Shown here piece by piece: positions 1 to 64,000 of a stretch of 64,000 nt of DNA. This DNA comes from Desulfomarina profundi (GTDB taxonomy: Bacteria > Desulfobacterota > Desulfobulbia > Desulfobulbales > Desulfocapsaceae). Made by a program: the position numbers and the translations under genes. The notes beneath the pieces are model-generated. The model was not told the DNA's origin. It ran no database searches and saw only the letters and a list, made by a program, of their open reading frames with translations. The DNA lies in assembly GCF_019703855.1 (NCBI RefSeq), contig NZ_AP024086.1, positions 2,686,501 to 2,750,500 on the forward strand, given 5' to 3'. How positions within the stretch are numbered: position 1 is the first letter of the stretch; each line of letters begins with the position of its first letter.

Positions 1-419
1 TTGCAAGTCATATGAGCTGGACTCTCGGAAAATTAAGACCGGAAGTTCATTTACTAAAAGGGAGTGATACAACTTGCATAGACAGACTTGTATTCATTGA
101 TCCTGACTCGGTGATCGTTATAATTGCCACCACCAGGTATCCAAATGATTTAATAAAAGTAGGTAAGTTGGTTAGACGACAACAGCTAAAAATGATACTA
201 CTCACAGAGAGTTCGACATGTCCATTATCACAAATAAGCAACCATACTCTAATTGCCTCGAGCACCGGCATCCCATACCTCGGCGCAACCATATCCCTTC
301 TCTGCCTGATCAACTATTTGGTCGAGTCACTCTCTGCGGAAATGGGAGAAGAGCTGCAACTTCACCAGCAAAAGCTAGAGCAAACGTTTTTGGAAAATGA
401 TTTGTTATTTCTTCAGTAA
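1..419 (+). CDS. RpiR/MurR-family transcriptional regulator, C-terminal part (cut by window start)
   Basis: The open frame is already running at position 3 and ends at TAA 417-419, so only the C-terminal ~139 residues are visible. The sequence resembles the SIS (sugar isomerase) effector domain of RpiR/MurR regulators: a conserved LRPEVHLLKG segment, then DPDSVIVIIATTRYPND, where the family has a hydrophobic strand followed by an Arg-Tyr motif. The N-terminal HTH domain would lie outside the window. RpiR-type SIS domains bind phosphosugars or related metabolites and often control adjacent catabolic genes. Here the regulator lies upstream of a transporter/PrpD/nitrilase set on the same strand, with a transposase scar between. 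That it regulates this set is inference. Confidence 0.65.
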   Translation, partial: ASHMSWTLGKLRPEVHLLKGSDTTCIDRLVFIDPDSVIVIIATTRYPNDLIKVGKLVRRQQLKMILLTESSTCPLSQISNHTLIASSTGIPYLGATISLLCLINYLVESLSAEMGEELQLHQQKLEQTFLENDLLFLQ

Positions 420-1157
420 CCGAACGCGAGAAAGGTGCAAAGTCCCCGTGTTGTTATGTACTGGCTGTTACGCGGTGGTGCTTCTTTTAATCGCTCATCA
501 AATTAACAAGATGCAAACATCACATTGTATTTTTTAACTTCTATGGTGCCTATCTTTAATGTGGACAATCAGCTATCAGAGATTGGGTGAAGCATAAGTA
601 GCTGAAGGCAACTATGAAGAACCCTCCCGAAAACAGCTTCAATGCATGAACATCACAAATTCAAACACTAAAACATTTTGATAGCTTTGGTTACATTTAG
701 CCCACTTCTTACGTAGGCTTGATTTTTATCACACGCAGCTCGGTGGAGCGTTTCAACGGACAATTGAAAGAGGAATATGGCGGACGGAACCTTATGGTTC
801 ATGGCCCTGCCAAGGTAATGATGCATTAATGTTTGGGGTTATCACGCTGTTTGCCGACCAGCTTATCAAATTGACCGGGTATTAAAGTGTGATAGCCAAA
901 CTCAACAATCAACCGGTGAGTTTACTTTTGCAAGAGGCTCAGAGTAATGTTTGAAAAATTTTGCAAAGATAAAAAACAATGTTGACAATTATTGTTACAT
1001 TTGATAGAAGTTGACGTCATCACATGATTCATCAGACTAAATATTACCATAGCCCTATATTCCGAGATCTATGGTTGACTTAAAAAATGACCTTAGCTTG
1101 GAAGCCTGTTTAGGTAATCAGCCTACATGGGTAACTATTTACGATTACAGGTGATTG
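420..1157. other. Intergenic region with a transposase scar
   Basis: About 740 bases separate the regulator from the transporter. Apart from the transposase remnant at 734-885 I see no gene. The sequence is AT-rich. No convincing promoter or terminator stood out, although the transporter promoter must lie here or further upstream. Confidence 0.5.
734..885 (+). pseudogene. C-terminal remnant of a transposase
   Basis: Reading from 734 gives RSSVERFNGQLKEEYGGRNL and then MVHGPAKVMMH. A one-base loss near 827 shifts the frame, after which LMFGVITLFADQLIKLTGY and a TAA stop follow. The VERFNGQLKEEYGGR segment resembles the C-terminal end of DDE transposases of the IS5/IS1182 type. No start or catalytic DDE residues remain, so this is a decayed fragment marking an old insertion or recombination between the regulator and the transporter genes. 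Confidence 0.6.
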
Positions 1158-1820
1158 ATGGAAGAGATTATCCAATATCTGGGAACGAACTACCCGACAA
1201 TTATACGGTTGACAATTGAACATCTGTATCTAGTGAGCATATCTGTTGGAGTTGCTATACTGACCGGTGTCCCCATTGGTATATTGATAACCAAAAACAA
1301 AAAACTTGCGGATGCAGTGCTCTATGTTGCTTCCGTAATAATCACCATTCCTTCAGTTGCTCTGTTTGGCCTAATGATTCCGCTATTGTCACTCATCGAC
1401 CGTGGCATTGGTTTCTGGCCTGCCGCTATCGCTATCTTTTTGTATTCACAATTGCCGATCATACGTAATACCTACACAGCCATCAATAACATTGACCCAT
1501 CTCTTCGAGAGGCCGCACGGGGAATGGGGATGAGTAATTGGCAGCGACTGGCCAGGGTTGAAATCCCGCTTGCCATCCCTGTTATCATGGCCGGAGTACG
1601 GATGGCAGTCGTGATGAACATAGCCGTGGCCACCATCGCAGTCTATATCGGAGCAGGGGGCTTGGGCACAATCATTAACGAAGGAATTACTGGCACCAAT
1701 ACCACCAAGCTGATTGTAGGGGCAGTTGCCGTTTCATTGTTAGCTATCACCGCTGACTACCTGTTCCTCTTTTTACAAAAACTCCTAACACCAAAAGGCC
1801 TGAGCGAGGCAACAACATGA
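1158..1820 (+). CDS. Osmoprotectant-type (ProW/OpuB) ABC transporter permease
   Basis: This is a 220-residue inner-membrane permease of the glycine betaine/choline/proline importer class. It has five to six hydrophobic segments and the conserved cytoplasmic coupling loop DPSLREAARGMGMSNWQ, which contacts the ATPase. I chose the ATG at 1158 because AGGTG lies four bases upstream; a TTG one codon earlier is less well spaced. Its stop overlaps the ATPase start by four bases (ATGA), showing translational coupling. A second permease follows the ATPase, so the transporter probably uses a heterodimeric membrane domain as in OpuB/OpuC systems. The real substrate is unknown. Confidence 0.85.
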   Translation: MEEIIQYLGTNYPTIIRLTIEHLYLVSISVGVAILTGVPIGILITKNKKLADAVLYVASVIITIPSVALFGLMIPLLSLIDRGIGFWPAAIAIFLYSQLPIIRNTYTAINNIDPSLREAARGMGMSNWQRLARVEIPLAIPVIMAGVRMAVVMNIAVATIAVYIGAGGLGTIINEGITGTNTTKLIVGAVAVSLLAITADYLFLFLQKLLTPKGLSEATT

Positions 1821-2956
1821 TTCGACTTCAAAACTTAACCAAGCATTTTGATGTGCCGGGAAAAGCTCCTGTAATTGCAGCAAATAACATCTCACTGGAG
1901 GTCAAAAAGGGGGAGATCTGTATTTTCCTGGGTCCGTCGGGTTGTGGTAAAACAACAGCCTTGAAAATGATCAACAAGTTGATCCCTAAAACTTCTGGGA
2001 AGATTTTCATCGACGGCACCGATACCGACGAACTCGATGCTATAACATTGCGGCGCAAAATTGGTTATGTTATCCAGCAAATCGGCCTTTTTCCAAACAT
2101 GACAATCGAAAACAACATCTGCATTGTACCCGATCTATTGAAAATGGATAAGAAAACAAGCAGGAACAAGGCCAGTGAGTTGATGGAAATGGTCAATCTT
2201 GACCCGAAAATCTTCCTTAAACGCTATCCCCGTGAGCTATCCGGGGGACAGCAACAACGTATAGGCGTTATCAGAGCGCTGGCCGCAGACCCTCCCCTGA
2301 TGCTCATGGATGAACCTTTCGGAGCCATTGACCCCATCAACAGAGCAGTTATTCAGGATGAATTTCTAAAACTGAATGCCGAACTGGGTAAAACAGTTTT
2401 GTTTGTTAGCCACGATATCGACGAAGCCATAAAAATGGGTGATAAAATTGCCATCTTCCGTGACGGCATTCTAGAGCAGTGTGATAGCCCTGACGAGATT
2501 CTCGCAAATCCTGCCAATCAATTTATCAAAGATTTCGTAGGGTCTGACAGAGCTCTGAAAAGGCTTAAGCTAACTAACGTCACTGATGCGATCATGCCCT
2601 TTCGGATGGCTGTTAAAGCTGAAGATCCTCTGGACAAAGCTACCAAAAAGATGCAGGATCGCGATGCGCATATAGCTGTGGTCGTAGGGCCTCGAGGCCG
2701 AGCGCGGGGGTACATTACCAAAGAGGGGATCAAAGGTGACAGTAGCGGTTTTGTGGGTGAATATATAGACCATCTCCCAGGTACCATCCATGAAAACGAT
2801 ACCCTGCACGATGCCGTTTCACAAATGTACGCTCACGCGTGTGATTGGCTGCCGGTTGTAGACGACAACGGTACGTATAAAGGTTATCTCACCCAGCATA
2901 CTATCGCCACTCTTCTTGGGGAGGCCCCACGCAAGCAAGGTGACAAAATTGTCTAA
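1817..2956 (+). CDS. Osmoprotectant-type ABC transporter ATPase with CBS domains (ProV/OpuBA-like)
   Basis: This is a 379-residue ATPase. Walker A is GPSGCGKTT (about residues 40-48), the Q-loop is VIQQIG, the ABC signature is LSGGQQQR, Walker B is LMLMDEPFGA and the switch histidine is in SHD. From about residue 255 to the end it carries a CBS pair, the second repeat reading DWLPVVDDNGTYKGYLT. In OpuA/OpuC-type transporters CBS domains sense ionic strength or nucleotides. It hydrolyses ATP to drive import through the two flanking permeases. It overlaps the upstream permease by four bases and is followed after 24 bases by the second permease. Confidence 0.9.
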   Translation: MIRLQNLTKHFDVPGKAPVIAANNISLEVKKGEICIFLGPSGCGKTTALKMINKLIPKTSGKIFIDGTDTDELDAITLRRKIGYVIQQIGLFPNMTIENNICIVPDLLKMDKKTSRNKASELMEMVNLDPKIFLKRYPRELSGGQQQRIGVIRALAADPPLMLMDEPFGAIDPINRAVIQDEFLKLNAELGKTVLFVSHDIDEAIKMGDKIAIFRDGILEQCDSPDEILANPANQFIKDFVGSDRALKRLKLTNVTDAIMPFRMAVKAEDPLDKATKKMQDRDAHIAVVVGPRGRARGYITKEGIKGDSSGFVGEYIDHLPGTIHENDTLHDAVSQMYAHACDWLPVVDDNGTYKGYLTQHTIATLLGEAPRKQGDKIV

Positions 2957-2980
2957 TAGAATTAAAAATAAGGTAGACGA

Positions 2981-3730
2981 ATGAACTATTTTACCGTTCT
3001 TCTTAAACAAAGCAAGTCGTTATCCATATTTTTTCTGATAGCGCTGGTTTTTATGTTTGGTGCTTTAGCCCAATCGTCTGGTTTGATCGGTGAATTTCTG
3101 GATACTTTTGAAGACTGGAACTATCTCCTTAAACAAAATGTGCAAATTGTCCTTGCCTCTGGCTTCACTGCAACAATCCTTGGGATCGCTTCCGGCATCC
3201 TTATGACACGTCCCTGGTTTAAACGTTATGCCGAGGTGTTTTCCCAGAGCTTCAATATTCTCTCTGCAGTTCCTACGCTTGCCGTTTTAGCAATTATAAT
3301 GACCATCACCGGGATAGGTTTTAAGTCGGCATTTATTGGTCTGGTAACAGTTACCATTCTGCCGGTTGTCCGAAATACCTACCAGGGTATCAGTGAAGTT
3401 CCGGATCATATGATTGAGGCCGCCCGGGGACAGGGCATGACCGATAAACAAGTTTTGTGGAAAGTACAAATCCCCAATGCACTTTACGTCATTAGCGCTG
3501 GTATCCGGACGGGTTTTGCCCTGAATGTAGGTACCAGCCCTCTAATTACGCTTATAGCTGCAGATAGTCTCGGAGAATATATTTTCACTGGAATTATGCT
3601 CAATGAGTTCAATTCATTGTTAATCGGGTCTTTTTCGATAGCTGCACTAGCCATCGTTACCGATTTTATATTGTCAAGACTTCAGTTTTGGCTTTTACCC
3701 AAAGGTATAAACCCCCAACGGTTTACCTAG
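2981..3730 (+). CDS. Second osmoprotectant-type ABC permease
   Basis: This is a 249-residue membrane protein with an N-terminal hydrophobic anchor and a BPD-transport inner-membrane domain. The coupling loop VPDHMIEAARGQGMTDKQVL closely matches that of the upstream permease, so the two are paralogues expected to pair in one transporter. The start ATG follows a weak AAGGT. The gene ends 29 bases before the TTG start of the binding-protein gene. This two-permease, one-ATPase, one-binding-protein order is typical of the OpuB/OpuC and YehZYXW subclass. Confidence 0.85.
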   Translation: MNYFTVLLKQSKSLSIFFLIALVFMFGALAQSSGLIGEFLDTFEDWNYLLKQNVQIVLASGFTATILGIASGILMTRPWFKRYAEVFSQSFNILSAVPTLAVLAIIMTITGIGFKSAFIGLVTVTILPVVRNTYQGISEVPDHMIEAARGQGMTDKQVLWKVQIPNALYVISAGIRTGFALNVGTSPLITLIAADSLGEYIFTGIMLNEFNSLLIGSFSIAALAIVTDFILSRLQFWLLPKGINPQRFT

Positions 3731-3759
3731 ATTCCAATTTGAAGAAGGAGGAGAGTACA

Positions 3760-4656
3760 TTGAAAAAGATACTGAAAAAAATTGGCTTTATCACGAGCAC
3801 ACTTTGTGCAGTTTTCATAGCCTCAACAGCGCTAGCAGGCTCTGTTACTGTAGGTGGAAAAGGGTTTACCGAACAACTTCTTTTGGCAGAAATTACCAGT
3901 CAGTACCTTACGAGTAAGGGGTACGAAGTAAAACTCAAAACCGGTATGGGTACTTCTCTGGTGCGTAGCGCGCTAGAAAACAAACAGGTAGACCTCTATT
4001 GGGAATATACCGGTACAGCGTTTCTGACTTTTCATAAAAATAAGTTTGCAAACCAGTCGGCCAATGAGATTTATAATGCAGTGAAAGCCAAAGATGCTGA
4101 AGCAGGTATTGTCTGGCTTAATCCTTCAGCAGCAAATGACACCTACGCTCTAGCTGTTCGAAAGGCTGATGCGGAATCAAAAGGACTCAAAACCCTGGAG
4201 GACCTGGCAACTAAACTTAATGGAGGAGAAAAACTGACCCTCGGGTGCAATATTGAGTTTTATAAGCGAGATGATGGTTTGAAACCGCTACAGAAGGCTT
4301 ATGGCTTCAAATTCCCACGCTCTGACGTAAAGCGTATGGAAACAGGTTTAGTGTACAAGGCCTTAAAAGACGGCAACGTAGATGTGGGATTAGTTTTTGC
4401 TACAGATGGGCGCATCCCGGCCTTCAATTTCGTTGTACTCAAGGACACAAAGAACTTCTTCCCTGCATATGCCATTACCCCCACTATCCGCAAAGAGACA
4501 CTGGATGCTAATCCAGATCTCGCGAAACACCTCAATACCTTGTCTGGGTTGCTCGACGATGCGACAATGTCTAGATTAAACGCGGAAGTGGATGTTGACA
4601 AGAAATCGGTCACAGAAGTGGCAAAAAATTTCCTGACATCACAAAATCTATTGTAA
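3760..4656 (+). CDS. Periplasmic substrate-binding protein of the ProX/OpuBC (OpuAC) family
   Basis: The open frame runs from 3688, but the TTG at 3760 is the likely start because GAAGGAGGAG sits a few bases upstream. It also gives a clean signal peptide (KKILKKIGF, a hydrophobic core, then ALAG). The 298-residue product begins its mature part with SVTVGGKGFTEQLLLAEI, a strong signature of glycine betaine/choline/carnitine-type binding proteins. It should capture a small, probably quaternary-amine-like ligand and deliver it to the two permeases. The catabolic genes next to it suggest the ligand may be a nutrient, not only an osmolyte; that is inference. Confidence 0.85.
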   Translation: MKKILKKIGFITSTLCAVFIASTALAGSVTVGGKGFTEQLLLAEITSQYLTSKGYEVKLKTGMGTSLVRSALENKQVDLYWEYTGTAFLTFHKNKFANQSANEIYNAVKAKDAEAGIVWLNPSAANDTYALAVRKADAESKGLKTLEDLATKLNGGEKLTLGCNIEFYKRDDGLKPLQKAYGFKFPRSDVKRMETGLVYKALKDGNVDVGLVFATDGRIPAFNFVVLKDTKNFFPAYAITPTIRKETLDANPDLAKHLNTLSGLLDDATMSRLNAEVDVDKKSVTEVAKNFLTSQNLL

Positions 4657-4691
4657 TAAATTTTTGTTACCGGCACGACATCTGAAAGTGA

Positions 4692-4734
4692 GGCTCTGGT
4701 ACTTCTGACAATTGATGTCCAGAAGACCAGAGCC
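4692..4734. other. Long imperfect hairpin between the binding-protein and prpD genes
   Basis: GGCTCTGGT and CTTCTG (4692-4707) pair with CAGAAG and ACCAGAGCC (4719-4734), giving about 15 base pairs around a short loop. No T-run follows, so it is not a standard intrinsic terminator. It may stabilise the upstream transcript or partly attenuate reading into prpD. Confidence 0.5.
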
Positions 4735-4864
4735 GTGACTGCAATGAAACGGCCTGAAATGATTTTTCTTGAAAATGATATCTTTGCTCCTTAAGACCGA
4801 GAACCTAAATTGAAGTTAGCTGAAATTATGAGTTTTTTACAAAATTGGTTTTTGAAGGGACAAA

Positions 4865-6198
4865 GTGAACTATACCAAGCAGACACTTAAATTTATCGGC
4901 GATTTAAACTGGGAAAAAATACCCGAAGCAGTACAACACCAGTCTAAACGCTGTCTCATGGATGCACTAGGAGCTCTCATTTCCGGTCATAACACGCCGG
5001 TTGGGGAAATGCTGGAATCCTTTGCCATGGAACAATTCCCCGGAACGCAGGCCAGCATCATGGTCTCTGGCAAAAAGGTATCAGTTTCCGGTGCGGTTCT
5101 GGCCAATGGTTTTGCAGGCAATGCTCTAGATATTGATGACGGATATCGACCAACAATGGGGCATCCCGGTGCTGGAATCCTGCCGGTTCTTTTGGGGGCA
5201 GCTCAACTGACAGCCAGTCCAGAAAAGCAGATCAGCGGCAAGGATTTTCTAACTTCTCTTGTTGTCGGCTATGAAATCGGGGCCCGAGTAGGTCTAATCC
5301 GGCACGCAACCTACCAAACCTATCATTCTTCCGGATCATGGGGTGCAATCAGCGGCGCAGCCGCTGCTGGTAAATTGCTGGGGTTAAGCGATGACCACCT
5401 TCATCATGCCCTCGGTGCAGCTGAATATCATGCCCCATAGCCCCTATGATGAAATGCATTGATGTACCGAGCATGGGCAAAGACAGTATTGGATGGGGAT
5501 GCATGGTGGCAATAATGTCTGTTCTTTTGGCCCAAAAAGGATTTACCGGTATCCAACCCATTTTTGACGATACGCCCGTTCCGGATTGGATCACATCCCT
5601 AGGAAAGAAATGGGAAATCCTGAATCTATACTTTAAACCTTATTCTGCATGTCGATGGGCTCACCCCGGAGTTGATGGCGCATTGAAAATAATACAGAAA
5701 AACGCCCTTTCACCTTGCGATATTGACTCAATCAAAGTGTTCACCTTTAAAGAGTCTGCAGCATTAAGCCAAAAATATCCCGAAAACACCGAAGAGGCTC
5801 AGTATAATATCCTCTTTCCCATTGCCGCAGCCATACTGGATGGTGAAGTTGGACCGAGCCAGAACCTGCCTCCCAGACTTTTTGCTCTAGATATTCGACA
5901 GATGATGGATAAAATCACCATCATCGCCCAGGAACGGTTCCAAAGGGTATTTCCCGAAAAAGCGGAATCTGAAGTGGAAATCAAAACCAAATCCGGCCAA
6001 ATATATAATTCAGGGACGATGTCGGCAAGATGGGATACTCATACAGTTTTGCCGACGAATGAAGAACTTGAAGAGAAATTTGTCTGGCTCACAGCGCCGG
6101 TGCTGGGCCCTGATAAAGCAGAAAAATTAAAAGGGATTATCCGGCAATTTGATCAAGTGAATTCTCTGGATACTTTTTTTAATCTTTGCGTAAGGTAA
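4865..6198 (+). CDS. MmgE/PrpD-family protein, broken by a one-base frameshift
   Basis: Two adjoining frames (4865-5440 and 5446-6198) make one MmgE/PrpD protein. The first ends in LGAAEYHAP and the second resumes at APMMKCIDVPSMGKDSIGWG. Adding one C to the C4 run at 5433-5436 joins them into 444 residues, a normal family length. Family members include 2-methylcitrate dehydratase, cis-aconitate decarboxylase and iminodisuccinate epimerase, so a role on a small polycarboxylate is plausible but the substrate cannot be read. The conserved N-terminal segment with LANGFAGNALDIDDGY is intact. The GTG start follows AAGGGA. The lesion matches the homopolymer indels seen elsewhere in the window, so it may be a sequencing error. 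Confidence 0.75.
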
Positions 6199-6217
6199 TA
6201 TTATTAAACGTTTCAGT

Positions 6218-7141
6218 GTGGTAGAAAAAAAATTCAGTACTCAAAACGATAATCTGACAGTTGGAATTGCCAATATAAACTCAGAGGCCGGCAATCTTCA
6301 GGCAAACCAGGCCGCAGTTGTTTCAGCCCTGGATCAGTTTTTGTCGGAAAAAGTGAACATTGCGATTTTTCCTGAATTTTGTCTTTCCGGCTATTTCTTT
6401 GAGCCAGAAGGAGATTGTCAAACGTTTATGGAGAATGCCACTTTTGAAAAGTTGAGCTCCTGGCTAAATGATCTTACAGCACGATATATTAACGACACAC
6501 TCCAGGTTATTGTGTTGAACGGACTTGAAAAAGTATCAACAGAGCAAGGCTATTTTTACGATACCACCCTGCTATTAGATAAAAACGGATATTCCCTGTC
6601 CCCCGAAAAAACATACAAAAAAACCTTCTTACCCAGCTTTGAAAAAAAATTCTGCCGTTCAGGAATCAATGACACCCTTGTAATGGAAACACTTTGGGGC
6701 AAATTTGGCGTACTAACGTGCTATGATGTCTGTTTTGCTCCCCTGATTAATGATTTAGTCTATAACCATCAAATAGACGGCTTGATCGTTACTGCAGCCT
6801 GGCGAAAGCAGGGAGAGCGTATGTACCCAGAATTGGGGATAAAGGATTCTACCTATCACCAAACCCAGTGGGAAACCATTCTGCCTGCCTTAGCTGGACA
6901 AAATCAAATTTGGCTAATGGCCGCCAATAGTGTGGGACCACACAGTATAAAAGGTCTGGATTATTGCGGCCGATCGGGAACCTGGGCCCCTTCAGGAATC
7001 AATATGATTATGGGATCAGACTCCGAAGAGCAGCTACTTATTCTTCACAATATTGACATCCAAGGAACTCTTTCCAATGAAAGGGAACCCTTTGGAGTAT
7101 TAAGAGACTATTCCGAGCTTGCCTGCAATAGGGGAAAATAA
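6218..7141 (+). CDS. Carbon-nitrogen hydrolase (nitrilase superfamily amidase)
   Basis: This is a 307-residue protein with the nitrilase-superfamily Glu-Lys-Cys triad in order: Glu in FPEFCLSGYF (about residue 53), Lys in YKKTFLP (about 134) and Cys in LTCYDVCF (about 170). Members hydrolyse amides, carbamoyl groups or nitriles. It starts with GTG 19 bases after prpD, on the same strand as the transporter, and probably belongs to the same transcription unit. Together they suggest uptake and breakdown of an amide- or amine-containing compound. No signal peptide is visible, so it is cytoplasmic. Its exact substrate is unknown. Confidence 0.8.
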   Translation: MVEKKFSTQNDNLTVGIANINSEAGNLQANQAAVVSALDQFLSEKVNIAIFPEFCLSGYFFEPEGDCQTFMENATFEKLSSWLNDLTARYINDTLQVIVLNGLEKVSTEQGYFYDTTLLLDKNGYSLSPEKTYKKTFLPSFEKKFCRSGINDTLVMETLWGKFGVLTCYDVCFAPLINDLVYNHQIDGLIVTAAWRKQGERMYPELGIKDSTYHQTQWETILPALAGQNQIWLMAANSVGPHSIKGLDYCGRSGTWAPSGINMIMGSDSEEQLLILHNIDIQGTLSNEREPFGVLRDYSELACNRGK

Positions 7142-7242
7142 ATTCGGCTGCAGCCTAATATGTGATTACCTGTCTCAATTTTCTCACTACAAACACCCGA
7201 GTTCGACAATCATAGGCACATTTTCACCCCAAAAACTTGCTA

Positions 7243-7414
7243 ACCCGCATTTCTCATGAACATTGTGTCAATTTTGAGAATAGCTGTAGAACACAAACAA
7301 TGAGACAATTATCAGTGATTGAGAAAAAATTTACACAATGTTCACCCAAGGTCAGTCCAGGCGACGCCATCTTCTACAGTATTTTGGCAGTAAATATAGA
7401 TCACTATAATTCAC
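7243..7414 (+). repeat. Dispersed repeat family B, copy 1 (truncated)
   Basis: The segment starts CCCGCATTTCTCATGAACAT and is roughly 90 percent identical, by eye, to the reverse complement of 52201-52370. The right terminal repeat is missing; the IS3 element begins 35 bases further on. No coding capacity is apparent. The complete copy at 52135-52370 shows the ends. Confidence 0.75.
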
Positions 7415-7461
7415 GTAAGCGGTTAACAGACTGATCTTGCCACAAAAAAGTGGAGTCACGG

Positions 7462-8343
7462 TTAAGCCGCTTTTCTATCGTCCCACCACTCCAACTCATA
7501 TTGAGCAGGAGCTTTATATCCGTTTGTAGAATGTTTCCTTTGTCGGTTGTAGTAGACCTCGATGTAATGGAATATGGTCTGCTCAGCCTCAGCCACATTG
7601 TGGAATGTGCAGTGATGAATCATTTGGGTTTTAATAGTATGGAAAAACGATTCAGCTACTGCGTTGTCCCAGCAGTTTCCCTTTCTGCTCATGCTTTGAA
7701 CAAATCCTCGTTTCTGCAGCAATGCTCTGAAATCGCTACTTGCATATTGAACTCCACGATCACTATGAACCATTAATCCCTGGCCAGGGTGTCTCCTCAA
7801 TATGGCCTTGTTTAGCGCCCTAATTGCAGAATGTCTTTCAAGGGAATCGCTGAGATCCCAACCCACAACTATTCGAGAAAACAGGTCTATGAAAACTGTG
7901 AGATAGTGCCATTTACTGCCTATCTTCAGATAGGTGATATCGGTAACCCACACCAAGTCGGGGGAGGACACGGTGAACTTGCGGTCCAACAGATTGGGAG
8001 CCACTGGCTCAGTGTGCTTTGAATCCGTGGTAACAACAAACTTTTTTACAGTTCGGCATTTCAAACCCATTTCCTTCATCATACGAGCTACACGCTGTCG
8101 GCTTACATTTGAAAACTCAGGTTGATCGTGAAGATCAGCAGTGATAATCGGACTCCCGACCATGCCGTTGTGTTGCTCAAACAGCTCTTGTATACGTTTT
8201 TTCAAATGGTCCTTTTCTATCTGCCTCGTAGAGATAGGGGCCTTGATCCAGCGATAATAACCGCTCGGGGAGACATTGAATACATGGCACATCTTCTTCA
8301 CCGGAAATGATGAGCGATTTTCCTTGATGAACTTAAATATCAT
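7462..8343 (-). CDS. IS3-family transposase OrfB (DDE catalytic subunit)
   Basis: The rve integrase core is intact: first Asp in WVTDITYLK, second Asp in MVHSDRGVQYAS, and Glu in NCWDNAVAESFF with the usual 35-residue spacing. An HTH_21 region (VSPSGYYRWIKAP) precedes it. The ATG at 8343 overlaps the orfA stop. The open frame extends upstream through the A7 slip site, so the active product is expected to be the OrfAB fusion made by -1 frameshifting. It catalyses copy-out/paste-in transposition of this element. No disabling mutation is seen, so it may be active. Confidence 0.88.
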   Translation of the reverse strand: MIFKFIKENRSSFPVKKMCHVFNVSPSGYYRWIKAPISTRQIEKDHLKKRIQELFEQHNGMVGSPIITADLHDQPEFSNVSRQRVARMMKEMGLKCRTVKKFVVTTDSKHTEPVAPNLLDRKFTVSSPDLVWVTDITYLKIGSKWHYLTVFIDLFSRIVVGWDLSDSLERHSAIRALNKAILRRHPGQGLMVHSDRGVQYASSDFRALLQKRGFVQSMSRKGNCWDNAVAESFFHTIKTQMIHHCTFHNVAEAEQTIFHYIEVYYNRQRKHSTNGYKAPAQYELEWWDDRKAA

Positions 8344-8645
8344 TTCGGTGTCCTGCTGAAGATGGCCATGGCTTTTTTTAATATATCCCGCTCCATCTCG
8401 GCATCCCTGAGCCTCTTTTCGAGATCTCTTACTTTTTGCTCCTGAGGTGTCAGAGACTCTCTGCCATTCCCTGAAAAAGAATAGTTTTCTCTGGCTCTGT
8501 ATTCTCTTCTCCATCGGTAAAGCAAATCTCTTGAGATACCAAGGTTGTCAGCTATTTCAGTTACTGCCTTCCCAGGTTCTTCTGACAATAGAACCGCATT
8601 GCGTTTAAAATCTGGATCGTATTTTCTTCTCTGTTGAACACTCAT
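8340..8645 (-). CDS. IS3-family transposase OrfA (HTH subunit)
   Basis: This is a 101-residue protein starting at ATG 8645, preceded by AGGAGGAAAA. An upstream in-frame ATG at 8693 lies in the terminal repeat and is less likely. It has the HTH_Tnp_1 pattern (RKYDPDFKRNAVLLSEEPGK, then a recognition helix ending LLYRWRREY) and a C-terminal leucine-zipper-like coiled coil (QEQKVRDLEKRLRDAEMER). It overlaps orfB by ATGA. The A7 run at 8373-8379 fits the usual -1 slippage that produces the OrfAB transposase. Confidence 0.85.
   Translation of the reverse strand: MSVQQRRKYDPDFKRNAVLLSEEPGKAVTEIADNLGISRDLLYRWRREYRARENYSFSGNGRESLTPQEQKVRDLEKRLRDAEMERDILKKAMAIFSRTPK
8373..8379 (-). promoter_or_regulatory. 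Probable A7 programmed -1 frameshift site in the IS3 element
   Basis: On the minus strand, seven consecutive A residues lie where orfA is read TTA AAA AAA GCC and orfB ATT AAA AAA AGC. Slipping back one base joins the two frames, as is established for IS3-family OrfAB production. Confidence 0.65.
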
Positions 8646-8692
8646 ATTTTTCCTCCTGCCATATTTGTAACAATGGCTTAACTGAGTGTCCA

Positions 8693-9172
8693 CTATTTCA
8701 TAGCATGATCAGTGTGATTTGTAACAGCAGGATGAATAGAACCACGTATTGTTTGCCAGAGTTGACTTTTAGGGAAAATCTCACGAAAATACGTCAACCA
8801 CTTGCTGATTGTTTTCCTGTCTGCTCCAAGCATTTTTGACACCATGTTTTTACTGTATTCCTGTGGTTTGCTTTGGTTTAGTGTGGTTACAATCAATATA
8901 ACTACTCTGAAATACACCCGCCGATCCATGAATAGAGTCGATTTCGGTAAGGTTCTACGACGACAATTCTCTTTACTGCAACAGAGACTGAACCGTACAG
9001 AGTACTCTTCAGGAAGATCAGGCCCACCGCGTGGCTGACGTTGGTAATTGGAATAATGCTGAGGGCTACCACAATAGGGACAACCGGCTTTATGCTGCTG
9101 ATCAGCCAAATCTATGTCTATATGGTGAAGAAGCTTAAAAAGGTTGGTGCTTTGAAGTAATTCTGGTATCAT
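8693..9172 (-). CDS. Zinc-ribbon protein, probably mobile-element-associated, 3' end cut by the IS
   Basis: The 159-residue frame has Cys pairs of a zinc ribbon (CPYCGSPQHY at about residue 31, then CCSKENCRRR) and a basic C-terminal half with an HTH-like segment (MLGADRKTISKWLTYFREIF). The stop codon straddles the right end of the IS3 element, so the C-terminus is probably truncated and the last residues are junction sequence. I recall similar small proteins beside transposases in deltaproteobacteria but cannot name the family. It lies beside the tRNA-Arg 3' end, a common integration point. Confidence 0.45.
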   Translation of the reverse strand: MIPELLQSTNLFKLLHHIDIDLADQQHKAGCPYCGSPQHYSNYQRQPRGGPDLPEEYSVRFSLCCSKENCRRRTLPKSTLFMDRRVYFRVVILIVTTLNQSKPQEYSKNMVSKMLGADRKTISKWLTYFREIFPKSQLWQTIRGSIHPAVTNHTDHAMK

Positions 9173-9314
9173 TTTCCTGCCTTAGTGTTTTAGGCAGGAA
9201 CCCTCTCGGGGTATTTGCGCGATACGTGAGGGGGTTCCTTACCTTTCCATCACTTATCTTGCACATTTTAACTCTATTTTCCATCATTTATTTTGGCCAC
9301 TCTCATACAACAAA

Positions 9315-9350
9315 ACAGGCACTTAATCCATAATTGAACTAAGTGCCTGT
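9315..9350 (-). terminator. Intrinsic terminator after tRNA-Arg
   Basis: ACAGGCACTTA and TAAGTGCCTGT form an 11-bp perfect stem around a 14-base loop. On the minus strand it is followed by TTTTGTTG. It sits directly downstream of the tRNA 3' end. Confidence 0.75.
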
Positions 9351-9356
9351 AGTAAC

Positions 9357-9433
9357 TGGTACACCAGACAGGATTCGAACCTGTGACCCCCTGATTCGTA
9401 GTCAGGTACTCTATCCAGCTGAGCTACTGGTGC
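9357..9433 (-). tRNA. tRNA-Arg (anticodon ACG)
   Basis: The reverse complement folds as a 77-nt cloverleaf. The acceptor GCACCAG pairs with CTGGTGT (one G-U pair). The D-arm contains TAGCTCAGCTGGATAGAG. The anticodon stem CCTGA/TCAGG holds the loop CTACGAA (anticodon ACG), and the T-arm contains GGTTCGAATCC. CCA is encoded at the 3' end. It reads CGU-type arginine codons, with A34 probably edited to inosine. It marks the border between the accessory segment to the left and backbone genes to the right. Confidence 0.95.
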
Positions 9434-9483
9434 ATTGAGAGATGTTTATATACCCCAGTTTAGTGGGGAACTCAAGCTTGTTT

Positions 9484-11460
9484 TTATTTTTTTGCCTCTT
9501 TTTCCTTCCTGTGAAAAATCAGTTCATTGTCCGCCGGTTTCATGGAAGTTTCTGCGACAATGGTAATCTCAACATCATATTTTGTTTCCATTGAGTACAG
9601 TTCCTGCCGCTTATTGTTCAGCAGATAGGACGCCACGTCAAGGGGGAAATGGCATTCGATGCGGACAACCTGCTTTCTGCTGGCGGCAGTCTGGATTCTC
9701 CGCAGGTAAAAGAGGGCCAGGGTCTCAACGGAACGCACGGTCCCCCGTCCCTTGCAATGCTCACATCTCCTGTAATTCCCTGCTTCAATGGGTGCCCCCA
9801 GTTTCTGCCTGGAAATCTGCATCAGGCCGAATTTTGAGATCCTGCTGAAATCGACCTTGGCCCGGTCCCTCTTCATGGCCGCCTTCACTTCACGCTCCAC
9901 TGCAAGGATATTTTTCCTGCTCCGCATATCGATAAAATCGACAACAATAAGCCCGCCAAGATCCCTTAATCTCAACTGCCGTGCCAGCTCATTGGCCGCT
10001 TCAATATTGGCCTGGAAAATTGAGGCTTCAAAATTCTTGCCCTTGGAGGTGGAACCCGAGTTCACGTCAATAGCAACCAATGCTTCTGTGGGATTTATGA
10101 CAATGGAACCGCCCGAAGGAAGATTAACCTGGGGCTGGTAGATGGATTCAATCTGATCCTCTACACTGAACTGGTTAAAAATAGGCCTCGAACCACGGTG
10201 CAGCCGTACCTTGACATTTTTCTGTTTGGAGGGAAGCAGCTCTATAAACCCTTTCACCTGGTCCAGAGCCACCGGATCATCAACAAGTATTTCCACGATG
10301 GACGGATCAAAGTGTTCGCGCAGAAACATCAGTACATTGTGATGATCCTCATAGACCAGACCAACCCCTTCAAGGGACTGTCCCTTTTTCTTGATCTCTT
10401 CCCATAACCTGAGCAGATACTTGACATCCCTGGAAAGAGCTGTTTTGGTGATATCCAGACTGGCTGTCCGTACGATCCAACCGATCCCTTCCGGTATTTT
10501 CGTTGATTTCATGACATCCCGCAGCCGAGTCCGCTTCTCTTCTCCGGAAATTTTCCTCGATATTCCGGAGGAATCCGAGCCGGGCATCAGGACAACGCAT
10601 CGACCTGGAAGAGAGAGGTAAGTGGTCATGTTCGCCCCTTTTTTCCCTACTTCCTCCTTGACAACCTGCGCCAGAATTTCCTGTCCTTTTTCAACCACAT
10701 CGGAAATACTCAGTTTCTTCCACTGGTGGGCTTCAACCTTTTCCCGAATGTTGTCATCCAGATCCTGCTTGTAATATTCCGGATGGATTTCACTGAACGG
10801 CAGAAAACCGTTTTTGTCGGTTCCGTAATCAACAAAAGCAGCCTGAAGACTGGGTTCAATGGCAACAATTTTTGCCTTGTAGATGTTATTTTTTGTGCGG
10901 GTCCTCGTGACGGAGGAAACATGAATGGATTCAAGGCGACCATCCTCAAGCAGCGCTATTCTGCACTCTTCAGGTTCTTCCGCATTGATGAGCAGTTTAC
11001 GTACAGGTTCTGCTTTTTTCTCCCGCCGGCGACTCCCCTTTTCGCTGGATACATTTTTTTCTTTCTGTGTCTTTACTTCTTGGACAGGTTGGTCCTGCGA
11101 CTCCGCCTGTTGTTCCACAGGAGCTTGTAGCTCCGTTTTACGAGGCGAACGACTTCGAGATGGTTTCTGCTTTTCCTCTTTCTTTTGTGGAGAAGAACTT
11201 TTTTTCCTGGATGCTGTGGGCTTCTTTTTCTTTTCGTCAGTCGCCGAAGAACCCTTTGAACGCCTGCCGGTTGCTTTTTTCCCGGCCCCTCTGTTGACTT
11301 TCTTTTTATTTGAAGCCGCTCTTTCGCTTTTCTTTTTTACCTCTTCAACAGCATCAACAGTTTCCGGTTCTTCCTTTACTGTGCTTTTCCACCAGGCACC
11401 TGTTGTAGCTTTAATCTTGAGGACACTTTTCTCTTTTTCCGTCTTTTTTTTTGTAACCAT
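9484..11460 (-). CDS. Ribonuclease E/G family endoribonuclease with a long basic N-terminal tail
   Basis: This is a 658-residue protein. I place the start at ATG 11460, after GAAGGA; the frame is open 19 codons further. Residues 1 to about 155 are a low-complexity Lys/Ser/Arg/Glu-rich region. An S1 domain follows (YKAKIVAIEPSLQAAFVDYG). The RNase E/G core has the Mg-binding ALVAIDVNSGS and GLIVVDFIDM segments and the zinc-link CEHCKGRG near the C-terminus. It should cleave single-stranded AU-rich RNA in mRNA decay and rRNA processing. E. coli RNase E carries its disordered scaffold at the C-terminus; here the disordered region is N-terminal, so partner contacts may be arranged differently. 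Confidence 0.9.
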   Translation of the reverse strand: MVTKKKTEKEKSVLKIKATTGAWWKSTVKEEPETVDAVEEVKKKSERAASNKKKVNRGAGKKATGRRSKGSSATDEKKKKPTASRKKSSSPQKKEEKQKPSRSRSPRKTELQAPVEQQAESQDQPVQEVKTQKEKNVSSEKGSRRREKKAEPVRKLLINAEEPEECRIALLEDGRLESIHVSSVTRTRTKNNIYKAKIVAIEPSLQAAFVDYGTDKNGFLPFSEIHPEYYKQDLDDNIREKVEAHQWKKLSISDVVEKGQEILAQVVKEEVGKKGANMTTYLSLPGRCVVLMPGSDSSGISRKISGEEKRTRLRDVMKSTKIPEGIGWIVRTASLDITKTALSRDVKYLLRLWEEIKKKGQSLEGVGLVYEDHHNVLMFLREHFDPSIVEILVDDPVALDQVKGFIELLPSKQKNVKVRLHRGSRPIFNQFSVEDQIESIYQPQVNLPSGGSIVINPTEALVAIDVNSGSTSKGKNFEASIFQANIEAANELARQLRLRDLGGLIVVDFIDMRSRKNILAVEREVKAAMKRDRAKVDFSRISKFGLMQISRQKLGAPIEAGNYRRCEHCKGRGTVRSVETLALFYLRRIQTAASRKQVVRIECHFPLDVASYLLNNKRQELYSMETKYDVEITIVAETSMKPADNELIFHRKEKEAKK

Positions 11461-11908
11461 TGTTTTTCCTTCACTCCTGTTCCGGGAAATCTCCCGGTAA
11501 CATGAGCACAATTCCATCCACGCACGACAATCACCCGAAAAGTCAGGTTACGGTGTCATGCATGGACACATTTTTTTTACTTCATTATCCGGGGAACACC
11601 CAGTAAAGTCATTTTCTTTCCAGCCGCAGTTGCGGCCGGTTACTGTCCTGTTATTTATGAAAATGATTAACTCTACTGAACACAACCCTCTGACTTATGG
11701 TTCAGGCTCACTGCCACTTGCGTCTATTCAAAAGGAGACAGAAAGACCTAGGCCGCCCCCTGATCAAGAAATAGCAGTCGACTTTCAGGAGCGGTCGTGA
11801 CACTTGTACAGCCTATTTCAGGGAAACACAATTTTTATTTGATATATGGAGTAGAATAATCTATTCCTGTTCACATTTAAAGCAGAGCCTCTCCGATGAC
11901 TTTTAAAC
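11461..11908. other. Divergent intergenic region between RNase E/G and lptD, left part
   Basis: Apart from the RNase leader I see no gene I can support. A short frame at about 11656-11800 (ending VDFQERS) lacks a ribosome-binding site. This region and the promoter at 11909 must serve the two divergent genes. Confidence 0.35.
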
Positions 11909-11937
11909 TTGACAGTGGTTGCTCTGAAACGTACACT
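11909..11937 (+). promoter_or_regulatory. Candidate sigma-70 promoter upstream of lptD
   Basis: TTGACA (11909-11914) and TACACT (11932-11937) are separated by exactly 17 bases. Transcription would start near 11944, giving a 5' leader of about 180 nt before the lptD GTG start. Confidence 0.45.
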
Positions 11938-12126
11938 CGGGAGTTTAACACTGTTCAATACAGTATTGTTTTACCTGAATCGTGTACTTCAGAAAATGAA
12001 AATTTTTCTTTATGTTATATCAGTATTTTATTAAAACACATTATCATAAATTCATTCATTGATTGAGTGAAGCGTTTTTTCAATTTCAGTCTTTTCAGCC
12101 AATCCAGTTCTCAAAAGGAGCCTACT

Positions 12127-14442
12127 GTGCCATCACGTTTTCCCCAACTCTTGAATTTACGCCGCATTTTCATCGTAATTTCGTCACTGTTGCTGACCGG
12201 TGTCACACAACAAGTTCTGGCAGAAAAACTTGCTACCGAACAGTGGGATATTTCTGCGGATAAAGTTGTCCGTTATGAAAATCCCAGCTCAATCGTTGCC
12301 AAAGGCAATGTCATTCTGGAGAAAAAAGAACGAATACCTGCAGCCCGACACACTACCGCTGCAAAAACGACAGAGTGGGCTGAATTGCTGGAAGAAGCCA
12401 CGCCGGTAAAAGAAATTACAGCTGATGAAATTTCCGATGAAACAGAACCCAGATACAAAACCACGGTAACCATCAGGGCAGACTGGATAGTTTACGACAT
12501 AGAACTTGAATCAATCAAGGCCAAGGGCAATGTTCAGATTATCACGGACGAGGACAAGCTGTTTGCCGAAGAAGGAAATATCAAACTGGGCAATGAAACA
12601 GGAAAGTTCACCAACGCCACCATCCTGCGTAAGAAAAACTCCCTGCACCTGGAAGGTAAATCCATCGAAAAAACCGGTTTTGATACCTATCGCATCAAAG
12701 ACGGCTGGGTCATTACCTGTAAACTTGAAAACAACGAGGCTCCCCCATGGAGCTTTTCCAGTTCGGAAGCAAATGTTCGCCAGAACGGATACGCGTTTTT
12801 GAAGCACGCCAAATTCAATATTAAGAACATCCCGGTTTTCTATACACCGTACCTGGTCATCCCCGTTAAAAATACCCGTCAGACCGGTTTTCTGTTCCCT
12901 GAGTTTTCCCAGTCAAGTAACGGCGGATTCGGCTTTAACCTACCTTTTTTCCTCAATATTTCAGAGTCAATGGATGCCACCTTCTTCCCCCAGTACCATG
13001 TGAAGAGAGGGTTCATGCCCGGAATTGAATTCAGGTATGTTGAAAAGGCAAGTGACAAAGGACTTTTTTCAGCCAATTACCTGCATGACCGCCTTTCCGA
13101 TCCCTCCGAGACCCAATATTACCAGGATACCGGCTTTACCCATACCAACAAGGACCGTTACTGGATACGGGGCAAGGCGGACCACACCTTTGCAAATGTC
13201 TGGCAGAGCCGTCTGGACATAGATGTCGTTTCCGACCAGGACTATCTCACTGAATTCAAGTCCGGTGTGACCGGTTTTAAAAAGAATCACAACCAGTACC
13301 TGAAAACCTTCGGTCGTGGCTTTCAGAATGAAACCGACAAATTCAGACAGAACAGCCTCAAAATACTGAGAAGCTGGAATGGCATGTCCCTTGAAACAAA
13401 TTTTCTGGCCATCAATGAAGCTGATAAAAATGCGAGCGACACCAACACACCGCTCTGGAAACTGCCCAGCGTGGATTTCAGCGGTGCTGTTCCCTTGAGT
13501 GACAGCAGTTTCACCCTGGATTGGGATGCCGATTATGTCAATTACTGGAGAGAAGACGGAATAGGAGGCCACAGGGTTGACCTCCACCCCACCCTTGCGA
13601 CTCCCGTCCCCCTCAGCCCCTACCTGGAATCCAGAGCTGAAGTTGGACTTCGCGATACTTTTTATTATGTCAAAAGCTATGGGGACAGCGAATGGGACAA
13701 GGATGACACCCAGAACCGTTTTCTGCTTGAATTTGAGACGGAAGTTGCCACAACCCTTGAAAAAAACTTTTTTCATGATGATTCCGGTCATCGCAGCGGA
13801 GCTCACCAGGTCAGGCCTTTTATAAGATACGGTTATATTCAGGATATTGACCAGAAAGACCTTCCCCAGTTTGACAAAGTGGACACGATTGGTGAAAAAA
13901 ATTCCATCAGTTATGGAATTGATAATTTTTTCAACACCTTCACCTATAATAAATCAGGCATGGAAAAACTGAGGGAATACGCCTACCTGAAACTTCAGCA
14001 GTCCTATGATCTGCGTGACGAAGCTTCAGATGAACCGTTTTCCGACATCTACACCAAACTGGGCTGGAAACCATTCAAAAGAGCTGATATCTACTACAGA
14101 AGTTTCTATGACGTCTATGACAACAGATTTAACAGTCACACCTTTGAAGGTGATTATACAAACAGCAGAGGGGACTCCTTCGGTCTTGATTACAGTTACA
14201 AACCAAGCAGCGATATTGAGCAGGTAAACGGTCGTATTCAGGCACGTATTCTGGCAAACTGGATAGCCGGTGGCGAAGTAAAATACTCCATCGCCCATGA
14301 GGAAACTGACGAAGCCACCGCTTCACTCACCTACCAGGCACTCTGCTGGTCTGTCAAATTTGAAACGAAATACACTCCAGCCGATACCACGTATCTCGTA
14401 CTTTTTAAACTGGCCAATATCGGTGGTATAGGAATTAAATAG
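12127..14442 (+). CDS. lptD: LPS-assembly outer-membrane protein LptD
   Basis: LptD forms the outer-membrane beta-barrel that, with LptE, inserts lipopolysaccharide into the outer leaflet. The frame is open from 12067, but the GTG at 12127 is preceded six bases upstream by AAGGAG. That start gives a signal peptide (VPSRFPQLLNLRRIFIVISS, then an AXA-like QQVLA site) and 771 residues. An OstA-like N-terminal jellyroll (about 45-200) holds DWIVYDIELESIKAKGNVQI. The barrel opens with the family-typical FYTPYLVIPVKNTRQTGFLF. Cysteines are few, so the disulfide pattern known in E. coli may not apply. It confirms a Gram-negative, LPS-bearing cell. Confidence 0.93.
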   Translation: MPSRFPQLLNLRRIFIVISSLLLTGVTQQVLAEKLATEQWDISADKVVRYENPSSIVAKGNVILEKKERIPAARHTTAAKTTEWAELLEEATPVKEITADEISDETEPRYKTTVTIRADWIVYDIELESIKAKGNVQIITDEDKLFAEEGNIKLGNETGKFTNATILRKKNSLHLEGKSIEKTGFDTYRIKDGWVITCKLENNEAPPWSFSSSEANVRQNGYAFLKHAKFNIKNIPVFYTPYLVIPVKNTRQTGFLFPEFSQSSNGGFGFNLPFFLNISESMDATFFPQYHVKRGFMPGIEFRYVEKASDKGLFSANYLHDRLSDPSETQYYQDTGFTHTNKDRYWIRGKADHTFANVWQSRLDIDVVSDQDYLTEFKSGVTGFKKNHNQYLKTFGRGFQNETDKFRQNSLKILRSWNGMSLETNFLAINEADKNASDTNTPLWKLPSVDFSGAVPLSDSSFTLDWDADYVNYWREDGIGGHRVDLHPTLATPVPLSPYLESRAEVGLRDTFYYVKSYGDSEWDKDDTQNRFLLEFETEVATTLEKNFFHDDSGHRSGAHQVRPFIRYGYIQDIDQKDLPQFDKVDTIGEKNSISYGIDNFFNTFTYNKSGMEKLREYAYLKLQQSYDLRDEASDEPFSDIYTKLGWKPFKRADIYYRSFYDVYDNRFNSHTFEGDYTNSRGDSFGLDYSYKPSSDIEQVNGRIQARILANWIAGGEVKYSIAHEETDEATASLTYQALCWSVKFETKYTPADTTYLVLFKLANIGGIGIK

Positions 14443-14448
14443 TAATTT

Positions 14449-14501
14449 GTTACAAATACAATAATTGATACAACGAAGTTGCCTGCCCTGTGATCAGTTA
14501 C
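14449..14501 (+). repeat. Repeat family F, copy 1 (53 bp)
   Basis: It begins GTTACAAATACAATAATTGA and ends CTGTGATCAGTTAC. The reverse complement of 53290-53342 is nearly identical along its whole length. It lies in the gap between lptD and mltB. Confidence 0.7.
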
Positions 14502-14510
14502 ATTAAATAG

Positions 14511-14545
14511 TGTCTGCCCGGAAATGAGATTTCTTGTTCTCACCA
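14511..14545 (+). repeat. Repeat family C end fragment overlapping the mltB start
   Basis: TGTCTGCCCGGAAATGAGAT matches the left end of the family C elements at 17940 and 42218, including the following TTGTTC. The ATG inside it (14524) is the apparent mltB start codon. Confidence 0.6.
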
Positions 14546-15555
14546 TATTTATTCTCTGTTCATGTGTCCATTTTTCCATGGCCCGGAGTGAACCGTCAGC
14601 TGCTGACCTGGTCAGGGACGGGCAGGAGATAGATCTTTCTTCTCCACAATATATTGATTTTTTCCAGGAACTGGAGACAAAATATCATTTCAGCCACAGT
14701 GAACTGCTTTCCCTGTTCAGGGGAGTGAGTATAAAGCGCAAGGTCCTTCAGCTGATGGATCAGCAGTGGGAAGGAAAACCCTACTACAAATACTGGCCTC
14801 TTTTTATTACTCCTTCCTCGATTGCAAAAGGGAAAAAAGAACTCCTGAAACACAGGCAACTCTTTGACAGAATTGAGAAAAAATTCGGAGTCGACCGGGA
14901 AATTATAGTGGCAATATGGGGAATCGAATCCAGATTTGGAACCAATACAGGAGGTTTTAACCTTTTCAGGGCCCTCAATACCCTCTTTGCCGCTTACCCC
15001 CGCAGATCTGATTTCTTCCGTAAGGAACTGATCCACTTTCTCCTGCTCTGCCGGGAAAACAACCTCGATCCGCTCTCCATCAAAGGGTCCTATGCAGGAG
15101 CTTTCGGACAGGCTCAGTTCATGCCTTCCAGTTACAATGAATATGGAGTCGATTTTGACGGTGATTCCAGACGTGACCTTATTTCATCTTCGGAAGATAT
15201 CTTTGCTTCCATCGCCAATTATCTCAAACGATTCAACTGGGTCCTCCATGCTCCATTGTTTGCTGATATCGGCAGTGAATTGAAAGATGATATCCTTGTC
15301 GCCGCTTATAAAAAAGGGCGTAAAGGTCGTGTGGACTGGCGCCTGGTGGCAAGGGTTCAGGATCGTAAAATTCCCCGTCCCCAGAAAAACGGCAGATTGT
15401 CAATTATCGGGCTGGAAAAATCTCCCTTTTTCGGTGGCGGTACACGCTTTGTCGCCGGGTATCCCAACCTGCAGGCCATCACGGAGTATAATCACAGTAA
15501 TAAATATGCCATGGCGGTTGCGGAAATGGCCCTTGCCTTCAGGGGAAAAAACTAA
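14524..15555 (+). CDS. mltB: Lytic murein transglycosylase, MltB family
   Basis: This 343-residue enzyme cleaves the MurNAc-GlcNAc bond of peptidoglycan, leaving 1,6-anhydro ends. The catalytic Glu is in AIWGIESRFGTNTG (about residue 140), and the family segments SYAGAFGQAQFMPSSYNEYG and FASIANYLKRFNW are present. The N-terminus is a signal sequence (RFLVLTIFILCSC); a Cys at about residue 12 or 14 could act as a weak lipobox. The start lies inside a repeat fragment and has only a poor ribosome-binding site. An internal Met at residue 19 follows the hydrophobic core, so the upstream start is still preferred. It is followed six bases later by mltA. Confidence 0.9.
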   Translation: MRFLVLTIFILCSCVHFSMARSEPSAADLVRDGQEIDLSSPQYIDFFQELETKYHFSHSELLSLFRGVSIKRKVLQLMDQQWEGKPYYKYWPLFITPSSIAKGKKELLKHRQLFDRIEKKFGVDREIIVAIWGIESRFGTNTGGFNLFRALNTLFAAYPRRSDFFRKELIHFLLLCRENNLDPLSIKGSYAGAFGQAQFMPSSYNEYGVDFDGDSRRDLISSSEDIFASIANYLKRFNWVLHAPLFADIGSELKDDILVAAYKKGRKGRVDWRLVARVQDRKIPRPQKNGRLSIIGLEKSPFFGGGTRFVAGYPNLQAITEYNHSNKYAMAVAEMALAFRGKN

Positions 15556-15561
15556 CCATCC

Positions 15562-16745
15562 ATGTCAATAAAAATCCGATCCGGAAACTTATTCTTTCTG
15601 CTTCTTCTTTTTCTACTCTGTATTGTTTATTATCTTTTCTTTGCTGATCACTATAAACCTCTCCATCATCTCAACAAAAATCAGCTGCCCGATTTTTCAG
15701 ATGACATGGCCTACCAGTCATTTTTATCCGCGGCCGAAAACCATCTGGAGTTTCTCCAAGAAAGAGAAAAAAGCACACTGATAGTTCTTGGAGAATATCA
15801 GTTTTCCATCGATCAGGCTGTACAATCGATCAGAGAGTTCAGCGAGGAAATCCATCGTAACCCCTCACCCGAAAACCTGCAGCAATATATTCGTGAAAAC
15901 TACGAAGTGTTCCAGGCGGGAGGAAGAAAAACAAAAAGAAAAAGAGAGATGCTGGTCACAGGGTATTATGAACCTGTTTTTGTCGGCAGTCTCACCAGAA
16001 CTGGCCCCTTTATTTACCCCATTTATTCTCCGCCAAAAGATCTTGTTTCCAGGAAAATCAAGGGAAAAACTCTCACCGGCAGAATGACTGCAGGTGGTTT
16101 TACGAAATACTGGACCAGGGCACAGATAGAAAAGGAAAACGTTCTCAAAGGATATGAACTTGTCTTCCTCAAGGACCCGTTTGACGCCTTTCTCCTCCAG
16201 GTACAGGGCTCAGGGAGAATCAGGCTCAGGGATAACAGTATCCGCACGGTACGGTTTGCCGCGTCCAACGGCCACCCTTACAACAGTATCGGCAAGCTGC
16301 TGGTGGATGAAAAAAAGCTGCCCCTTGACGAGGTCTCAGTACCGAGAATTCGGAAATATCTTGATCGTCACCCGAACCAGCTACAGCGTATTCTCAACCA
16401 CAATCCCCGTTATATTTTTTTTAACTGGGGGACAATAACCCACCCAGGGGCAGCAGCGGTGTATTTCTTACTCCGGGCAGATCAATAGCAATTGACCACA
16501 ATGCCCTGCCTGGTGAAGTTATCGCTTTTCTTTCCAGCAGAAGACCAGTCATAGACAACAAGGGGAAGGTAACAGGCTGGATCCCCATGAATCGTTTTGT
16601 CTTTCCCCAGGACTCAGGTTCCGCAATCCGGGGAACAGGCAGGGTTGACATGTTCTGGGGTCATGGAGAATATGCCAGGGCTGCAGCAAATACTATGAAA
16701 GAACCGGGAAAACTCTATTTTCTCATAAAAAAACCTGGGACCTGA
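15562..16745 (+). CDS. mltA: Lytic murein transglycosylase MltA, frameshifted at a G5 run
   Basis: The first frame (15562-16488) carries a membrane anchor (FFLLLLFLLCIVYYLFF) and the MltA domain (MLVTGYYEPVFVGSL; DAFLLQVQGSGRIRL). It leaves frame at the G5 run 16427-16431. Adding one G resumes the family sequence as SSGVFLTPGRSIAIDHNALP and then GTGRVDMFWGHG, the C-terminal 3D domain with the conserved Asp, ending at TGA 16745. The restored length is 394 residues. Without repair the protein would lose its catalytic 3D domain. The lesion resembles other homopolymer indels in this window. It would cooperate with MltB in cell-wall turnover at the outer membrane. Confidence 0.88.
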
Positions 16746-16795
16746 ACCCTGCAATTCTCGTCAGTTCAGGTGGTTCTCGAAGTCTGCGCTACGGT

Positions 16796-16833
16796 TATTA
16801 TCACAATTGACACAATGTTCATGAAAAATGCGC
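16796..16833 (-). repeat. Repeat family B end fragment
   Basis: The reverse complement reads GGCGCATTTTTCATGAACAT and continues TGTGTCAATT, matching the left end of family B (7243). It lies between mltA and the SAM hydrolase gene. Confidence 0.55.
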
Positions 16834-16921
16834 CATTAATACTTCGCATCTTCGGCAGGTCTGTGAGGACTCCGAAATTGCTGATTGCAGGATAGATTGC
16901 ACAAAGGAGGAAGAAAAAACC

Positions 16922-17731
16922 GTGTCCATTGAACCGATCATCACACTGACCACCGATTTTGGCCTGAACGACGAATACGTTGCAGTTTTAAAAGGGGTCA
17001 TCCTGACCCTGGCGCCACGTACCCGTATTATAGATATAACACACAATCTGCCCCCCAGGGATATTCACGCCGCATCCCGTATTCTGGAAAGATCATGCCC
17101 CTTCTTTCCCGAAAATACAATCCATCTGGCCATAGTCGATCCCGGTGTTGGCGGCAAAAGAAAGATCCTTTCAGTCTGGTCCGGATCATTTCTCTTTATA
17201 GGACCGGATAACGGTATCCTGACACCGTTTCTTCTCTCTGAAGATCTCAAAGCTATCCACAAGATAAGCAATAACGCGCTCTTTTTGAAAAAGGTCAGCA
17301 AATCATTCCATGGGCGAGATATCATGGCACCTGTCGCCGCCCATCTGGCCATGGGGATTCCTCCCTGTGACCTTGGCCCGGCACTGAAAAGAGAAGAATG
17401 TGTTCTGCTTGATATGTCCCGGCCACATATCGAAAAAAACACACTCACAGGCAAAATAATCTCCACCGACAGATTCGGAAACCTGTGCACCAATATTTCC
17501 CGAACAATCTTCCGACAGTTCACCAGTAAAAAACAATTTATCATAACTGTCGGTTCTCTGACCCTGAACTCTGTCAGTAACACCTACGAGGAACATGATC
17601 ATGGCCAGCCATTGGCAATTTTCGACAGTCATGACATGCTTGAGATTGCGGCAAGCGGTGGTGATGGTGCAGAAAAATTTTCCCTGTCTCCAGGAAGCGT
17701 GATCACTATTACAATATCGGATTACTCTTGA
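16922..17731 (+). CDS. SAM hydrolase / SAM hydroxide adenosyltransferase (DUF62 family)
   Basis: This is a 269-residue protein of the DUF62 family, which uses hydroxide to split S-adenosylmethionine into adenosine and methionine and is related to fluorinases and chlorinases. The diagnostic N-terminal ITLTTDFGLNDEYVAVLKG, then THNLPPRDIHAAS, AIVDPGVGG and GPDNGIL, are all present. The start is GTG, with AGGAGG about 13 bases upstream. It is cytoplasmic. The physiological role, probably control of SAM pools, is not settled. It appears to be a single-gene unit. Confidence 0.88.
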   Translation: MSIEPIITLTTDFGLNDEYVAVLKGVILTLAPRTRIIDITHNLPPRDIHAASRILERSCPFFPENTIHLAIVDPGVGGKRKILSVWSGSFLFIGPDNGILTPFLLSEDLKAIHKISNNALFLKKVSKSFHGRDIMAPVAAHLAMGIPPCDLGPALKREECVLLDMSRPHIEKNTLTGKIISTDRFGNLCTNISRTIFRQFTSKKQFIITVGSLTLNSVSNTYEEHDHGQPLAIFDSHDMLEIAASGGDGAEKFSLSPGSVITITISDYS

Positions 17732-18050
17732 AATTCAACCAGGTTGGAGAAACGTGATTTTTGAATTTTCACACTTAAAAAATAATTAATTACATTTTAA
17801 GTTTGATATTTCCCGACTATTGAATACACTAAAACTAATCTGGTTAAAAATTATAAGAGTATAACTACCTGCAGAACACTATGCAGTCTATGGAATACTC
17901 TGAAAGGATCTCAAAACGCTTCAGTGTAGCCTTCAATCAGTGTCTACCCGAAAATGAGATCTTTTGTTCGAGTTTATGGGGTTTAGAAAAACAAAAATCG
18001 GGCAAAAAGACCATTTTTGTACAGGCACCAGCAAACAGGGGGAGAAGTTC
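17732..18050. other. Intergenic region, AT-rich, with a family C repeat
   Basis: The left 200 bases are AT-rich and I see no gene there. The right part is a family C element (17940-18030) that ends about 20 bases before the next start codon. Confidence 0.4.
17940..18030 (+). mobile_element. Repeat family C, internally deleted copy
   Basis: The left end GTGTCTACCCGAAAATGAGA and the right end CCATTTTTGTACAGGCACC are imperfect inverted repeats of each other. Both match the ends of the 140-bp copy at 42218-42358, with most of the middle missing. It lies directly upstream of the FlgT/CsgG-like cluster and may contribute to that leader. Confidence 0.6.
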
Positions 18051-18758
18051 ATGCGTCTACGGTTGCAGATAGTTTTACCAGTCATTCTGCTTTTTCTATA
18101 TTCTGCTGTAATCTGCTATTCGTTTACCTTTTCAGAATATGAAAAACAGGAAAGTGATTCCCGGAATAATAAAACGAGCAGCCGTCAACTCCTGTCCACG
18201 CTTTCCTGTCCTGCTTCCCTGACCAACAAGAAAATTGCCACGATGATCGGCGAACAGCATCGGGACGATTACAAGGGATATTATGGAACTGTCATCACCA
18301 TTGGCGAGCCCGACTGGGACAGAAGATTCGGCACAAAAAAACAGGTCTATGGTCCCCTGATGGCTCAGCTTAACCAGGGTTTCAGCAAGCTCGGCCTTAA
18401 AACCTATACCAGCGCTGAAATCAACAGCCAGATTGCCAGGGCCGAACAGGAAGCCTTTCTCAATAACGATACGGAAGGCGCGCTCACAGCCGCAAAACGA
18501 TTACAGGCTGATTTTCTTGTCAAGGGAATCATCTCAACCAGGACTCAGACAAATAAGGTCATTAAAATCGAAGAGGTCTTTGTCACAATCAGTCTGACAC
18601 TGTATGATAAAAACGGTACCCAGCTTTCCACAGCCCAGGTCAAAAAGGCTGTCTTTTCGGATACAGACACCCTGGGCACCGTTCAATCCCTGGTCAAAGA
18701 GCAATCATATGCAATCGTATATCAACTCTTTAAAGATTATTGCCGGGAGGCAAATTGA
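18051..18758 (+). CDS. Secreted protein of unknown function, CsgG/FlgO-like fold suspected
   Basis: This is a 235-residue protein. The frame is open from 17964, but ATG 18051 is preceded by GGGGGAGAAG and begins a signal peptide (MRLRLQIVLPVILLFLYSAV), while upstream codons lie in a repeat. The body (VKGIISTRTQTNKVIKIEEV and similar) has the alternating beta-strand pattern and 'lineage of parameters' layout of FlgO/CsgG-N-type envelope proteins, but I cannot name the family with certainty. It ends four bases before the next start, so it is co-transcribed with the FlgT-like and CsgG-like genes. A joint role in an outer-membrane assembly is inference. Confidence 0.6.
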   Translation: MRLRLQIVLPVILLFLYSAVICYSFTFSEYEKQESDSRNNKTSSRQLLSTLSCPASLTNKKIATMIGEQHRDDYKGYYGTVITIGEPDWDRRFGTKKQVYGPLMAQLNQGFSKLGLKTYTSAEINSQIARAEQEAFLNNDTEGALTAAKRLQADFLVKGIISTRTQTNKVIKIEEVFVTISLTLYDKNGTQLSTAQVKKAVFSDTDTLGTVQSLVKEQSYAIVYQLFKDYCREAN

Positions 18759-18762
18759 TTTT

Positions 18763-20127
18763 ATGAAACTTCAAACCAGCACTTTTCCATCCTGTTCCAT
18801 TTCTTCAGCCGGAGTGATGCTTTCAATCCTGGCAGCACTTGTTTTTTTCGCCTCGAACCCGGCCCGGGCCATACAGCCGCCGGAAACAATCATTGTTTCC
18901 GCAGAAGGCCTGGCAGATCCGGCTGCTGAGCAGTACCAGCGTGACAAGGGACTGATGATTGATGACCTGCGCCGGGATGCAAGGCGACAGGCGATAGAAA
19001 AAGCGGTGGGTGTCTATGTGGAAAGTTCAACCCTGGTTGAAAACTATCTCCTTATAGAAGACAAGGTTCTCTCAAGATCAAAAGGTCTGATAAAACAAAT
19101 TCTGGAGCAGTCATCTCCCCGCCTGGGTGAGGATGGACTCATGCATATCAAAATCAAAGCGGAAGTTTTCATCGGTGAAGTCAGAGATGCACTTGATTCA
19201 CTTTCCCGACAGAGCCGGATAAGCCTGATACGGCAGCACGGCAACCCCACGATATCTGTTGCCATAGTGGTAAAAGATGCAAAAAGAGGAAGCCAGGCAG
19301 CAAAAGAGAACTCAACAATTGCCGAAAATATCCTCAAAGACCGGTTTGTTCATTTTGGCTACAGGGTCTGGTCGGAAGAATATACAAAAATCCTCCAGCG
19401 GGGGCTGAAATCAAAACGTGGAGGACGGAGAATAGCCGATTTTTCCGTCATCGGGGAGGCCAAGTTCAAGACAAATTCAATTACACTCAAGGCCTCCGGG
19501 CTGACCATCACCAAGCATATCCTCACTTCATGGACAGTAAAATGCATTGATAATCATACGGGTGAAGAAATCTATTTCAATAACAAGGTTCCCAGGCATA
19601 AAAGCTGGTCCGATGAAGATCAGGCCTTGGAAGATATCGGCATGCTGATCGGTAATGAATTTACAAAGGATTTCTTTGAGAACCAGTTGATGAAACCGTC
19701 ACGCCTCTACCAACTGCAGTTGACCGGACTTCCCGATTACGATACGGCCCTGCTCTTCCAGGAAGAATTTATCGGTCTCCGTTCAATCCTGAACGCCGAG
19801 CTTGTAAATTTTGAAGCTGGGGGGCTCTCCTTCTTTGAAGTCGAATGTACCGGCAGCGGCAGCAATTTTGCCCAGATTGTCAACAATGCCATAATCAAAC
19901 CGATTAATAAAAAACTTGACGGTCCCAGGCTCAAACTCATCTCTCAACATGGCAATGTCGTGACAGTTGATGTTGATCCCGGGAAAGAGGCGGGAGGATT
20001 GCAGGAAGCAATCCTGTCCACCCCTCCTGCATCCCTTGCAGCTGCTCCACCTGAACGTATAAAACAATTAATACAGAGTGCTGATTTACTGGAAAAAATA
20101 GTCAAAATGAACCCTGCCCTCAAGTAA
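18763..20127 (+). CDS. FlgT-like periplasmic protein
   Basis: This is a 454-residue secreted protein with a signal peptide ending NPARA before IQPPE. Residues about 60-130 match the FlgT N-terminal pattern: LRRDARRQAIEKAVGVYVES, then LVENYLLIEDKVLSRSKGLI. FlgT is known from Vibrio as a periplasmic flagellar H-ring protein, but this N-terminal domain is also found outside flagellar systems. No flagellar gene is present here. The middle (about 180-330) and C-terminal repeats are unassigned. The start ATG lies 12 bases after GGGAGG. It sits between two other secreted genes with which it probably works. Confidence 0.65.
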   Translation: MKLQTSTFPSCSISSAGVMLSILAALVFFASNPARAIQPPETIIVSAEGLADPAAEQYQRDKGLMIDDLRRDARRQAIEKAVGVYVESSTLVENYLLIEDKVLSRSKGLIKQILEQSSPRLGEDGLMHIKIKAEVFIGEVRDALDSLSRQSRISLIRQHGNPTISVAIVVKDAKRGSQAAKENSTIAENILKDRFVHFGYRVWSEEYTKILQRGLKSKRGGRRIADFSVIGEAKFKTNSITLKASGLTITKHILTSWTVKCIDNHTGEEIYFNNKVPRHKSWSDEDQALEDIGMLIGNEFTKDFFENQLMKPSRLYQLQLTGLPDYDTALLFQEEFIGLRSILNAELVNFEAGGLSFFEVECTGSGSNFAQIVNNAIIKPINKKLDGPRLKLISQHGNVVTVDVDPGKEAGGLQEAILSTPPASLAAAPPERIKQLIQSADLLEKIVKMNPALK

Positions 20128-20221
20128 TTGGACAAGATCATTTTGTTGCTTTTATGTCCGGTTTTATGCAAACAACCCTAAACAGACTTACTCAAAGTCA
20201 AAACTCCCACAGGAGGCTCAT

Positions 20222-21007
20222 ATGAGAAACAGTTTTCTTGCCTTTATGTCACTGACAATTTTTTCCCTTTCCGTCTTTCTATCCGGTTGTGTTCCCACCA
20301 GCACAGGTGCCGGCGGATCGGCATCTCTGCAGGCCAATAAAACAGCTGATCAGAGTTTATACAAACCCGTTAATTATGCCAATGCAAACAAAAAAGGACC
20401 GACGGTCATCGTCCTTCCTGGAAAAATAAAAAACAGCAATGCCTCATTTACCCAGAAAGTCACACCAAATAATATTGCCGATTTTGCTGAAATTGAGCTG
20501 AGTAATGCCAACTTCAAGGTTCTTGAGCGAACGGATCTCGGTCCCATGTTGAAAGAAGTCGAACTGGCTGTAAGTATGGGGAATCCTTCAGCCCTACAGA
20601 AATTCAAGCGTGGTAAATTCAAGTCCACAAAATGGTTTATAAAGTTTGATATCCTCAAGGCTGAAAAAGTGGCCGCGGCCGGACAGGGCTTTGACGGTGC
20701 TGCAATCGGCTCCATTTTCGGCTCTGTCGTGGGTGGCCTGACCGGAACAGTGGGGTCAACAACTATCAGGTCAGCAAAGGCAAGCGAAGATGCAGCAGTA
20801 TGGATTATCGGTTTACGTTATAAAATTGTCGATGCTTCTACAAGTGAACAGGTTGCCACAGGATACGTGGAGAAGAAAATGGAAACCGGCAAGAAAACCC
20901 AGGGTCTTCTCGGAATATCTGGAAATGCTGAACAGCTGACAACTCTTGATACCATAGTACAACGTCTGGTGCAGGAGGCAGTTGTAAAAATAGATCAGAG
21001 GAAATAG
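20222..21007 (+). CDS. CsgG-like lipoprotein
   Basis: This is a 261-residue protein with a lipoprotein signal peptide: lipobox LSGC at residues 20-23, after MRNSFLAFMSLTIFSLSVF. The domain resembles the CsgG family: VIVLPGKIKN, FAEIELSNANFKVLERTDL and a glycine-rich GAAIGSIFGSVVGGLTGTVG hairpin. In curli-type CsgG this fold forms an outer-membrane channel; whether the glycine-rich hairpin spans the membrane here is unknown. AGGAGG precedes the start by six bases. A strong terminator follows. It closes the FlgT/CsgG-like cluster. Confidence 0.7.
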   Translation: MRNSFLAFMSLTIFSLSVFLSGCVPTSTGAGGSASLQANKTADQSLYKPVNYANANKKGPTVIVLPGKIKNSNASFTQKVTPNNIADFAEIELSNANFKVLERTDLGPMLKEVELAVSMGNPSALQKFKRGKFKSTKWFIKFDILKAEKVAAAGQGFDGAAIGSIFGSVVGGLTGTVGSTTIRSAKASEDAAVWIIGLRYKIVDASTSEQVATGYVEKKMETGKKTQGLLGISGNAEQLTTLDTIVQRLVQEAVVKIDQRK

Positions 21008-21015
21008 TAAACCGG

Positions 21016-21046
21016 GGCCGACCCGAAAGCATAAGGGTCGGCCTTT
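21016..21046 (+). terminator. Intrinsic terminator after the FlgT/CsgG-like cluster
   Basis: GGCCGACCC (21016-21024) and GGGTCGGCC (21035-21043) form a 9-bp perfect stem with a 10-base loop, followed by TTT. It lies eight bases after the CsgG-like stop codon. Confidence 0.8.
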
Positions 21047-21054
21047 AAATCAAA

Positions 21055-21302
21055 CCTAAATCCTGCACTTCGTCGGGAATAAAGAAAAAATATTTATACT
21101 GTATAAACAGATAATTATCATATCGCAGTAAGGGTTGGACCATTCACTATCCGAGTGAGATTGTTTTTTCTTTATTCCCTCGCCCTGCGGGATTGGAAAT
21201 TTTATCGAATCTGCTTCGTTATCAAGGGCTTGAAATATGTTAATACGTCTGCGCCTTTGATGCCTCGCATCTCCGGTAAACTTGCCAACTTCAGGATTTA
21301 GG
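21055..21302 (+). mobile_element. Non-autonomous repeat family A, copy 1 (248 bp)
   Basis: It starts CCTAAATCCTGCA and ends with AGGATTTAGG, preceded by two mismatches to the inverted repeat. The flanking 5-mers TCAAA (21050-21054) and CCAAA (21303-21307) look like a slightly diverged target duplication. The interior includes GAGTGAGATTGTTTTTTC and TTATCGAATCTGCTTCG, shared with copies 2 and 3. There is no coding capacity. It lies between the CsgG-like gene terminator and the end of aroA. Confidence 0.85.
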
Positions 21303-21324
21303 CCAAATTCATCCCTTCTCAATA

Positions 21325-22595
21325 TCAGTCGGTCAGAAGAGCAAATCGCTCCCAGAAGTCCGGAAAAGATTTTGCCACACACTCCTCCCCACGTATTATC
21401 ACACCCGGTACCCGTAAACCGGCCACGGCCATACTCATTGCCATCCTGTGATCTTCATAGGTCTCAATCTCGGCACCTCTCAGGTTTTTGCCTCCATCAC
21501 CATGAATCACCATACGGTCTTCAAATTCCTCTGTCTTCACACCCAGTTTTCCAAGCTCTGTAACCACGGCGGACAACCGATCACATTCCTTGATGCGCAG
21601 ATGGGCAATATTATTTATTTCCGTTTTACCATGGGCAAAAGCGGCAACAACAGCCAGTGTGGGGACGACATCGGGCATATCCCCCATGTCCACAGTAATT
21701 CCCTCCAGCCGCTCACTGCCGTGCAGGGTGATTGTTTTACCCGAACGAACCACGTTACAACCCATCCGGCCCAGAAGGGGAACCAGCATGACGTCGCCCT
21801 GGAGAGAGGGAACAGGAACATTTTCAACGGTAACCGACCCACCTGTCACTGCGGCTGCTGCCCAGAAATATGAAGCATTGGACCCATCTCCTTCAATCTC
21901 GTATTCCCTTGGCCGGTAACACCCACGGGGCACAGTAAACCTGCTGAAATCAGGGGCAGCGTCCACTTCAATTCCAAAATCGGCCATCACGGCCAGGGTC
22001 ATGGCAACATACGGTTTTGAGAGTACCTCACCTTCCACACGCAGTTCAGCTTCTTTTCCGGCATAAGGCGCCACCAGTAAAAGAGAGGAAAGATACTGGC
22101 TGGATTTCCCCTCCGGCAGAATCGTAGTACCCCCTTCAATACCACCGGCTTCGATTTTAAGCGGCGGGCACCCGGTACCCTTCATGGAAGAAATATCAAC
22201 ACCCCAGCCTCTCAAAGCATCTATCAATGGATCAATGGGCCGGACATGCATCCTCTCGTCCCCGTCAATGATAAATCTTCCCCGACCAAGAGAAGCAACG
22301 GACGTGAGAAAACGGGTGGCCGTTCCGTTGTTACCGAGAAAAACGGGTTTCCCGTCCGATCTGATAACTCCCCCCGCCCCTCAACAAGCCAGTCATCCCC
22401 TTTTTCCATGGCGATTCCCATCTGTGCCAGAGCGCCTGAAGAATACTCTGTATCCTCACTTTCGAGGGGCCCGATCAGACGGCTCCTGCCATCCGCCAGG
22501 GCCGCTGCAATCAAGGCCCTCTGGGTCAGGCTTTTGGATCCGGGAACGGAGATAGTAGTTCTAATTTTTTTCTCGGCCGGCTGTATGATAATCAT
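21325..22595 (-). CDS. aroA: 3-phosphoshikimate 1-carboxyvinyltransferase (EPSP synthase), frameshifted
   Basis: EPSP synthase joins shikimate-3-phosphate and phosphoenolpyruvate in the chorismate pathway. The N-terminal frame (22224-22595) has the PGSKSLTQRALIAAALADG substrate loop. The second frame (21325-22251) has ERMHVRPIDPLIDALRGWGV and the C-terminal half (ECDRLSAVVTELGKLG; YEDHRMAMSMAVAGL). Adding one base at the C6 run 22370-22375 (G6 on the coding strand) restores GGVIRSDGKPVFLGNNGTAT across the joint. This gives 423 residues, the normal length. The enzyme is essential for aromatic synthesis, so a sequencing error is likelier than a true null allele. It lies downstream of pyrD on the same strand. 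Confidence 0.92.
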
Positions 22596-22617
22596 TGTTT
22601 TCGTTTCTCTTTTCTCG

Positions 22618-23577
22618 TTATATTTCTATTAAACCAACATCGAGTGCACCGATCAGACTTCTCACCGAAGGCAGTTTCTCCGCAGTCACGTAAGCACTGA
22701 TGCCTTCAACAACCTCCTCACTGGCCCTGGGATTGACAAAACTGGCTGTACCAATCTGAACAGCTGAAGCCCCGGCTAACAGGAATTCCAGGGCATCTTC
22801 GCTGTTTTCAATACCACCGATACCTATTACCGGGACAGAAACACATCCGGCGACCTGGTACACCATCCGCAGGGCAATCGGTTTAATGGCGGGCCCGGAC
22901 AGGCCACCAATGATATTCCCCAGAACCGGCTTTCTTGTTTTTACATCAACAGCCATGCCAATCAATGTGTTAATAAGTGAAATAGCATCAGCTCCTCCGT
23001 CTTCAACACTTTTAGCCATCACGGTAATGTCCGACACATTGGGAGAAAGCTTGACCATAACCGGCACATCCGCTCTCTCCTTGACAGCCTTTGTCACCGC
23101 CATTGCCATGGCGGGATCAGTCCCGAAAGCCACTCCTCCCTTTTTCACATTGGGGCAGGATATATTCACTTCAAGTCCGGCGACACCTTCAACTCCTGCC
23201 AGTTTTTCTGTGATTTCCCTGTACTCATCCAGGGAATCGCCGAGGATGTTGACTATTACAGGTATATTAAGTCCGGCCAGGTAGACCATTTTTTCCGCAA
23301 TAAATCTCTCAACACCCACATTCTGCAGGCCTATCGCATTGAGCATGCCACATGGAGTCTCAACAATCCTGGGTGGCGGGTTTCCTTGACGGGGATAGAG
23401 CGAAATACCTTTGACGATAACAGCTCCCAGCCGATGCAGATTCATCAACTGCTCAAATTCCCTGGCATAACCGAAGGTACCCGAAGCGGTCATGACAGGA
23501 TTGGCAATTGTCAGAGAGCCACCAATATTCACCCGAAGATCGGGTGCTGCATCCCGAGAATTGTTTACGAATTCCAT
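22618..23577 (-). CDS. pyrD: Dihydroorotate dehydrogenase B, catalytic subunit
   Basis: This 319-residue class 1B dihydroorotate dehydrogenase oxidises dihydroorotate to orotate in pyrimidine synthesis, passing electrons through the PyrK subunit. The FMN-barrel segments MTASGTFGYAREFEQL, LEVNISCPNVKKGG (with the class 1 catalytic Cys), MVKLSPNVSD, GGLSGPAIKPIALR and IGIGGI are present. Its start overlaps the end of pyrK by 13 bases, so the two are translationally coupled, as usual for the PyrDB-PyrK pair. Confidence 0.93.
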   Translation of the reverse strand: MEFVNNSRDAAPDLRVNIGGSLTIANPVMTASGTFGYAREFEQLMNLHRLGAVIVKGISLYPRQGNPPPRIVETPCGMLNAIGLQNVGVERFIAEKMVYLAGLNIPVIVNILGDSLDEYREITEKLAGVEGVAGLEVNISCPNVKKGGVAFGTDPAMAMAVTKAVKERADVPVMVKLSPNVSDITVMAKSVEDGGADAISLINTLIGMAVDVKTRKPVLGNIIGGLSGPAIKPIALRMVYQVAGCVSVPVIGIGGIENSEDALEFLLAGASAVQIGTASFVNPRASEEVVEGISAYVTAEKLPSVRSLIGALDVGLIEI

Positions 23578-24358
23578 ATCAGTTCCTCTGCGTCAAAAAC
23601 CGGCCCGTTCAGGCAGACATGGGCATATGTGCCCTTTTTGGTCTTTCTGCTACAGCCAAGGCAGGCCCCCATGCCACAGGCCATGACACTCTCCACCGAA
23701 ACCTGGCAGGGAATCGAGTGATTCCTGCACAATTGTCCAATCCTGGCCATCATCGGTTCCGGACCACAGGTATACACCATGCTCTTGCCGGAAAGCTCTT
23801 TTGCGTCAAGCAGATCAGTCACAAAACCTCCATGACCGAATGAGCCGTCATCTGTAGCTGTCAGAAGCCTCAGGCCAAACTCCCGAAAATCCTCCACCAG
23901 CGGTTCCACTTCAACCCTGCTGCGCCCTCCGAGAATAATCAGATCCCCGTTACATTCCCGTTTTTTTTTATAACGGCAAATTGATTTCGCCAGAAAAAGC
24001 ATAGGTGCAATACCCAGCCCTCCCCGATGAGAATGGAAGAACCCGATTTTTTAATCTGAAAACCTCGCCCGAGGGGGCCAAACAGGGAAACCGTTTCTCC
24101 GACCTTCACCCTTGCCAGCATATCAGTGCCCCGACCGACAACCTTAAAATATATCTGCAACTGCCCGGAAGAACTTGTCTGATGAATGGAAAACGGGCGT
24201 CGGAGCAGAGGATCCTTGCCCTGGCCAGCCTTGATCATGACAAACTGCCCGGCCCTGGCGACCCGTGCAATATCTGGAGAGCGAAATGTTATGCGATAAT
24301 TCTCAGATGAAAACTGTTCAACACGTAATACAGTTGTTTTTTCCTGGTATTGTGACAT
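23565..24358 (-). CDS. pyrK: Dihydroorotate dehydrogenase electron-transfer subunit, frameshifted
   Basis: PyrK carries FAD and a 2Fe-2S cluster and links PyrD to NAD. The frames 23939-24358 and 23565-24002 join at the C4 run 24022-24025. Adding one base turns LIGEGWVLH into the family sequence IGGGLGIAPMLFLAKS, giving 264 residues. The FAD-binding LRRPFSIHQ is in the N-terminal half. The C-terminal 2Fe-2S ligands are in VESVMACGMGACLGCS and a Cys near NGPV. It heads the pyrK-pyrD(-aroA) unit on the minus strand. The lesion fits the homopolymer pattern seen in six other genes. Confidence 0.9.
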
Positions 24359-24457
24359 AGTTATCGATACACTTGGGAGAGTTAATAAAACACCTGAATC
24401 ATATCAAAGAGCTTTTTCAGGTCTCGTGTTTTTACTCTATTACTTGAAATAATTCAC

Positions 24458-25243
24458 ATGATTTCTACTCCATTCCTCACGGCAGCGGCGGCTCTACTGG
24501 GCCTGGTAATCGGCAGTTTCCTCAATGTAGTTATTCTCAGACTCCCGCAGGAAGACAACTCCATAGTCTTTCCGGCTTCTCACTGTCCAGCCTGCAAAAC
24601 TCCTCTTGCATGGTATGAAAACATTCCGGTTTTCAGCTTTCTATTCCTGCGAGGTAAATGCGCTCATTGCCGGACCACCATTTCGTTCCAGTATCCACTG
24701 GTGGAAATACTGACGTCATTTCTGGCGGTTGCTGTTCTCAGGACATTTGGTCCTTCCCTGGAAGCTGCGGGATATTTTGTCTTTGCAGCAGCACTTCTGG
24801 TAATCATTTTTATTGATATCCATCACCAGATCATCCCTGATGTTATTAGCCTGCCAGGAATTATTCTTGGATTATTATTTTCATTTTTCAACCACCATCT
24901 CAAATGGCAGGACTCTCTGACAGGTATCATTCTCGGAGGCGGTGTTCTTTATTCGATTGCCCTCCTTTACTCGCTAATCCGCAAACAGGAAGGCATGGGG
25001 GGCGGGGATATCAAGCTGCTTGCAATGATAGGAGGATGGCTTGGCTGGCAGTCTCTCCCCTTTGTTATTTTTTTCAGTTCCTTCACTGGATCAATCGTCG
25101 GTCTGATTGCCATGAGATCACAGAAAAAAGGGGGCAGCACACGGATTGCCTTTGGTCCTTTTCTCTCCTGCACCGCTCTTATTTATCTCTTTTTTTTCAC
25201 ACAAATACTTGATTTTTATCGTTTTTATTTTTTCGGGCAATAA
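24458..25243 (+). CDS. pilD: Type IV prepilin peptidase (A24 family)
   Basis: This is a 261-residue inner-membrane enzyme that cleaves and N-methylates prepilins and pseudopilins. The zinc-binding CxxC pairs of the methylase loop are CPACKTPLAWYENIP and CAHCRTTIS. The two catalytic aspartates lie in FIDIHHQIIPD and GMGGGDIKL. About eight hydrophobic segments are visible. The family-typical start AAALLGLVIGSFLNVVILRL is intact. It is transcribed divergently from pyrK. Its substrates, for type IV pili or type II secretion, are not in this window. Confidence 0.92.
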   Translation: MISTPFLTAAAALLGLVIGSFLNVVILRLPQEDNSIVFPASHCPACKTPLAWYENIPVFSFLFLRGKCAHCRTTISFQYPLVEILTSFLAVAVLRTFGPSLEAAGYFVFAAALLVIIFIDIHHQIIPDVISLPGIILGLLFSFFNHHLKWQDSLTGIILGGGVLYSIALLYSLIRKQEGMGGGDIKLLAMIGGWLGWQSLPFVIFFSSFTGSIVGLIAMRSQKKGGSTRIAFGPFLSCTALIYLFFFTQILDFYRFYFFGQ

Positions 25244-25251
25244 AATCAAAG

Positions 25252-25893
25252 TTATTCTTCGGCCAAAATTGTTTGTGCCAGTTTTTTACCCAGGTCAAGA
25301 GCAATGAATGTCTGTTCCCTGTTATGTCCATACCCCGGATAACGCTTTCTGAACCATGAATTTTCCCTGCGCACCATCTTACCACGCAACTGCAGGATCA
25401 GTCCAATAGTCCGCCAAGGCTCCCGTATAAGATGGGTGAAGACTATCGGTGGTTCCATCCGTGCTCCGTATTTTTTCAGATGCCTTCTTAATTCCCAATG
25501 ATGTATTCGCCAGTATGCCCGACATGATATCAGAGGAATAACACACTCATCCCGTAACTCCTTGCCATACCGGTCAAGAAAATCGAGGACAGGGCCACTT
25601 GGATGATACGACCACGTGGGTCCGGCCAGGATAATCCTCGACCAGCAACCTGAAAACGTCTTTTCTACAGGTTTTATTTCAGAGCGCAGGCTGAAAAATG
25701 TCTGAATAGTGGCCTTGAGAAGATCATAGTAGGATTTGAAGGGGAAATCATAGGGCGACACGGGAGTCAACTGTTGAACGGTAACCTCAATGCCTTCACC
25801 TTCCAGACCTTCAATAATTCTATTAAGGAGTAATTTTGTCTGACCTGTGAAGGAATAATAAATTATGAGTACACGTTTTTTTCTCAATAGCAA
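25252..25893 (-). CDS. Flavodoxin-like protein
   Basis: This is a 213-residue protein. The N-terminal LIIYYSFTGQTK has the flavodoxin phosphate-binding loop (S/T-x-T-G-x-T-like), and GPTWSYHPSGPVLDFLDRYG matches the second FMN-binding loop. The C-terminal ~80 residues, rich in Arg and Trp, extend beyond a simple flavodoxin. Long flavodoxin-like proteins of this layout occur beside dialkylresorcinol-type genes, but no such genes are here, so no function is assigned. The start is a TTG, either 25893 or 25887, with a purine-rich AGAGAGAG stretch upstream. It converges on pilD. Confidence 0.6.
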   Translation of the reverse strand: MLLRKKRVLIIYYSFTGQTKLLLNRIIEGLEGEGIEVTVQQLTPVSPYDFPFKSYYDLLKATIQTFFSLRSEIKPVEKTFSGCWSRIILAGPTWSYHPSGPVLDFLDRYGKELRDECVIPLISCRAYWRIHHWELRRHLKKYGARMEPPIVFTHLIREPWRTIGLILQLRGKMVRRENSWFRKRYPGYGHNREQTFIALDLGKKLAQTILAEE

Positions 25894-25962
25894 CTCTCTC
25901 TTTTACCGTTATCATTAACCGTCCGACAGGATACTGGCCTCTAAGACATGCATCAGGATGCC

Positions 25963-26076
25963 TTGAATAATGAGATATTTTGTTCGAGTTCAGGAGCATA
26001 GAAAATAAAAAGCACAGCATATTAATTATATGTGAGCACTTTTATTTTCGTAGCAAGGATGAAATCGGGAAAAATA
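25963..26076 (+). repeat. Repeat family C, truncated copy
   Basis: AATGAGATATTTTGTTCGAG, followed by the internal palindrome AAAATAAAAAGCACAGCATA and its return arm, matches the 42218-42358 copy. The right terminal repeat is absent. Confidence 0.65.
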
Positions 26077-26182
26077 GCAGTTATTCAATGTGCCCATTAA
26101 CTGATTACGTGCAAAACTCAGCGTGATAAAACAGGAATATCCCCTGTCTGGCTGAGTTTCATGGGTAATCAGACAAATTTAA

Positions 26183-26221
26183 CAAAAAAAAAAGCCCCCG
26201 ACAAGTCGGAGGCTTTTTTTC
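26183..26221 (-). terminator. Intrinsic terminator of the dsr operon
   Basis: GCCCCCGACAAGTCGGAGGC (26194-26213) is a short stem-loop with one mismatch, flanked by A11 on the left and T8 on the right. It can terminate in both directions. It lies 20 bases after the dsrP stop. Confidence 0.8.
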
Positions 26222-26240
26222 TTTACTGTTTCTCTTTCTC

Positions 26241-27416
26241 TCAGGCTTCAACCTCGTGTTCCACGCCGATGGCGATCTTGTACAACAGCGTCACCAGGAG
26301 AAAACCTGTAGCCCATATACCCAGGGTAATCCCTATTTCATTGGCAGTAGGATAATACTCTGTAATTTCCTCTAGAGGGCTGACAACCAGACCGCCCATA
26401 ACAAAACCGAGTCCCTTGTCGAGCCAGAGCGCCACAAAGATCATTACACAGCCGATTCCGATCATAAGATCTGTTCCGGTTTTTCTTATTTTCATGTAAG
26501 CAAACAGTCCCAGACCACCAAAACAGAGCAGGACGGAACTCCACATAAAGGGAACAAGATTATTGTAGACATGCCCGTTATGCTCAAGCCCGAAGAAGAG
26601 GTATTCCAGTGAATGCTTATGGCCGGGAATATTGGAATAGTAGCCGACAAAGAACTCAAGCAGTACAAAGAAAGCGTTGATCAGAGCCGCATACATGATA
26701 ATTGTAGTCAGTTTGCTGATTGCCTCTTTACCCGCATCAAAATTAGCCACACGCTTCATAATAAGACATGCCACTACAATAAGAGCCGGTCCTGCCGCAA
26801 AGGCCGAAGCCAGAAAACGGGGCGCCGTAATAGCGGACAACCAGAAATGACGACCGGGAAGACCACAGTAGAGCATTGCTGTTACCGTGTGAATGGACAC
26901 GGCAAACGGAATGGAAACATATACAAAAATGTAAACCCATTTCGGAGGCTTAACCTGTTTACGCTCTGCGGTCAGAATAACCCAGCCGCATATGACATTG
27001 AGTCCCAGGTAACCGAGCAGAACCACCATATCCCAGAACAGCATGGAATTGGGGGTCGGGTGCAGTATCATATTCAGACCGCGCAACGGCTGCCCAATAT
27101 CTGCCATAATGAACATCAGGCACATTATGATTGATGCAATTGCCAGAAATTCACCGAGAATCGTGAGACGCCCGAACACCTTGTAATTATGAATATAGTA
27201 GGGCAGAACGAGCATCAACCCTCCGGCAGCAACACCGACAAGAAAGGTAAATTGAGAAATATACAATCCCCAGGACAGATCACGTCCCATTCCGGTCAAC
27301 CCCAAACCGAAGAGAAACTGCCTGATATAACAGATAGCTCCAACACCTATGAATGCGCACAAAACAGCGAGCCACATCCAGTAGCGAGAGTTTCCTTTAA
27401 ATACTTTTTCAATCAT
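26241..27416 (-). CDS. dsrP: DsrMKJOP complex membrane subunit DsrP (NrfD-like)
   Basis: This is a 391-residue, roughly ten-helix membrane protein of the NrfD/PsrC family, the quinone-reacting subunit paired with DsrO. It starts with a short cytoplasmic segment and a Trp-rich first helix. The conserved GMGRDLSWGLYISQFTFLVG and the final PTANEIGITLGIWATG are typical. The Dsr complex exchanges electrons between menaquinol and the DsrC persulfide/trisulfide during dissimilatory sulfur metabolism. It is the last gene of the operon, seven bases after dsrO and just before a terminator. Confidence 0.93.
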   Translation of the reverse strand: MIEKVFKGNSRYWMWLAVLCAFIGVGAICYIRQFLFGLGLTGMGRDLSWGLYISQFTFLVGVAAGGLMLVLPYYIHNYKVFGRLTILGEFLAIASIIMCLMFIMADIGQPLRGLNMILHPTPNSMLFWDMVVLLGYLGLNVICGWVILTAERKQVKPPKWVYIFVYVSIPFAVSIHTVTAMLYCGLPGRHFWLSAITAPRFLASAFAAGPALIVVACLIMKRVANFDAGKEAISKLTTIIMYAALINAFFVLLEFFVGYYSNIPGHKHSLEYLFFGLEHNGHVYNNLVPFMWSSVLLCFGGLGLFAYMKIRKTGTDLMIGIGCVMIFVALWLDKGLGFVMGGLVVSPLEEITEYYPTANEIGITLGIWATGFLLVTLLYKIAIGVEHEVEA

Positions 27417-27423
27417 GACATCC

Positions 27424-28266
27424 TCACACTATGTAAAAGACTGACGGTTTCGTTCCAAGGGACGGCTTCCTCTGGATCGTATTTTCTTTTTCAAGAACTT
27501 TACGAATTTCCGATTCGGGATCATTCAAGTCCCCGAAAACTATTGCGCCGGATTCCTTGACTGCTTCGAGACAGGCGGGTTCCTTCCCCAGTGCTAGGCG
27601 CTCACCACAGAAATTGCATTTTTCCACCACGCCACGCATACGGGTTGGAAAGTCCGGATTGTATTCCTTGATATACGGCCTTGGATTTTCCCAGTTAAAA
27701 CTCCTGGCACCATAGGGGCAGCCCATCATACAGAACCGGCACCCGATACAGCGATGAAAATCCATGGCAACAATACCGTTTTCCTTGTTGACAAAGGTAG
27801 CCTTTGTCGGGCAAACCCGGACACAGGGAGGATTGTCACAGTGATTACATAATACGAGGAAATCATTTTCCTCACGTGTTTTTGAAGCGTGATAGGAAGA
27901 GTGCTCAGGGAAAACATTTTCAAAGGGCATCTCCCAGATCCACTTTATTTCACTTTTTTTACTGTCAATCTGCGGAATATTATGCACCTTGTTGCATGCG
28001 GCAATAGCCTTCTCCATCAATTCAGGTTTGCCGTAGAGTTTCCGCATATCAATTACCATTCCAAGGCGAACTCCCTTGGGTGCTTCTTCGGTACCATGAG
28101 CCGGGGCCATGTGCCCTTCTTCTGCGGCACCATGTTCCGCCGGTGCTCCATGACCTGATGAAGCCAGTGCCGGAGAAGATGTCAACTTGACAACAGCCGG
28201 AGCGCTGATACCGGCAAGTGCAGTAGCACCTGCCATCTTCAGGAATTTTCTTCTTTGCTTATCCAT
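27424..28266 (-). CDS. dsrO: DsrMKJOP complex periplasmic iron-sulfur subunit DsrO
   Basis: This is a 280-residue protein. The start at 28266 follows AAGGAG and overlaps the dsrJ stop (TAATG). It begins with a twin-arginine signal (KQRRKFLKMAG) and an Ala-rich core, so it is exported folded. Cysteine clusters for 4Fe-4S centres are CNHCDNPPCVRVCP, CIGCRFCMMGCPYG and CNFCGERLALGKEPACLEA. A fourth cluster may be incomplete, since this kind of protein typically binds three or four. It transfers electrons between DsrJ and DsrP on the periplasmic side. Confidence 0.93.
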   Translation of the reverse strand: MDKQRRKFLKMAGATALAGISAPAVVKLTSSPALASSGHGAPAEHGAAEEGHMAPAHGTEEAPKGVRLGMVIDMRKLYGKPELMEKAIAACNKVHNIPQIDSKKSEIKWIWEMPFENVFPEHSSYHASKTREENDFLVLCNHCDNPPCVRVCPTKATFVNKENGIVAMDFHRCIGCRFCMMGCPYGARSFNWENPRPYIKEYNPDFPTRMRGVVEKCNFCGERLALGKEPACLEAVKESGAIVFGDLNDPESEIRKVLEKENTIQRKPSLGTKPSVFYIV

Positions 28267-28667
28267 TAGTGAGTCTCCTTCTTCGACACTACGTCTGCCG
28301 GAGTCAGGTGACAATCCCAGCAGTACGGCTTAACAGAGGTATATTCGTGACAGGAGTCACAGAACTTTTCCTTGCTTGTGTGACACTGCATACAGGCCAG
28401 TTGCAACCCTTTGCGATATTGCTTGCCATCAACCGTTATAATATCACGCTTGTTATCACGAAGAACGGCATCTCTCCACTCATTCAGCAATTGCATATGG
28501 GATGCCCGCATAACAGATTCCGGCGCCACACAGTTTTTTTCTCCTCCGGGCGGCAGCTCAGGTTTCGGTGCGGGACTTGCTGTGGAGAACGCGTTGTACC
28601 AGAGCGGGAAAGTGACAACGAGGACAAAAATCGCCAGTCCCGGAATAATTGTTCCTTTATTGTACAT
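28266..28667 (-). CDS. dsrJ: DsrMKJOP complex triheme cytochrome c DsrJ
   Basis: This is a 133-residue membrane-anchored cytochrome with an N-terminal uncleaved hydrophobic segment (FVLVVTFPLWYNAF). Three heme c attachment motifs are visible: CMQCH, CDSCH and CWDCH, the last two close together near the C-terminus. DsrJ is the small periplasmic cytochrome of the Dsr membrane complex, with unusual heme ligation in studied members. It overlaps dsrO by one base and is 28 bases from dsrK. Confidence 0.93.
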   Translation of the reverse strand: MYNKGTIIPGLAIFVLVVTFPLWYNAFSTASPAPKPELPPGGEKNCVAPESVMRASHMQLLNEWRDAVLRDNKRDIITVDGKQYRKGLQLACMQCHTSKEKFCDSCHEYTSVKPYCWDCHLTPADVVSKKETH

Positions 28668-28695
28668 GAGATAACTCCTCTATTCTGATCAGGAT

Positions 28696-30327
28696 TTAGA
28701 AAACCATCGTCCGGAGACCTTCTTCAAGCTCTCCGCGAGTCTCGCCTTCCTGGACAATTGCGTTGGCAACGAGCTCCGTTACTCCGCAGACCCCGACTTC
28801 GGGTGTCCAGAAATTATTCAGGGTAGTCAGCGTCGCCCTGTCAATCGCGCACACACAGGAGAGCATGTTGACTCCATGTTTTTCATGGACATACTTCACC
28901 GCATTTGCCCTGGGCAATCCTGATCGCATTCTCAACTCCATAATTTCATCGGTATTCAGACCGGTTCCTGAGCCACAGCAGAATGTCTGCTCCCTGATGG
29001 TATTCTCAGGCATCTCCACCCAGTCCACCACATGATCCAGAATATAGCGCGGCTCATCAATTAATCCCATCGCCCTTGCCGGATTACAGGAATCATGGAA
29101 AGTCGCCTTGACATGACTGTTACGGCTCTTGTCCAATTTCAATTTACCGTGCTTAATAAGATCGGCGGTGAATTCACTGATATGAACCATTTTTGTGGAC
29201 GCAGCATTTTCAAAAACCGTCCCGGTAATCGGAGAAACCGGTTTTTCAAGGAAATCTGCTGGTCCGTTCATGGTATCCATATATTGATGGATGACACGCC
29301 ACATATGACCACATTCTCCACCGAGGATATACTTTACTCCGAGACGCTCTGCTTCCGCGTACATCTTCGCATTCAGCTTTTTCATGGCCTCATTACTGGT
29401 AAAAAGCCCGAAGTTACCACCCTCAGAAGCATAGGTTGACCAGGTATAGTCAAGGCCAATGGCTTCAAATAGAATCAGGTACCCCATGGCTGTGTAGAGT
29501 CCCGGTTCAGCAAAAACATCAGCAGACGGTGTGATAAACAGAACCTCGGCTCCTTTTCTGTTGAAACTGATATTCGGCTTGATGCCGGTTAGGTTTTCAA
29601 CATCATCAACCAGAAACTCGACATTGTCCTTGAAGGTATGGGGTTGAAGCCCCATATGGTTACCTGTACGGTTCGAATTGGATACCGGTTCCAGAATCCA
29701 GTTGATACCGATACCAACCAGATGCAGCAGTTCACGGAGCATCATGGTCACTTCGGCCGTATCGATACCGTATGGGCAGAAAACTGAACATCGACGACAT
29801 TCTGTACATTGATAGGAATACATGAACCATTCTTTCAGCACTCCCACTGTCATTTCACGGGCTCCTGCCATTTTACCGAGTATTTTTCCCCCGAGGGTAA
29901 AATCATTTCTGTACACGGAGCGCAGCAGCTCAGCACGAAGTACCGGCATATTTTTCGGGTCACCCGTACCCAGGAAAAAATGGCATTTATCGGCACAGGC
30001 ACCGCAACGGACACAGCAGTCCATAAATATTTTCAAAGACCGGAACTTATCCAGGCGCTCCTTGAGTCCCTTCAGGATAATATCCTTCCAGTCTTCGGGA
30101 AGCTTCCAGTCATCGTCTTCGGGTGACCATTCCCTGGCATTGGGAAAACTCAGGCCAGACTGGCTGTTGAGATATTCCACCTTGTCTTTTTTGGCCACGT
30201 AGGCATAATTTCCCGGTTTAAAATGTACCGGAATATCCATCCAGTCCCTGGTAGGTATTGCTCCAGTTGCCAAGGATGGTCCCTGCACTACGCTCTGCGA
30301 TAATTGTTCTAATTTGGGAACTGACAT
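28696..30327 (-). CDS. dsrK: DsrMKJOP complex catalytic iron-sulfur subunit DsrK (HdrD-like)
   Basis: This is a 543-residue cytoplasmic subunit related to HdrD of heterodisulfide reductase. Two 4Fe-4S ferredoxin motifs, CVRCGACADKCHF and CTECRRCSVFCPYG (about residues 105-225), precede two CCG-type domains. These include TFHDSCNPARAMG and EQTFCCGSGTG, which bind the noncubane 4Fe-4S cluster that reduces the DsrC trisulfide. The length matches DsrK of sulfate reducers. It follows dsrM by 40 bases and no frame problems are seen. Confidence 0.94.
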   Translation of the reverse strand: MSVPKLEQLSQSVVQGPSLATGAIPTRDWMDIPVHFKPGNYAYVAKKDKVEYLNSQSGLSFPNAREWSPEDDDWKLPEDWKDIILKGLKERLDKFRSLKIFMDCCVRCGACADKCHFFLGTGDPKNMPVLRAELLRSVYRNDFTLGGKILGKMAGAREMTVGVLKEWFMYSYQCTECRRCSVFCPYGIDTAEVTMMLRELLHLVGIGINWILEPVSNSNRTGNHMGLQPHTFKDNVEFLVDDVENLTGIKPNISFNRKGAEVLFITPSADVFAEPGLYTAMGYLILFEAIGLDYTWSTYASEGGNFGLFTSNEAMKKLNAKMYAEAERLGVKYILGGECGHMWRVIHQYMDTMNGPADFLEKPVSPITGTVFENAASTKMVHISEFTADLIKHGKLKLDKSRNSHVKATFHDSCNPARAMGLIDEPRYILDHVVDWVEMPENTIREQTFCCGSGTGLNTDEIMELRMRSGLPRANAVKYVHEKHGVNMLSCVCAIDRATLTTLNNFWTPEVGVCGVTELVANAIVQEGETRGELEEGLRTMVF

Positions 30328-30367
30328 CTTATCTAATCCTCATAAGCTAGTTTTGGGTCAATACTGT

Positions 30368-31390
30368 TTATTCTTCATCCTTTTTCGGCGGCAACTCTTT
30401 CTCCACTGGGATTCCTGCCTCTACCATGAACTCTCTGAACTCATCCTCATATCCCGCATAGGAGTGGGGAAGGATTCTCGGATTCCACGGATTAATATGA
30501 CGTACTGCCCGGGTATTGTTTTTCATATTTCGGGTAGGACTCATGAATACTCCGGCGAAGTGCATCAGCTTGCTGAAAGGGAAATAGGCTATCAGCACAC
30601 AGACAAGAAAGAGATGGATATAGAAAATAGCTCCGATTTTTGTACCGATAACAGGGGAAAATGTTACAAGACCCACGGCCAGCTGCTTGATAGTGACAAT
30701 GTCAATATCCGTCCGCAGAAAATAGCGCATCAGGATACCCGTGGCAGCTATGGAAAAAATAAGAACCAGCGGAAAATAGTCGTTGATAAGAGAAATAAAG
30801 CGCACATGGCGATTGACAATACGCCTGCTGAACAGCAACACACATCCCGCAAGAAGTCCAACATCGGTAATATACCAGGTTGGCGCACCTACCTGAAAAA
30901 TACCATCACCGAACTCCAGCCAGCCGATCCAGGCCGGAATGGGATCGAGAAACAGACGCATATGCCTGATTATAATCATTAAAAATGAATAATGAAAAAT
31001 CAGGGCAAACAACCACAACCACTTGGAGGACTCATAGGTGAGTTTTGGACCATCGTGGATTTCCGACTTGGTATTCCTGAACAGTGACCTGAACGTCACA
31101 ATTTCAAGAAACATCCGAGCCACTACTTCTGGAAGTGTATCAGGTGCTTCCAATCTGTCATGCTTGATAAAATCCAGCGATTTACCCTGACCACAAGTGG
31201 TCTGAATCGAGAATGGAACAGGAGATTTTCCCCACTGTACCACCCGATAAATGCAACCGCCCAGGAAGATCATCATGGCCAGATACGGCAGTGCGACACC
31301 AAACAGATAAGGCATCCCGGGTACCTGTGATCCGAGCCAAGCAATCAGAATTAAAGCAATGACTGCCAGGAATGAGAAGGCATACTTCAT
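30368..31390 (-). CDS. dsrM: DsrMKJOP complex membrane cytochrome b subunit DsrM
   Basis: This is a 340-residue membrane protein of the NarI-type heme b family, with two N-terminal helices and a core of five more carrying paired histidines (for example FHYSFLMIIIRHMR and IYHHLF-like positions). It receives electrons from menaquinol and passes them to DsrK. ESSKWLWLFALIFHYSFLMI and the conserved MRYFLRTDIDIV segment fit DsrM. It heads the dsrMKJOP operon, with the RsbRD-N gene 78 bases upstream. Confidence 0.93.
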   Translation of the reverse strand: MKYAFSFLAVIALILIAWLGSQVPGMPYLFGVALPYLAMMIFLGGCIYRVVQWGKSPVPFSIQTTCGQGKSLDFIKHDRLEAPDTLPEVVARMFLEIVTFRSLFRNTKSEIHDGPKLTYESSKWLWLFALIFHYSFLMIIIRHMRLFLDPIPAWIGWLEFGDGIFQVGAPTWYITDVGLLAGCVLLFSRRIVNRHVRFISLINDYFPLVLIFSIAATGILMRYFLRTDIDIVTIKQLAVGLVTFSPVIGTKIGAIFYIHLFLVCVLIAYFPFSKLMHFAGVFMSPTRNMKNNTRAVRHINPWNPRILPHSYAGYEDEFREFMVEAGIPVEKELPPKKDEE

Positions 31391-31468
31391 TTCTTACCTC
31401 GCTTCAATTAAACTGAGTTTTGGAAACAACAGAAGGAAGAGGGAGCCCCTTCCTTCCATTGAAACCAG

Positions 31469-32008
31469 TTAAAAACTATTTACCGTTTTAATAACTTTCT
31501 TGTCTTCAGCCATCATGGCCGAAGGGCACTTGCTGTCCGTCAATATATGGCTGCCGGATTTAATCTCGTCAATACGGACCTGGTACAGTCGTTCACGATA
31601 ACTCATGTATATATCAAAAGCGGCCAGTACAGCCAGATCCACCCTGAACTCAAAATCATACAGTTCACCAACAAAACGGCTTCTTTCCTTATCCTTTTCA
31701 AAGGCTTCACGGACAATATGTTTGACAGCATTTATGGGTGCCACTGCCTGGGCAGGTGTAAATTCCTGGACGGAGCGAATAGAAATAATCTGCTCCAGCG
31801 GGCCAGAGAACTCCTTCACATCACCATCTCCTGTGAGAAGCAGAAAAAGCTTTTTCAGACCTTCTCTGAAATTTCCTCCGACAGGATTTGCAAACTTATC
31901 CCCTTCCTTTATAAAAAAGGAGGACGAAGAATATGTTGAGAGGGTGTACTCAACCCAACGGTTTACAATTTTATCCCCGTGAAACCTGAATGCTTCAGCA
32001 ATATCCAT
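31469..32008 (-). CDS. RsbRD N-terminal-domain protein beside dsrM
   Basis: This is a 179-residue cytoplasmic protein. Its globin-like helical pattern (MDIAEAFRFHGDKIVNRWVE; GGNFREGLKKLFLLL; FDIYMSYRERLYQVRIDEIK) matches the RsbRD N-terminal domain of RsbT co-antagonist proteins, without the C-terminal STAS domain. Proteins of this type are known directly upstream of dsrM in sulfate reducers. A sensory or regulatory role towards the Dsr complex is plausible but unproven. It is co-directional with dsrMKJOP, with no clear terminator between. Confidence 0.7.
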   Translation of the reverse strand: MDIAEAFRFHGDKIVNRWVEYTLSTYSSSSFFIKEGDKFANPVGGNFREGLKKLFLLLTGDGDVKEFSGPLEQIISIRSVQEFTPAQAVAPINAVKHIVREAFEKDKERSRFVGELYDFEFRVDLAVLAAFDIYMSYRERLYQVRIDEIKSGSHILTDSKCPSAMMAEDKKVIKTVNSF

Positions 32009-32321
32009 AATTCAAACCCCTTCAGTAAGACAACTTCTTTCAGGAAAACGGCCATCTTATCCCGAGAAAAGAGAACTGAATGGTCATTCACAAATTCACA
32101 CATTTATCACTTTTTTCAGGCTTTTTCAACAATAATTTCATTACGCAGTGAGGCTGAAAAACGTATAAGCCGGCATGGCTGAACCCAATGATTCAGCCGC
32201 AATATAGTAACGAAAATCCAACTGAGGGAAACGATCTTCGGCAGCGAAATTTTCAGATAAAAAACAAAAACTCAACGCTTTTTATGTAACTGGTCTGGGG
32301 TGCCCCTGATCACCTACAGGT
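32009..32321. other. Intergenic region with fragments of dispersed repeats
   Basis: No gene is seen. A weakly conserved block at about 32212-32266 (GAAAATCCAACTGAGGGAAA to TTTTCAGATAAA) recurs at about 39694-39747. GGTGCCCCTGATCACCTACA near 32298 matches the left part of repeat family E. Confidence 0.4.
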
Positions 32322-34517
32322 TTATCTGCCATTGAAATGGACAATATCTCCTACAATATTTACAGCTTCATGGATGTAGGGATCTTCATGAATATCCTTC
32401 AGCCAGACCTCTCTGCTCCCCTCTTCTTCCGCCTGTTTTTCCACTTTCTCCGGATCGTCTTCTGTCTCACGCCGATATTTCCGGTAATGAGCCCCGACTT
32501 TTTCCCTCACCTGACGGGCTTCTTCACGCTTCTCTCGCATTTCATTGATATCAATGGAAACAACTGTCTCGTCCTGGCGTTTTTTGGCTTTTTCAGCTTC
32601 TTCTCTGATTGTCTTCAATCCCTCATCATCAACAACACGTTCTCTGCTTTTCTGCCGCAGCAGATCCATATCCACCTTGAAATCAGAATATGGAGTGTAC
32701 TTGACGGGCTGGATGGTATCCCACGGCAGGGTGTATTCCAGGTACCGTTCTCCCGATTTCAGATGATCAAACAGGGAGGGGAGGACAATATCCGGTTCAA
32801 CCCCCTTGTACTGCGTGGAACCACCGTTCACCCTGTAAAATTTCTGGATAGTCACCTTCAGTGCTCCGAGATCATCGTACTTACGCAGATAGAACAGTGG
32901 GATATGGTCACTGAGGTTGATTACCGCCTGCACGGTTCCCTTTCCGTGGGTATGCTTTCCACCCACTATTACACCCCGGTGATAATCCTGAATGGCGGCT
33001 GCCACAATTTCGGACGCGGATGCCGAAAATTTATTGACCAGAACAACCAGGGGGCCGTCATACACAATGGCATCATCCTTATCTTCAAGCACCTTCCTGT
33101 CCCCGAAACTGTTCTTCACCTGAACAACCGGCCCCGATCTGATAAAGAGACCGGCTATATCAACGGCATCAATCAGTGCTCCACCGCCATTGTCCCTGAG
33201 ATCAAGCACAATGCCATCAACATTTTCCTCTTCCATTTTCAGGATTTCCCTGCGGGTATCATCTGTCGAGTTTCTCCCGTGGGCACCATTTCGTGTCCCC
33301 TCAAAATCCCGGTAAAATCCGGGTATAAAGATATAGCCGGTTTTTCGGCCATCTTTGGAACTGATAACAGCACTTTTTACAAAAGATTCCTCCTTGAGCA
33401 CCACATCACGGATAATGGCAATGACCTCTTTGGCCCCGTCCGGTTTTCTGACTGTCAACCGAACTTCATCACCCTTTGGTCCCCGGATAAGTCTCACAGC
33501 ATCCCTCAACCGCATATCCGTGATATCCACGGGTTCTTCATCCCCCTGGGCAACCTGCAGAATAATATCTTCAGCCTTCAGCTGACCCTGCCTGGCTGCT
33601 GCACTGCCAGGAATGATCCGCACTACCTTGATCATGCCGTCTTTCTCCATCAGCATGGCACCAATACCCTCAAGAGAACCACGCATATTGATATCAAAAT
33701 CCTCTTTGGAAGCGGGAGAAATATAGTTTGTGTGGGGACCAAAAGCCCTGGTCACGGAATTAAAAAACCTGTCGTAATGGTCCTGAAGGGTTTCCTGATG
33801 AAGGCGATGGAAAAAGTTTTTATTTCTTTTTCTCACTTTGGCAAGAGCATCCTGCCAGAGCTCTGTCATGTTTTTCTTCTTTTTCGGATCTTCTTCTTTT
33901 TTCTGTTCCTCCTCAAGATCAAGGAATTTTGAAATCACCTGGGCTTTCAGAATTTTTCTCCATCTCTCTCTCAGGTCATTGAGATTCTGCACGTAATCGA
34001 TTTTTTTAATATCAGTCTCATATTTTTCCTTTCGGGTGACAGTGAACATTCCGACCTGAAGATCACCTTCGCCTTTCCCGGAAAGTTCAACACCATCATC
34101 CGCCCTGACAGTCGTGTCCTCGAGCATTTTACCGACCATTTTCTCAACCAGCATGATCTTTTCGCTGAGGATGTCATTCCCCGCATCAGGCAGAGAAATC
34201 CTGCCGCTCTTCAAATTGTCATCTATATAGTCGGCAAAGGCTTCCAGCTGTTCCACATCTTTCTTGAGAAGAAAACGTTTCTGGTAGTCCAGCTGTTTGA
34301 TATAGAGCTCAAATGCCGCCTCTGCCAGCTCGTCATTCATTGTTTTTTCACTGAAATGGAGTGCCGGCAGCTGCTTGCTGAGCATATAGCCGATCAGTGC
34401 ATTTCTTTTTCGATCCAGGGGAGGAGCGGTTTCGGTTCTGGCCTCCGCCTGAATTAAAAAACCGGCAAGGAGAAAAAGAGAAAGGGCCGAGAGAAGTATG
34501 TTTCTTATTGTTTTCAT
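32322..34517 (-). CDS. prc: Carboxy-terminal processing protease (tail-specific, Prc/Tsp)
   Basis: This is a 731-residue secreted serine protease (MEROPS S41). The signal peptide is KTIRNILLSALSLFLLAGFL with an AEA site. An N-terminal Tsp helical region, a PDZ domain (SLEGIGAMLMEKDGMIKVVR) and the protease core follow. The catalytic Ser is in VNKFSASASEIVAAAIQDYH and the Lys in GGKHTHGKGTVQ. A C-terminal coiled region (about 650-725) is typical of the long Prc form. Prc degrades misfolded or tagged periplasmic proteins and in E. coli regulates peptidoglycan hydrolases, which fits the mltA/mltB genes elsewhere here. Confidence 0.93.
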   Translation of the reverse strand: MKTIRNILLSALSLFLLAGFLIQAEARTETAPPLDRKRNALIGYMLSKQLPALHFSEKTMNDELAEAAFELYIKQLDYQKRFLLKKDVEQLEAFADYIDDNLKSGRISLPDAGNDILSEKIMLVEKMVGKMLEDTTVRADDGVELSGKGEGDLQVGMFTVTRKEKYETDIKKIDYVQNLNDLRERWRKILKAQVISKFLDLEEEQKKEEDPKKKKNMTELWQDALAKVRKRNKNFFHRLHQETLQDHYDRFFNSVTRAFGPHTNYISPASKEDFDINMRGSLEGIGAMLMEKDGMIKVVRIIPGSAAARQGQLKAEDIILQVAQGDEEPVDITDMRLRDAVRLIRGPKGDEVRLTVRKPDGAKEVIAIIRDVVLKEESFVKSAVISSKDGRKTGYIFIPGFYRDFEGTRNGAHGRNSTDDTRREILKMEEENVDGIVLDLRDNGGGALIDAVDIAGLFIRSGPVVQVKNSFGDRKVLEDKDDAIVYDGPLVVLVNKFSASASEIVAAAIQDYHRGVIVGGKHTHGKGTVQAVINLSDHIPLFYLRKYDDLGALKVTIQKFYRVNGGSTQYKGVEPDIVLPSLFDHLKSGERYLEYTLPWDTIQPVKYTPYSDFKVDMDLLRQKSRERVVDDEGLKTIREEAEKAKKRQDETVVSIDINEMREKREEARQVREKVGAHYRKYRRETEDDPEKVEKQAEEEGSREVWLKDIHEDPYIHEAVNIVGDIVHFNGR

Positions 34518-34636
34518 AAACAGATTAAAAGTGAAAAGTGCTTGGTATACTCATGAATCCGCGACAAGCTGAAGTTACAGACATAACAGAACAGAAAAAC
34601 AAATACCATCAGAAAGAAGGTAAATCCGCTGGAGGT

Positions 34637-35149
34637 TCAGGATGAAGATGCAAAAAGAAGATCCAGGTCTTCCAGGATTTCCGGACCCGGCTCAACTTCC
34701 AGATCAGAGGCAAAACGACACAGCTCCTCCCTGGAACAGTTAATAATTGAAGCCCGGCTCCCCTTTCCCACCACTTCTTCAATTTCCCTGCGAAGAAAAA
34801 GAAGAAGCTGATTCGCCGTTTCCAGGCGTATATCATCACAACACAACCCCTGCCTGGAACAGAACCTGCACATTCTCTGGTAATTTTCCATGGAACGTTT
34901 AATCCCACGGTAGATGCTTTTTCCATGGTTTTCATGGTACAGGTCTCTCAGGACAATTTCCCTGTAACGATCCATGGCCGCCTTTTGCAGAAAATTGACC
35001 TGTTCTTTACTCAGCTCCTGCCGTGGCCCGTCCTTTGCCCGGGTCAGAAAGTAAATAGCAGAATTATATGCTATTTCAGGTATTTCTCCGGAATAGCGCA
35101 CAATATACCATTCATCTTCCAAAAGTTCCGGAAAATTATTTTCTGCCAT
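34637..35149 (-). CDS. Uncharacterised cysteine-containing protein next to hemA
   Basis: This is a 170-residue protein starting at ATG 35149 (an ATG two codons upstream is also open). It is mostly helical. Its central segment MCRFCSRQGLCCDD contains four cysteines and could bind zinc or an iron-sulfur cluster. I do not recognise the family. It overlaps the end of hemA by 14 bases and is co-directional, so it is probably co-translated with the hemA-ccsB-siroheme synthase block. That context hints at heme or cofactor metabolism but does not show a function. Confidence 0.6.
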   Translation of the reverse strand: MAENNFPELLEDEWYIVRYSGEIPEIAYNSAIYFLTRAKDGPRQELSKEQVNFLQKAAMDRYREIVLRDLYHENHGKSIYRGIKRSMENYQRMCRFCSRQGLCCDDIRLETANQLLLFLRREIEEVVGKGSRASIINCSREELCRFASDLEVEPGPEILEDLDLLFASSS

Positions 35150-36418
35150 TGTCAAGCCCGAAAAGAGAACGGATGATAGTTATTCTCAGGTCACTGTTGT
35201 CCCGACCGGTACACGATTCACTTTTCAGGTATACCAGGGGATCATGCAGGATTTTCGAACCAATGGCCCTGACCATTTTTTCAAGAGCCTTTCTGTCGCG
35301 ATCACTCAAACCATTCATCCTGGACAGGGTCTTGTCCAGTTCTCCCGTGGTAATAATATCAATTTTTTCCCGAAGTTCGCGAATAGTGGGAGTAACCGAC
35401 AATCCCTGGTACCAACGCTGAAACTTCAGGGTTTCCTCATCTACGATCCTGGCAGCCTTGACAGCCTCCCTGTTTCTCTCCGACTTGTTGATTTCCACAA
35501 CATTTGAGAGATCATCGATATCATAGAGGTACACATTTTCAATTTCAATAAGGCGTGGGTCAAGATCTCGAGGCACGGCGATATCAATAAAAAAAAGCGG
35601 CCTGTTCATGCGACTGGGCATGACCGATTTCACCTCGTCCTTATGGAGGATCAAGTCTGTGGCACCCGTGGAGCTGATGATTATATCCACCCGTTCAAGC
35701 TGATGTACCAGCTCTTCCATGGAGACGGCCTGACCGTCAAATTTTTTTGCTAAATCAACCGCTCTCTCGAATGTCCTGTTGGCGACAACCACAGATCCGA
35801 CACCATGCCCGACAAGGTGTTCCGCCGCCAGTTCAGCCATCTCCCCGGCCCCACCAGCATAACCTTTTTCCCTTTCAAATTACCGAAGATTTTCTCCGCA
35901 AGCTGAACAGCGGCATAACTGATAGACACGGCGGATGAGCCGACACCGGTTTCCGTGCGCACCCGCTTGGCCACGGAAAATGCCTTGTGAAGAAACCTGT
36001 TCAACAGGGGACCGGTACAGTTAAACTGGGCGGCGTATCGATAGGCCTCCTTGAGCTGGCCAAGGATCTGAGCCTCCCCCACGACCATGGAATCAAGACT
36101 TGCTGCAACAGTAAAAAGATGGTGAACAGCATCTCGACCGTAATATACATAGAGATACTTACTGCATTCTTCCGGAGATACGGTATCACCGAAAAGAAAA
36201 CGGATGATCTCGTTTTCCACATCAGCATTCTGCTCGACAACCACCAGCAGTTCAACCCTGTTACAGGTGGAAAGAAGATAACATTCCCTGCAGCCCTTAA
36301 TCTTTTTCAAAGCGGCCAGAGGTTCCTCATAGCCCGCTGAAAGGGCAATTTTTTCACGAATCTCCACAGGTGTTGTCTTATGGTTCACACCCATCAACAG
36401 AATCTTTTCACCCTGCAT
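35136..36418 (-). CDS. hemA: Glutamyl-tRNA reductase, frameshifted at a C4 run
   Basis: This enzyme makes glutamate-1-semialdehyde from Glu-tRNA, the first step of the C5 tetrapyrrole pathway. The start at 36418 follows GGAGGAG; the frame extends six codons further. The N-terminal half has GVNHKTTPVEIREKIALS and the catalytic-Cys segment CYLLSTCNRVEL. The frames join at C4 35849-35852: adding one base restores VGAGEMAELAAEHLVGHG in the NADPH-binding region, giving 427 residues. The dimerisation domain follows (SDRDRKALEKMVRAIGSKIL). Siroheme and heme for sulfite reductase and cytochromes depend on it, so an assembly error is more likely than loss. Confidence 0.92.
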
Positions 36419-37235
36419 AACTGTGCACTCCTCCAAGCAGCCATGTCACGCCCCAAAGGGTAAAAATAACTGCGATAAACCCGACAATGGACATGATTGC
36501 GCTTCTCTTCCCGCGCCAGCCGACGGTGAATCTCTGGTGAATCATTACCAGGTAGAGAAACCAGGTGATAAGAGACCAGGTTTCCTTGGGATCCCACTGC
36601 CAGTAAGCCCCCCAGGCCTGCCTGGCCCAGAGGGATCCGGTAACGATACCAAGGGTGAGAAAGATGAATCCAGCCGTAAGACAGTGGCTGTTGAGTTGAT
36701 CCAGGGAATCAAGCGAAGGAAAACGGGCAAAGAAATATCCAAATCTCTTGCTTTTCAACTCCCGTTCCTGGAGCAGGTACATTATACCGCCGCAGAAGGC
36801 AAGTGACAGAAAACCGTAGGCGATCAATGAAACACCGGCATGAACAGGCAGCCACCAACTCTGCAGGGCGGGAACAAGAACCGTTATTTCCCGGGATGAT
36901 ACGGAAGATACAAGAAGAAGAAGGAAGATCAGCAAGGTAACCAGTGTGCCAAAATTTTTCACGGTATACCGCCACCTGAAGGAAAGATAGGCCCAGGTAG
37001 TGGACCAGGCGAAGAAGACAACAGCCTCGTGTTGTGATGTTATCGGTGTATGCCCCACCTGGACATAGCGCGTGATTATATAAAGAGTCTGGAGAATTCC
37101 GGAGAGTACAAGAATCCTTCTGGCAATTACCCTGAGCCCCTGATTCTGCCTGAAAAAAAACACCAGGTATACTGCACAGGCAATAAAGGTAACCCCGAGA
37201 ACAGAAAGATAGAGCAGGTAACTGAGTTCATTCAT
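36408..37235 (-). CDS. ccsB: Cytochrome c biogenesis protein CcsB/CcsA family
   Basis: This is a 275-residue polytopic membrane protein with about eight hydrophobic helices and the heme-handling WWD-type motif WGAYWQWDPKETWSLITW. Conserved histidines are in SQHEAVV and VHAGVSLIAY. It belongs to the system II (ResC/CcsA-like) or HemX-type family that presents heme to apocytochromes. It overlaps the hemA start by 11 bases, an arrangement common in this group. It supports maturation of c-type cytochromes such as DsrJ. Confidence 0.9.
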   Translation of the reverse strand: MNELSYLLYLSVLGVTFIACAVYLVFFFRQNQGLRVIARRILVLSGILQTLYIITRYVQVGHTPITSQHEAVVFFAWSTTWAYLSFRWRYTVKNFGTLVTLLIFLLLLVSSVSSREITVLVPALQSWWLPVHAGVSLIAYGFLSLAFCGGIMYLLQERELKSKRFGYFFARFPSLDSLDQLNSHCLTAGFIFLTLGIVTGSLWARQAWGAYWQWDPKETWSLITWFLYLVMIHQRFTVGWRGKRSAIMSIVGFIAVIFTLWGVTWLLGGVHSYAG

Positions 37236-37247
37236 GGCGATTCCGGT

Positions 37248-37937
37248 TTAATGCATAGTTTTATCGTGTTCACTGAGAAATTTTTCCAGCAGCCTGGTTG
37301 TATCAATATCCGCAGGAAGTTCGCGCAGCAGTAAAATCTGCAGTTCAAACCAGTCACCATTTCGGATCATTTCTACAATATCAGCCTTGAGTAGATTTTG
37401 GAACAGTTCTTTATTGTCAACAGAATCGCCACCACGATCCAACACCGCCTCGCGGACCAAGGCCAGCAGGGCGACAGTTGCTTCATACTCCGGTCCTATT
37501 TCCTGTTCAAGCCACTGTCTTGTCTGTCTTGAAAGAGCGGGACTGCCTCCACCTGTGGATATGGCCACCAGCATTTCACCCCTCCTGAAATGGGCCGGGA
37601 CATGAAAATCGCTCCCTTCCGGATCATCGGCACTGTTCAGAAGCACCTGAAAATGGAGTGCATCCCTCTTCACAAGCGCCTGCACCTCAGGTCTGGAAGT
37701 TGCGGCAAAGGCCAGGTATGCTCCCTGCAGATCACCTTCTGCAAAGGCTCTTTTCAACCAGACCAGGCCCTGTTCCTGAATAATTTTCTCCAGGGCCACT
37801 GTGACTGACGGGCTCACAATCCTGACTTCGGCTCCGCATTCCAGCAGACTGGAAATCTTCCTGAAAGCGACACTTCCTCCGCCCACCACGACACAGAGAC
37901 GACCGGCAATATTTAAGTTGACAGGATAAAGGGCCAT
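37248..37937 (-). CDS. Siroheme synthase N-domain protein (precorrin-2 dehydrogenase/ferrochelatase, CysG-N/Met8-like)
   Basis: This is a 229-residue protein with the NAD-binding Rossmann start VVVGGGSVAFRKISSLLECG. It also has the dimer and catalytic segment HVPAHFRRGEMLVAISTGGG, followed by SPALSRQTRQWLE. It oxidises precorrin-2 and may insert iron to give siroheme, the cofactor of sulfite reductases. It lies 12 bases upstream of ccsB on the minus strand in the heme/siroheme operon with hemA, fitting the dissimilatory sulfur metabolism shown by the dsr genes. There is no uroporphyrinogen methylase domain, so that step needs a separate gene. Confidence 0.9.
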   Translation of the reverse strand: MALYPVNLNIAGRLCVVVGGGSVAFRKISSLLECGAEVRIVSPSVTVALEKIIQEQGLVWLKRAFAEGDLQGAYLAFAATSRPEVQALVKRDALHFQVLLNSADDPEGSDFHVPAHFRRGEMLVAISTGGGSPALSRQTRQWLEQEIGPEYEATVALLALVREAVLDRGGDSVDNKELFQNLLKADIVEMIRNGDWFELQILLLRELPADIDTTRLLEKFLSEHDKTMH

Positions 37938-37959
37938 GGATTGTTAACCGATCCTGAGT

Positions 37960-38658
37960 TTATCGTGGACGAAGACGATTGATCAATATTGTTATGTTTC
38001 CGTCATTTTTTCTTATGACCTGTTTCTTCGTTCCAATTTCAAAATCATCTTTGGCAAGCTCAAGAAACCGTGGCAGGCTCTTTCGCCTGGCATCATGGGC
38101 AAGATAAATCTCACCTCCCGGGTTCAAACAGGTATTGAACAGATTCAACAACGGCTGGAAAAACTCCTCCCGAAAAAGAATTTCGGCTCCGGCAAGGACA
38201 TCAAAAGAACCTATCTCATCCGGTTCAAGCCAGTCAAGATGGGCAAAACGAATTCCGGAAAGTTGTGATGCCGCTGCACTGACTCTCTGAAAATCCATGA
38301 TAATATCTTCGTAATCACTGATGGTCACGTCAAAACCGGCCGCCGCTGCCGCCAGGCCCGGAGCTCCAAGTCCCGCACCAAGTTCCAGCAGGGTTCTGTT
38401 CCTGCAGTTTTTCTGCCCTGCGAGGACATAAGCCAGAATCATGGCTGCATCCCACAGCCGGATCCAGAACGGGAACTCGGACACATCGGCAAACGGGTCC
38501 TTCCCGTCAAGAAACTGCTCAAGATCCGCAATCTTAAGAAGTCGTATCTTTTTTTCTCCGATTTTCAGACGATCAAACGTCAGTTTGTATTTTTTTCTGA
38601 TTCTATTATATATTTCCCGCTCTTTTTCGGGAAGTGTTCGAATATCCATTTCTTCCAA
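37960..38658 (-). CDS. SAM-dependent methyltransferase of the METTL/FAM86-like (methyltransferase 16) type
   Basis: This is a 232-residue protein. Motif I is LLELGAGLGAPGLAAAAAG, followed by DVTISDYEDIIMDF and FDVLAGAEILFREEFFQP. The PFWIRLWDAAMILAYVLA segment before motif I is characteristic of protein-lysine or nicotinamide-type methyltransferases related to eukaryotic METTL21/FAM86. The target cannot be read from sequence. It lies just upstream of the siroheme synthase gene on the same strand and may be in that unit. Confidence 0.7.
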   Translation of the reverse strand: MEEMDIRTLPEKEREIYNRIRKKYKLTFDRLKIGEKKIRLLKIADLEQFLDGKDPFADVSEFPFWIRLWDAAMILAYVLAGQKNCRNRTLLELGAGLGAPGLAAAAAGFDVTISDYEDIIMDFQRVSAAASQLSGIRFAHLDWLEPDEIGSFDVLAGAEILFREEFFQPLLNLFNTCLNPGGEIYLAHDARRKSLPRFLELAKDDFEIGTKKQVIRKNDGNITILINRLRPR

Positions 38659-38727
38659 ATCCTTTTTGACCCGTTTATCTGAAAATCCCCCAGGAAAGGC
38701 CGTTTCGCCACAGTCGGATTTTCATTT

Positions 38728-39552
38728 TTATCCGGCAATGAAAAAAGTATAGCCAAAACCAGCGGCAGCAAGTACCAGGCAGTAATAACCAAACCATTGC
38801 AGCCTGTTTTTCCGTATAATATCAAGTAACAGTTTAATTGCAAAATACCCGGAAACTGCTGACATTGCAGCTCCTGCGAAGATATTCACGAGACCGCCCG
38901 CAGTGGGAGGATTGCTGACAAGATCACCAAACTGCAGAACCGCTGCACCAACTATTGCCGGAATAGACATAAGAAAGGAAAACCTGGCTATTTTTTCCCG
39001 ATCAACCCCCAGGAGCATTCCGGCAAAAATAGTTGACCCGGAACGGGACAGTCCCGGCAATATGGCGCATGCCTGGGCACACCCCACAAGCAGACTTCGA
39101 GACCAGTTCAACGGTCTGTCTCTCTGGGGCAGGTACCTGGTAATAATCATTAATAAACCGGTCACCGCCAGCATGGAATACACAATTAAAATATTATCAA
39201 ACAATTTTTCCACGCTGTCCTTGAAAAAGAGACCGACCACAACCGCAGGCAGGGTGGCTATAACTATATAAATATCCATCATCAGAAATTGAAGGACACC
39301 AGCTTCACGATTCCCCCGGAGCCAGGAGAAAGGGGCCTTGATCATTTCAAGCAGTTCCCTGCGAAAAACAAGAACAACCGCCAGAAGCGTTCCCTGGTGG
39401 ACAAACACGTCAAAAACCACGCCCTGATCCTGGAACTTCATCAATTGAGAACCGATCACCAAATGCCCGGAACTGGAAATCGGGAGAAACTCGGTGAGTC
39501 CCTGGAGTGCTCCAAGAACCAATGCTTTAAGTAATTCCAAAAGATACCTCAA
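38728..39552 (-). CDS. uppP: Undecaprenyl-diphosphatase UppP (BacA)
   Basis: This is a 274-residue integral membrane enzyme that recycles undecaprenyl diphosphate to the monophosphate carrier for peptidoglycan and O-antigen synthesis. The signature GLTEFLPISSSGHLVIG and the second motif PGLSRSGSTIFAGMLLGVDR are complete. About eight transmembrane segments are present. It heads a minus-strand run ending at hemA and the hypothetical gene. Confidence 0.93.
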   Translation of the reverse strand: MRYLLELLKALVLGALQGLTEFLPISSSGHLVIGSQLMKFQDQGVVFDVFVHQGTLLAVVLVFRRELLEMIKAPFSWLRGNREAGVLQFLMMDIYIVIATLPAVVVGLFFKDSVEKLFDNILIVYSMLAVTGLLMIITRYLPQRDRPLNWSRSLLVGCAQACAILPGLSRSGSTIFAGMLLGVDREKIARFSFLMSIPAIVGAAVLQFGDLVSNPPTAGGLVNIFAGAAMSAVSGYFAIKLLLDIIRKNRLQWFGYYCLVLAAAGFGYTFFIAG

Positions 39553-39739
39553 TAAGGATTAAAATAGAGCAAGACGTCAGGGAGAAGACAATTCGCATTT
39601 TCCTTCTACAATATTAATCATCTACATGCTTCAGATAAACCGACATGGACGGTTGGCTCGGCAACTTACGTCCTGTGGGTGCAACAAAGAAATGAAAATC
39701 AGACTGCGGCAAAACGACCTTCAGCAATAAGATTTTCAG

Positions 39740-39776
39740 AAAAAAAAAGGCCGGTTGATCTGAGACCAACCGACCA
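39740..39776 (-). terminator. Intrinsic terminator of the small secreted-protein gene
   Basis: On the minus strand GGTCGGTTG and CAACCGGCC form a stem of about nine pairs with one mismatch and a GTCTCAGAT loop, followed by T8. It lies about 33 bases after the stop codon at 39809. Confidence 0.85.
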
Positions 39777-39808
39777 AGGAAAATACTTAAATTTCCCTAC
39801 TCTGTCAA

Positions 39809-40018
39809 TTAACAACCCTCAACAGCACTCTTCTTCTTGGGAGGAGTGACTTTTACCTTGTCCCCTGCTTTGAGTTTATTGGCTTTTTTGCAGGTCATGG
39901 TAACTGTGTTGCCATCAACTGAATCAACGGTGCACTTTACTTTTGCAGCAAATCCCAAACCTGCTGAACTCAGAGCAAAAACCACAGCCAATGCAAGAAT
40001 TACGATTTTTTTGTTCAT
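39809..40018 (-). CDS. Small secreted protein of unknown function
   Basis: This is a 69-residue protein starting at ATG 40018 after AGGAGAAGGA. A signal peptide (KKIVILALAVVFALSSAGLG, then FAA) precedes a 45-residue mature part. That part contains the sequence KCTVDSVDGNTVTMTCKKAN, a two-cysteine beta-hairpin-like unit, and a Lys-rich C-terminal end. I do not recognise a family, though the repeated V/T strands suggest a small OB- or SH3-like barrel. It has its own candidate promoter and strong terminator, so it is a separate, probably well-expressed gene. Confidence 0.75.
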   Translation of the reverse strand: MNKKIVILALAVVFALSSAGLGFAAKVKCTVDSVDGNTVTMTCKKANKLKAGDKVKVTPPKKKSAVEGC

Positions 40019-40149
40019 TGTCCTTCTCCTGTTTGCTTGATTGTAAGCATCCACCGTGTATGGACCCTATCCCCTGGATCCACCCCCGGAAAACGCTGGT
40101 AACATGGAATTACACTCCATTCACAGAAACAACTCCATCCAACGGGGAC

Positions 40150-40178
40150 AGTGTATTGTATTTTTCTGTCAGGTGCAA
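40150..40178 (-). promoter_or_regulatory. Candidate sigma-70 promoter for the small secreted protein
   Basis: On the minus strand TTGCAC (40178-40173) and TACACT (40155-40150) are separated by 17 bases. Transcription would give a leader of about 125 nt to the start at 40018. Confidence 0.45.
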
Positions 40179-40188
40179 TAGAGATTGC

Positions 40189-40692
40189 TTAATTAAGAAG
40201 ACTGTTAATATCTTTTTCCAGCACAGAATGTTCCACATAGCCAATATAACTTTTTACCACATTACCTGATCTGTTTACCAGAAAAGATGCCGGAATAGTG
40301 TAAACACCACCAAAATCCATATTTGTCTGCAGATCTGCCATCAGAACAGGATAGTTGATATCCTTCGCTTTCACAAAGCTGCGAACTCTATCCATTCCCT
40401 TTTGATCAACTGAAAATCCGATAACTGTAAAACCCGATTCAGCCAGCTTTTTCTGTAGATCAATCAGAACAGGAACCTCCTCTTTACACGGTGGGCACCA
40501 TGTGGCAAAAAAAGTAATATAAAGAACCTTTCCCGCAAAAGCACTGCTCTTGACCACACTGCCGTCCTGAACACTCTTTAAAGCGAACTTCGGCAGTTTT
40601 GTTGCAGCCTGCACAGGTAACACTGATATGGAAAAGATAGTCAAAACAAGACAGGCAGCGAAAATCGACAGCATGGTTTTACAATTTTTCAT
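40189..40692 (-). CDS. TlpA/ResA-like secreted thioredoxin
   Basis: This is a 167-residue periplasmic protein with an N-terminal signal or anchor (MLSIFAACLVLTIFSISVLP) and an AhpC/TSA-like thioredoxin fold. The redox motif WCPPCKEE sits in YITFFATWCPPCKEEVPVLI, and the cis-Pro loop is in GGVYTIPASFLVNRSG. Such proteins reduce apocytochrome c cysteines or protect against disulfides. This is plausible here, given ccsB and the c-type cytochromes. The stop and the small-gene promoter are almost adjacent. Confidence 0.88.
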   Translation of the reverse strand: MKNCKTMLSIFAACLVLTIFSISVLPVQAATKLPKFALKSVQDGSVVKSSAFAGKVLYITFFATWCPPCKEEVPVLIDLQKKLAESGFTVIGFSVDQKGMDRVRSFVKAKDINYPVLMADLQTNMDFGGVYTIPASFLVNRSGNVVKSYIGYVEHSVLEKDINSLLN

Positions 40693-41161
40693 ATTTTACT
40701 CCGGATTAAAGTTCACCTGAATCCTGCACTTCAGGTTCATTATTTTTGCCATTTCCATTTATATGATATATCTTTGCGACAAAATATTCCATGTAACAGC
40801 AAAGTCAACACAATATCACCTCAATTCCGTACTTGAGGATTCAGGGGAGTAAAAGACAAGGTAAGCTGAACGCAGCAGACAAAACGATGACACTGGACAG
40901 AAGAGTTGCTGTACATGTGGAGATGTACCGATTATACTCCAGTGCATTAACTGGTGCTTGTCCGGAAATGAAATTCTTTGTTCGAGTTCAAAGAGTATAG
41001 GTTGCCATAATTTACTGCCAGGCAGACAAAGACTCCAGGAACTTTGAACCTGACACCGCCAGAACTGATGGAAAACACGGATTAACCCTCTATTTTTTCA
41101 TACAAAATACGAAAAGCACGCATAACCAATCACATTTTTTATTCCACGACCAAGGACCCCC
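40693..41161. other. Intergenic region with repeat fragments
   Basis: No gene is seen. ACCTGAATCCTGCACTTCAGGT (40715-40736) resembles an isolated family A end arranged as a small hairpin. TTGTCCGGAAATGAAATTCTT near 40954 matches the family C left end, and CCTGACACCGCCAGAACTG near 41050 matches the family B right module. The divergent tlpA-like and surA-like promoters must lie here. Confidence 0.45.
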
Positions 41162-42172
41162 ATGCACAACTCTCAGACCATTCCCCTTTTCAAGGTATTT
41201 TTCTTTATTTTTTTCTTCTCCGTCCTCTGCCTCAAACCGGTCAGTTCCAGAACCGAAGTGATCGACAAAGTGGTTGCCGTTGTCAATGATGATATTATAA
41301 CACTTTCAGAAGTCGAACAGGAAGCCGAGGGACTCTACAGGGCTATTGCCCAGAAAAATTCAGGAGACTCTCTCCTGCTTGCCCTGGATAAGGCAAGAGA
41401 AAAAACCCTGGATGCCCTTATTGACAAGAAACTCATCATCCAGAAGGCAAAGCAGTTTCACGTCTCGGTCAGTCAAGAAGAGATAGACAAAGCCTATGAA
41501 AAGGTGAGAGCCCGTGCAGGTCTGGACAAAACCACCTTTAAAAAGAAGCTGAAGGAATCAGGGATGACGGAAAAAATGTACAGATCAAACCTGGAAACAC
41601 GACTGCTTCAGAAAAAACTGATCAGTTATGATGTCCGCTCCAAAGTAGTCATTACTGAGGCTATGATTGTCGATTACTTTGATGAACACTACACAAAAAA
41701 GGTAAAAAAGGGCAGCTTCTATCTCCTGCAGATTGGGTTCACCTGGGACGAAACCGGCGATCCGCAGAAAGAGACTGAAAACAAAGAGCACGCCCTCAGG
41801 ACAGCCGAACGGGTCCACAAGCTGGCGCTTTCCGGTCAGAAATTCAGAAAACTTGCCAAAAAATTCTCAAGCCTTCCCTCCGCCAGCGACGGTGGTGACA
41901 TCGGCATCTTCACCCTTGATGAAATGGCTCCTGCCATGCGTAAAGCCGTTGCAGACCTGGAACCTGGAGCAATCAGCGATATTGTCAAAATCGGCAGCAG
42001 TTTCCAATTTTTCAAGCTGCTGTCGGGTAATAAAGACGCTATAATTGTCACTGCATCCTATGAAGATGTAAAAGAAGAAATAAAACAGAAACTGTATGAA
42101 AAAAAGCTGAAGGAAGCGTACTCCGACTGGGTGAAAAAACTGAAGGAAAAAGCGTATATCCGTAAACTGTAA
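41162..42172 (+). CDS. Periplasmic peptidyl-prolyl isomerase chaperone, SurA-like
   Basis: This is a 336-residue protein with a signal peptide (IPLFKVFFFIFFFSVLCL). A SurA N-terminal chaperone domain follows (about 30-165; VDKVVAVVNDDIITLSEVEQ; LDALIDKKLIIQKAKQFHV). One parvulin PPIase domain comes next (LAKKFSSLPSASDGGDIGIF). E. coli SurA has two parvulin domains; one here is common in deltaproteobacteria. It delivers outer-membrane proteins such as LptD to the BAM complex. The start ATG lies after GACCCCC, a weak ribosome-binding site. Confidence 0.88.
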   Translation: MHNSQTIPLFKVFFFIFFFSVLCLKPVSSRTEVIDKVVAVVNDDIITLSEVEQEAEGLYRAIAQKNSGDSLLLALDKAREKTLDALIDKKLIIQKAKQFHVSVSQEEIDKAYEKVRARAGLDKTTFKKKLKESGMTEKMYRSNLETRLLQKKLISYDVRSKVVITEAMIVDYFDEHYTKKVKKGSFYLLQIGFTWDETGDPQKETENKEHALRTAERVHKLALSGQKFRKLAKKFSSLPSASDGGDIGIFTLDEMAPAMRKAVADLEPGAISDIVKIGSSFQFFKLLSGNKDAIIVTASYEDVKEEIKQKLYEKKLKEAYSDWVKKLKEKAYIRKL

Positions 42173-42217
42173 AAATAAAACAGCGGATATTTTCACCTCA
42201 ATCCTGCAGGCTTATCT

Positions 42218-42358
42218 TGTGTCTGTCCAGAAATGAGGTTTTTTGTTCGAGTTCATGGGGCATTAAAAAATAAAAAGCGCAGCATATTAAGTATATGTGA
42301 GCATTTTTATTTTTCGTGGCGACGCAGAAATCGGGCAAAAAGGCCATTTATGGACAAC
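42218..42358 (+). mobile_element. Repeat family C, most complete copy (about 140 bp)
   Basis: The left end TGTGTCTGTCCAGAAATGAG and the right end CCATTTATGGACAACCAC are imperfect inverted repeats. The interior holds a strong palindrome (AAAATAAAAAGCGCAGCATA and its return arm near 42300). There is no coding capacity. Copies or fragments lie at 14511, 17940, 25963, 40954 and 51880. It is in the surA-rodZ gap. Confidence 0.75.
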
Positions 42359-42386
42359 CACTATCTTAAATACCAGGAATTAAAAC

Positions 42387-43226
42387 ATGTCTCTTGAAAC
42401 CTCCGACACAGAATATATTTCATTAGGCGAGCTCCTCCGCCGGACCCGCATTGAACAGGGGTTTGATCTTGATCAGGTTTCGGTCGAAACAAAAATCACC
42501 ATAACCAACCTGACAGCAATGGAAGAGGACGATTTCGAAACACTTCCCGCCGAGGCATTTACCCGCGGTTTCTACACTCTCTACGCGAGAATGCTCACCC
42601 TTGATCCGGAAGAAATCCTGCAGATATACACCAAGGAAAAAAATGCACATTCCGGTAAGAAAACACGGACAACCCCTCCACCCAATAAACTGGCACAGCA
42701 GGTTGGCAATATGGCTGAACGCCCCTCGGTCATGCCGGTTTCCTGCGCAGGATTGACCATCCTGTTCATCCTGTTAAGTGGCGCCTTTGTCTGCTGGTAT
42801 TTTTCATGGAACCCTGCCACCTATCTCAGTGAAAGACTGCGGGCATTCCAGAAGCAGGACGTTTCCACCCAGCTTAAAGAGCAGCAGGAGGTAAGTGACT
42901 CAGAAAGTCCCTCATTCACAGTAGCGGAAATCAAGACCTCCCCCGATGAAACAACGACGATACAGGAGGCTTCTCCCAAATATCGGGTCGAAGCTGTTTT
43001 CACAAATGCAGGATCCCTTACCCTTGCAATTGACGGGGAATCACCCAGAAAGCTCAATTTTGCACAGGGAGAAACAGTGACCTGGGAGGCGAATGAGAAG
43101 ATGGAACTTGTTCTCAATACGAAAAATCTTCCGAAATTGACTCTCAACGGCATCCCCATCTCTTATCCGGAAACCGACAAACAGCAGATAACGATCCAGA
43201 TTCCAGAATATCTTCTTGACCAGTAA
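42387..43226 (+). CDS. rodZ: RodZ-like cytoskeletal membrane protein
   Basis: This is a 279-residue protein. An Xre-type HTH (about 10-75; LGELLRRTRIEQGFDLDQVS) is followed by a linker, one transmembrane helix (CAGLTILFILLSGAFVCWYF) and a C-terminal periplasmic DUF4115 domain (VEAVFTNAGSLTLAIDGESP). The domain order matches RodZ, which links the MreB cytoskeleton to cell-wall synthesis. The stop overlaps the recO start (TAATG). Confidence 0.85.
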   Translation: MSLETSDTEYISLGELLRRTRIEQGFDLDQVSVETKITITNLTAMEEDDFETLPAEAFTRGFYTLYARMLTLDPEEILQIYTKEKNAHSGKKTRTTPPPNKLAQQVGNMAERPSVMPVSCAGLTILFILLSGAFVCWYFSWNPATYLSERLRAFQKQDVSTQLKEQQEVSDSESPSFTVAEIKTSPDETTTIQEASPKYRVEAVFTNAGSLTLAIDGESPRKLNFAQGETVTWEANEKMELVLNTKNLPKLTLNGIPISYPETDKQQITIQIPEYLLDQ

Positions 43227-43987
43227 TGTCAGCAATCTCCAGGGAAACGAAGGCCATTGTTCTTGACAGTTTCGAACACGGCGAATCGGATATCATCCTT
43301 ACCCTGCTCTGCAGAGACAGCGGCAGACTCGCAGTCATTGCCAAAGGCGCCAAACGAAGCAAGAAACGTTTTGTCAACAAGCTTGAGCTGTTCAGTTTTC
43401 TTCACATCACCTACAGAACCGCAGCCAATAGAGATCTCGGCTTTCTGGCAGAGGCAGAGCTGCATACCGGATTCCTCAATATCCGCAGCAATTACGACCT
43501 CTACTGTACTGCATCAGTACTCCGGGAATTCCTACTCCTTGCAATCCGTGAAAATATAACCGATGACAGGCTGTTTCGCCTGGCACTCTGGGCCCTGCAC
43601 AACATGGACAGGAATAACCAGCCCGGTGCCATCCTCGCTCTCTTTCTGATTCATTTCTATGATTGTATCGGTTATCGCCCGGATTTTACCAGCTGCAGCC
43701 GCTGTCGGATTCCCCTGCAGGACAGGGGCAAATACTGTTTTGACAGCACGGCAGGAGGTCTTGTCTGCACCTCCTGCCTCACTTCTGCCAAACGGCACGC
43801 TCCCCTCTCCCGGGGTACCATAAGAATGCTGGCGTCAGCCCAGAACAGGTCGCTGGAGAAACTGCATAATCTGAAAATTTCGGGAAAAATACTGACAGAA
43901 ACGCTGGGACTCCTGCATACCTACGGGAGACAGATTTTTCAAAGGGAAATAGTGTCCTGGAAACTGATGTCCCCAGATAGAAGGTAA
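43226..43987 (+). CDS. recO: DNA recombination mediator RecO
   Basis: This is a 253-residue protein. An OB-fold N-terminal domain (KAIVLDSFEHGESDIILTLL; RLAVIAKGAKRSKKRF) is followed by a helical domain and zinc-binding cysteines CSRCRIPLQDRGKYCF and VCTSC. RecO works with RecR to load RecA on SSB-coated DNA. Its start shares one A with the rodZ stop, so the two are coupled. A family A element begins 29 bases after its stop. Confidence 0.92.
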   Translation: MSAISRETKAIVLDSFEHGESDIILTLLCRDSGRLAVIAKGAKRSKKRFVNKLELFSFLHITYRTAANRDLGFLAEAELHTGFLNIRSNYDLYCTASVLREFLLLAIRENITDDRLFRLALWALHNMDRNNQPGAILALFLIHFYDCIGYRPDFTSCSRCRIPLQDRGKYCFDSTAGGLVCTSCLTSAKRHAPLSRGTIRMLASAQNRSLEKLHNLKISGKILTETLGLLHTYGRQIFQREIVSWKLMSPDRR

Positions 43988-44015
43988 GTGATCAGTTACG
44001 ATAGAAGATATTAAA

Positions 44016-44260
44016 CCTAAATCCTGCACTTCGGGAACAAAGAAAAAATATTTATAATGTATAAACAGATAGTTATAATATTACAGTAGGGGCTGTACTA
44101 CTCACTATCAGAGTGAGATTGTTTTTTCTTTATTCCCTTGCCCTGGGGGATTGGCAATTTTATCGAATCTGCTTCGTTATCAAGTGCTTGAAGTATGTTA
44201 ATACGTCTGTGCCCTTGATGCCTCGCATCTCCGAAAAACTTGCCAATTGCAGGATTTAGG
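44016..44260 (+). mobile_element. Non-autonomous repeat family A, copy 2 (245 bp)
   Basis: The ends are CCTAAATCCTGCA and TGCAGGATTTAGG. The exact 5-bp direct repeat TTAAA flanks it (44011-44015 and 44261-44265). The right duplicate contains the birA stop codon on the minus strand. It is inverted relative to copy 3 at 45193-45437. There is no coding capacity; an internal hairpin CTCACTATCAGAGTGAG is visible. Confidence 0.92.
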
Positions 44261-45178
44261 TTAAAGGTAACGAACCTCCCCACTGTATTCGGTTTTTTCA
44301 AAACCGTCATCCAGCTGTATGACCAGGCCACCCGCAGGGTTGATTCCCAGCACCTTTCCCTCATACTGTGGTGACTCCATTACATCAAAACCATAAAGAA
44401 CCCGCCGGCCGATAGTGTCTGACAGCTCCTTCCACCTGCAAAGCAGCAGGTGCTCTCCATCTTTCCCGGAAAAACCGTCCCCCCTCAGCCCACGAGCCTC
44501 TTCATAATGAAGCAGGCCGAAATACCAGGCCAGACGGGAGAGAAAAAGGACCGAAAAGGATACAAGATCAACTTCCCGTCCCAGAATTTCGGATAATGAA
44601 ACTGCATTGGAAGACAATTCCGCTGGAAATCGACTGTTATTGACATTAATACCGAATCCGACAAGATTATATTCTTCCCCGGTAGTCTCTTCGGTAAATG
44701 TTTCCACCAGAAAACCTGCCAGTTTTCTATCATCCAGGAGAACATCATTTACCCAGCGGATTGTGGCCGATTCCGCACCACTGTCACGTACAGCCTCACA
44801 ACAGGCAAGACCGACCGCCAATGGAAGAAAACTGCGGGAACCCGGCAACAGCGTATTGGCATGCACCAGACAGCCCCACACACCACCGGCGGGCGCATGC
44901 CAGACCCGGGAAAAACGCCCTTTGGACGATCCCATGGAGTCGGCAAGAATAACAGTTCCGTTTCGAAATGATTTTCCCGCGGCGACCGTTTCCCTGATTT
45001 GTTTGCGACCATGGGTCATGGCACGTTCAAGAAAAACATGGCTTTCAATCTGCGAACCGACAAAACAGCCATACCGGGCTATTATGGCCGCATCATCCGG
45101 CAGATTTTTTCTGTTCTGCACATATCTCGCCAGAAGAGCTTGGACGTCTTCCGGTTTTGGGCTGTTTTCCGCAGTCAT
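44261..45178 (-). CDS. birA: Biotin-protein ligase BirA
   Basis: This is a 305-residue protein with a biotin ligase domain. The biotin/ATP-binding region appears as DSMGSSKGRFSRVWHAPAGG, where the usual glycine/arginine loop is diverged but recognisable. RWVNDVLLDDRKLAGFLVET and VGFGINVNNS follow. The N-terminal ~70 residues do not look like the HTH of bifunctional BirA, so it is probably a ligase only. Its stop codon lies inside the target-site duplication of repeat copy 2, and copy 3 begins 14 bases before its start. Both ends of the gene are therefore bounded by inverted elements. It attaches biotin to carboxylase carriers. Confidence 0.9.
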   Translation of the reverse strand: MTAENSPKPEDVQALLARYVQNRKNLPDDAAIIARYGCFVGSQIESHVFLERAMTHGRKQIRETVAAGKSFRNGTVILADSMGSSKGRFSRVWHAPAGGVWGCLVHANTLLPGSRSFLPLAVGLACCEAVRDSGAESATIRWVNDVLLDDRKLAGFLVETFTEETTGEEYNLVGFGINVNNSRFPAELSSNAVSLSEILGREVDLVSFSVLFLSRLAWYFGLLHYEEARGLRGDGFSGKDGEHLLLCRWKELSDTIGRRVLYGFDVMESPQYEGKVLGINPAGGLVIQLDDGFEKTEYSGEVRYL

Positions 45179-45192
45179 ATATTAAATTAAGA

Positions 45193-45437
45193 CCTAAATC
45201 CTGCAATTGGCAAGTTTTTCGGAGATGCGAGGCATCAAGGGCGCAGACGTATTAACATACTTCAAGCACTTGATAACGAAGCAGATTCGATAAAATTGCC
45301 AATCCCCCAGGGCAAGGGAATAAAGAAAAAACAATCTCACTCTGATAGTGAGTAGTACAGCCCCTACTGCAATATGATAGCTATCTGTTTATACAGTATA
45401 AATATTTTTTCTTTATTCCCGAAGTGCAGGATTTAGG
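45193..45437 (-). mobile_element. Non-autonomous repeat family A, copy 3 (245 bp)
   Basis: It is the inverted counterpart of copy 2 with identical length and 13-bp ends. The exact 5-bp direct repeat TAAGA flanks it (45188-45192 and 45438-45442), showing a separate insertion. It sits between the starts of birA and the end of the biotin/lipoyl-domain gene and probably separates the two transcripts. Confidence 0.92.
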
Positions 45438-45453
45438 TAAGATAAATACCCCC

Positions 45454-46110
45454 TCAATGATCACTATCCCATTCAGCTTTTACACGGGTGATAATTTTCT
45501 GGATCAGAGGCAGTTTTTCCGGTGCGCAGACTCCAATCAGGGGTTCTCCCTGCTCCACGGATACACCGGGTTGAAAGTAAATCGAATGGATCACGCCACG
45601 CTCGCCCGTATAATAAACCGGAGTATCCCTTTTCATCAGAGACATGGTGAAAACCTCATCACCCTGACCAATGGTCACCGATCGGGCTCCCTTCTTTTCA
45701 ATACGTGACTGGATATCCAGGGCAAAGAAGTATTTTGCTGTTTCCGGTGCTGGAAAGAGAGAGAGGACCTCTTTGAGAATATTTTCGATAATTTCCTTTT
45801 TCTTCATGGGATGTCTGATGGTCAGCAGCTTTGTTCCCGCTTCAACGAAACATCCATCAAGTTCCGTTGCAATTGTATCAACAGTCCCATTTATTTTCGC
45901 AGTTATTATCTTCGGATTTCTTTCCCTGTTGATCTCGTAAAGCGCTGTTCCGGGAATCTGTTTCCATTCACCGGCAGGGGCATCCACTTCCTGTCCCTCA
46001 CCAACCTTGAAGGTCACCCGACCGGTATGAACAGCATGAACATCAACATAGTCATACGGATCAGTTCTATATTTACTCAATAATTCATCAAAATCTAATT
46101 CATTCGACAT
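45454..46110 (-). CDS. Biotinyl/lipoyl-domain-like protein
   Basis: This is a 218-residue protein with two regions that resemble biotinyl/lipoyl hybrid-motif halves: TGRVTFKVGEGQEVDAPAGE (about residues 30-50) with ITAKINGTVDTIATELDGCF, and VIHSIYFQPGVSVEQGEPLI (about 180-200). The usual MKM-type biotinylation site is not seen at the expected hairpin, so it may be a structural relative. It lies beside birA on the same strand but is separated from it by a family A element. No other carboxylase genes are nearby, so the function is open. Confidence 0.55.
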   Translation of the reverse strand: MSNELDFDELLSKYRTDPYDYVDVHAVHTGRVTFKVGEGQEVDAPAGEWKQIPGTALYEINRERNPKIITAKINGTVDTIATELDGCFVEAGTKLLTIRHPMKKKEIIENILKEVLSLFPAPETAKYFFALDIQSRIEKKGARSVTIGQGDEVFTMSLMKRDTPVYYTGERGVIHSIYFQPGVSVEQGEPLIGVCAPEKLPLIQKIITRVKAEWDSDH

Positions 46111-46400
46111 AACTCATCCTGTTTTCACGCCATCAATGGCAAAAATAATTAATCTGCCCGATCCAGCATTTTCATCGATTTTCAATACTTCGATATAGTA
46201 TTAATCCTGCACTTCAGAGTTTTTCCCATCCTTCATGGTCCATAAAACCGATAAATACGGGATTGAAGTCTGGATTTTTCATGCAGTACTAAAGCATTAC
46301 GTTTATACTGAGATACTTCTTCCTTGACAAGATTTACTTTTACAACTGTCACAAACTACAAATCCTGCGACCAGTTACGGCACAACACCTTCTGACGACA
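46111..46400. other. Divergent intergenic region with a family E end fragment
   Basis: No gene is seen. CTACAAATCCTGCGACCAGT (46352-46371) with the following TAC matches the right end of repeat family E at 51800 and 57560. AATCCTGCACTTCAG near 46204 resembles a family A end. Confidence 0.4.
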
Positions 46401-48755
46401 ATGATAAAGAAAGCACTGCTCCTTTTCATCTTCCTTTTGACTCTACTGTGTTGTACCGTTCTCGGCCTCTTTTTTCTGCCATCTTTCACCGATATCTGGC
46501 TTATCCCGAGACTGACCGAAAATCTGCCCTTTGCCACCAGGGAAATCAACCTGCTGCGAATCTCACCATGGCAGCTTCACGGAACGGTCATTTTAGCCAA
46601 CGGGGAAGAGGACCGTGTTGTTCTTCCCGATGTCAGCCTCCATTTCAGCCCGACTGCACTCATAAACGGTGTAATTGACAGGATTGAGATTAATGGCGGA
46701 ACTATCCACATGCAAGAAAAAGAAGGAAAAAGCGGTGAAAAAACAGTGGCCGATTACCCTCTTCTCCTCCCCGCCATCTGTAAAAATCTTACGATAAAAA
46801 ACAGCACGGTTTTTCTGCACACTGAAAGCCGAACCGCTTTTTTCATGATAAACGGAACGGTGCAGACTCGCTTCAAATCCACTGATACTGGCAAAAAACA
46901 ACTTCAGGGACTACAGGCAGAAATTAACCTTGATGGCTTCCTGCCCCTGACCGCAGACATCCAGTTGAAAGAAAATCCAAAAGGATATGCCATCCACATC
47001 GCTGCCACTCTTCCCGATATCGACCGGGCGACCGTATCTGTTCCTTCTCTGCATGAATATTCTCCCAAAGGCAGCATGTTCCTGGAGGGCGATCTTGAAA
47101 CTGAAGGAATAACAAAAATCTCCATGGCCGAAATAAAAGCAACGTTTACGGGCCTGCATATTTCCCGGGAAAATGGTTCATTTGGCACCTCCCCGTCAGG
47201 TAAGCCGGTCATTCTCCATATACGGAAAAAAAAGAACAAAATTTTCAGCACCATCCAGGGAATCTTCTTTTCCGGGCCGGTCTCAGGATCTGTTGATTTC
47301 AGCGGAGAATTCGATTTATCAGATAATAGATTTTCAGGTTCCGCCCAGTCCCTGCTCCACTCTCCTGCCATTCCCCTGAAGATAACGTTTTCCGGCAGAC
47401 AGAAAAATCACGGTACAACCCTCAGGTTTACCGCAAAAACAGGTGCTCCTGCCAGGGACAAGGCTCGTTTCACCGTCAGCCCCCTCAATTTAGGCGGGAA
47501 CCTCACGCTCGAAGAAGGCCATATCAGCGGCAGAGTGCAGGGAACTGCAGGCAGCGTATTCATTGAGAGGGAAACAGAATTAAAAGACATCTCCTTTTCC
47601 ATTCCTGTACGCTTTCCCTTGTCGGAAAAAAAGAAATCATCGGGCAGTTTTTCAATCGATACTGTCAACTATAAAGACAACACGATTGCCGGTCTTGAAG
47701 GGACCCTTTCCTACAGCCGGAATAGTGCCGTTTTTGGCGTTGACGTTAGAGCTGCTTTTCAACCTGGCCTTTCCCTGCAATGTAGAGGGACAGTCACCCT
47801 TCCGGCATTTCTGAGGGGAGAATGTACCCTGCCGGAGACAGCGGTTGATTCGGCTTCACTCCCTTCCTTTATCGCCCTGCCGCCGGAAACGAGTTTCAGT
47901 GGAAGAATTCAGGCTGCAGCCCGTTTTGCAATAAAAAACTCCATTTTCTCAGGCAGAGCTCAAACCAGTCTGAGCAATGGCACACTTGTTCAGGGTGAAA
48001 CACGGCTGGAAGGTATCAATCTCAACATGACCCTGCCGGACCTTCCCCATGTTCGCAGCAGTCCCGGCCAACTCTGTACCATTGATGCCGTAACATTGGG
48101 AAAAATCAGCTTGAATAATGGTCGCATACGTTTCAGAATTGAGGACGATCAATCTGTTTTCATTGAAAAAGGAGGGTTCTCCTGGTGCGGCGGGCAGGTG
48201 GAAAGCAGTTCTTTTCGACTCTCCCGAACTGCTGAAAAACTGAAGACCACCCTCTACTGCGACCGACTCAAGTTTACTCAGCTCCTCGACCAGTTCGGTA
48301 TAAAGGACACGGAGGGAGAAGGATCCCTGAACGGGAAACTGCCGGTCATATTGTCAAAGACCGGTATTACCTTTGATAACGGTTTTCTCTTCTCCACCCC
48401 TGGCCACAGCGGTATTGTCCATTTCAACAATACTGGACAACTGCGTGAAAACATGCCGGGTATTGACCAGACACCATACCTTGATTACTCTATGCAGGCA
48501 CTGGAAAATTTTTCCTACAACTGGACCCGGCTGACATTCAACAGTGAAGCGGACGACCTGCTGATCAAAATGCAGCTTGACGGCAAACCTGCCACTCCCC
48601 TGCCGTTCGGTTATAAAAACGGCCGGATTATCTCCACAGAACAGGGGGCCGGACTGCAACACCCTGTACGGCTTGATTTGAATTTTCGCATCCCGCTTAC
48701 CGAACTTTTCCGGTACGGGAAGAACATGCAATCCATAATGGAGAATATGCAATGA
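46401..48755 (+). CDS. ydbH: YdbH-like AsmA-type intermembrane phospholipid-transport protein
   Basis: This is a 784-residue protein with an N-terminal membrane anchor (KKALLLFIFLLTLLCCTVLG) and a very long, mostly beta-strand periplasmic body, typical of the AsmA-like group. I name it YdbH because the next gene encodes a YnbE-like lipoprotein and the one after a YdbL-like protein, the order found in E. coli. Known work shows YdbH and YnbE form an intermembrane bridge that maintains outer-membrane lipid balance, with YdbL as partner. It overlaps ynbE by four bases. Confidence 0.8.
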   Translation: MIKKALLLFIFLLTLLCCTVLGLFFLPSFTDIWLIPRLTENLPFATREINLLRISPWQLHGTVILANGEEDRVVLPDVSLHFSPTALINGVIDRIEINGGTIHMQEKEGKSGEKTVADYPLLLPAICKNLTIKNSTVFLHTESRTAFFMINGTVQTRFKSTDTGKKQLQGLQAEINLDGFLPLTADIQLKENPKGYAIHIAATLPDIDRATVSVPSLHEYSPKGSMFLEGDLETEGITKISMAEIKATFTGLHISRENGSFGTSPSGKPVILHIRKKKNKIFSTIQGIFFSGPVSGSVDFSGEFDLSDNRFSGSAQSLLHSPAIPLKITFSGRQKNHGTTLRFTAKTGAPARDKARFTVSPLNLGGNLTLEEGHISGRVQGTAGSVFIERETELKDISFSIPVRFPLSEKKKSSGSFSIDTVNYKDNTIAGLEGTLSYSRNSAVFGVDVRAAFQPGLSLQCRGTVTLPAFLRGECTLPETAVDSASLPSFIALPPETSFSGRIQAAARFAIKNSIFSGRAQTSLSNGTLVQGETRLEGINLNMTLPDLPHVRSSPGQLCTIDAVTLGKISLNNGRIRFRIEDDQSVFIEKGGFSWCGGQVESSSFRLSRTAEKLKTTLYCDRLKFTQLLDQFGIKDTEGEGSLNGKLPVILSKTGITFDNGFLFSTPGHSGIVHFNNTGQLRENMPGIDQTPYLDYSMQALENFSYNWTRLTFNSEADDLLIKMQLDGKPATPLPFGYKNGRIISTEQGAGLQHPVRLDLNFRIPLTELFRYGKNMQSIMENMQ

Positions 48756-48952
48756 AAGCGCTTGCACTTTGTTATCTTTTTTTCTTCATTTTAACCGGAA
48801 CAACTCTTTTTACTTCGTGCACCAGGCATGAAGTGGAATTGAAACCGGTTGAAATCAAACCGATTCATATCACCATCGACATCAACGTCAAGGTCGATAA
48901 GGCATTGGATGACTTTTTCGGCGATCTTGACGAAGTTCAGGCCGAAGAATAA
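48752..48952 (+). CDS. ynbE: YnbE-like small lipoprotein
   Basis: This is a 66-residue protein. A lipobox-like TSC at residues 21-23 (signal ALCYLFFFILTGTTLFTSCT) is followed by a short conserved tail, EIKPIHITIDINVKVDKALD. That pattern is shared with YnbE, whose C-terminal strand extends the YdbH beta-structure at the outer membrane. It overlaps ydbH by four bases (ATGA) and is followed by ydbL. Confidence 0.8.
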   Translation: MKALALCYLFFFILTGTTLFTSCTRHEVELKPVEIKPIHITIDINVKVDKALDDFFGDLDEVQAEE

Positions 48953-48999
48953 ATCATATTAATGACAAGATACAAGAATGAGATCAAATGAGGCATACC

Positions 49000-49386
49000 A
49001 TGTTAAAAAAAATAACCGTTCTGTCCTTCTTCCTCTTCCTGCTGGCCCCGTTTTTCCTCACCCCTTCTCCCGCAGGCGCAACCAGCGTCAAAGAAGTCAA
49101 GGCCCGTATGATTGCACGGATCCCGACAATCAACAGTTTAAAGAACAAGGGAATTATCGGTGAAAACAACCAGGGATTCCTTGAATACAGAAGCGGCAGT
49201 AAAGTGCAGCAAAAACTGATCGATGCCGAAAACGCTGACAGGGCACTTGTCTACCGGGTTATCGGGAAAAAACAGGGAGCATCTCCTGCCCTGGTCGGCC
49301 AGCGTCGGGCAAAGCAGATTGCCCGGAAAGGCAAGGCCGGGCAATGGTTCCAGAAAGCTGACGGCAGCTGGTATAAAAAATCCTGA
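49000..49386 (+). CDS. ydbL: YdbL-like periplasmic protein (DUF1318)
   Basis: This is a 128-residue secreted protein. I prefer ATG 49000 (GAGG six bases upstream) over the in-frame ATG at 48988. The signal is KKITVLSFFLFLLAPFFL, with a GA site before TSVKEV. The DUF1318 core RMIARIPTINSLKNKGIIGE and QQKLIDAENADRALVYRVIG is clear. YdbL is the third partner of the YdbH-YnbE system. The end of the gene is 40 bases before cmoA. Confidence 0.85.
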   Translation: MLKKITVLSFFLFLLAPFFLTPSPAGATSVKEVKARMIARIPTINSLKNKGIIGENNQGFLEYRSGSKVQQKLIDAENADRALVYRVIGKKQGASPALVGQRRAKQIARKGKAGQWFQKADGSWYKKS

Positions 49387-49426
49387 CTATCAAATACCAG
49401 TGCCTTGCAGGCCGGAGAAATACCGC

Positions 49427-50167
49427 ATGAAAAAACATTCACCCAGGGACACACTTTTTCGAGTTGACTCCATCAATGAAGATTTTGTCTTCAACGAGCA
49501 TGTGGTGGAGGTCTTTGATGATATGCTGGACCGTTCAGTTCCCTTCTATGGAGAGGTGATCAGGTCCAGTGCCAGATTGCTGGACTGTTTTCTCCATTCC
49601 GGGGATACAGTTTATGACCTTGGCTGTGCCACTGGAACAACGTTGCTTGAATTTTCCAGAATCCTGGAAAGAAAGGGATTACATTTTATCGGTATCGACA
49701 ATTCCGCCGCCATGCTCGATAAGGCCCGACTCAAAGCAAAAATCTATTCAAAAGAAGACAGCCTTGACTTTCTGAAAGAAGATATCACAACAATTCATCA
49801 CCCGGGTACAGGAGCCTTTATTGTCAACTATACCATGCAGTTCATCCGACCTCTGAAACGCGAAGAATTTGTACAACGGATCTATTCCAACCTCAGGCCC
49901 GGGGGCATTCTCCTGCTCAGTGAAAAAGTAATCAGCCACGATCGCCGTATTAACCGGGAATATATTGACATCTATCATGCCTTCAAACGTTCCAGGGGAT
50001 ATTCCGAGCTTGAAATTGCCAAAAAGCGCGAAGCCCTGGAGAACATCCTGATCCCTTTTTCCATAGATGAAAACAGGGCGCTGCTTTCCAATTGTGGTTT
50101 CCAATCGGTGGAAACCTATTTTCAATGGTTCAACTTTGCCTCTTTCATAGCTGTTAAACCAGCCTGA
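49427..50167 (+). CDS. cmoA: Carboxy-SAM synthase CmoA
   Basis: This is a 246-residue SAM-dependent enzyme. The frame is open from 49223, but ATG 49427 follows GGAGAAA and starts the family sequence KHSPRDTLFRVDSINEDF. Motif I is VYDLGCATGTTLLEFSRIL, and FNEHVVEVFDDMLDRSVPFY is characteristic of CmoA. It converts prephenate and SAM to carboxy-SAM, which CmoB uses for wobble-uridine modification. cmoB starts six bases after it. Confidence 0.93.
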   Translation: MKKHSPRDTLFRVDSINEDFVFNEHVVEVFDDMLDRSVPFYGEVIRSSARLLDCFLHSGDTVYDLGCATGTTLLEFSRILERKGLHFIGIDNSAAMLDKARLKAKIYSKEDSLDFLKEDITTIHHPGTGAFIVNYTMQFIRPLKREEFVQRIYSNLRPGGILLLSEKVISHDRRINREYIDIYHAFKRSRGYSELEIAKKREALENILIPFSIDENRALLSNCGFQSVETYFQWFNFASFIAVKPA

Positions 50168-50173
50168 TTTCCC

Positions 50174-51133
50174 ATGAATTACCTGTCCTTTCTTCCCTCT
50201 TCAGCCCATTTTGACGCAATTTCGGAACTCCACCAGTCACGTCAGAACTGGGTCAACCAACAGAAAAAAGGGTTTCTCCGCTACCGTAACCCCTACCTTG
50301 AGCTTTCACAGTTCCATGCAGACCACGTGGACTGCGACAATGAAATCGTAACCATCGGCTCGTCAGCTGAAATTGACGATACCGCGCGTCAGAAAATACG
50401 GCTGGCCCTGCAGGATTTCATGCCCTGGCGCAAAGGCCCTTTCTCCATTTTCGGCATTGACGTGGACGCGGAATGGCGAAGCGAAAGAAAATGGCGGAGA
50501 ATAGTTCCAGAGCTTCCCGATTTAAACGGGAAAATTGTGGGGGATATCGGCTGCAACAACGGCTACTACATGTTCCGCATGGTGCCGCACAAACCACAAC
50601 TGGTCCTGGGCCTTGAGCCGTCCGTACAGCACTACTACTGCTTTAAGGCTCTGAACAGCATGGCCGGCTGTGACCAGCTCGACATCGACCTGCTGGGAGT
50701 TGAACATCTCCCCTTTTTCGAATCCTGTTTCGATGTGATTTTTCTCCTGGGCATTATTTACCACCGCCCCTCCCCCATTGACACCCTGAGGGATATCCTT
50801 ACTGCCCTGCAACCGGGTGGAACACTCATCCTGGAATCACAGGCCATCCCCGGAGACGAACCGATGGCTCTTTTCCCTGAAAAAACGTACGCAAAGGTTC
50901 CAGGCACCTATTTTGTCCCTACAGCAACCTGTCTTCGAAACTGGATGGACAAAGCGGGATTCAGAGATATCAAAGTTTTCTGTTCGCATCCCATGTCCAG
51001 CGAAGAACAGCGACAGACCGAATGGATGGTTTTTGAATCCTTTGCAGATTTCATCAGGCCGGACAACCCGGAGCTTACCGTGGAAGGTTATCCTGCACCA
51101 CTTCGTATTTTTTTCAAAGGCAAAAAGAGGTAA
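50174..51133 (+). CDS. cmoB: tRNA U34 carboxymethyltransferase CmoB
   Basis: This is a 319-residue enzyme transferring the carboxymethyl group from carboxy-SAM to 5-hydroxyuridine at tRNA position 34, giving cmo5U. The N-terminal FMPWRKGPFSIFGIDVDAEW, motif VGDIGCNNGYYMFRMV and GIIYHRPSPIDTLRDI are family signatures. Pairing with cmoA confirms the pathway. The stop lies seven bases from the end of a convergent methyltransferase gene. Confidence 0.93.
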   Translation: MNYLSFLPSSAHFDAISELHQSRQNWVNQQKKGFLRYRNPYLELSQFHADHVDCDNEIVTIGSSAEIDDTARQKIRLALQDFMPWRKGPFSIFGIDVDAEWRSERKWRRIVPELPDLNGKIVGDIGCNNGYYMFRMVPHKPQLVLGLEPSVQHYYCFKALNSMAGCDQLDIDLLGVEHLPFFESCFDVIFLLGIIYHRPSPIDTLRDILTALQPGGTLILESQAIPGDEPMALFPEKTYAKVPGTYFVPTATCLRNWMDKAGFRDIKVFCSHPMSSEEQRQTEWMVFESFADFIRPDNPELTVEGYPAPLRIFFKGKKR

Positions 51134-51139
51134 GAGCTG

Positions 51140-51724
51140 TTATTCAGCTGCGGGCAGTAACTGAAAAATGGTGTTGAAATCCCCCTCAACCTCCTTCACA
51201 TCAAGAAATCCGGCTGATTTGAGCTGCCTGATAACAGTTGACGTGCTGACACGGTGATCCAGCGGCGGCCCTTGCTCACAGGCTTTGCTGTCCTTTTCCC
51301 AGTCAATAATTACAAGTTTACAACCCGACCGGAGAACCCTCCTGATCTCTGCCAGCAATGGCCCCGGTGGGGTCAATTCATGATAGAGCGCTATAAGCCA
51401 GATTCCGTCAACACTGCTGTCTGTGAAGGAAAGTTCATCCCTGTCCATCAGTTCTGGATAGACAATGCCGTCTTTTGGCAGAGTTTTTTTCATCTCTGAT
51501 ACCATGATCGGTTCAATATCCAGGGCAACGACCTTTACGTCGGGACCTGCATAACCGGCGATTTCACGGGTCAGGTATCCTGTTCCGGCACCAATATCCA
51601 GATATAGAGTGCCATCTGCAGAACTGACCAGTTCCCAGACAAGATGAGGTGGAATCCATCTCAATCTTTCAGGATTATTAAGCTTCTTTCTCTTGGCCGG
51701 ATCAAATTTTTTTGCTGATGTCAT
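51140..51724 (-). CDS. Class I SAM-dependent methyltransferase, target unknown
   Basis: This is a 194-residue methyltransferase with motif I LYLDIGAGTGYLTREIAGYA, VKVVALDIEPIMVSEMKKTL and VDGIWLIALYHELTPPGPLL. The opening FDPAKRKKLNNPERLRWIPP is a recurrent start of small UbiE/COQ5-like methyltransferases in this group, but the substrate cannot be deduced. It is convergent with cmoB. Repeat family E and C pieces lie upstream. Confidence 0.75.
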   Translation of the reverse strand: MTSAKKFDPAKRKKLNNPERLRWIPPHLVWELVSSADGTLYLDIGAGTGYLTREIAGYAGPDVKVVALDIEPIMVSEMKKTLPKDGIVYPELMDRDELSFTDSSVDGIWLIALYHELTPPGPLLAEIRRVLRSGCKLVIIDWEKDSKACEQGPPLDHRVSTSTVIRQLKSAGFLDVKEVEGDFNTIFQLLPAAE

Positions 51725-51756
51725 AATCAGTCACTCCTTTTTACGTAAATGATCAA

Positions 51757-51828
51757 AGGTGCCCCAGACTCACTTACAGGTTTAATTTTGAATGAAAACA
51801 CAGAGTTACAAATCCTGTGACCAGTTAC
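51757..51828 (+). repeat. Repeat family E, copy 1
   Basis: It reads AGGTGCCCCAGACTCACTTA to AAATCCTGTGACCAGTTAC, including the block GAAAACACAGAGTTACAAAT. The same arrangement recurs at 57517-57588 and in part at 32298 and 46352. It lies between genes with no coding capacity. Confidence 0.65.
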
Positions 51829-51879
51829 TTTTTTCTGTTCGTTCTATACTCCCAAACCACTCCTGGTTCAGATTAGCCC

Positions 51880-51990
51880 GTGCCTGGCCGAAAATGAGTT
51901 TTTTTGTTTGAGTCCGGGTAAGCGTCAATTCCGAAAATTTTGTACCTGACACCGCCTGAACTGATGAGATAAACGGGTTACACAACTTCT
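51880..51990 (+). repeat. Mosaic of repeat family C and B fragments
   Basis: GCCTGGCCGAAAATGAGTTT resembles the family C left end. TACCTGACACCGCCTGAACT at about 51943 matches the family B right module, also seen near 41050. This looks like nested or decayed insertions. Confidence 0.5.
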
Positions 51991-52134
51991 TTTCCAAAGA
52001 TACAACTATTATCCCGAAAATAGTTTGTTGTATACCTGAATCAGTTTCAACAGAAAACAAATTCAATGCAAAAGTTGTCATTCAGGCAGATTATGGTATA
52101 CACTTCAGGGAATATTGAAAACCGTCAACCATAA

Positions 52135-52370
52135 CCCGCATTTCTCATCAGTCCAGGCGGCGTCAGGGTCAAAGTTCTCGGAGTCTTCGCTTACCGGGCA
52201 GTGAATTATAGTGATCTATATTTACTGCCGAAATACTGTAGAAGATGGCGTCGCCTGGGCTGACCTTGGGTGAACATTGTGTAAATTTTGTTCTATTACT
52301 GATAGTTGTCCAATTATTTGTAATCTACAGTTATTCTCAAAATTGACATAATGTTCATGAGAAATGCGGG
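52135..52370 (-). mobile_element. Non-autonomous repeat family B, complete copy (236 bp)
   Basis: The ends CCCGCATTTCTCAT and ATGAGAAATGCGGG are perfect 14-bp inverted repeats. The 4-mer ATAA flanks both sides (52131-52134 and 52371-52374), consistent with a target duplication. Positions 52201-52370 are the reverse complement of the 7243 copy. No protein-coding capacity is seen. Confidence 0.85.
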
Positions 52371-52438
52371 ATAAGGCAGGCAACAGGAAAAACAGAGCAA
52401 TTATTTCCACAATACAAAAAAATACCAGGAGTTAATAC

Positions 52439-52987
52439 ATGGACAAACATAATTGTACCCTCTACAGCAGCGGCCTGAAGGGCGCCGAAGCCACCTTTGG
52501 AGAAGAAGCAGAAAAAATCGGAGTAAAAGAAGTTGTATACTCCTTTGAAGGACATAAACTGTCCCGGGAAAAAAATGTCATAGTTCTCAGCCAGGACGAA
52601 CTCGAGCGGGGCGATATCAGCATGGAACTGGCTTCCAGGATGCTGAACCGCACCTACTACGAAACGGACAAAATCAGAAAGGTTCTGCAGACCATTTTTC
52701 ATATGGTCAACAGTGGTCATCAGGTTTTTGTGGTCGGTTCCATCCAGGAGGACGGTTCCGTAAAAGGTGGAACCGGCTGGGCTGTCGAACTGGCCAAGAT
52801 GTTCAACCGCCCCCTTCATGTCTTTGATCAACCGCAGAAAAAATGGTTCACCTGGCGGGCCGGCAGCTGGCAGGAAGACAGCCCGAAAATAGAATACGAT
52901 ACTTTTGTCGGCTCCGGTACACGCTATCTCAGTGATGCCGGCCGTGAAGCCATTGGCAGACTCTTTGCTGATTCCTTCCCCGAATAG
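52439..52987 (+). CDS. Conserved protein with a SLOG/Rossmann-like pattern, function unknown
   Basis: This is a 182-residue cytoplasmic protein. It opens CTLYSSGLKGAEATFGEEAE, and GHQVFVVGSIQEDGSVKGGTGWAVELAKM has the glycine-rich nucleotide-loop look of the SLOG/LOG (DprA-like) superfamily. The FDQPQKKWFTWR segment is strongly conserved in homologues I recall, which are unnamed. Its start follows CAGGAG by a few bases. It sits among repeats, with a family B copy 69 bases upstream and a hairpin element just after its stop. Function is open. Confidence 0.6.
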   Translation: MDKHNCTLYSSGLKGAEATFGEEAEKIGVKEVVYSFEGHKLSREKNVIVLSQDELERGDISMELASRMLNRTYYETDKIRKVLQTIFHMVNSGHQVFVVGSIQEDGSVKGGTGWAVELAKMFNRPLHVFDQPQKKWFTWRAGSWQEDSPKIEYDTFVGSGTRYLSDAGREAIGRLFADSFPE

Positions 52988-52992
52988 AGAAC

Positions 52993-53166
52993 AAGCTTGA
53001 TGATCTCGTAAAAAGTCGTTCAACGTTCCCATATGGACTCTGGAAAAACTCCGATATACAAGGCGTGGCGGTGTCGTGTAAGCGCAGGCGTACATATGGT
53101 ACGTCGAGCATTACACGATCACCCCACAACGCAGTAGATCGGAGTTTTTACGAGTCCATCAAGCTT
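52993..53166. mobile_element. Hairpin-type inverted-repeat element (174 bp)
   Basis: AAGCTTGATG and CTCGTAAAAA at the left are the reverse complement of TTTTTACGAG and CATCAAGCTT at the right, giving about 22 bp of end pairing. The middle is GC-richer and not obviously coding. Similar hairpins starting GATGGACTCGTAAAAA are familiar in deltaproteobacterial intergenic DNA. It begins six bases after the stop of the upstream gene and could also act as a transcript 3' end. Confidence 0.65.
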
Positions 53167-53289
53167 TATTCACTTTTTTACAGGCAAGGCAGGGCATATC
53201 AGTTGTTCTGTCTTGTTTGAAAAAAATGCCGAAATTTCCCCTCTTTATTTTTCTGCATTCCTCTCCTGCCAATCCTCATCATCACTTCT

Positions 53290-53342
53290 GTAACTGATCA
53301 CAGGGCAGGCAACCTCGTTGCATCAATTATTGTATTTGTAAC
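53290..53342 (-). repeat. Repeat family F, copy 2 (53 bp)
   Basis: The reverse complement is nearly identical to 14449-14501. It runs GTTACAAATACAATAATTGA to CTGATCAGTTAC-like ends, so both copies share the same boundaries. Confidence 0.7.
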
Positions 53343-53440
53343 CTGTTACCCACTTCTTATCTGCAGATTTCCAAAAATAAAAACATGCAATCAATATCAC
53401 ACAGTGGTACAATAGAGACTTACCTCTATACCAACCCGTA

Positions 53441-53532
53441 TTTCTGGACTGACCTCCGGGGGACAATTGTGTTTATTTGAGCACAGTACCAATCATATCA
53501 ACATGAGCACTATGTTCATGAAAAATGCGGGC
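53441..53532 (+). repeat. Repeat family B, internally deleted copy
   Basis: CCCGTATTTCTGGACTGACC at the left and TGTTCATGAAAAATGCGGG at the right match family B ends with the middle missing. It lies 28 bases before the rhodanese-like gene. Confidence 0.55.
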
Positions 53533-53559
53533 TGATCGTTTTTTTTTGGGAGCAGCACC

Positions 53560-53991
53560 ATGAGAAAGGCCGTCTTCGTACTCACTGTACTTGGAATTCT
53601 GACAGCAGGGACTGTTTTTGCCAGGCAAACTTACAATTATATCAATAGCAAGTCCCTGCTTGAAATACTGGACACAGGAAATTCTGCGCAACTGGTGGAT
53701 ATTCAAAAAAAAAAATGACTACCTGATGCATCATTTCTCCCATTCCGTCCAAACCGCAGCTTATCCTGTCAAATCAGAACTGGACAAAAAACGTCTTGCA
53801 CCTGTAATCAGCAAATTACAGCAGACTGACGGCCGGATTATTATTGTCGGTCCCGGGGAAAAGGTGCTGCCAAAAGAGCATTCAGATATTTAACAACTCG
53901 AGGCATTTCTCCGGAACGGATTGCCATCCTTGAAAAAGGTATACGCGGCTGGCCGAAACCCGAACTGCTGCTGGACACCTACGGTCACTGA
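53560..53991 (+). CDS. Rhodanese-like secreted protein with no active-site cysteine, doubly frameshifted
   Basis: Starting at ATG 53560 (GGGAG upstream), the frame encodes a signal peptide (KAVFVLTVLGILTAGTVFAR) and NSKSLLEILDTGNSAQLVDI. It shifts at the A11 run 53705-53715 and again at the G4 run 53855-53858. Removing one A and adding one G gives a 143-residue rhodanese fold ending FRYLTTRGISPERIAILEKG and GWPKPEL. Where active rhodaneses have the Cys loop, the repaired sequence reads VGPGGKGAAKRA, so it should be catalytically inactive. Either a decaying gene or another victim of homopolymer errors is possible. Confidence 0.55.
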
Positions 53992-54152
53992 AACAACACA
54001 TAATCTGTTCCGGCGGAACAGAAAAGATACCCGGTCCATGAACCTGTCCGTCCAGGCAGGGCCATTTTCTTTATTATTTAGGCAGTAAACTTCTTGCCAT
54101 AGTTTACCGCCAGGTCATTACAGAAGATGGCATCGCCTGGAATGACTTCGGG

Positions 54153-56045
54153 CTAATACTCCAGATCCCTCTCTTCAAAATATCTCTTCGGCTCCCCCTT
54201 GAGAATCATCTTCAAAAGGGTATTCATTGTTTTGATATCATTATCAAATCCTCCATGGGTTTCACTGGTGGTTTTAGCCGATTTATCCTCCATTCCATGA
54301 CTGATCTCGATCCGAAAGACAGGTGATCCAGGCAGTTTCCTCAAGTACTTTTTGAATATTTCCATCCCGAGAATACGCTCCCCGATCTTTTCTTCAAACG
54401 CATTTGAAACAAGGTAGAGTAACGATTTCCTGTACAGCGGTGTTACCGTATCCTTCAGCTCAAGCTGACCGTCAAGCATAAAAACTGCCATCCGGTTTAT
54501 ACCGAAAACATCTTTATCCCGCTCTTTTAACAGTGGTCTGTAACAGGTCTTGAAATCATTGTGGGTACAGGCAGGAGCAAGAAGAGAACACGTTTCCACC
54601 CTGGGAGCATTACCAGTTCGATCAAGCGCTTGAAGGAGGTGAGCCAGCAGAATAGCACCGGTACTGTGACCAACAAGGTGTACCTTTTTCGGTCTTGAAT
54701 TTTTTGCGGAAAATGCTTCCAGGAAAGCTGAAACAGTCTCACTGCCGGCAAATCCCGGCTCAAAGGGTTTTTTTGCCCCTCTCTTCATTTCCCGCCATAT
54801 GGCCCGGCCCACATGACGCGTCAGTTTCTCAATGAGTTTATCCGTATAATCTGTGAAACCGGCAGTTCGCGCATCAACATCTTCTTTCTTGCCGAGTATG
54901 ATATCTTTTATTTCCTCCAGAAGCCCGGTGTCATACATGAAATGAAAAGGATAGATTCGATTGGCCTTGAACACCTCTTTCATGGCGACAATCCTGCGGG
55001 CAGAATCCCTGATGCTGTTCAATCCGCCATGGGCATAAAGAAGCAGATGGTCATATTTATCACTCCCGGCCACAAGATCGGCAGTCTGGCGAACCGTTTC
55101 CTGATCCGCCCAGTAAACTCCCCTGGAATCAAAATTACCATCATCAATATGCACAAAGTGACCCAGTATCTCAGCCCGTTTCGGGCTTCTTTTAAAAAGT
55201 CCCTGTTCCCTCTGAATGCCATCCGAACCGGACGGGCTCAAGTGCCAGACCTGGGGTGTGGACAGGGCCAGCCTGACCACCCAGGCATCCTGAACATTCT
55301 CAAGCCAGTCCTCATAGGACCAGAGTGCAAGCCCTCCCTTACCCCAGTTCTTCCCCCATGAATTCTGAACCCAGAACCCCTCGCTGTTATAACCGACAAC
55401 TGCAAAAGCATGTCCGCCGATCGTGCCCGGTTTAAACGGTATCTTTCCCTTTTTCACATTGGATTTTCGCCATCCTTCATGGACACGGGCACTCACATAA
55501 ATGGCCTCTACCTCATTGAGCGCCGCATGGAAATCTGACAGGTGTTTTTTTATTCTGTAATAGGCGCCGGGAGTCGTTTTCCGGGCATCTTCCGCCTGCT
55601 CGATGGTCAACGTCCAGTGCTGTTCTTCAGCCCTGTACGGCGCCAGCTTTTCCGAACAGACACCCATATTATACCAGCCCTTGATCGCCCCACGACAACT
55701 TGACCCTGAATAGTCAGTGCCGTCCCATTCATCATATCTCTTTGCCATCTCATACAGCATACGGGTACTGACCTGTTTTACACCGGAACGCTTGTCCAAC
55801 AGCAGATTGATAACCGCCCCGAGGCCAAACCCTGTGCAGGCCCCTTCCTGTCCCTGATCAAGAATAATTGGATCTGCGGGAGGATCCATCTTTTCTTTCA
55901 ATGGAATGAGGGCGGGATGGTAGGTATAGTCCCGAAAATCCCTGGAATCCTCAACCGCATTCAGTTTGAAACCATCAATACTGCCAAATTTACCAGATTT
56001 ACCGTCTCGTTTTCCTTTCAGTTTTTTCTGCTTCGACTTTGCCAT
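54153..56045 (-). CDS. Fusion of papain-family cysteine peptidase and alpha/beta hydrolase
   Basis: I start at ATG 56045 (GGGGGG just upstream), giving 630 residues. The frame is open to 56210. A Lys-rich N-terminus (KSKQKKLKGKRDGKSGKFG) is followed by a C1 papain domain with Gln64, Cys70 in DQGQEGACTGFG, His212 in GGHAFAVVGYN and Asn228 in QNSWGKNWGKGG. The C-terminal half is an alpha/beta hydrolase: YAHGGLNS, a nucleophile Ser461 in VHLVGHSTGAILLAHL and a likely His597 in THGGFD. No signal peptide or membrane segment is visible, so it is probably cytoplasmic. I do not know this domain pair by name; a role is unknown. It is transcribed divergently from the TPP riboswitch. Confidence 0.8.
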   Translation of the reverse strand: MAKSKQKKLKGKRDGKSGKFGSIDGFKLNAVEDSRDFRDYTYHPALIPLKEKMDPPADPIILDQGQEGACTGFGLGAVINLLLDKRSGVKQVSTRMLYEMAKRYDEWDGTDYSGSSCRGAIKGWYNMGVCSEKLAPYRAEEQHWTLTIEQAEDARKTTPGAYYRIKKHLSDFHAALNEVEAIYVSARVHEGWRKSNVKKGKIPFKPGTIGGHAFAVVGYNSEGFWVQNSWGKNWGKGGLALWSYEDWLENVQDAWVVRLALSTPQVWHLSPSGSDGIQREQGLFKRSPKRAEILGHFVHIDDGNFDSRGVYWADQETVRQTADLVAGSDKYDHLLLYAHGGLNSIRDSARRIVAMKEVFKANRIYPFHFMYDTGLLEEIKDIILGKKEDVDARTAGFTDYTDKLIEKLTRHVGRAIWREMKRGAKKPFEPGFAGSETVSAFLEAFSAKNSRPKKVHLVGHSTGAILLAHLLQALDRTGNAPRVETCSLLAPACTHNDFKTCYRPLLKERDKDVFGINRMAVFMLDGQLELKDTVTPLYRKSLLYLVSNAFEEKIGERILGMEIFKKYLRKLPGSPVFRIEISHGMEDKSAKTTSETHGGFDNDIKTMNTLLKMILKGEPKRYFEERDLEY

Positions 56046-56215
56046 ATTACCCCCCATGTCTGAAGATTTGCGGTTTGCGAGCCACACCTTCCAACCTAAC
56101 CATATATGGCAGCCACCACAAGCAGTTTTATCCTCATTGCCAGTGATAATTCTTCCAATTCCGGAAAAATCTGGTGGCAATATCAGGTTCGATACCCTAT
56201 AGTTGAGCAATCATA

Positions 56216-56352
56216 GTGCGGGAGCTTGGAGCAACCTTGCTGAGAGGGGTTTTACGATTAAACTGAACCCGACCGCTGAACCTGATCCGGATAATGCCGG
56301 CGGAGGAACAAGTGAAAGTGATACACCGCCTCCTGCCCGAGGCGGTTTTTTT
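56216..56352 (+). promoter_or_regulatory. TPP riboswitch (THI element) with terminator platform
   Basis: GGAGCTTGGAGCAACCTTGC, CTGAGAGGGG, GAACCCGACCGCTGAACCTG and CCGGATAATGCCGGCGGAGG match the conserved P2-P5 core of thiamine pyrophosphate riboswitches (about 56216-56312). It is followed by a terminator hairpin, ACCGCCTC (56325-56332) with GAGGCGGT (56339-56346), and T7. Binding of TPP should favour termination before thiB. A possible -10 (TATAGT, 56198-56203) lies just upstream. Confidence 0.92.
56325..56352 (+). terminator. Riboswitch-controlled intrinsic terminator before thiB
   Basis: An 8-bp perfect GC-rich stem with loop CTGCCC followed by a T-tract. It forms the expression platform of the TPP riboswitch. 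Confidence 0.85.
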
Positions 56353-56416
56353 TGTGAATGTTTGTATATCTTTCACACTCCCACGGACGTATCTGACAAT
56401 CCAGAAGGAGATTTTC

Positions 56417-57472
56417 ATGTTCTGTATAAAACGTTCATTACTGCTTATTATTACAATGACTCTTACCCTGTCATTCTCATCCTTTGCGGGGACACAGATT
56501 CAAGCGCAAACCCTGACCGTCATGACCCATGACAGTTTTAATATCTCAAAAAAGGTGATTACCCGTTTTGAGCAGGAAAACCATGTCACCGTCCGATTTT
56601 TAAAAGCCGGAGATGCAGGGGCGGCACTGGTGCAGGCCATTCTCTCCAGAAAAAATCCCCTGGCCGACCTTTTCTTCGGGGTGGACAACAGTTTTATGAG
56701 CCGGGCTCTTCAGGCTGGTATCTTTTCTCCCTATTCTTCTCCCGGTCTTGCTGATATCTCGAAAAAGCTCCAGCTCGACCCGGAAAACAGACTGCTTCCC
56801 GTGGATTATGGTGATGTGTGCCTCAATTATGATAAAGCCTGGTTCACGAAACACAAGCTTTCCCCGCCAAAGGACATCAGCGATCTTACCGCCCCGGAAT
56901 ACAAGGGATTGACCGTGGTGGAAAATCCGGCTACCTCCTCACCGGGAATGGCCTTTCTTCTTACAACCATTGGTCGATTCGGTGAAAACGGCTATCTGGA
57001 GTTCTGGAAAAAACTTCGTGAAAATGATGTCATCGTCGCAAACGGCTGGGAAGACGCTTACTATGGCCATTTTACTTCCGCCTCCAAAGGTGACCGACCC
57101 ATCGTGGTCAGCTACGCTTCCAGTCCGCCCGCGGTTGTCTACTATTCTGAAACAGTGTTGAACGAGGCACCGACAGGTGCGGTTGTCAGCAACGGTTCGA
57201 CTTTTAGACAGATCGAATTTGTCGGTATTCTCAAGGGGACGAAGAATAGAAAACTTGCCGAAAAATTCGTTGATTTCATGCTCTCCCTTCCCTTCCAGGA
57301 GGATATCCCCTTACAGATGTTTGTCTTTCCGGCCAACAGCAGGGCAAACCTCCCGGAAGTCTTTTCAAAATTTGCAACTGTTGCTGAAAACCCGATCACA
57401 GTTTCCCCGGAAAAAATTGAAAAAAACAGAAGCAAATGGATTGAGGCCTGGACAGACACGGTTCTGCGCTAA
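56417..57472 (+). CDS. thiB: Thiamine ABC transporter periplasmic binding protein
   Basis: This is a 351-residue protein starting at ATG 56417, after GAAGGAG; the frame is open from 56294. The signal peptide is CIKRSLLLIITMTLTLSFSS, and the mature protein starts near QTLTVMTHDSFNISKKVITR, a good match to ThiB. GDAGAALVQAILSRKNPLAD and FFGVDNSFMSRALQAGIF fit the same family. It binds thiamine or its phosphates for import through ThiPQ. The TPP riboswitch upstream supports the thiamine assignment over Fe(III) or spermidine alternatives. Confidence 0.92.
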   Translation: MFCIKRSLLLIITMTLTLSFSSFAGTQIQAQTLTVMTHDSFNISKKVITRFEQENHVTVRFLKAGDAGAALVQAILSRKNPLADLFFGVDNSFMSRALQAGIFSPYSSPGLADISKKLQLDPENRLLPVDYGDVCLNYDKAWFTKHKLSPPKDISDLTAPEYKGLTVVENPATSSPGMAFLLTTIGRFGENGYLEFWKKLRENDVIVANGWEDAYYGHFTSASKGDRPIVVSYASSPPAVVYYSETVLNEAPTGAVVSNGSTFRQIEFVGILKGTKNRKLAEKFVDFMLSLPFQEDIPLQMFVFPANSRANLPEVFSKFATVAENPITVSPEKIEKNRSKWIEAWTDTVLR

Positions 57473-57516
57473 CCCGCATAGTGGGCTATAGCGGCCAGTC
57501 ACGCCTGTACAAATCT

Positions 57517-57588
57517 ACGGCAACCCTGATCACTTACAGGGACAAGGTAGATGAAAACACAGAGTTGCAAATCCTGTGACCAGTTACA
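57517..57588 (+). repeat. Repeat family E, copy 2
   Basis: CGGCAACCCTGATCACTTAC to AAATCCTGTGACCAGTTAC, with the block GAAAACACAGAGTTGCAAAT, matches 51757-51828. It separates thiB from thiP within the operon. Confidence 0.65.
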
Positions 57589-57606
57589 GTCAACCACTAC
57601 AACGCT

Positions 57607-59294
57607 GTGAAAACCCTGATGAAAAAACGAACAGTGCCACGGTGGCTTCTGCTCACCCTTCCTCTTCTCTTTCTGGCCCTTTTCTATTTTTATCCCCTGA
57701 TAAAAATAGTGCTGGTCAGTTTTGCGCCTGAGGGCACCTGGGAACCGGGGCGCCTCCAGCAGCTTGTCAGCTCAGACAGCTATTTCCGCATCCTGCGTTT
57801 TACCTTCTGGCAGGCTGCACTTTCCACCCTGCTGACCCTGTTGCTGGCTCTGCCCGGCGCTTTTGTTTTTACCCGATACCGTTTCCCCCTGAAAAACCTG
57901 CTTCAGGCGTTGATGACAGTACCTTTTGTCCTTCCCACCGTGGTCACTGCCGCCGCCTTCCAGGCACTCCTCGGACCGGGTGGCCTTGTGAACGACGCCC
58001 TGATGCGCCTCTTTGACTTTGACAGTCCCCCCGTCAAACTGAACCAGAGTGCCGCTTTTTTCCTGCTGGCCCATATTTTCTATAATTACTCTCTGGTCCT
58101 GCGTATTGTCTCCGGCTACTGGGCCAGGCTGGATCCCCACCTGAAGGAGGCTGCAACCATGCTGGGTGCATCTCCCTTGAGGACATTCTTTAAAATTACC
58201 CTCCCCCTGCTGATACCACCAATCACTTCCGCAGCCCTCCTGGTTTTTATTTTCTGTTTCACGAGCTTTGGTGTCGTCCTGATTCTGGGAGGCCCAGGCT
58301 GCGCCACAATAGAGGTTGAAATCTATCGCCAGTCCATACAGCTTTTCAACCTGCCCATGGCAGCCGCCCTCTCCCTTATCCAGATCTGCATAAACTTCCT
58401 TCTCATGTTATTCCATGCCCGACTGGGACGTAACAGCAGAATCGGTTTTTTTTCCTCAACCCCGGGAGAGGCACCCGACCAGGCCAGGGGATTACTGCAG
58501 AAGAGCCTGCTGGTCACCAATCTCGCTTTTATGGTCATTTTACTGCTTACTCCTCTTCTGGCCCTGCTGCTGCGCTCTTTTCTCGGGGAACACGGTCTCA
58601 CCCTGGCTTACTACAGGGCACTGTTCACCACACCACCGGGATCAGTGTTTTTTGTACCACCTGTCCAAGCCGTTCTGAACAGTATCGGATTTGCTGTTCT
58701 GGCCATGGGAATGGCGGTGCTGCTTGGTCTTCTTGCCTCATCTTATCTGGCCTGTGCTGAAAACAATAAAAAAAACTCCACCCATTTCTGGGATGCCATC
58801 ATCATGCTCCCCTCGCCACTTCCGCCGTTACCCTTGGATTCGGCTATATCATTACCTTGAACACGCCTCCCTTGAACCTGCGCGATTCCATGGCCCTTAT
58901 TCCCATCGCCCATACCCTTGTTGCCTTCCCCTTTGTGGTTCGCTGTATCCTGCCATCCATCCGGCAGATTCCTGAAAATATACGGGAAGCAGCAGCTCTG
59001 TCAGGCAACTCACCCCGCAGGGTGTGGCAGAAAATCGACCTGCCCCTCCTCAGCCGGCCTATCATGGTCGGGGCTGTTTTTGCCTTTTCCATCTCCATGG
59101 GAGAATTCGGGGCTTCCACCTTTGTAGCCAGACCCCATACACCCACCATGCCCGTCGCCATTTTCCGTTTTCTGGGCCAACCGGGCGATATGAATTACGG
59201 CCAGGCCATGGCCATGAGTACCATCCTCATGGCAGTGACTGCCGCAGCTTTCTGGCTGCTGGGAAAAACCGACACAGGAGGAATGAATTCATGA
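57607..59294 (+). CDS. thiP: Thiamine ABC transporter permease, frameshifted at a C4 run
   Basis: The frames 57607-58860 and 58857-59294 form one permease with two BPD domains, each with an EAA loop: LKEAATMLGASPLRTFFKIT and NIREAAALSGNSPRRVWQKI. Adding one base at C4 58809-58812 changes LPSPLPP into LPLATSAVTLGFGYIITLNT, giving 562 residues. About twelve hydrophobic segments are expected. The start is GTG 57607 or ATG 57619; neither has a strong ribosome-binding site. It ends overlapping the thiQ start (ATGA). Confidence 0.88.
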
Positions 59295-60340
59295 CCATTC
59301 TCCAGATCAACGATCTCTGCAGCAGTTACGAAGGAAGACCCCTGCTGAAAAATATCACTTTCAACCTTGAAGACGGGGAAATCCTCTGCCTTCTCGGCCC
59401 ATCCGGCTCCGGTAAAACAACCCTGCTCCGTATGCTGGCCGGGCTTGAACAGCCCGATTCAGGCTCCATGCTTTTCAACGGTTCCCATATCCTCAATATT
59501 CCTCCCCATCGGAGGCATTTTGGCATGATGTTCCAGGAATATGCCCTCTTTCCCCATAAAAATGTTTTCGATAATATTATCTTCGGGCTGGAAACTGGAA
59601 AACATGACAGAACATGGAACAGAAAAAGGGTGGAAGAAATGCTTGAAATTGTAGGTCTTCGCGGATATGGACAAAGACGGATCAATGAACTGTCCGGGGG
59701 AGAGCAACAGCGGGTGGCCCTGGCCAGGAGCCTGGCCCCGAGCCCCAGGCTCCTTCTTCTTGATGAACCCCTGGGCTCCCTGGATCGTACCCTGCGGGAC
59801 AGGCTGGCCGGGGAAATCCGGGCAATTCTGAAAAAAGTGGGTCTCACAGCGATCTTTGTAACCCACGACCAGGCGGAAGCATTCAGTGTGGCGGATCAAG
59901 TGGCCATCCTCTTTGACGGCAGGTTGGAACAGTTCGATAGACCGGAGGCGATCTATACATCCCCGGCGAATTCCACTGTGGCCGGTTTTCTCGGCTTTAA
60001 AAATATCTTTTCAACTGCCGAGCTGGCAGACCTGGAAGAGAGTGGCCTTGAAAAACATCTGCAATCCTCCGGAGCAACCGCCGTAAACTCACTTCTCATA
60101 CGACCTGAAGGTGCCCGACTCCATCTGAGTACGATTACAGAAAAAAAGCCGCAAGTCATTCTGACAGGAACGGTGAAAAACAGGACTTTTCAGGGAGCAA
60201 CCTACAGTGTCCGAATTCTTTCGGGCAGCAACCTGCTCCATTTTGATCTCCCTCTTGAACCGACACCACCGGAACCCGGCAGAAAAATAGAGCTCGAAAT
60301 CAAACCTTCAGCCATTGTTCCCCTGGACTCATTGACTTAA
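59291..60340 (+). CDS. thiQ: Thiamine ABC transporter ATPase, long form
   Basis: This is a 349-residue ATPase with Walker A LLGPSGSGKTTLLRML, Q-loop MMFQEYALFPH, signature LSGGEQQRVALARSLA and Walker B LLLLDEPLGSLDR. It then has a C-terminal ~110-residue TOBE-like domain (LLIRPEGARLHLSTITEKKP onwards). Typical E. coli ThiQ is about 230 residues, so the extra domain resembles FbpC/PotA-type ATPases and may be regulatory. The start at 59291 overlaps thiP by four bases. The riboswitch and ThiB fit thiamine import. Confidence 0.88.
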   Translation: MTILQINDLCSSYEGRPLLKNITFNLEDGEILCLLGPSGSGKTTLLRMLAGLEQPDSGSMLFNGSHILNIPPHRRHFGMMFQEYALFPHKNVFDNIIFGLETGKHDRTWNRKRVEEMLEIVGLRGYGQRRINELSGGEQQRVALARSLAPSPRLLLLDEPLGSLDRTLRDRLAGEIRAILKKVGLTAIFVTHDQAEAFSVADQVAILFDGRLEQFDRPEAIYTSPANSTVAGFLGFKNIFSTAELADLEESGLEKHLQSSGATAVNSLLIRPEGARLHLSTITEKKPQVILTGTVKNRTFQGATYSVRILSGSNLLHFDLPLEPTPPEPGRKIELEIKPSAIVPLDSLT

Positions 60341-60371
60341 AACAGAATCACTCAACTGTCACGGACCCAGG

Positions 60372-60677
60372 TCAGCCCAATCGGTGAAGCCGCCGTAATT
60401 CTTCCAACTCTTCAAGAAGCTGGAGGGCCAGGGCACAACCGGGCAGGTTCACCCGAAGATCGCGTTGCAGGCGCACCGTTGTCTGTACCCGCTTTATCTC
60501 AACAGCCGTAAAAGACCACTCAGCCGGTGCCCTGCCACCGGGACTGAGCAGTCCCTCGTCGATCATATCAAGAATCATTTCTGCGGTAACACCACAGAGA
60601 CGGCAGAGGTCACCAAAGCTGTAACGACTGTCTTCATCAAGAACAGTACAGGTAATGGAAGTGCATCTTTCCGTCAT
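60372..60677 (-). CDS. cbpM: Chaperone modulator CbpM
   Basis: This is a 101-residue protein starting at ATG 60677, two bases after the cbpA stop codon. It has the CbpM layout: YSFGDLCRLCGVTAEMILDM, a MerR-like helix-turn region, then SFTAVEIKRVQTTVRLQRDL and a C-terminal coiled coil (ALQLLEELEELRRLHRLG). CbpM binds the J-domain of CbpA and blocks its co-chaperone activity. The adjacent cbpA confirms the role. Confidence 0.88.
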   Translation of the reverse strand: MTERCTSITCTVLDEDSRYSFGDLCRLCGVTAEMILDMIDEGLLSPGGRAPAEWSFTAVEIKRVQTTVRLQRDLRVNLPGCALALQLLEELEELRRLHRLG

Positions 60678-60678
60678 C

Positions 60679-61602
60679 TCAAACTCCCAGTTTATTGCGC
60701 GGATTAACGGGCATAATTGCCGCCATCCTGCGATACAGTTCTTTCTGTTCTTCCGTCTTCGGCTCGGGAACAACTATGCGAAGGGTTACAATCTGGTCCC
60801 CCTTTCTCCTGGCTGTGGAAAGTCCCTTGCCTTTCAAACGCAATTTGTTTCCTCCCTGGGAACCGGCAGGGATTTTCAATTGAACCTTGCCTCCAAGGGT
60901 CGGAACAGTAATGGAGGCTCCCAGCGCCGCCTCCCAGGGAGTAATAGGAAGCTCCATGTGAATATCCCGTTTTTCCGCCCTGAAAATCGGATCTTCAGCA
61001 AATGCAATTTCAAGAAAAAGATCCCCGGCCGGTGCACCACCGTAGCCTTCCATTCCCTGTCCTTCAAGGCGAATACGCTGGCCCTCGATCACACCTTTGG
61101 GAATGGTAACCTCAAGATTCCGGGTCTGGCCTCCGCCACGCGACAGTGTAATGGTCTGCCGGGTGCCATGGTAGGCGTCAGCCAGTCTGATCACGATTCT
61201 GGCATGCTGATCCTCACCCTTCATTTTAAATGGAGCTCTCCCTCCGGCGGAGCCATGGCTCCTGCCCCCGAAAAGGCTTTCGAAAAAATCACTGTAGTCC
61301 CCGTCCGAAGCCCCGGTAAATCCACCTCCACGGAATTCGAACCCATCCGACCAGTCCGGCGGCGGCTGAAAATCCTGACCATGCTCCCAGTTGCTGCCGA
61401 ATTTATCATAAGCCGCCCGTTTTTCCGGATCCTTCAGCACCTCATAGGCTTCACCCAGTTCCTGAAATTTTTTTTCAGCACCCTCTTCCTTGCTGACATC
61501 GGGGTGATATTTCCTGGCCAGACGCCGGTAGGCTCGTTTAATATCATCCTGTCCGGCATCTCGAGAAACACCGAGTATCTCGTAATAGTCCTTATATTCC
61601 AT
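60679..61602 (-). CDS. cbpA: DnaJ-like curved-DNA-binding co-chaperone CbpA
   Basis: This is a 307-residue protein. The J-domain has the HPD motif in [21 protein letters not shown] Gly/Phe-rich linker follows ([20 protein letters not shown]), then the DnaJ C-terminal peptide-binding domains ([39 protein letters not shown]). There is no zinc-finger domain, as expected for CbpA and unlike DnaJ. It stimulates DnaK and, in E. coli, also binds DNA. It is in the yfdX-hdeD-DUF1931-cbpA-cbpM stress cluster. Confidence 0.93.
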
Positions 61603-61670
61603 ATTTACCTGTTATCGTGTTGACTCTCCCTCTATTCCAGCCAGACGTGAACTGGAATACCAGGGTGACA

Positions 61671-62117
61671 TTAAAGCAAAATCCGATAAATTTCCTCTAC
61701 CTGTTCCCATTCCCGACTGCCGGGATTTTTTATCTCTTCGTTGACAACCCGAAATACCTTTGCCAGACCAACTGTAATTCCTCCCACAAGCTCCGGCAAT
61801 TTTTTCTCAAGCAGATCGGTAATATCCATCCTCAAGGGAGGCAGGGTTGCCTGCTGCCGAAGAATTTCCGCCAGAGAAAGTTCTTCATCTATATCTATAA
61901 ACTCCCGGATGGCCTGTTGCAAGCCGATAGTTATAGGAATATCCTGATAATCAATAATATCCCGCCCGTTGACACTGGCAGCAACCTGTCCCTGCAGCAG
62001 CAGGGCGCGCAACCGGTTTCCGATAAAATCATTCAATCTCTTCACATCACTTTTATCAATCTCAAGTCCGGATACCTTTCGAAACAGTCTCTGCAGTTGT
62101 TTTACTCCCATAACCAT
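61671..62117 (-). CDS. DUF1931 histone-fold protein
   Basis: This is a 148-residue helical protein starting at ATG 62117 after AGGAGG. KQLQRLFRKVSGLEIDKSDV, then DFIGNRLRALLLQGQVAASV and YQDIPITIGLQQAIREFIDI match the DUF1931 family as I remember it. The structural example, Aquifex aeolicus aq_328, contains two histone folds in one chain. Whether it binds DNA here is unknown. It lies between hdeD and cbpA, 68 bases before the latter, in a stress-gene context. Confidence 0.75.
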   Translation of the reverse strand: MVMGVKQLQRLFRKVSGLEIDKSDVKRLNDFIGNRLRALLLQGQVAASVNGRDIIDYQDIPITIGLQQAIREFIDIDEELSLAEILRQQATLPPLRMDITDLLEKKLPELVGGITVGLAKVFRVVNEEIKNPGSREWEQVEEIYRILL

Positions 62118-62177
62118 GTCGTTATCCTCCTTCTTTCAGGATATCACCAGTTACAATTACACCTGACATCCACAAGG

Positions 62178-62771
62178 TTACACGTTGCCGGCCAGCTTCC
62201 TGACCGCAAGAGCAGTAAGCACCATGAGCCAGCCATTCATCACCATTTCCACACTGACAAACAGACCGATAACCCAAAGTCCGGAAACGGGCCAGCTTGA
62301 TGCTATTATCACTGCAAAAATGATATTGACCAGGCCCATCAGTGTGGGTAAAAGCCATTTCCAGCCGTTTTTACGACACCTGATACCGTGGGCTATTCGA
62401 AGGGCTCCAATGAAAAGCATAAATCCCCCGAGCAGCAGGGTAAAGACGGCAGAGGCCGCAACCGGATTCATCAGTACCAGGATTCCCGCAAGAATATACA
62501 GCAGGGCTATCAGTATATGCCCCAGCTTCCCGTGCCACATATCTTCCTTAACTTTAACAGCATGAACCAGGGCAAGAACACCGCCCACCAGCAACAGGCC
62601 ACCATAGAGCAGAACCGTCGCCAGGGTAACGGCTACAACCATCACCAGACCAAGACTACCTGCCACCAGCATCATAATCCCCAGAGCCAGCAACCATCCC
62701 CATTTTTTGGGAAGCTCGTCCAGGTCAACAATCACCAGTTGAAATGGATTCTTCATCAGTTTTTCAGCCAT
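62178..62771 (-). CDS. HdeD-family membrane protein (acid-resistance related, DUF308)
   Basis: This is a 197-residue membrane protein with six hydrophobic segments in three repeated pairs: WGWLLALGIMMLVAGSLGLV, ILIALLYILAGILVLMNPVA and LLPTLMGLVNIIFAVIIASS. The FRRNG-like GIRCRKNGW between pairs fits the DUF308/HdeD fold. HdeD of E. coli supports acid tolerance at high cell density. The start is preceded by GGAGGAGG. It is the second gene of the stress cluster. Confidence 0.85.
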   Translation of the reverse strand: MAEKLMKNPFQLVIVDLDELPKKWGWLLALGIMMLVAGSLGLVMVVAVTLATVLLYGGLLLVGGVLALVHAVKVKEDMWHGKLGHILIALLYILAGILVLMNPVAASAVFTLLLGGFMLFIGALRIAHGIRCRKNGWKWLLPTLMGLVNIIFAVIIASSWPVSGLWVIGLFVSVEMVMNGWLMVLTALAVRKLAGNV

Positions 62772-62911
62772 TTTTCCTCCTCCTTCTCCTGCAACTCCGG
62801 TATTTCCCGAACCAAAACCAGGCCAAATTGCTCAATCAACATGGTCAAGGCTGGGGAAATACCGAAGACTTTTTTTACCTGATTCCTGTACTTATCCAGG
62901 TTTATTTGAAA

Positions 62912-63850
62912 TTACAGATCTTCTACAATAGGCCCGTTAAAGATCTTTTCCTTCAGCTTTCTCAGGGAGTTCTTCAGACCATCCACAAATCCTGATCCGA
63001 ATTTTCCATCTCTGGTTTTCCTGCGAATCTCCTTGAGCTGTGCATAAAACGATTTAAAATCATCTTTCTTGCCATACCCGAGGGCTTCGGCCATGCCAAT
63101 CTGGTTTTCAGCATCATCAAGCAGGGTTCTCAGTTCACCGTTTTCTTTTTCATTTCGGCCCTTTTTGACAGCAAGTTTGTCGGCCTTGTCCAGAAGCATT
63201 TCTGCCCTGAGCAGGGGAAGCGGTATCACATTCCTGGTAATCACCATGGTTGAAAACAACTCATAGAGGGACTGTGTTGCTTCCTCGTATTTCTCAGCGT
63301 CAACCAGTTTGGCAACATCTTTTATTGTATCGGTATATGCAGCCAGGGGCAGAGAGGTAATGACAAGATCTATCTCGGATGCAAGATCGGCGAGAATGGT
63401 CCTGGCCTGCTGCACCTCGCCATCCCCAAGAAGATCTTCTGCACTTTTCACCGCCTTTTTTACCGTATCAACGGATGCATAGAGATCAAACTCCTCAATA
63501 CGGACATCTATGGGAGCATTGGCCATTTTCGGTTCCCGGGCAAGGACAATTTCCAGTTTGCCGGCAGCCATGGCCAGGGCATCCAGTGCTTCCTGTTTCT
63601 TTTTGTTTTTCAGAGCTTCAATAGCCTTGCCGGTCTGATCAAGAGCCATCACAGCTTCCTTGACAATGGTTTCTCTCTTAAGACCCGCTTCCTTTTGCGT
63701 CTTCGCTTTCACCTGCTTTTCCACTTTTGCGGCAGCCGGTGATTCTTCCTTCTTATGCTTTCCCTCTCCGGCCTGAACTCCCGCACTACAGAGCATTCCC
63801 GCAATAATCAGTAAAACCAGTATACGATGACCTTTTTTCAGTACGCTCAT
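62912..63850 (-). CDS. yfdX: YfdX-family secreted protein
   Basis: This is a 312-residue periplasmic protein. ATG 63850 follows GGAGGAAA; the frame is open 23 codons further. A signal peptide (KKGHRILVLLIIAGMLCSAG, then VQAG) leads to a Lys-rich, mostly helical body. ETIVKEAVMALDQTGKAIEA and VRIEEFDLYASVDTVKKAVK with LPLLRAEMLLDKADKL fit the YfdX family. YfdX is linked to acid and heat tolerance in enterobacteria. It heads the minus-strand run toward hdeD, DUF1931, cbpA and cbpM. Confidence 0.8.
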   Translation of the reverse strand: MSVLKKGHRILVLLIIAGMLCSAGVQAGEGKHKKEESPAAAKVEKQVKAKTQKEAGLKRETIVKEAVMALDQTGKAIEALKNKKKQEALDALAMAAGKLEIVLAREPKMANAPIDVRIEEFDLYASVDTVKKAVKSAEDLLGDGEVQQARTILADLASEIDLVITSLPLAAYTDTIKDVAKLVDAEKYEEATQSLYELFSTMVITRNVIPLPLLRAEMLLDKADKLAVKKGRNEKENGELRTLLDDAENQIGMAEALGYGKKDDFKSFYAQLKEIRRKTRDGKFGSGFVDGLKNSLRKLKEKIFNGPIVEDL

Positions 63851-63934
63851 ACATTTCCTCCAATTTAAAATGATTAATAAAAACAACGGCCAATTCACAA
63901 GAGGAGAAAAGCAAAACACGTACCAGATTTATTT

Positions 63935-63959
63935 TTCTAATATTTTCAATTTATTAGAA
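63935..63959. promoter_or_regulatory. Inverted repeat upstream of yfdX
   Basis: TTCTAAT (63935-63941) and ATTAGAA (63953-63959) are a 7-bp inverted repeat with an 11-base spacer in a very AT-rich leader about 85 bases upstream of the yfdX start. It could be an operator or part of a promoter; no protein partner can be named. Confidence 0.3.
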
Positions 63960-64000
63960 ATGTATATTAAACTGTTTTAAAAAAAAGACGGCCGAAATGG

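What the first reader, a model, noticed from the sequence alone, without database searches (positions are those of the whole stretch)
54153..56045. Papain-type peptidase fused to an alpha/beta hydrolase, apparently cytoplasmic
A complete C1 catalytic set (Gln64, Cys70, His212, Asn228) precedes a hydrolase domain with GHSTG and a plausible His. There is no signal peptide. I cannot name this architecture from known families. Two hydrolases in one chain could act on a single substrate, for example cutting a peptide and then an ester or amide on it, or could form a defence or toxin-like effector. It stands alone, divergent from the thiamine operon.
Basis: partly seen in the sequence, partly recalled or inferred. 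Interest (0 to 1): 0.7.

Follow-up and report, generated by a model that had tools for sequence, protein, structure and literature searches.

The report
Papain-type protease fused to serine hydrolase
The gene encodes one protein that joins a papain-like protein-cutting domain to a serine-hydrolase domain; it belongs to a patchily spread and, as far as I could find, undescribed bacterial family whose relatives repeatedly sit next to, or are fused to, cell-wall-cutting enzymes, caspases and trypsins, which suggests a cell-envelope-destroying effector.

Summary
[quoted passage not shown] Among 86 aligned homologues plus the query, the C1 tetrad Q64/C70/H212/N228 is invariant (87/87). The hydrolase set (HGG, Ser461, His597) is kept in 82/87 and lost only in five proteins of one clade. 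No homologue examined has a signal peptide. The fusion is a real, patchy family (hydrolase model in 8 of 297 phylum genomes and 20 of 369 genomes of a gammaproteobacterial class). Its surroundings elsewhere are telling: GH108 lysozyme is the very next gene in 10 loci; GH19, N-acetylmuramidase, Amidase_2 or CHAP enzymes are fused or adjacent in others; trypsin is fused in Paracoccus. The same hydrolase domain without C1 lies beside, or in one chain with, a caspase in 7 of 8 usable cases. So the hydrolase travels with a cysteine protease, and both with muralytic enzymes. Best reading: a Sec-independent envelope-degrading effector, a papain variant of published caspase plus alpha/beta-hydrolase pairs. 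Function is inferred. The window copy has no such neighbour, and its genome shows no T6SS sheath gene.

The parts
54153..56045 (-). C1 peptidase - alpha/beta-hydrolase fusion gene, 630 aa plus stop
55329..55862 (-). Peptidase_C1 core (residues 62-239); Gln64, Cys70, His212, Asn228. An N-terminal extension with invariant D33, D36, R38, D39 lies just before it
   Evidence: Pfam; invariance; closest solved structure xylellain 3ois, TM 0.78 of target
55197..55256 (-). linker, residues 264-283, low-confidence (probably flexible); 26-74 residues between the domains in homologues
54162..55178 (-). alpha/beta-hydrolase domain (residues 290-628), YAHGGL at 337-342
   Evidence: AlphaFold pLDDT 91.6 for residues 283-630; conservation
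54657..54671 (-). nucleophile elbow GHSTG, Ser461
   Evidence: Ser in 82 of 87 homologues; Gly in one divergent clade of five
54255..54257 (-). His597 of HGGFDND, likely catalytic histidine
   Evidence: His in 84 of 87

Best explanation
A Sec-independent, two-enzyme effector. A papain-type cysteine protease and an esterase/lipase-like serine hydrolase are tied by a flexible linker and act on proteins and probably lipids or other acyl esters of a cell envelope, in concert (in many relatives) with an interchangeable peptidoglycan hydrolase. It is the papain counterpart of the caspase plus alpha/beta-hydrolase pairs already described in bacterial conflict systems, so the likeliest use is lytic: self-lysis on infection, or destruction of another cell. 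Shown here: the fusion, conserved catalytic sets, lack of signal peptide, and the recurrent partners. Inferred: that both domains are active, the lipid/ester substrate, the lytic outcome, the trigger, and that the lone window copy does the same. The protease may also cut the linker to release or activate the hydrolase (inference only).
For: C1 tetrad invariant in 87/87, hydrolase set in 82/87. All 10 GH108 genes found among 1262 called genes in 108 loci lie exactly one gene downstream on the same strand; Pfam tally 10 of 80 co-directional neighbours, GH108 not listed for 76 control genes. Other muralytic partners: PG_binding_1+GH19 fused (L072, L004/L159) or 8 bp downstream in a relative from the window organism's own family (L157); N-acetylmuramidase fused (L143); Amidase_2 upstream (L130); CHAP neighbours (L083, L078). 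Trypsin fused in Paracoccus. Hydrolase domain without C1: caspase adjacent or fused in L086, L087, L088, L089, L129, L148, L152, with phage-type lysozyme and pYEATS in L129 and pYEATS in L087 and L088. C1-hydrolase beside caspase, trypsin and YLATT in L079, beside a GDSL-lipase-caspase protein in L083, near nSTAND1-TPR in L045. Best Foldseek match of the hydrolase is the T6SS phospholipase Tle1 (4o5p, E 3e-4), but superposition is poor (identity of 4O5P from PMC12421835). Kaur et al. 2020 (PMC7159879) report that caspases in VMAP systems are always accompanied by an alpha/beta-hydrolase gene.
Against: The window copy and its nearest relatives (L009, L010, L011) have no muralytic, caspase or sensor gene next door (L009 is near a contig end upstream), and protein searches with one GH108 and one GH19 partner found nothing in the own genome (two queries only). 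Most relatives also lack an obvious partner. No holin, immunity protein or sensor is constant. PADLOC has no match. No assay exists; substrate class rests on fold and company. The GH108 loci are related to one another, so the number of independent events is smaller (about five separated places in the tree).
Confidence: 0.5

Rival explanations
1. An exported antibacterial or anti-eukaryotic toxin delivered by a contact-dependent machine such as type VI secretion.
For: Fusion to muramidase, GH19 and peptidoglycan-binding domains; the hydrolase's best structural match is Tle1; no Sec signal.
Against: The T6SS sheath gene VipB gave no match in the window genome nor in 12 other of the 19 genomes searched (the control rang in E. 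coli). No VgrG, PAAR or immunity gene was noticed next to the gene (not searched systematically).
Confidence: 0.2
2. A self-processing esterase: the papain domain is mainly a maturation protease that cuts the disordered linker, and the hydrolase does metabolic or scavenging work.
For: Low-confidence linker between two well-folded domains; lone, divergently transcribed gene in the window; many relatives without partners.
Against: The C1 site is more strictly kept than the hydrolase: five relatives lost the hydrolase triad yet keep the C1 tetrad, so the protease has its own role there. Does not explain caspase, trypsin and muralytic partners.
Confidence: 0.12
3. A protein-turnover or peptide-processing enzyme of the cytoplasm with a digestive role (autolysis in starvation, recycling of wall and membrane material).
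For: Company of wall hydrolases, a matrixin/astacin-like metallopeptidase, amylase-like and S15 genes in some loci.
Against: Patchy presence, plasmid carriage in rhizobia and association with caspase, pYEATS, YLATT and STAND proteins fit conflict better than housekeeping.
Confidence: 0.13

Closest known systems
Caspase plus alpha/beta-hydrolase pairs of VMAP/MoxR-vWA and GAP1-N1 conflict systems (Kaur et al. 2020, PMC7159879)
   Same: A cysteine peptidase paired with an alpha/beta-hydrolase; relatives of this very hydrolase domain lie beside or in one chain with caspases.
   Different: Here the peptidase is papain-type and in the same chain; no MoxR, vWA or VMAP gene was seen at the window locus; direct homology of our hydrolase to the one in that paper was not tested.
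Xylellain (C1A peptidase of Xylella fastidiosa, 3ois)
   Same: Closest solved structure for the N-terminal half (phmmer 1.3e-15; Foldseek 6e-16), including the N-terminal segment ahead of the active site.
   Different: Xylellain is a lone peptidase of about 290 residues with no hydrolase domain; its substrate is unknown (PMC12090721).
Tle1-type T6SS phospholipases
   Same: Best Foldseek match of the hydrolase domain; serine-hydrolase fold.
   Different: About 10% identity, TM 0.14-0.34 and large rmsd: fold-level resemblance only; no T6SS sheath gene in the window genome.
NucA-trypsin systems with lysozyme and papain-like peptidoglycan peptidase effectors (Kaur et al. 2020)
   Same: Trypsin, wall hydrolases and papain-fold enzymes occur together.
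   Different: No NucA nuclease or EAD1 domain was seen among the matches here; our C1 domain is a true C1 peptidase by Pfam.

Membership tests
Peptidase family C1 (papain) | Pfam PF00112 above gathering score | tested here: met
   35.5 vs 20.7 bits
Peptidase family C1 (papain) | Gln-Cys-His-Asn catalytic set | tested here: met
   87 of 87
Peptidase family C1 (papain) | papain fold | tested here: met
   model vs xylellain TM 0.78 of target
Peptidase family C1 (papain) | peptidase activity | not testable with these tools
   needs assay
alpha/beta-hydrolase superfamily | a Pfam family above its cut-off | tested here: not met
   only sub-threshold matches in the query; a caspase-linked relative passes DUF900, 21.7 vs 20.5 bits
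alpha/beta-hydrolase superfamily | nucleophile elbow G-x-S-x-G and catalytic His | tested here: met
   Ser 82/87, His 84/87
alpha/beta-hydrolase superfamily | alpha/beta-hydrolase fold | tested here: inconclusive
   confident alternating alpha/beta model; Foldseek matches are alpha/beta hydrolases but with low TM
VMAP / MoxR-vWA ternary conflict systems | alpha/beta-hydrolase paired with a cysteine peptidase | tested here: met
   C1 in chain, or caspase beside it
VMAP / MoxR-vWA ternary conflict systems | MoxR ATPase, vWA protein and VMAP core genes | tested here: not met
   window neighbours are methyltransferases, a small uncharacterised gene and thiamine transport genes (by reading); not searched elsewhere in the genome
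T6SS effector | host has T6SS | tested here: not met
   VipB: no match in the own genome; 13 of 19 genomes without a match in all
T6SS effector | VgrG/PAAR/MIX linkage | not tested
   none noticed in the neighbours scanned
catalogued anti-phage defence system (PADLOC) | match to a PADLOC model | tested here: not met
   none for the protein

The most novel reading that the evidence does not exclude
An unrecognised class of bacterial cell-destruction module: a hydrolase domain that almost always carries a cysteine protease (papain in the chain, or caspase next door) and recruits whichever peptidoglycan hydrolase is at hand (GH108, GH19, phage-type lysozyme, N-acetylmuramidase, amidase, CHAP), so that protein, lipid and wall are attacked together; papain and caspase swap for each other in the same role.
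Probability: 0.35. Interest if true: 0.75.

Novelty: new variant of a known kind. Interest (0 to 1): 0.58.

Why it matters
It would extend the caspase-hydrolase theme of bacterial conflict systems to true papain-family proteases and link it directly to cell-wall lysis, giving a compact, testable protease-hydrolase-lysin set. The exchange of papain for caspase beside the same hydrolase domain is a clean natural experiment on what the protease does. The family also supplies a defined context for xylellain-type peptidases, whose substrates are unknown.

Tried and rejected
NCBIfam, PHROGs and PADLOC gave no name for the whole protein. Phage origin: phage and viral collections hold only C1-type relatives, no fusion. 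T6SS delivery: sheath gene not found in the window genome. A partner elsewhere in the own genome: a GH19 and a GH108 query found nothing, but two queries do not exclude other partners. Looking for the fusion in papers: eight searches; a 2023 survey of papain-family evolution does not mention alpha/beta-hydrolase fusions. Longer TTG start (685 aa): rejected because homologues begin near residue 18-27 and the ATG at 56045 has a ribosome-binding-like run.

Full report
1. What is there. Window 54153-56045 on the minus strand is an intact gene for a 630-residue protein. A start at 56045 is preferred: it has a GGGGGG run just upstream and homologues begin at about residue 18-27. Pfam finds Peptidase_C1 at residues 62-239 well above cut-off and alpha/beta-hydrolase models below cut-off around 436-507. 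An AlphaFold model built on 45 sequences (mean pLDDT 87.4, pTM 0.85) has two confident domains and a low-confidence linker at 264-283. The N-terminal half is closest to xylellain by sequence (1.3e-15) and structure (6e-16, TM 0.78 of target). The C-terminal half modelled alone has pLDDT 91.6; its nearest solved structures are mostly alpha/beta hydrolases with low superposition scores, first Tle1 (4o5p, E 3.4e-4), then a Legionella protein, an HSL-type esterase and dienelactone hydrolase.

2. Conservation. A scan of one genome per GTDB species found 69 loci, about 60 of them full-length relatives at roughly 32-77% identity. Across 87 aligned proteins Q64, C70, H212 and N228 never vary; Ser461 is Ser in 82, His597 is His in 84, His339 of the YAHGG motif is His in 85. 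The five exceptions (L067, L083, L084, L085, L132) have lost the serine and most of the motifs and form one deep branch of a FastTree tree (long branches, so its place is unsure). They are the ones with a fused trypsin (L067, L084 by Pfam; L085 by close kinship), a neighbouring GDSL-lipase-caspase protein (L083) or neighbouring S8 peptidase and animal-type haem peroxidase genes (L132). So the protease is always kept and the hydrolase seems dispensable where other enzymes are on hand; that last link is an inference from five proteins.

3. Distribution. Hydrolase-domain matches occur in 8 of 297 sampled genomes of the window organism's phylum and 20 of 369 genomes of the class of a Marinicella genome; one copy per genome in eight carriers checked. 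The window gene groups with two Desulfobulbaceae bins and one labelled Xanthomonadales (L009-L011), away from copies in its own family and order (L157, L158), and its six genus mates show no full-length copy (their bins are 72-88% complete). Rhizobial plasmids carry it. This is the pattern of horizontal movement.

4. Company in other genomes. GH108 lysozyme is the next gene downstream, same strand, in 10 loci: all 10 GH108 genes recognised among 1262 called genes in 108 loci hold that position (the model was built from those genes, so more distant GH108s could be missed). In the Pfam tally it leads 80 co-directional immediate neighbours with 10 members, and it is not among the families listed for 76 control genes three to five genes away (the control list hides most singletons). 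Other wall enzymes: GH19 with peptidoglycan-binding domain fused (L072, L004/L159) or as the next gene at 8 bp in a same-family relative (L157); N-acetylmuramidase PF11860 fused (L143); Amidase_2 with peptidoglycan-binding domain upstream (L130); CHAP (L083) and CHAP with peptidoglycan-binding domain (L078). Other proteases: trypsin, caspase, matrixin/astacin-like, S8. Conflict-type neighbours: YLATT (L079), SLATT_3-like (weak, L016) and nSTAND1-TPR (L045).

5. The hydrolase without the papain domain. Of eight usable cases, seven (L086, L087, L088, L089, L129, L148, L152) have a caspase immediately downstream or in the same chain; L149 shows none. L089 (Kovacikia) is Amidase_2, hydrolase and caspase in one chain. 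L129 (S. meliloti pSymA) runs lysozyme, hydrolase, caspase, pYEATS. L086 adds a trypsin-phospholipase-D protein. Kaur et al. (PMC7159879) describe a rule that caspases of VMAP systems are accompanied by an alpha/beta-hydrolase. The present family looks like the same partnership with papain in place of caspase. Whether the hydrolases are the same family was not tested.

6. Mechanism. Most likely: an effector kept in the producing cell's cytoplasm or exported without Sec, whose protease and esterase/lipase-like hydrolase attack protein and acyl-ester substrates while a partner enzyme cuts the wall. The absence of a hydrophobic N-terminus in 45 family members and in the GH108 partners is compatible with lysis from within or with a non-Sec export route. 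T6SS export is unlikely for the window organism. The trigger is unknown. Steps shown: fusion, conservation, partners. Steps inferred: activity, substrates, lysis, purpose.

7. At the window itself the gene is alone: a TPP riboswitch and thiamine transport genes on one side, a broken rhodanese-like gene on the other. Two partner queries found nothing elsewhere in the genome. The window copy may act alone, with a partner not searched for, or be a recent arrival.

8. Novelty. No family library names the whole protein; eight literature searches of open-access papers found no description of the fusion, but subscription papers and preprints were not searched. I rate it a new variant of a known kind (cysteine peptidase plus alpha/beta-hydrolase effector pairs), with a plausible larger claim about interchangeable wall-lytic partners.

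Noticed in passing
window 56208-56327 (+): TPP riboswitch, 53.7 bits, just under the Rfam cut-off of 54.3 and therefore missed at the default threshold; followed by a terminator-like hairpin at 56325-56346 and thiamine transport genes.
   Followed up: yes
window 53536-53991 (+): A rhodanese-like protein with a signal-peptide-like start appears spread over three reading frames, one change near a run of A's: a broken gene or sequencing error.
   Followed up: no
window 57607-59294 (+): The thiamine ABC permease looks split into two ORFs (417 and 145 aa) by a frameshift near 58850; possibly an assembly error.
   Followed up: no
window 52439-52987 (+): A 182-aa protein with a GGTGWAVELAK motif, perhaps of the SLOG/LOG fold, not examined further.
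   Followed up: no
L067 2-6748, L084 1-6945, L085 1-6846, L131 1-5674 (all -): Very large (about 2000 aa or more) proteins of unknown family, some with signal-peptide-like starts, are divergently transcribed from the trypsin-C1 variant in Paracoccus and Roseivivax.
   Followed up: partly
L147 7074-8960: A C1-hydrolase homologue appears truncated at its N-terminus next to a REP-type transposase-like gene.
   Followed up: no
L063 4343-6025 (-): A second, lipoprotein-like alpha/beta hydrolase related to the same domain lies near the fusion gene.
   Followed up: no
L132 5187-6899; L130 10753-12378; L078 and L088 left flanks: Haem peroxidase or cytochrome c peroxidase genes recur near the family on alphaproteobacterial plasmids.
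   Followed up: partly
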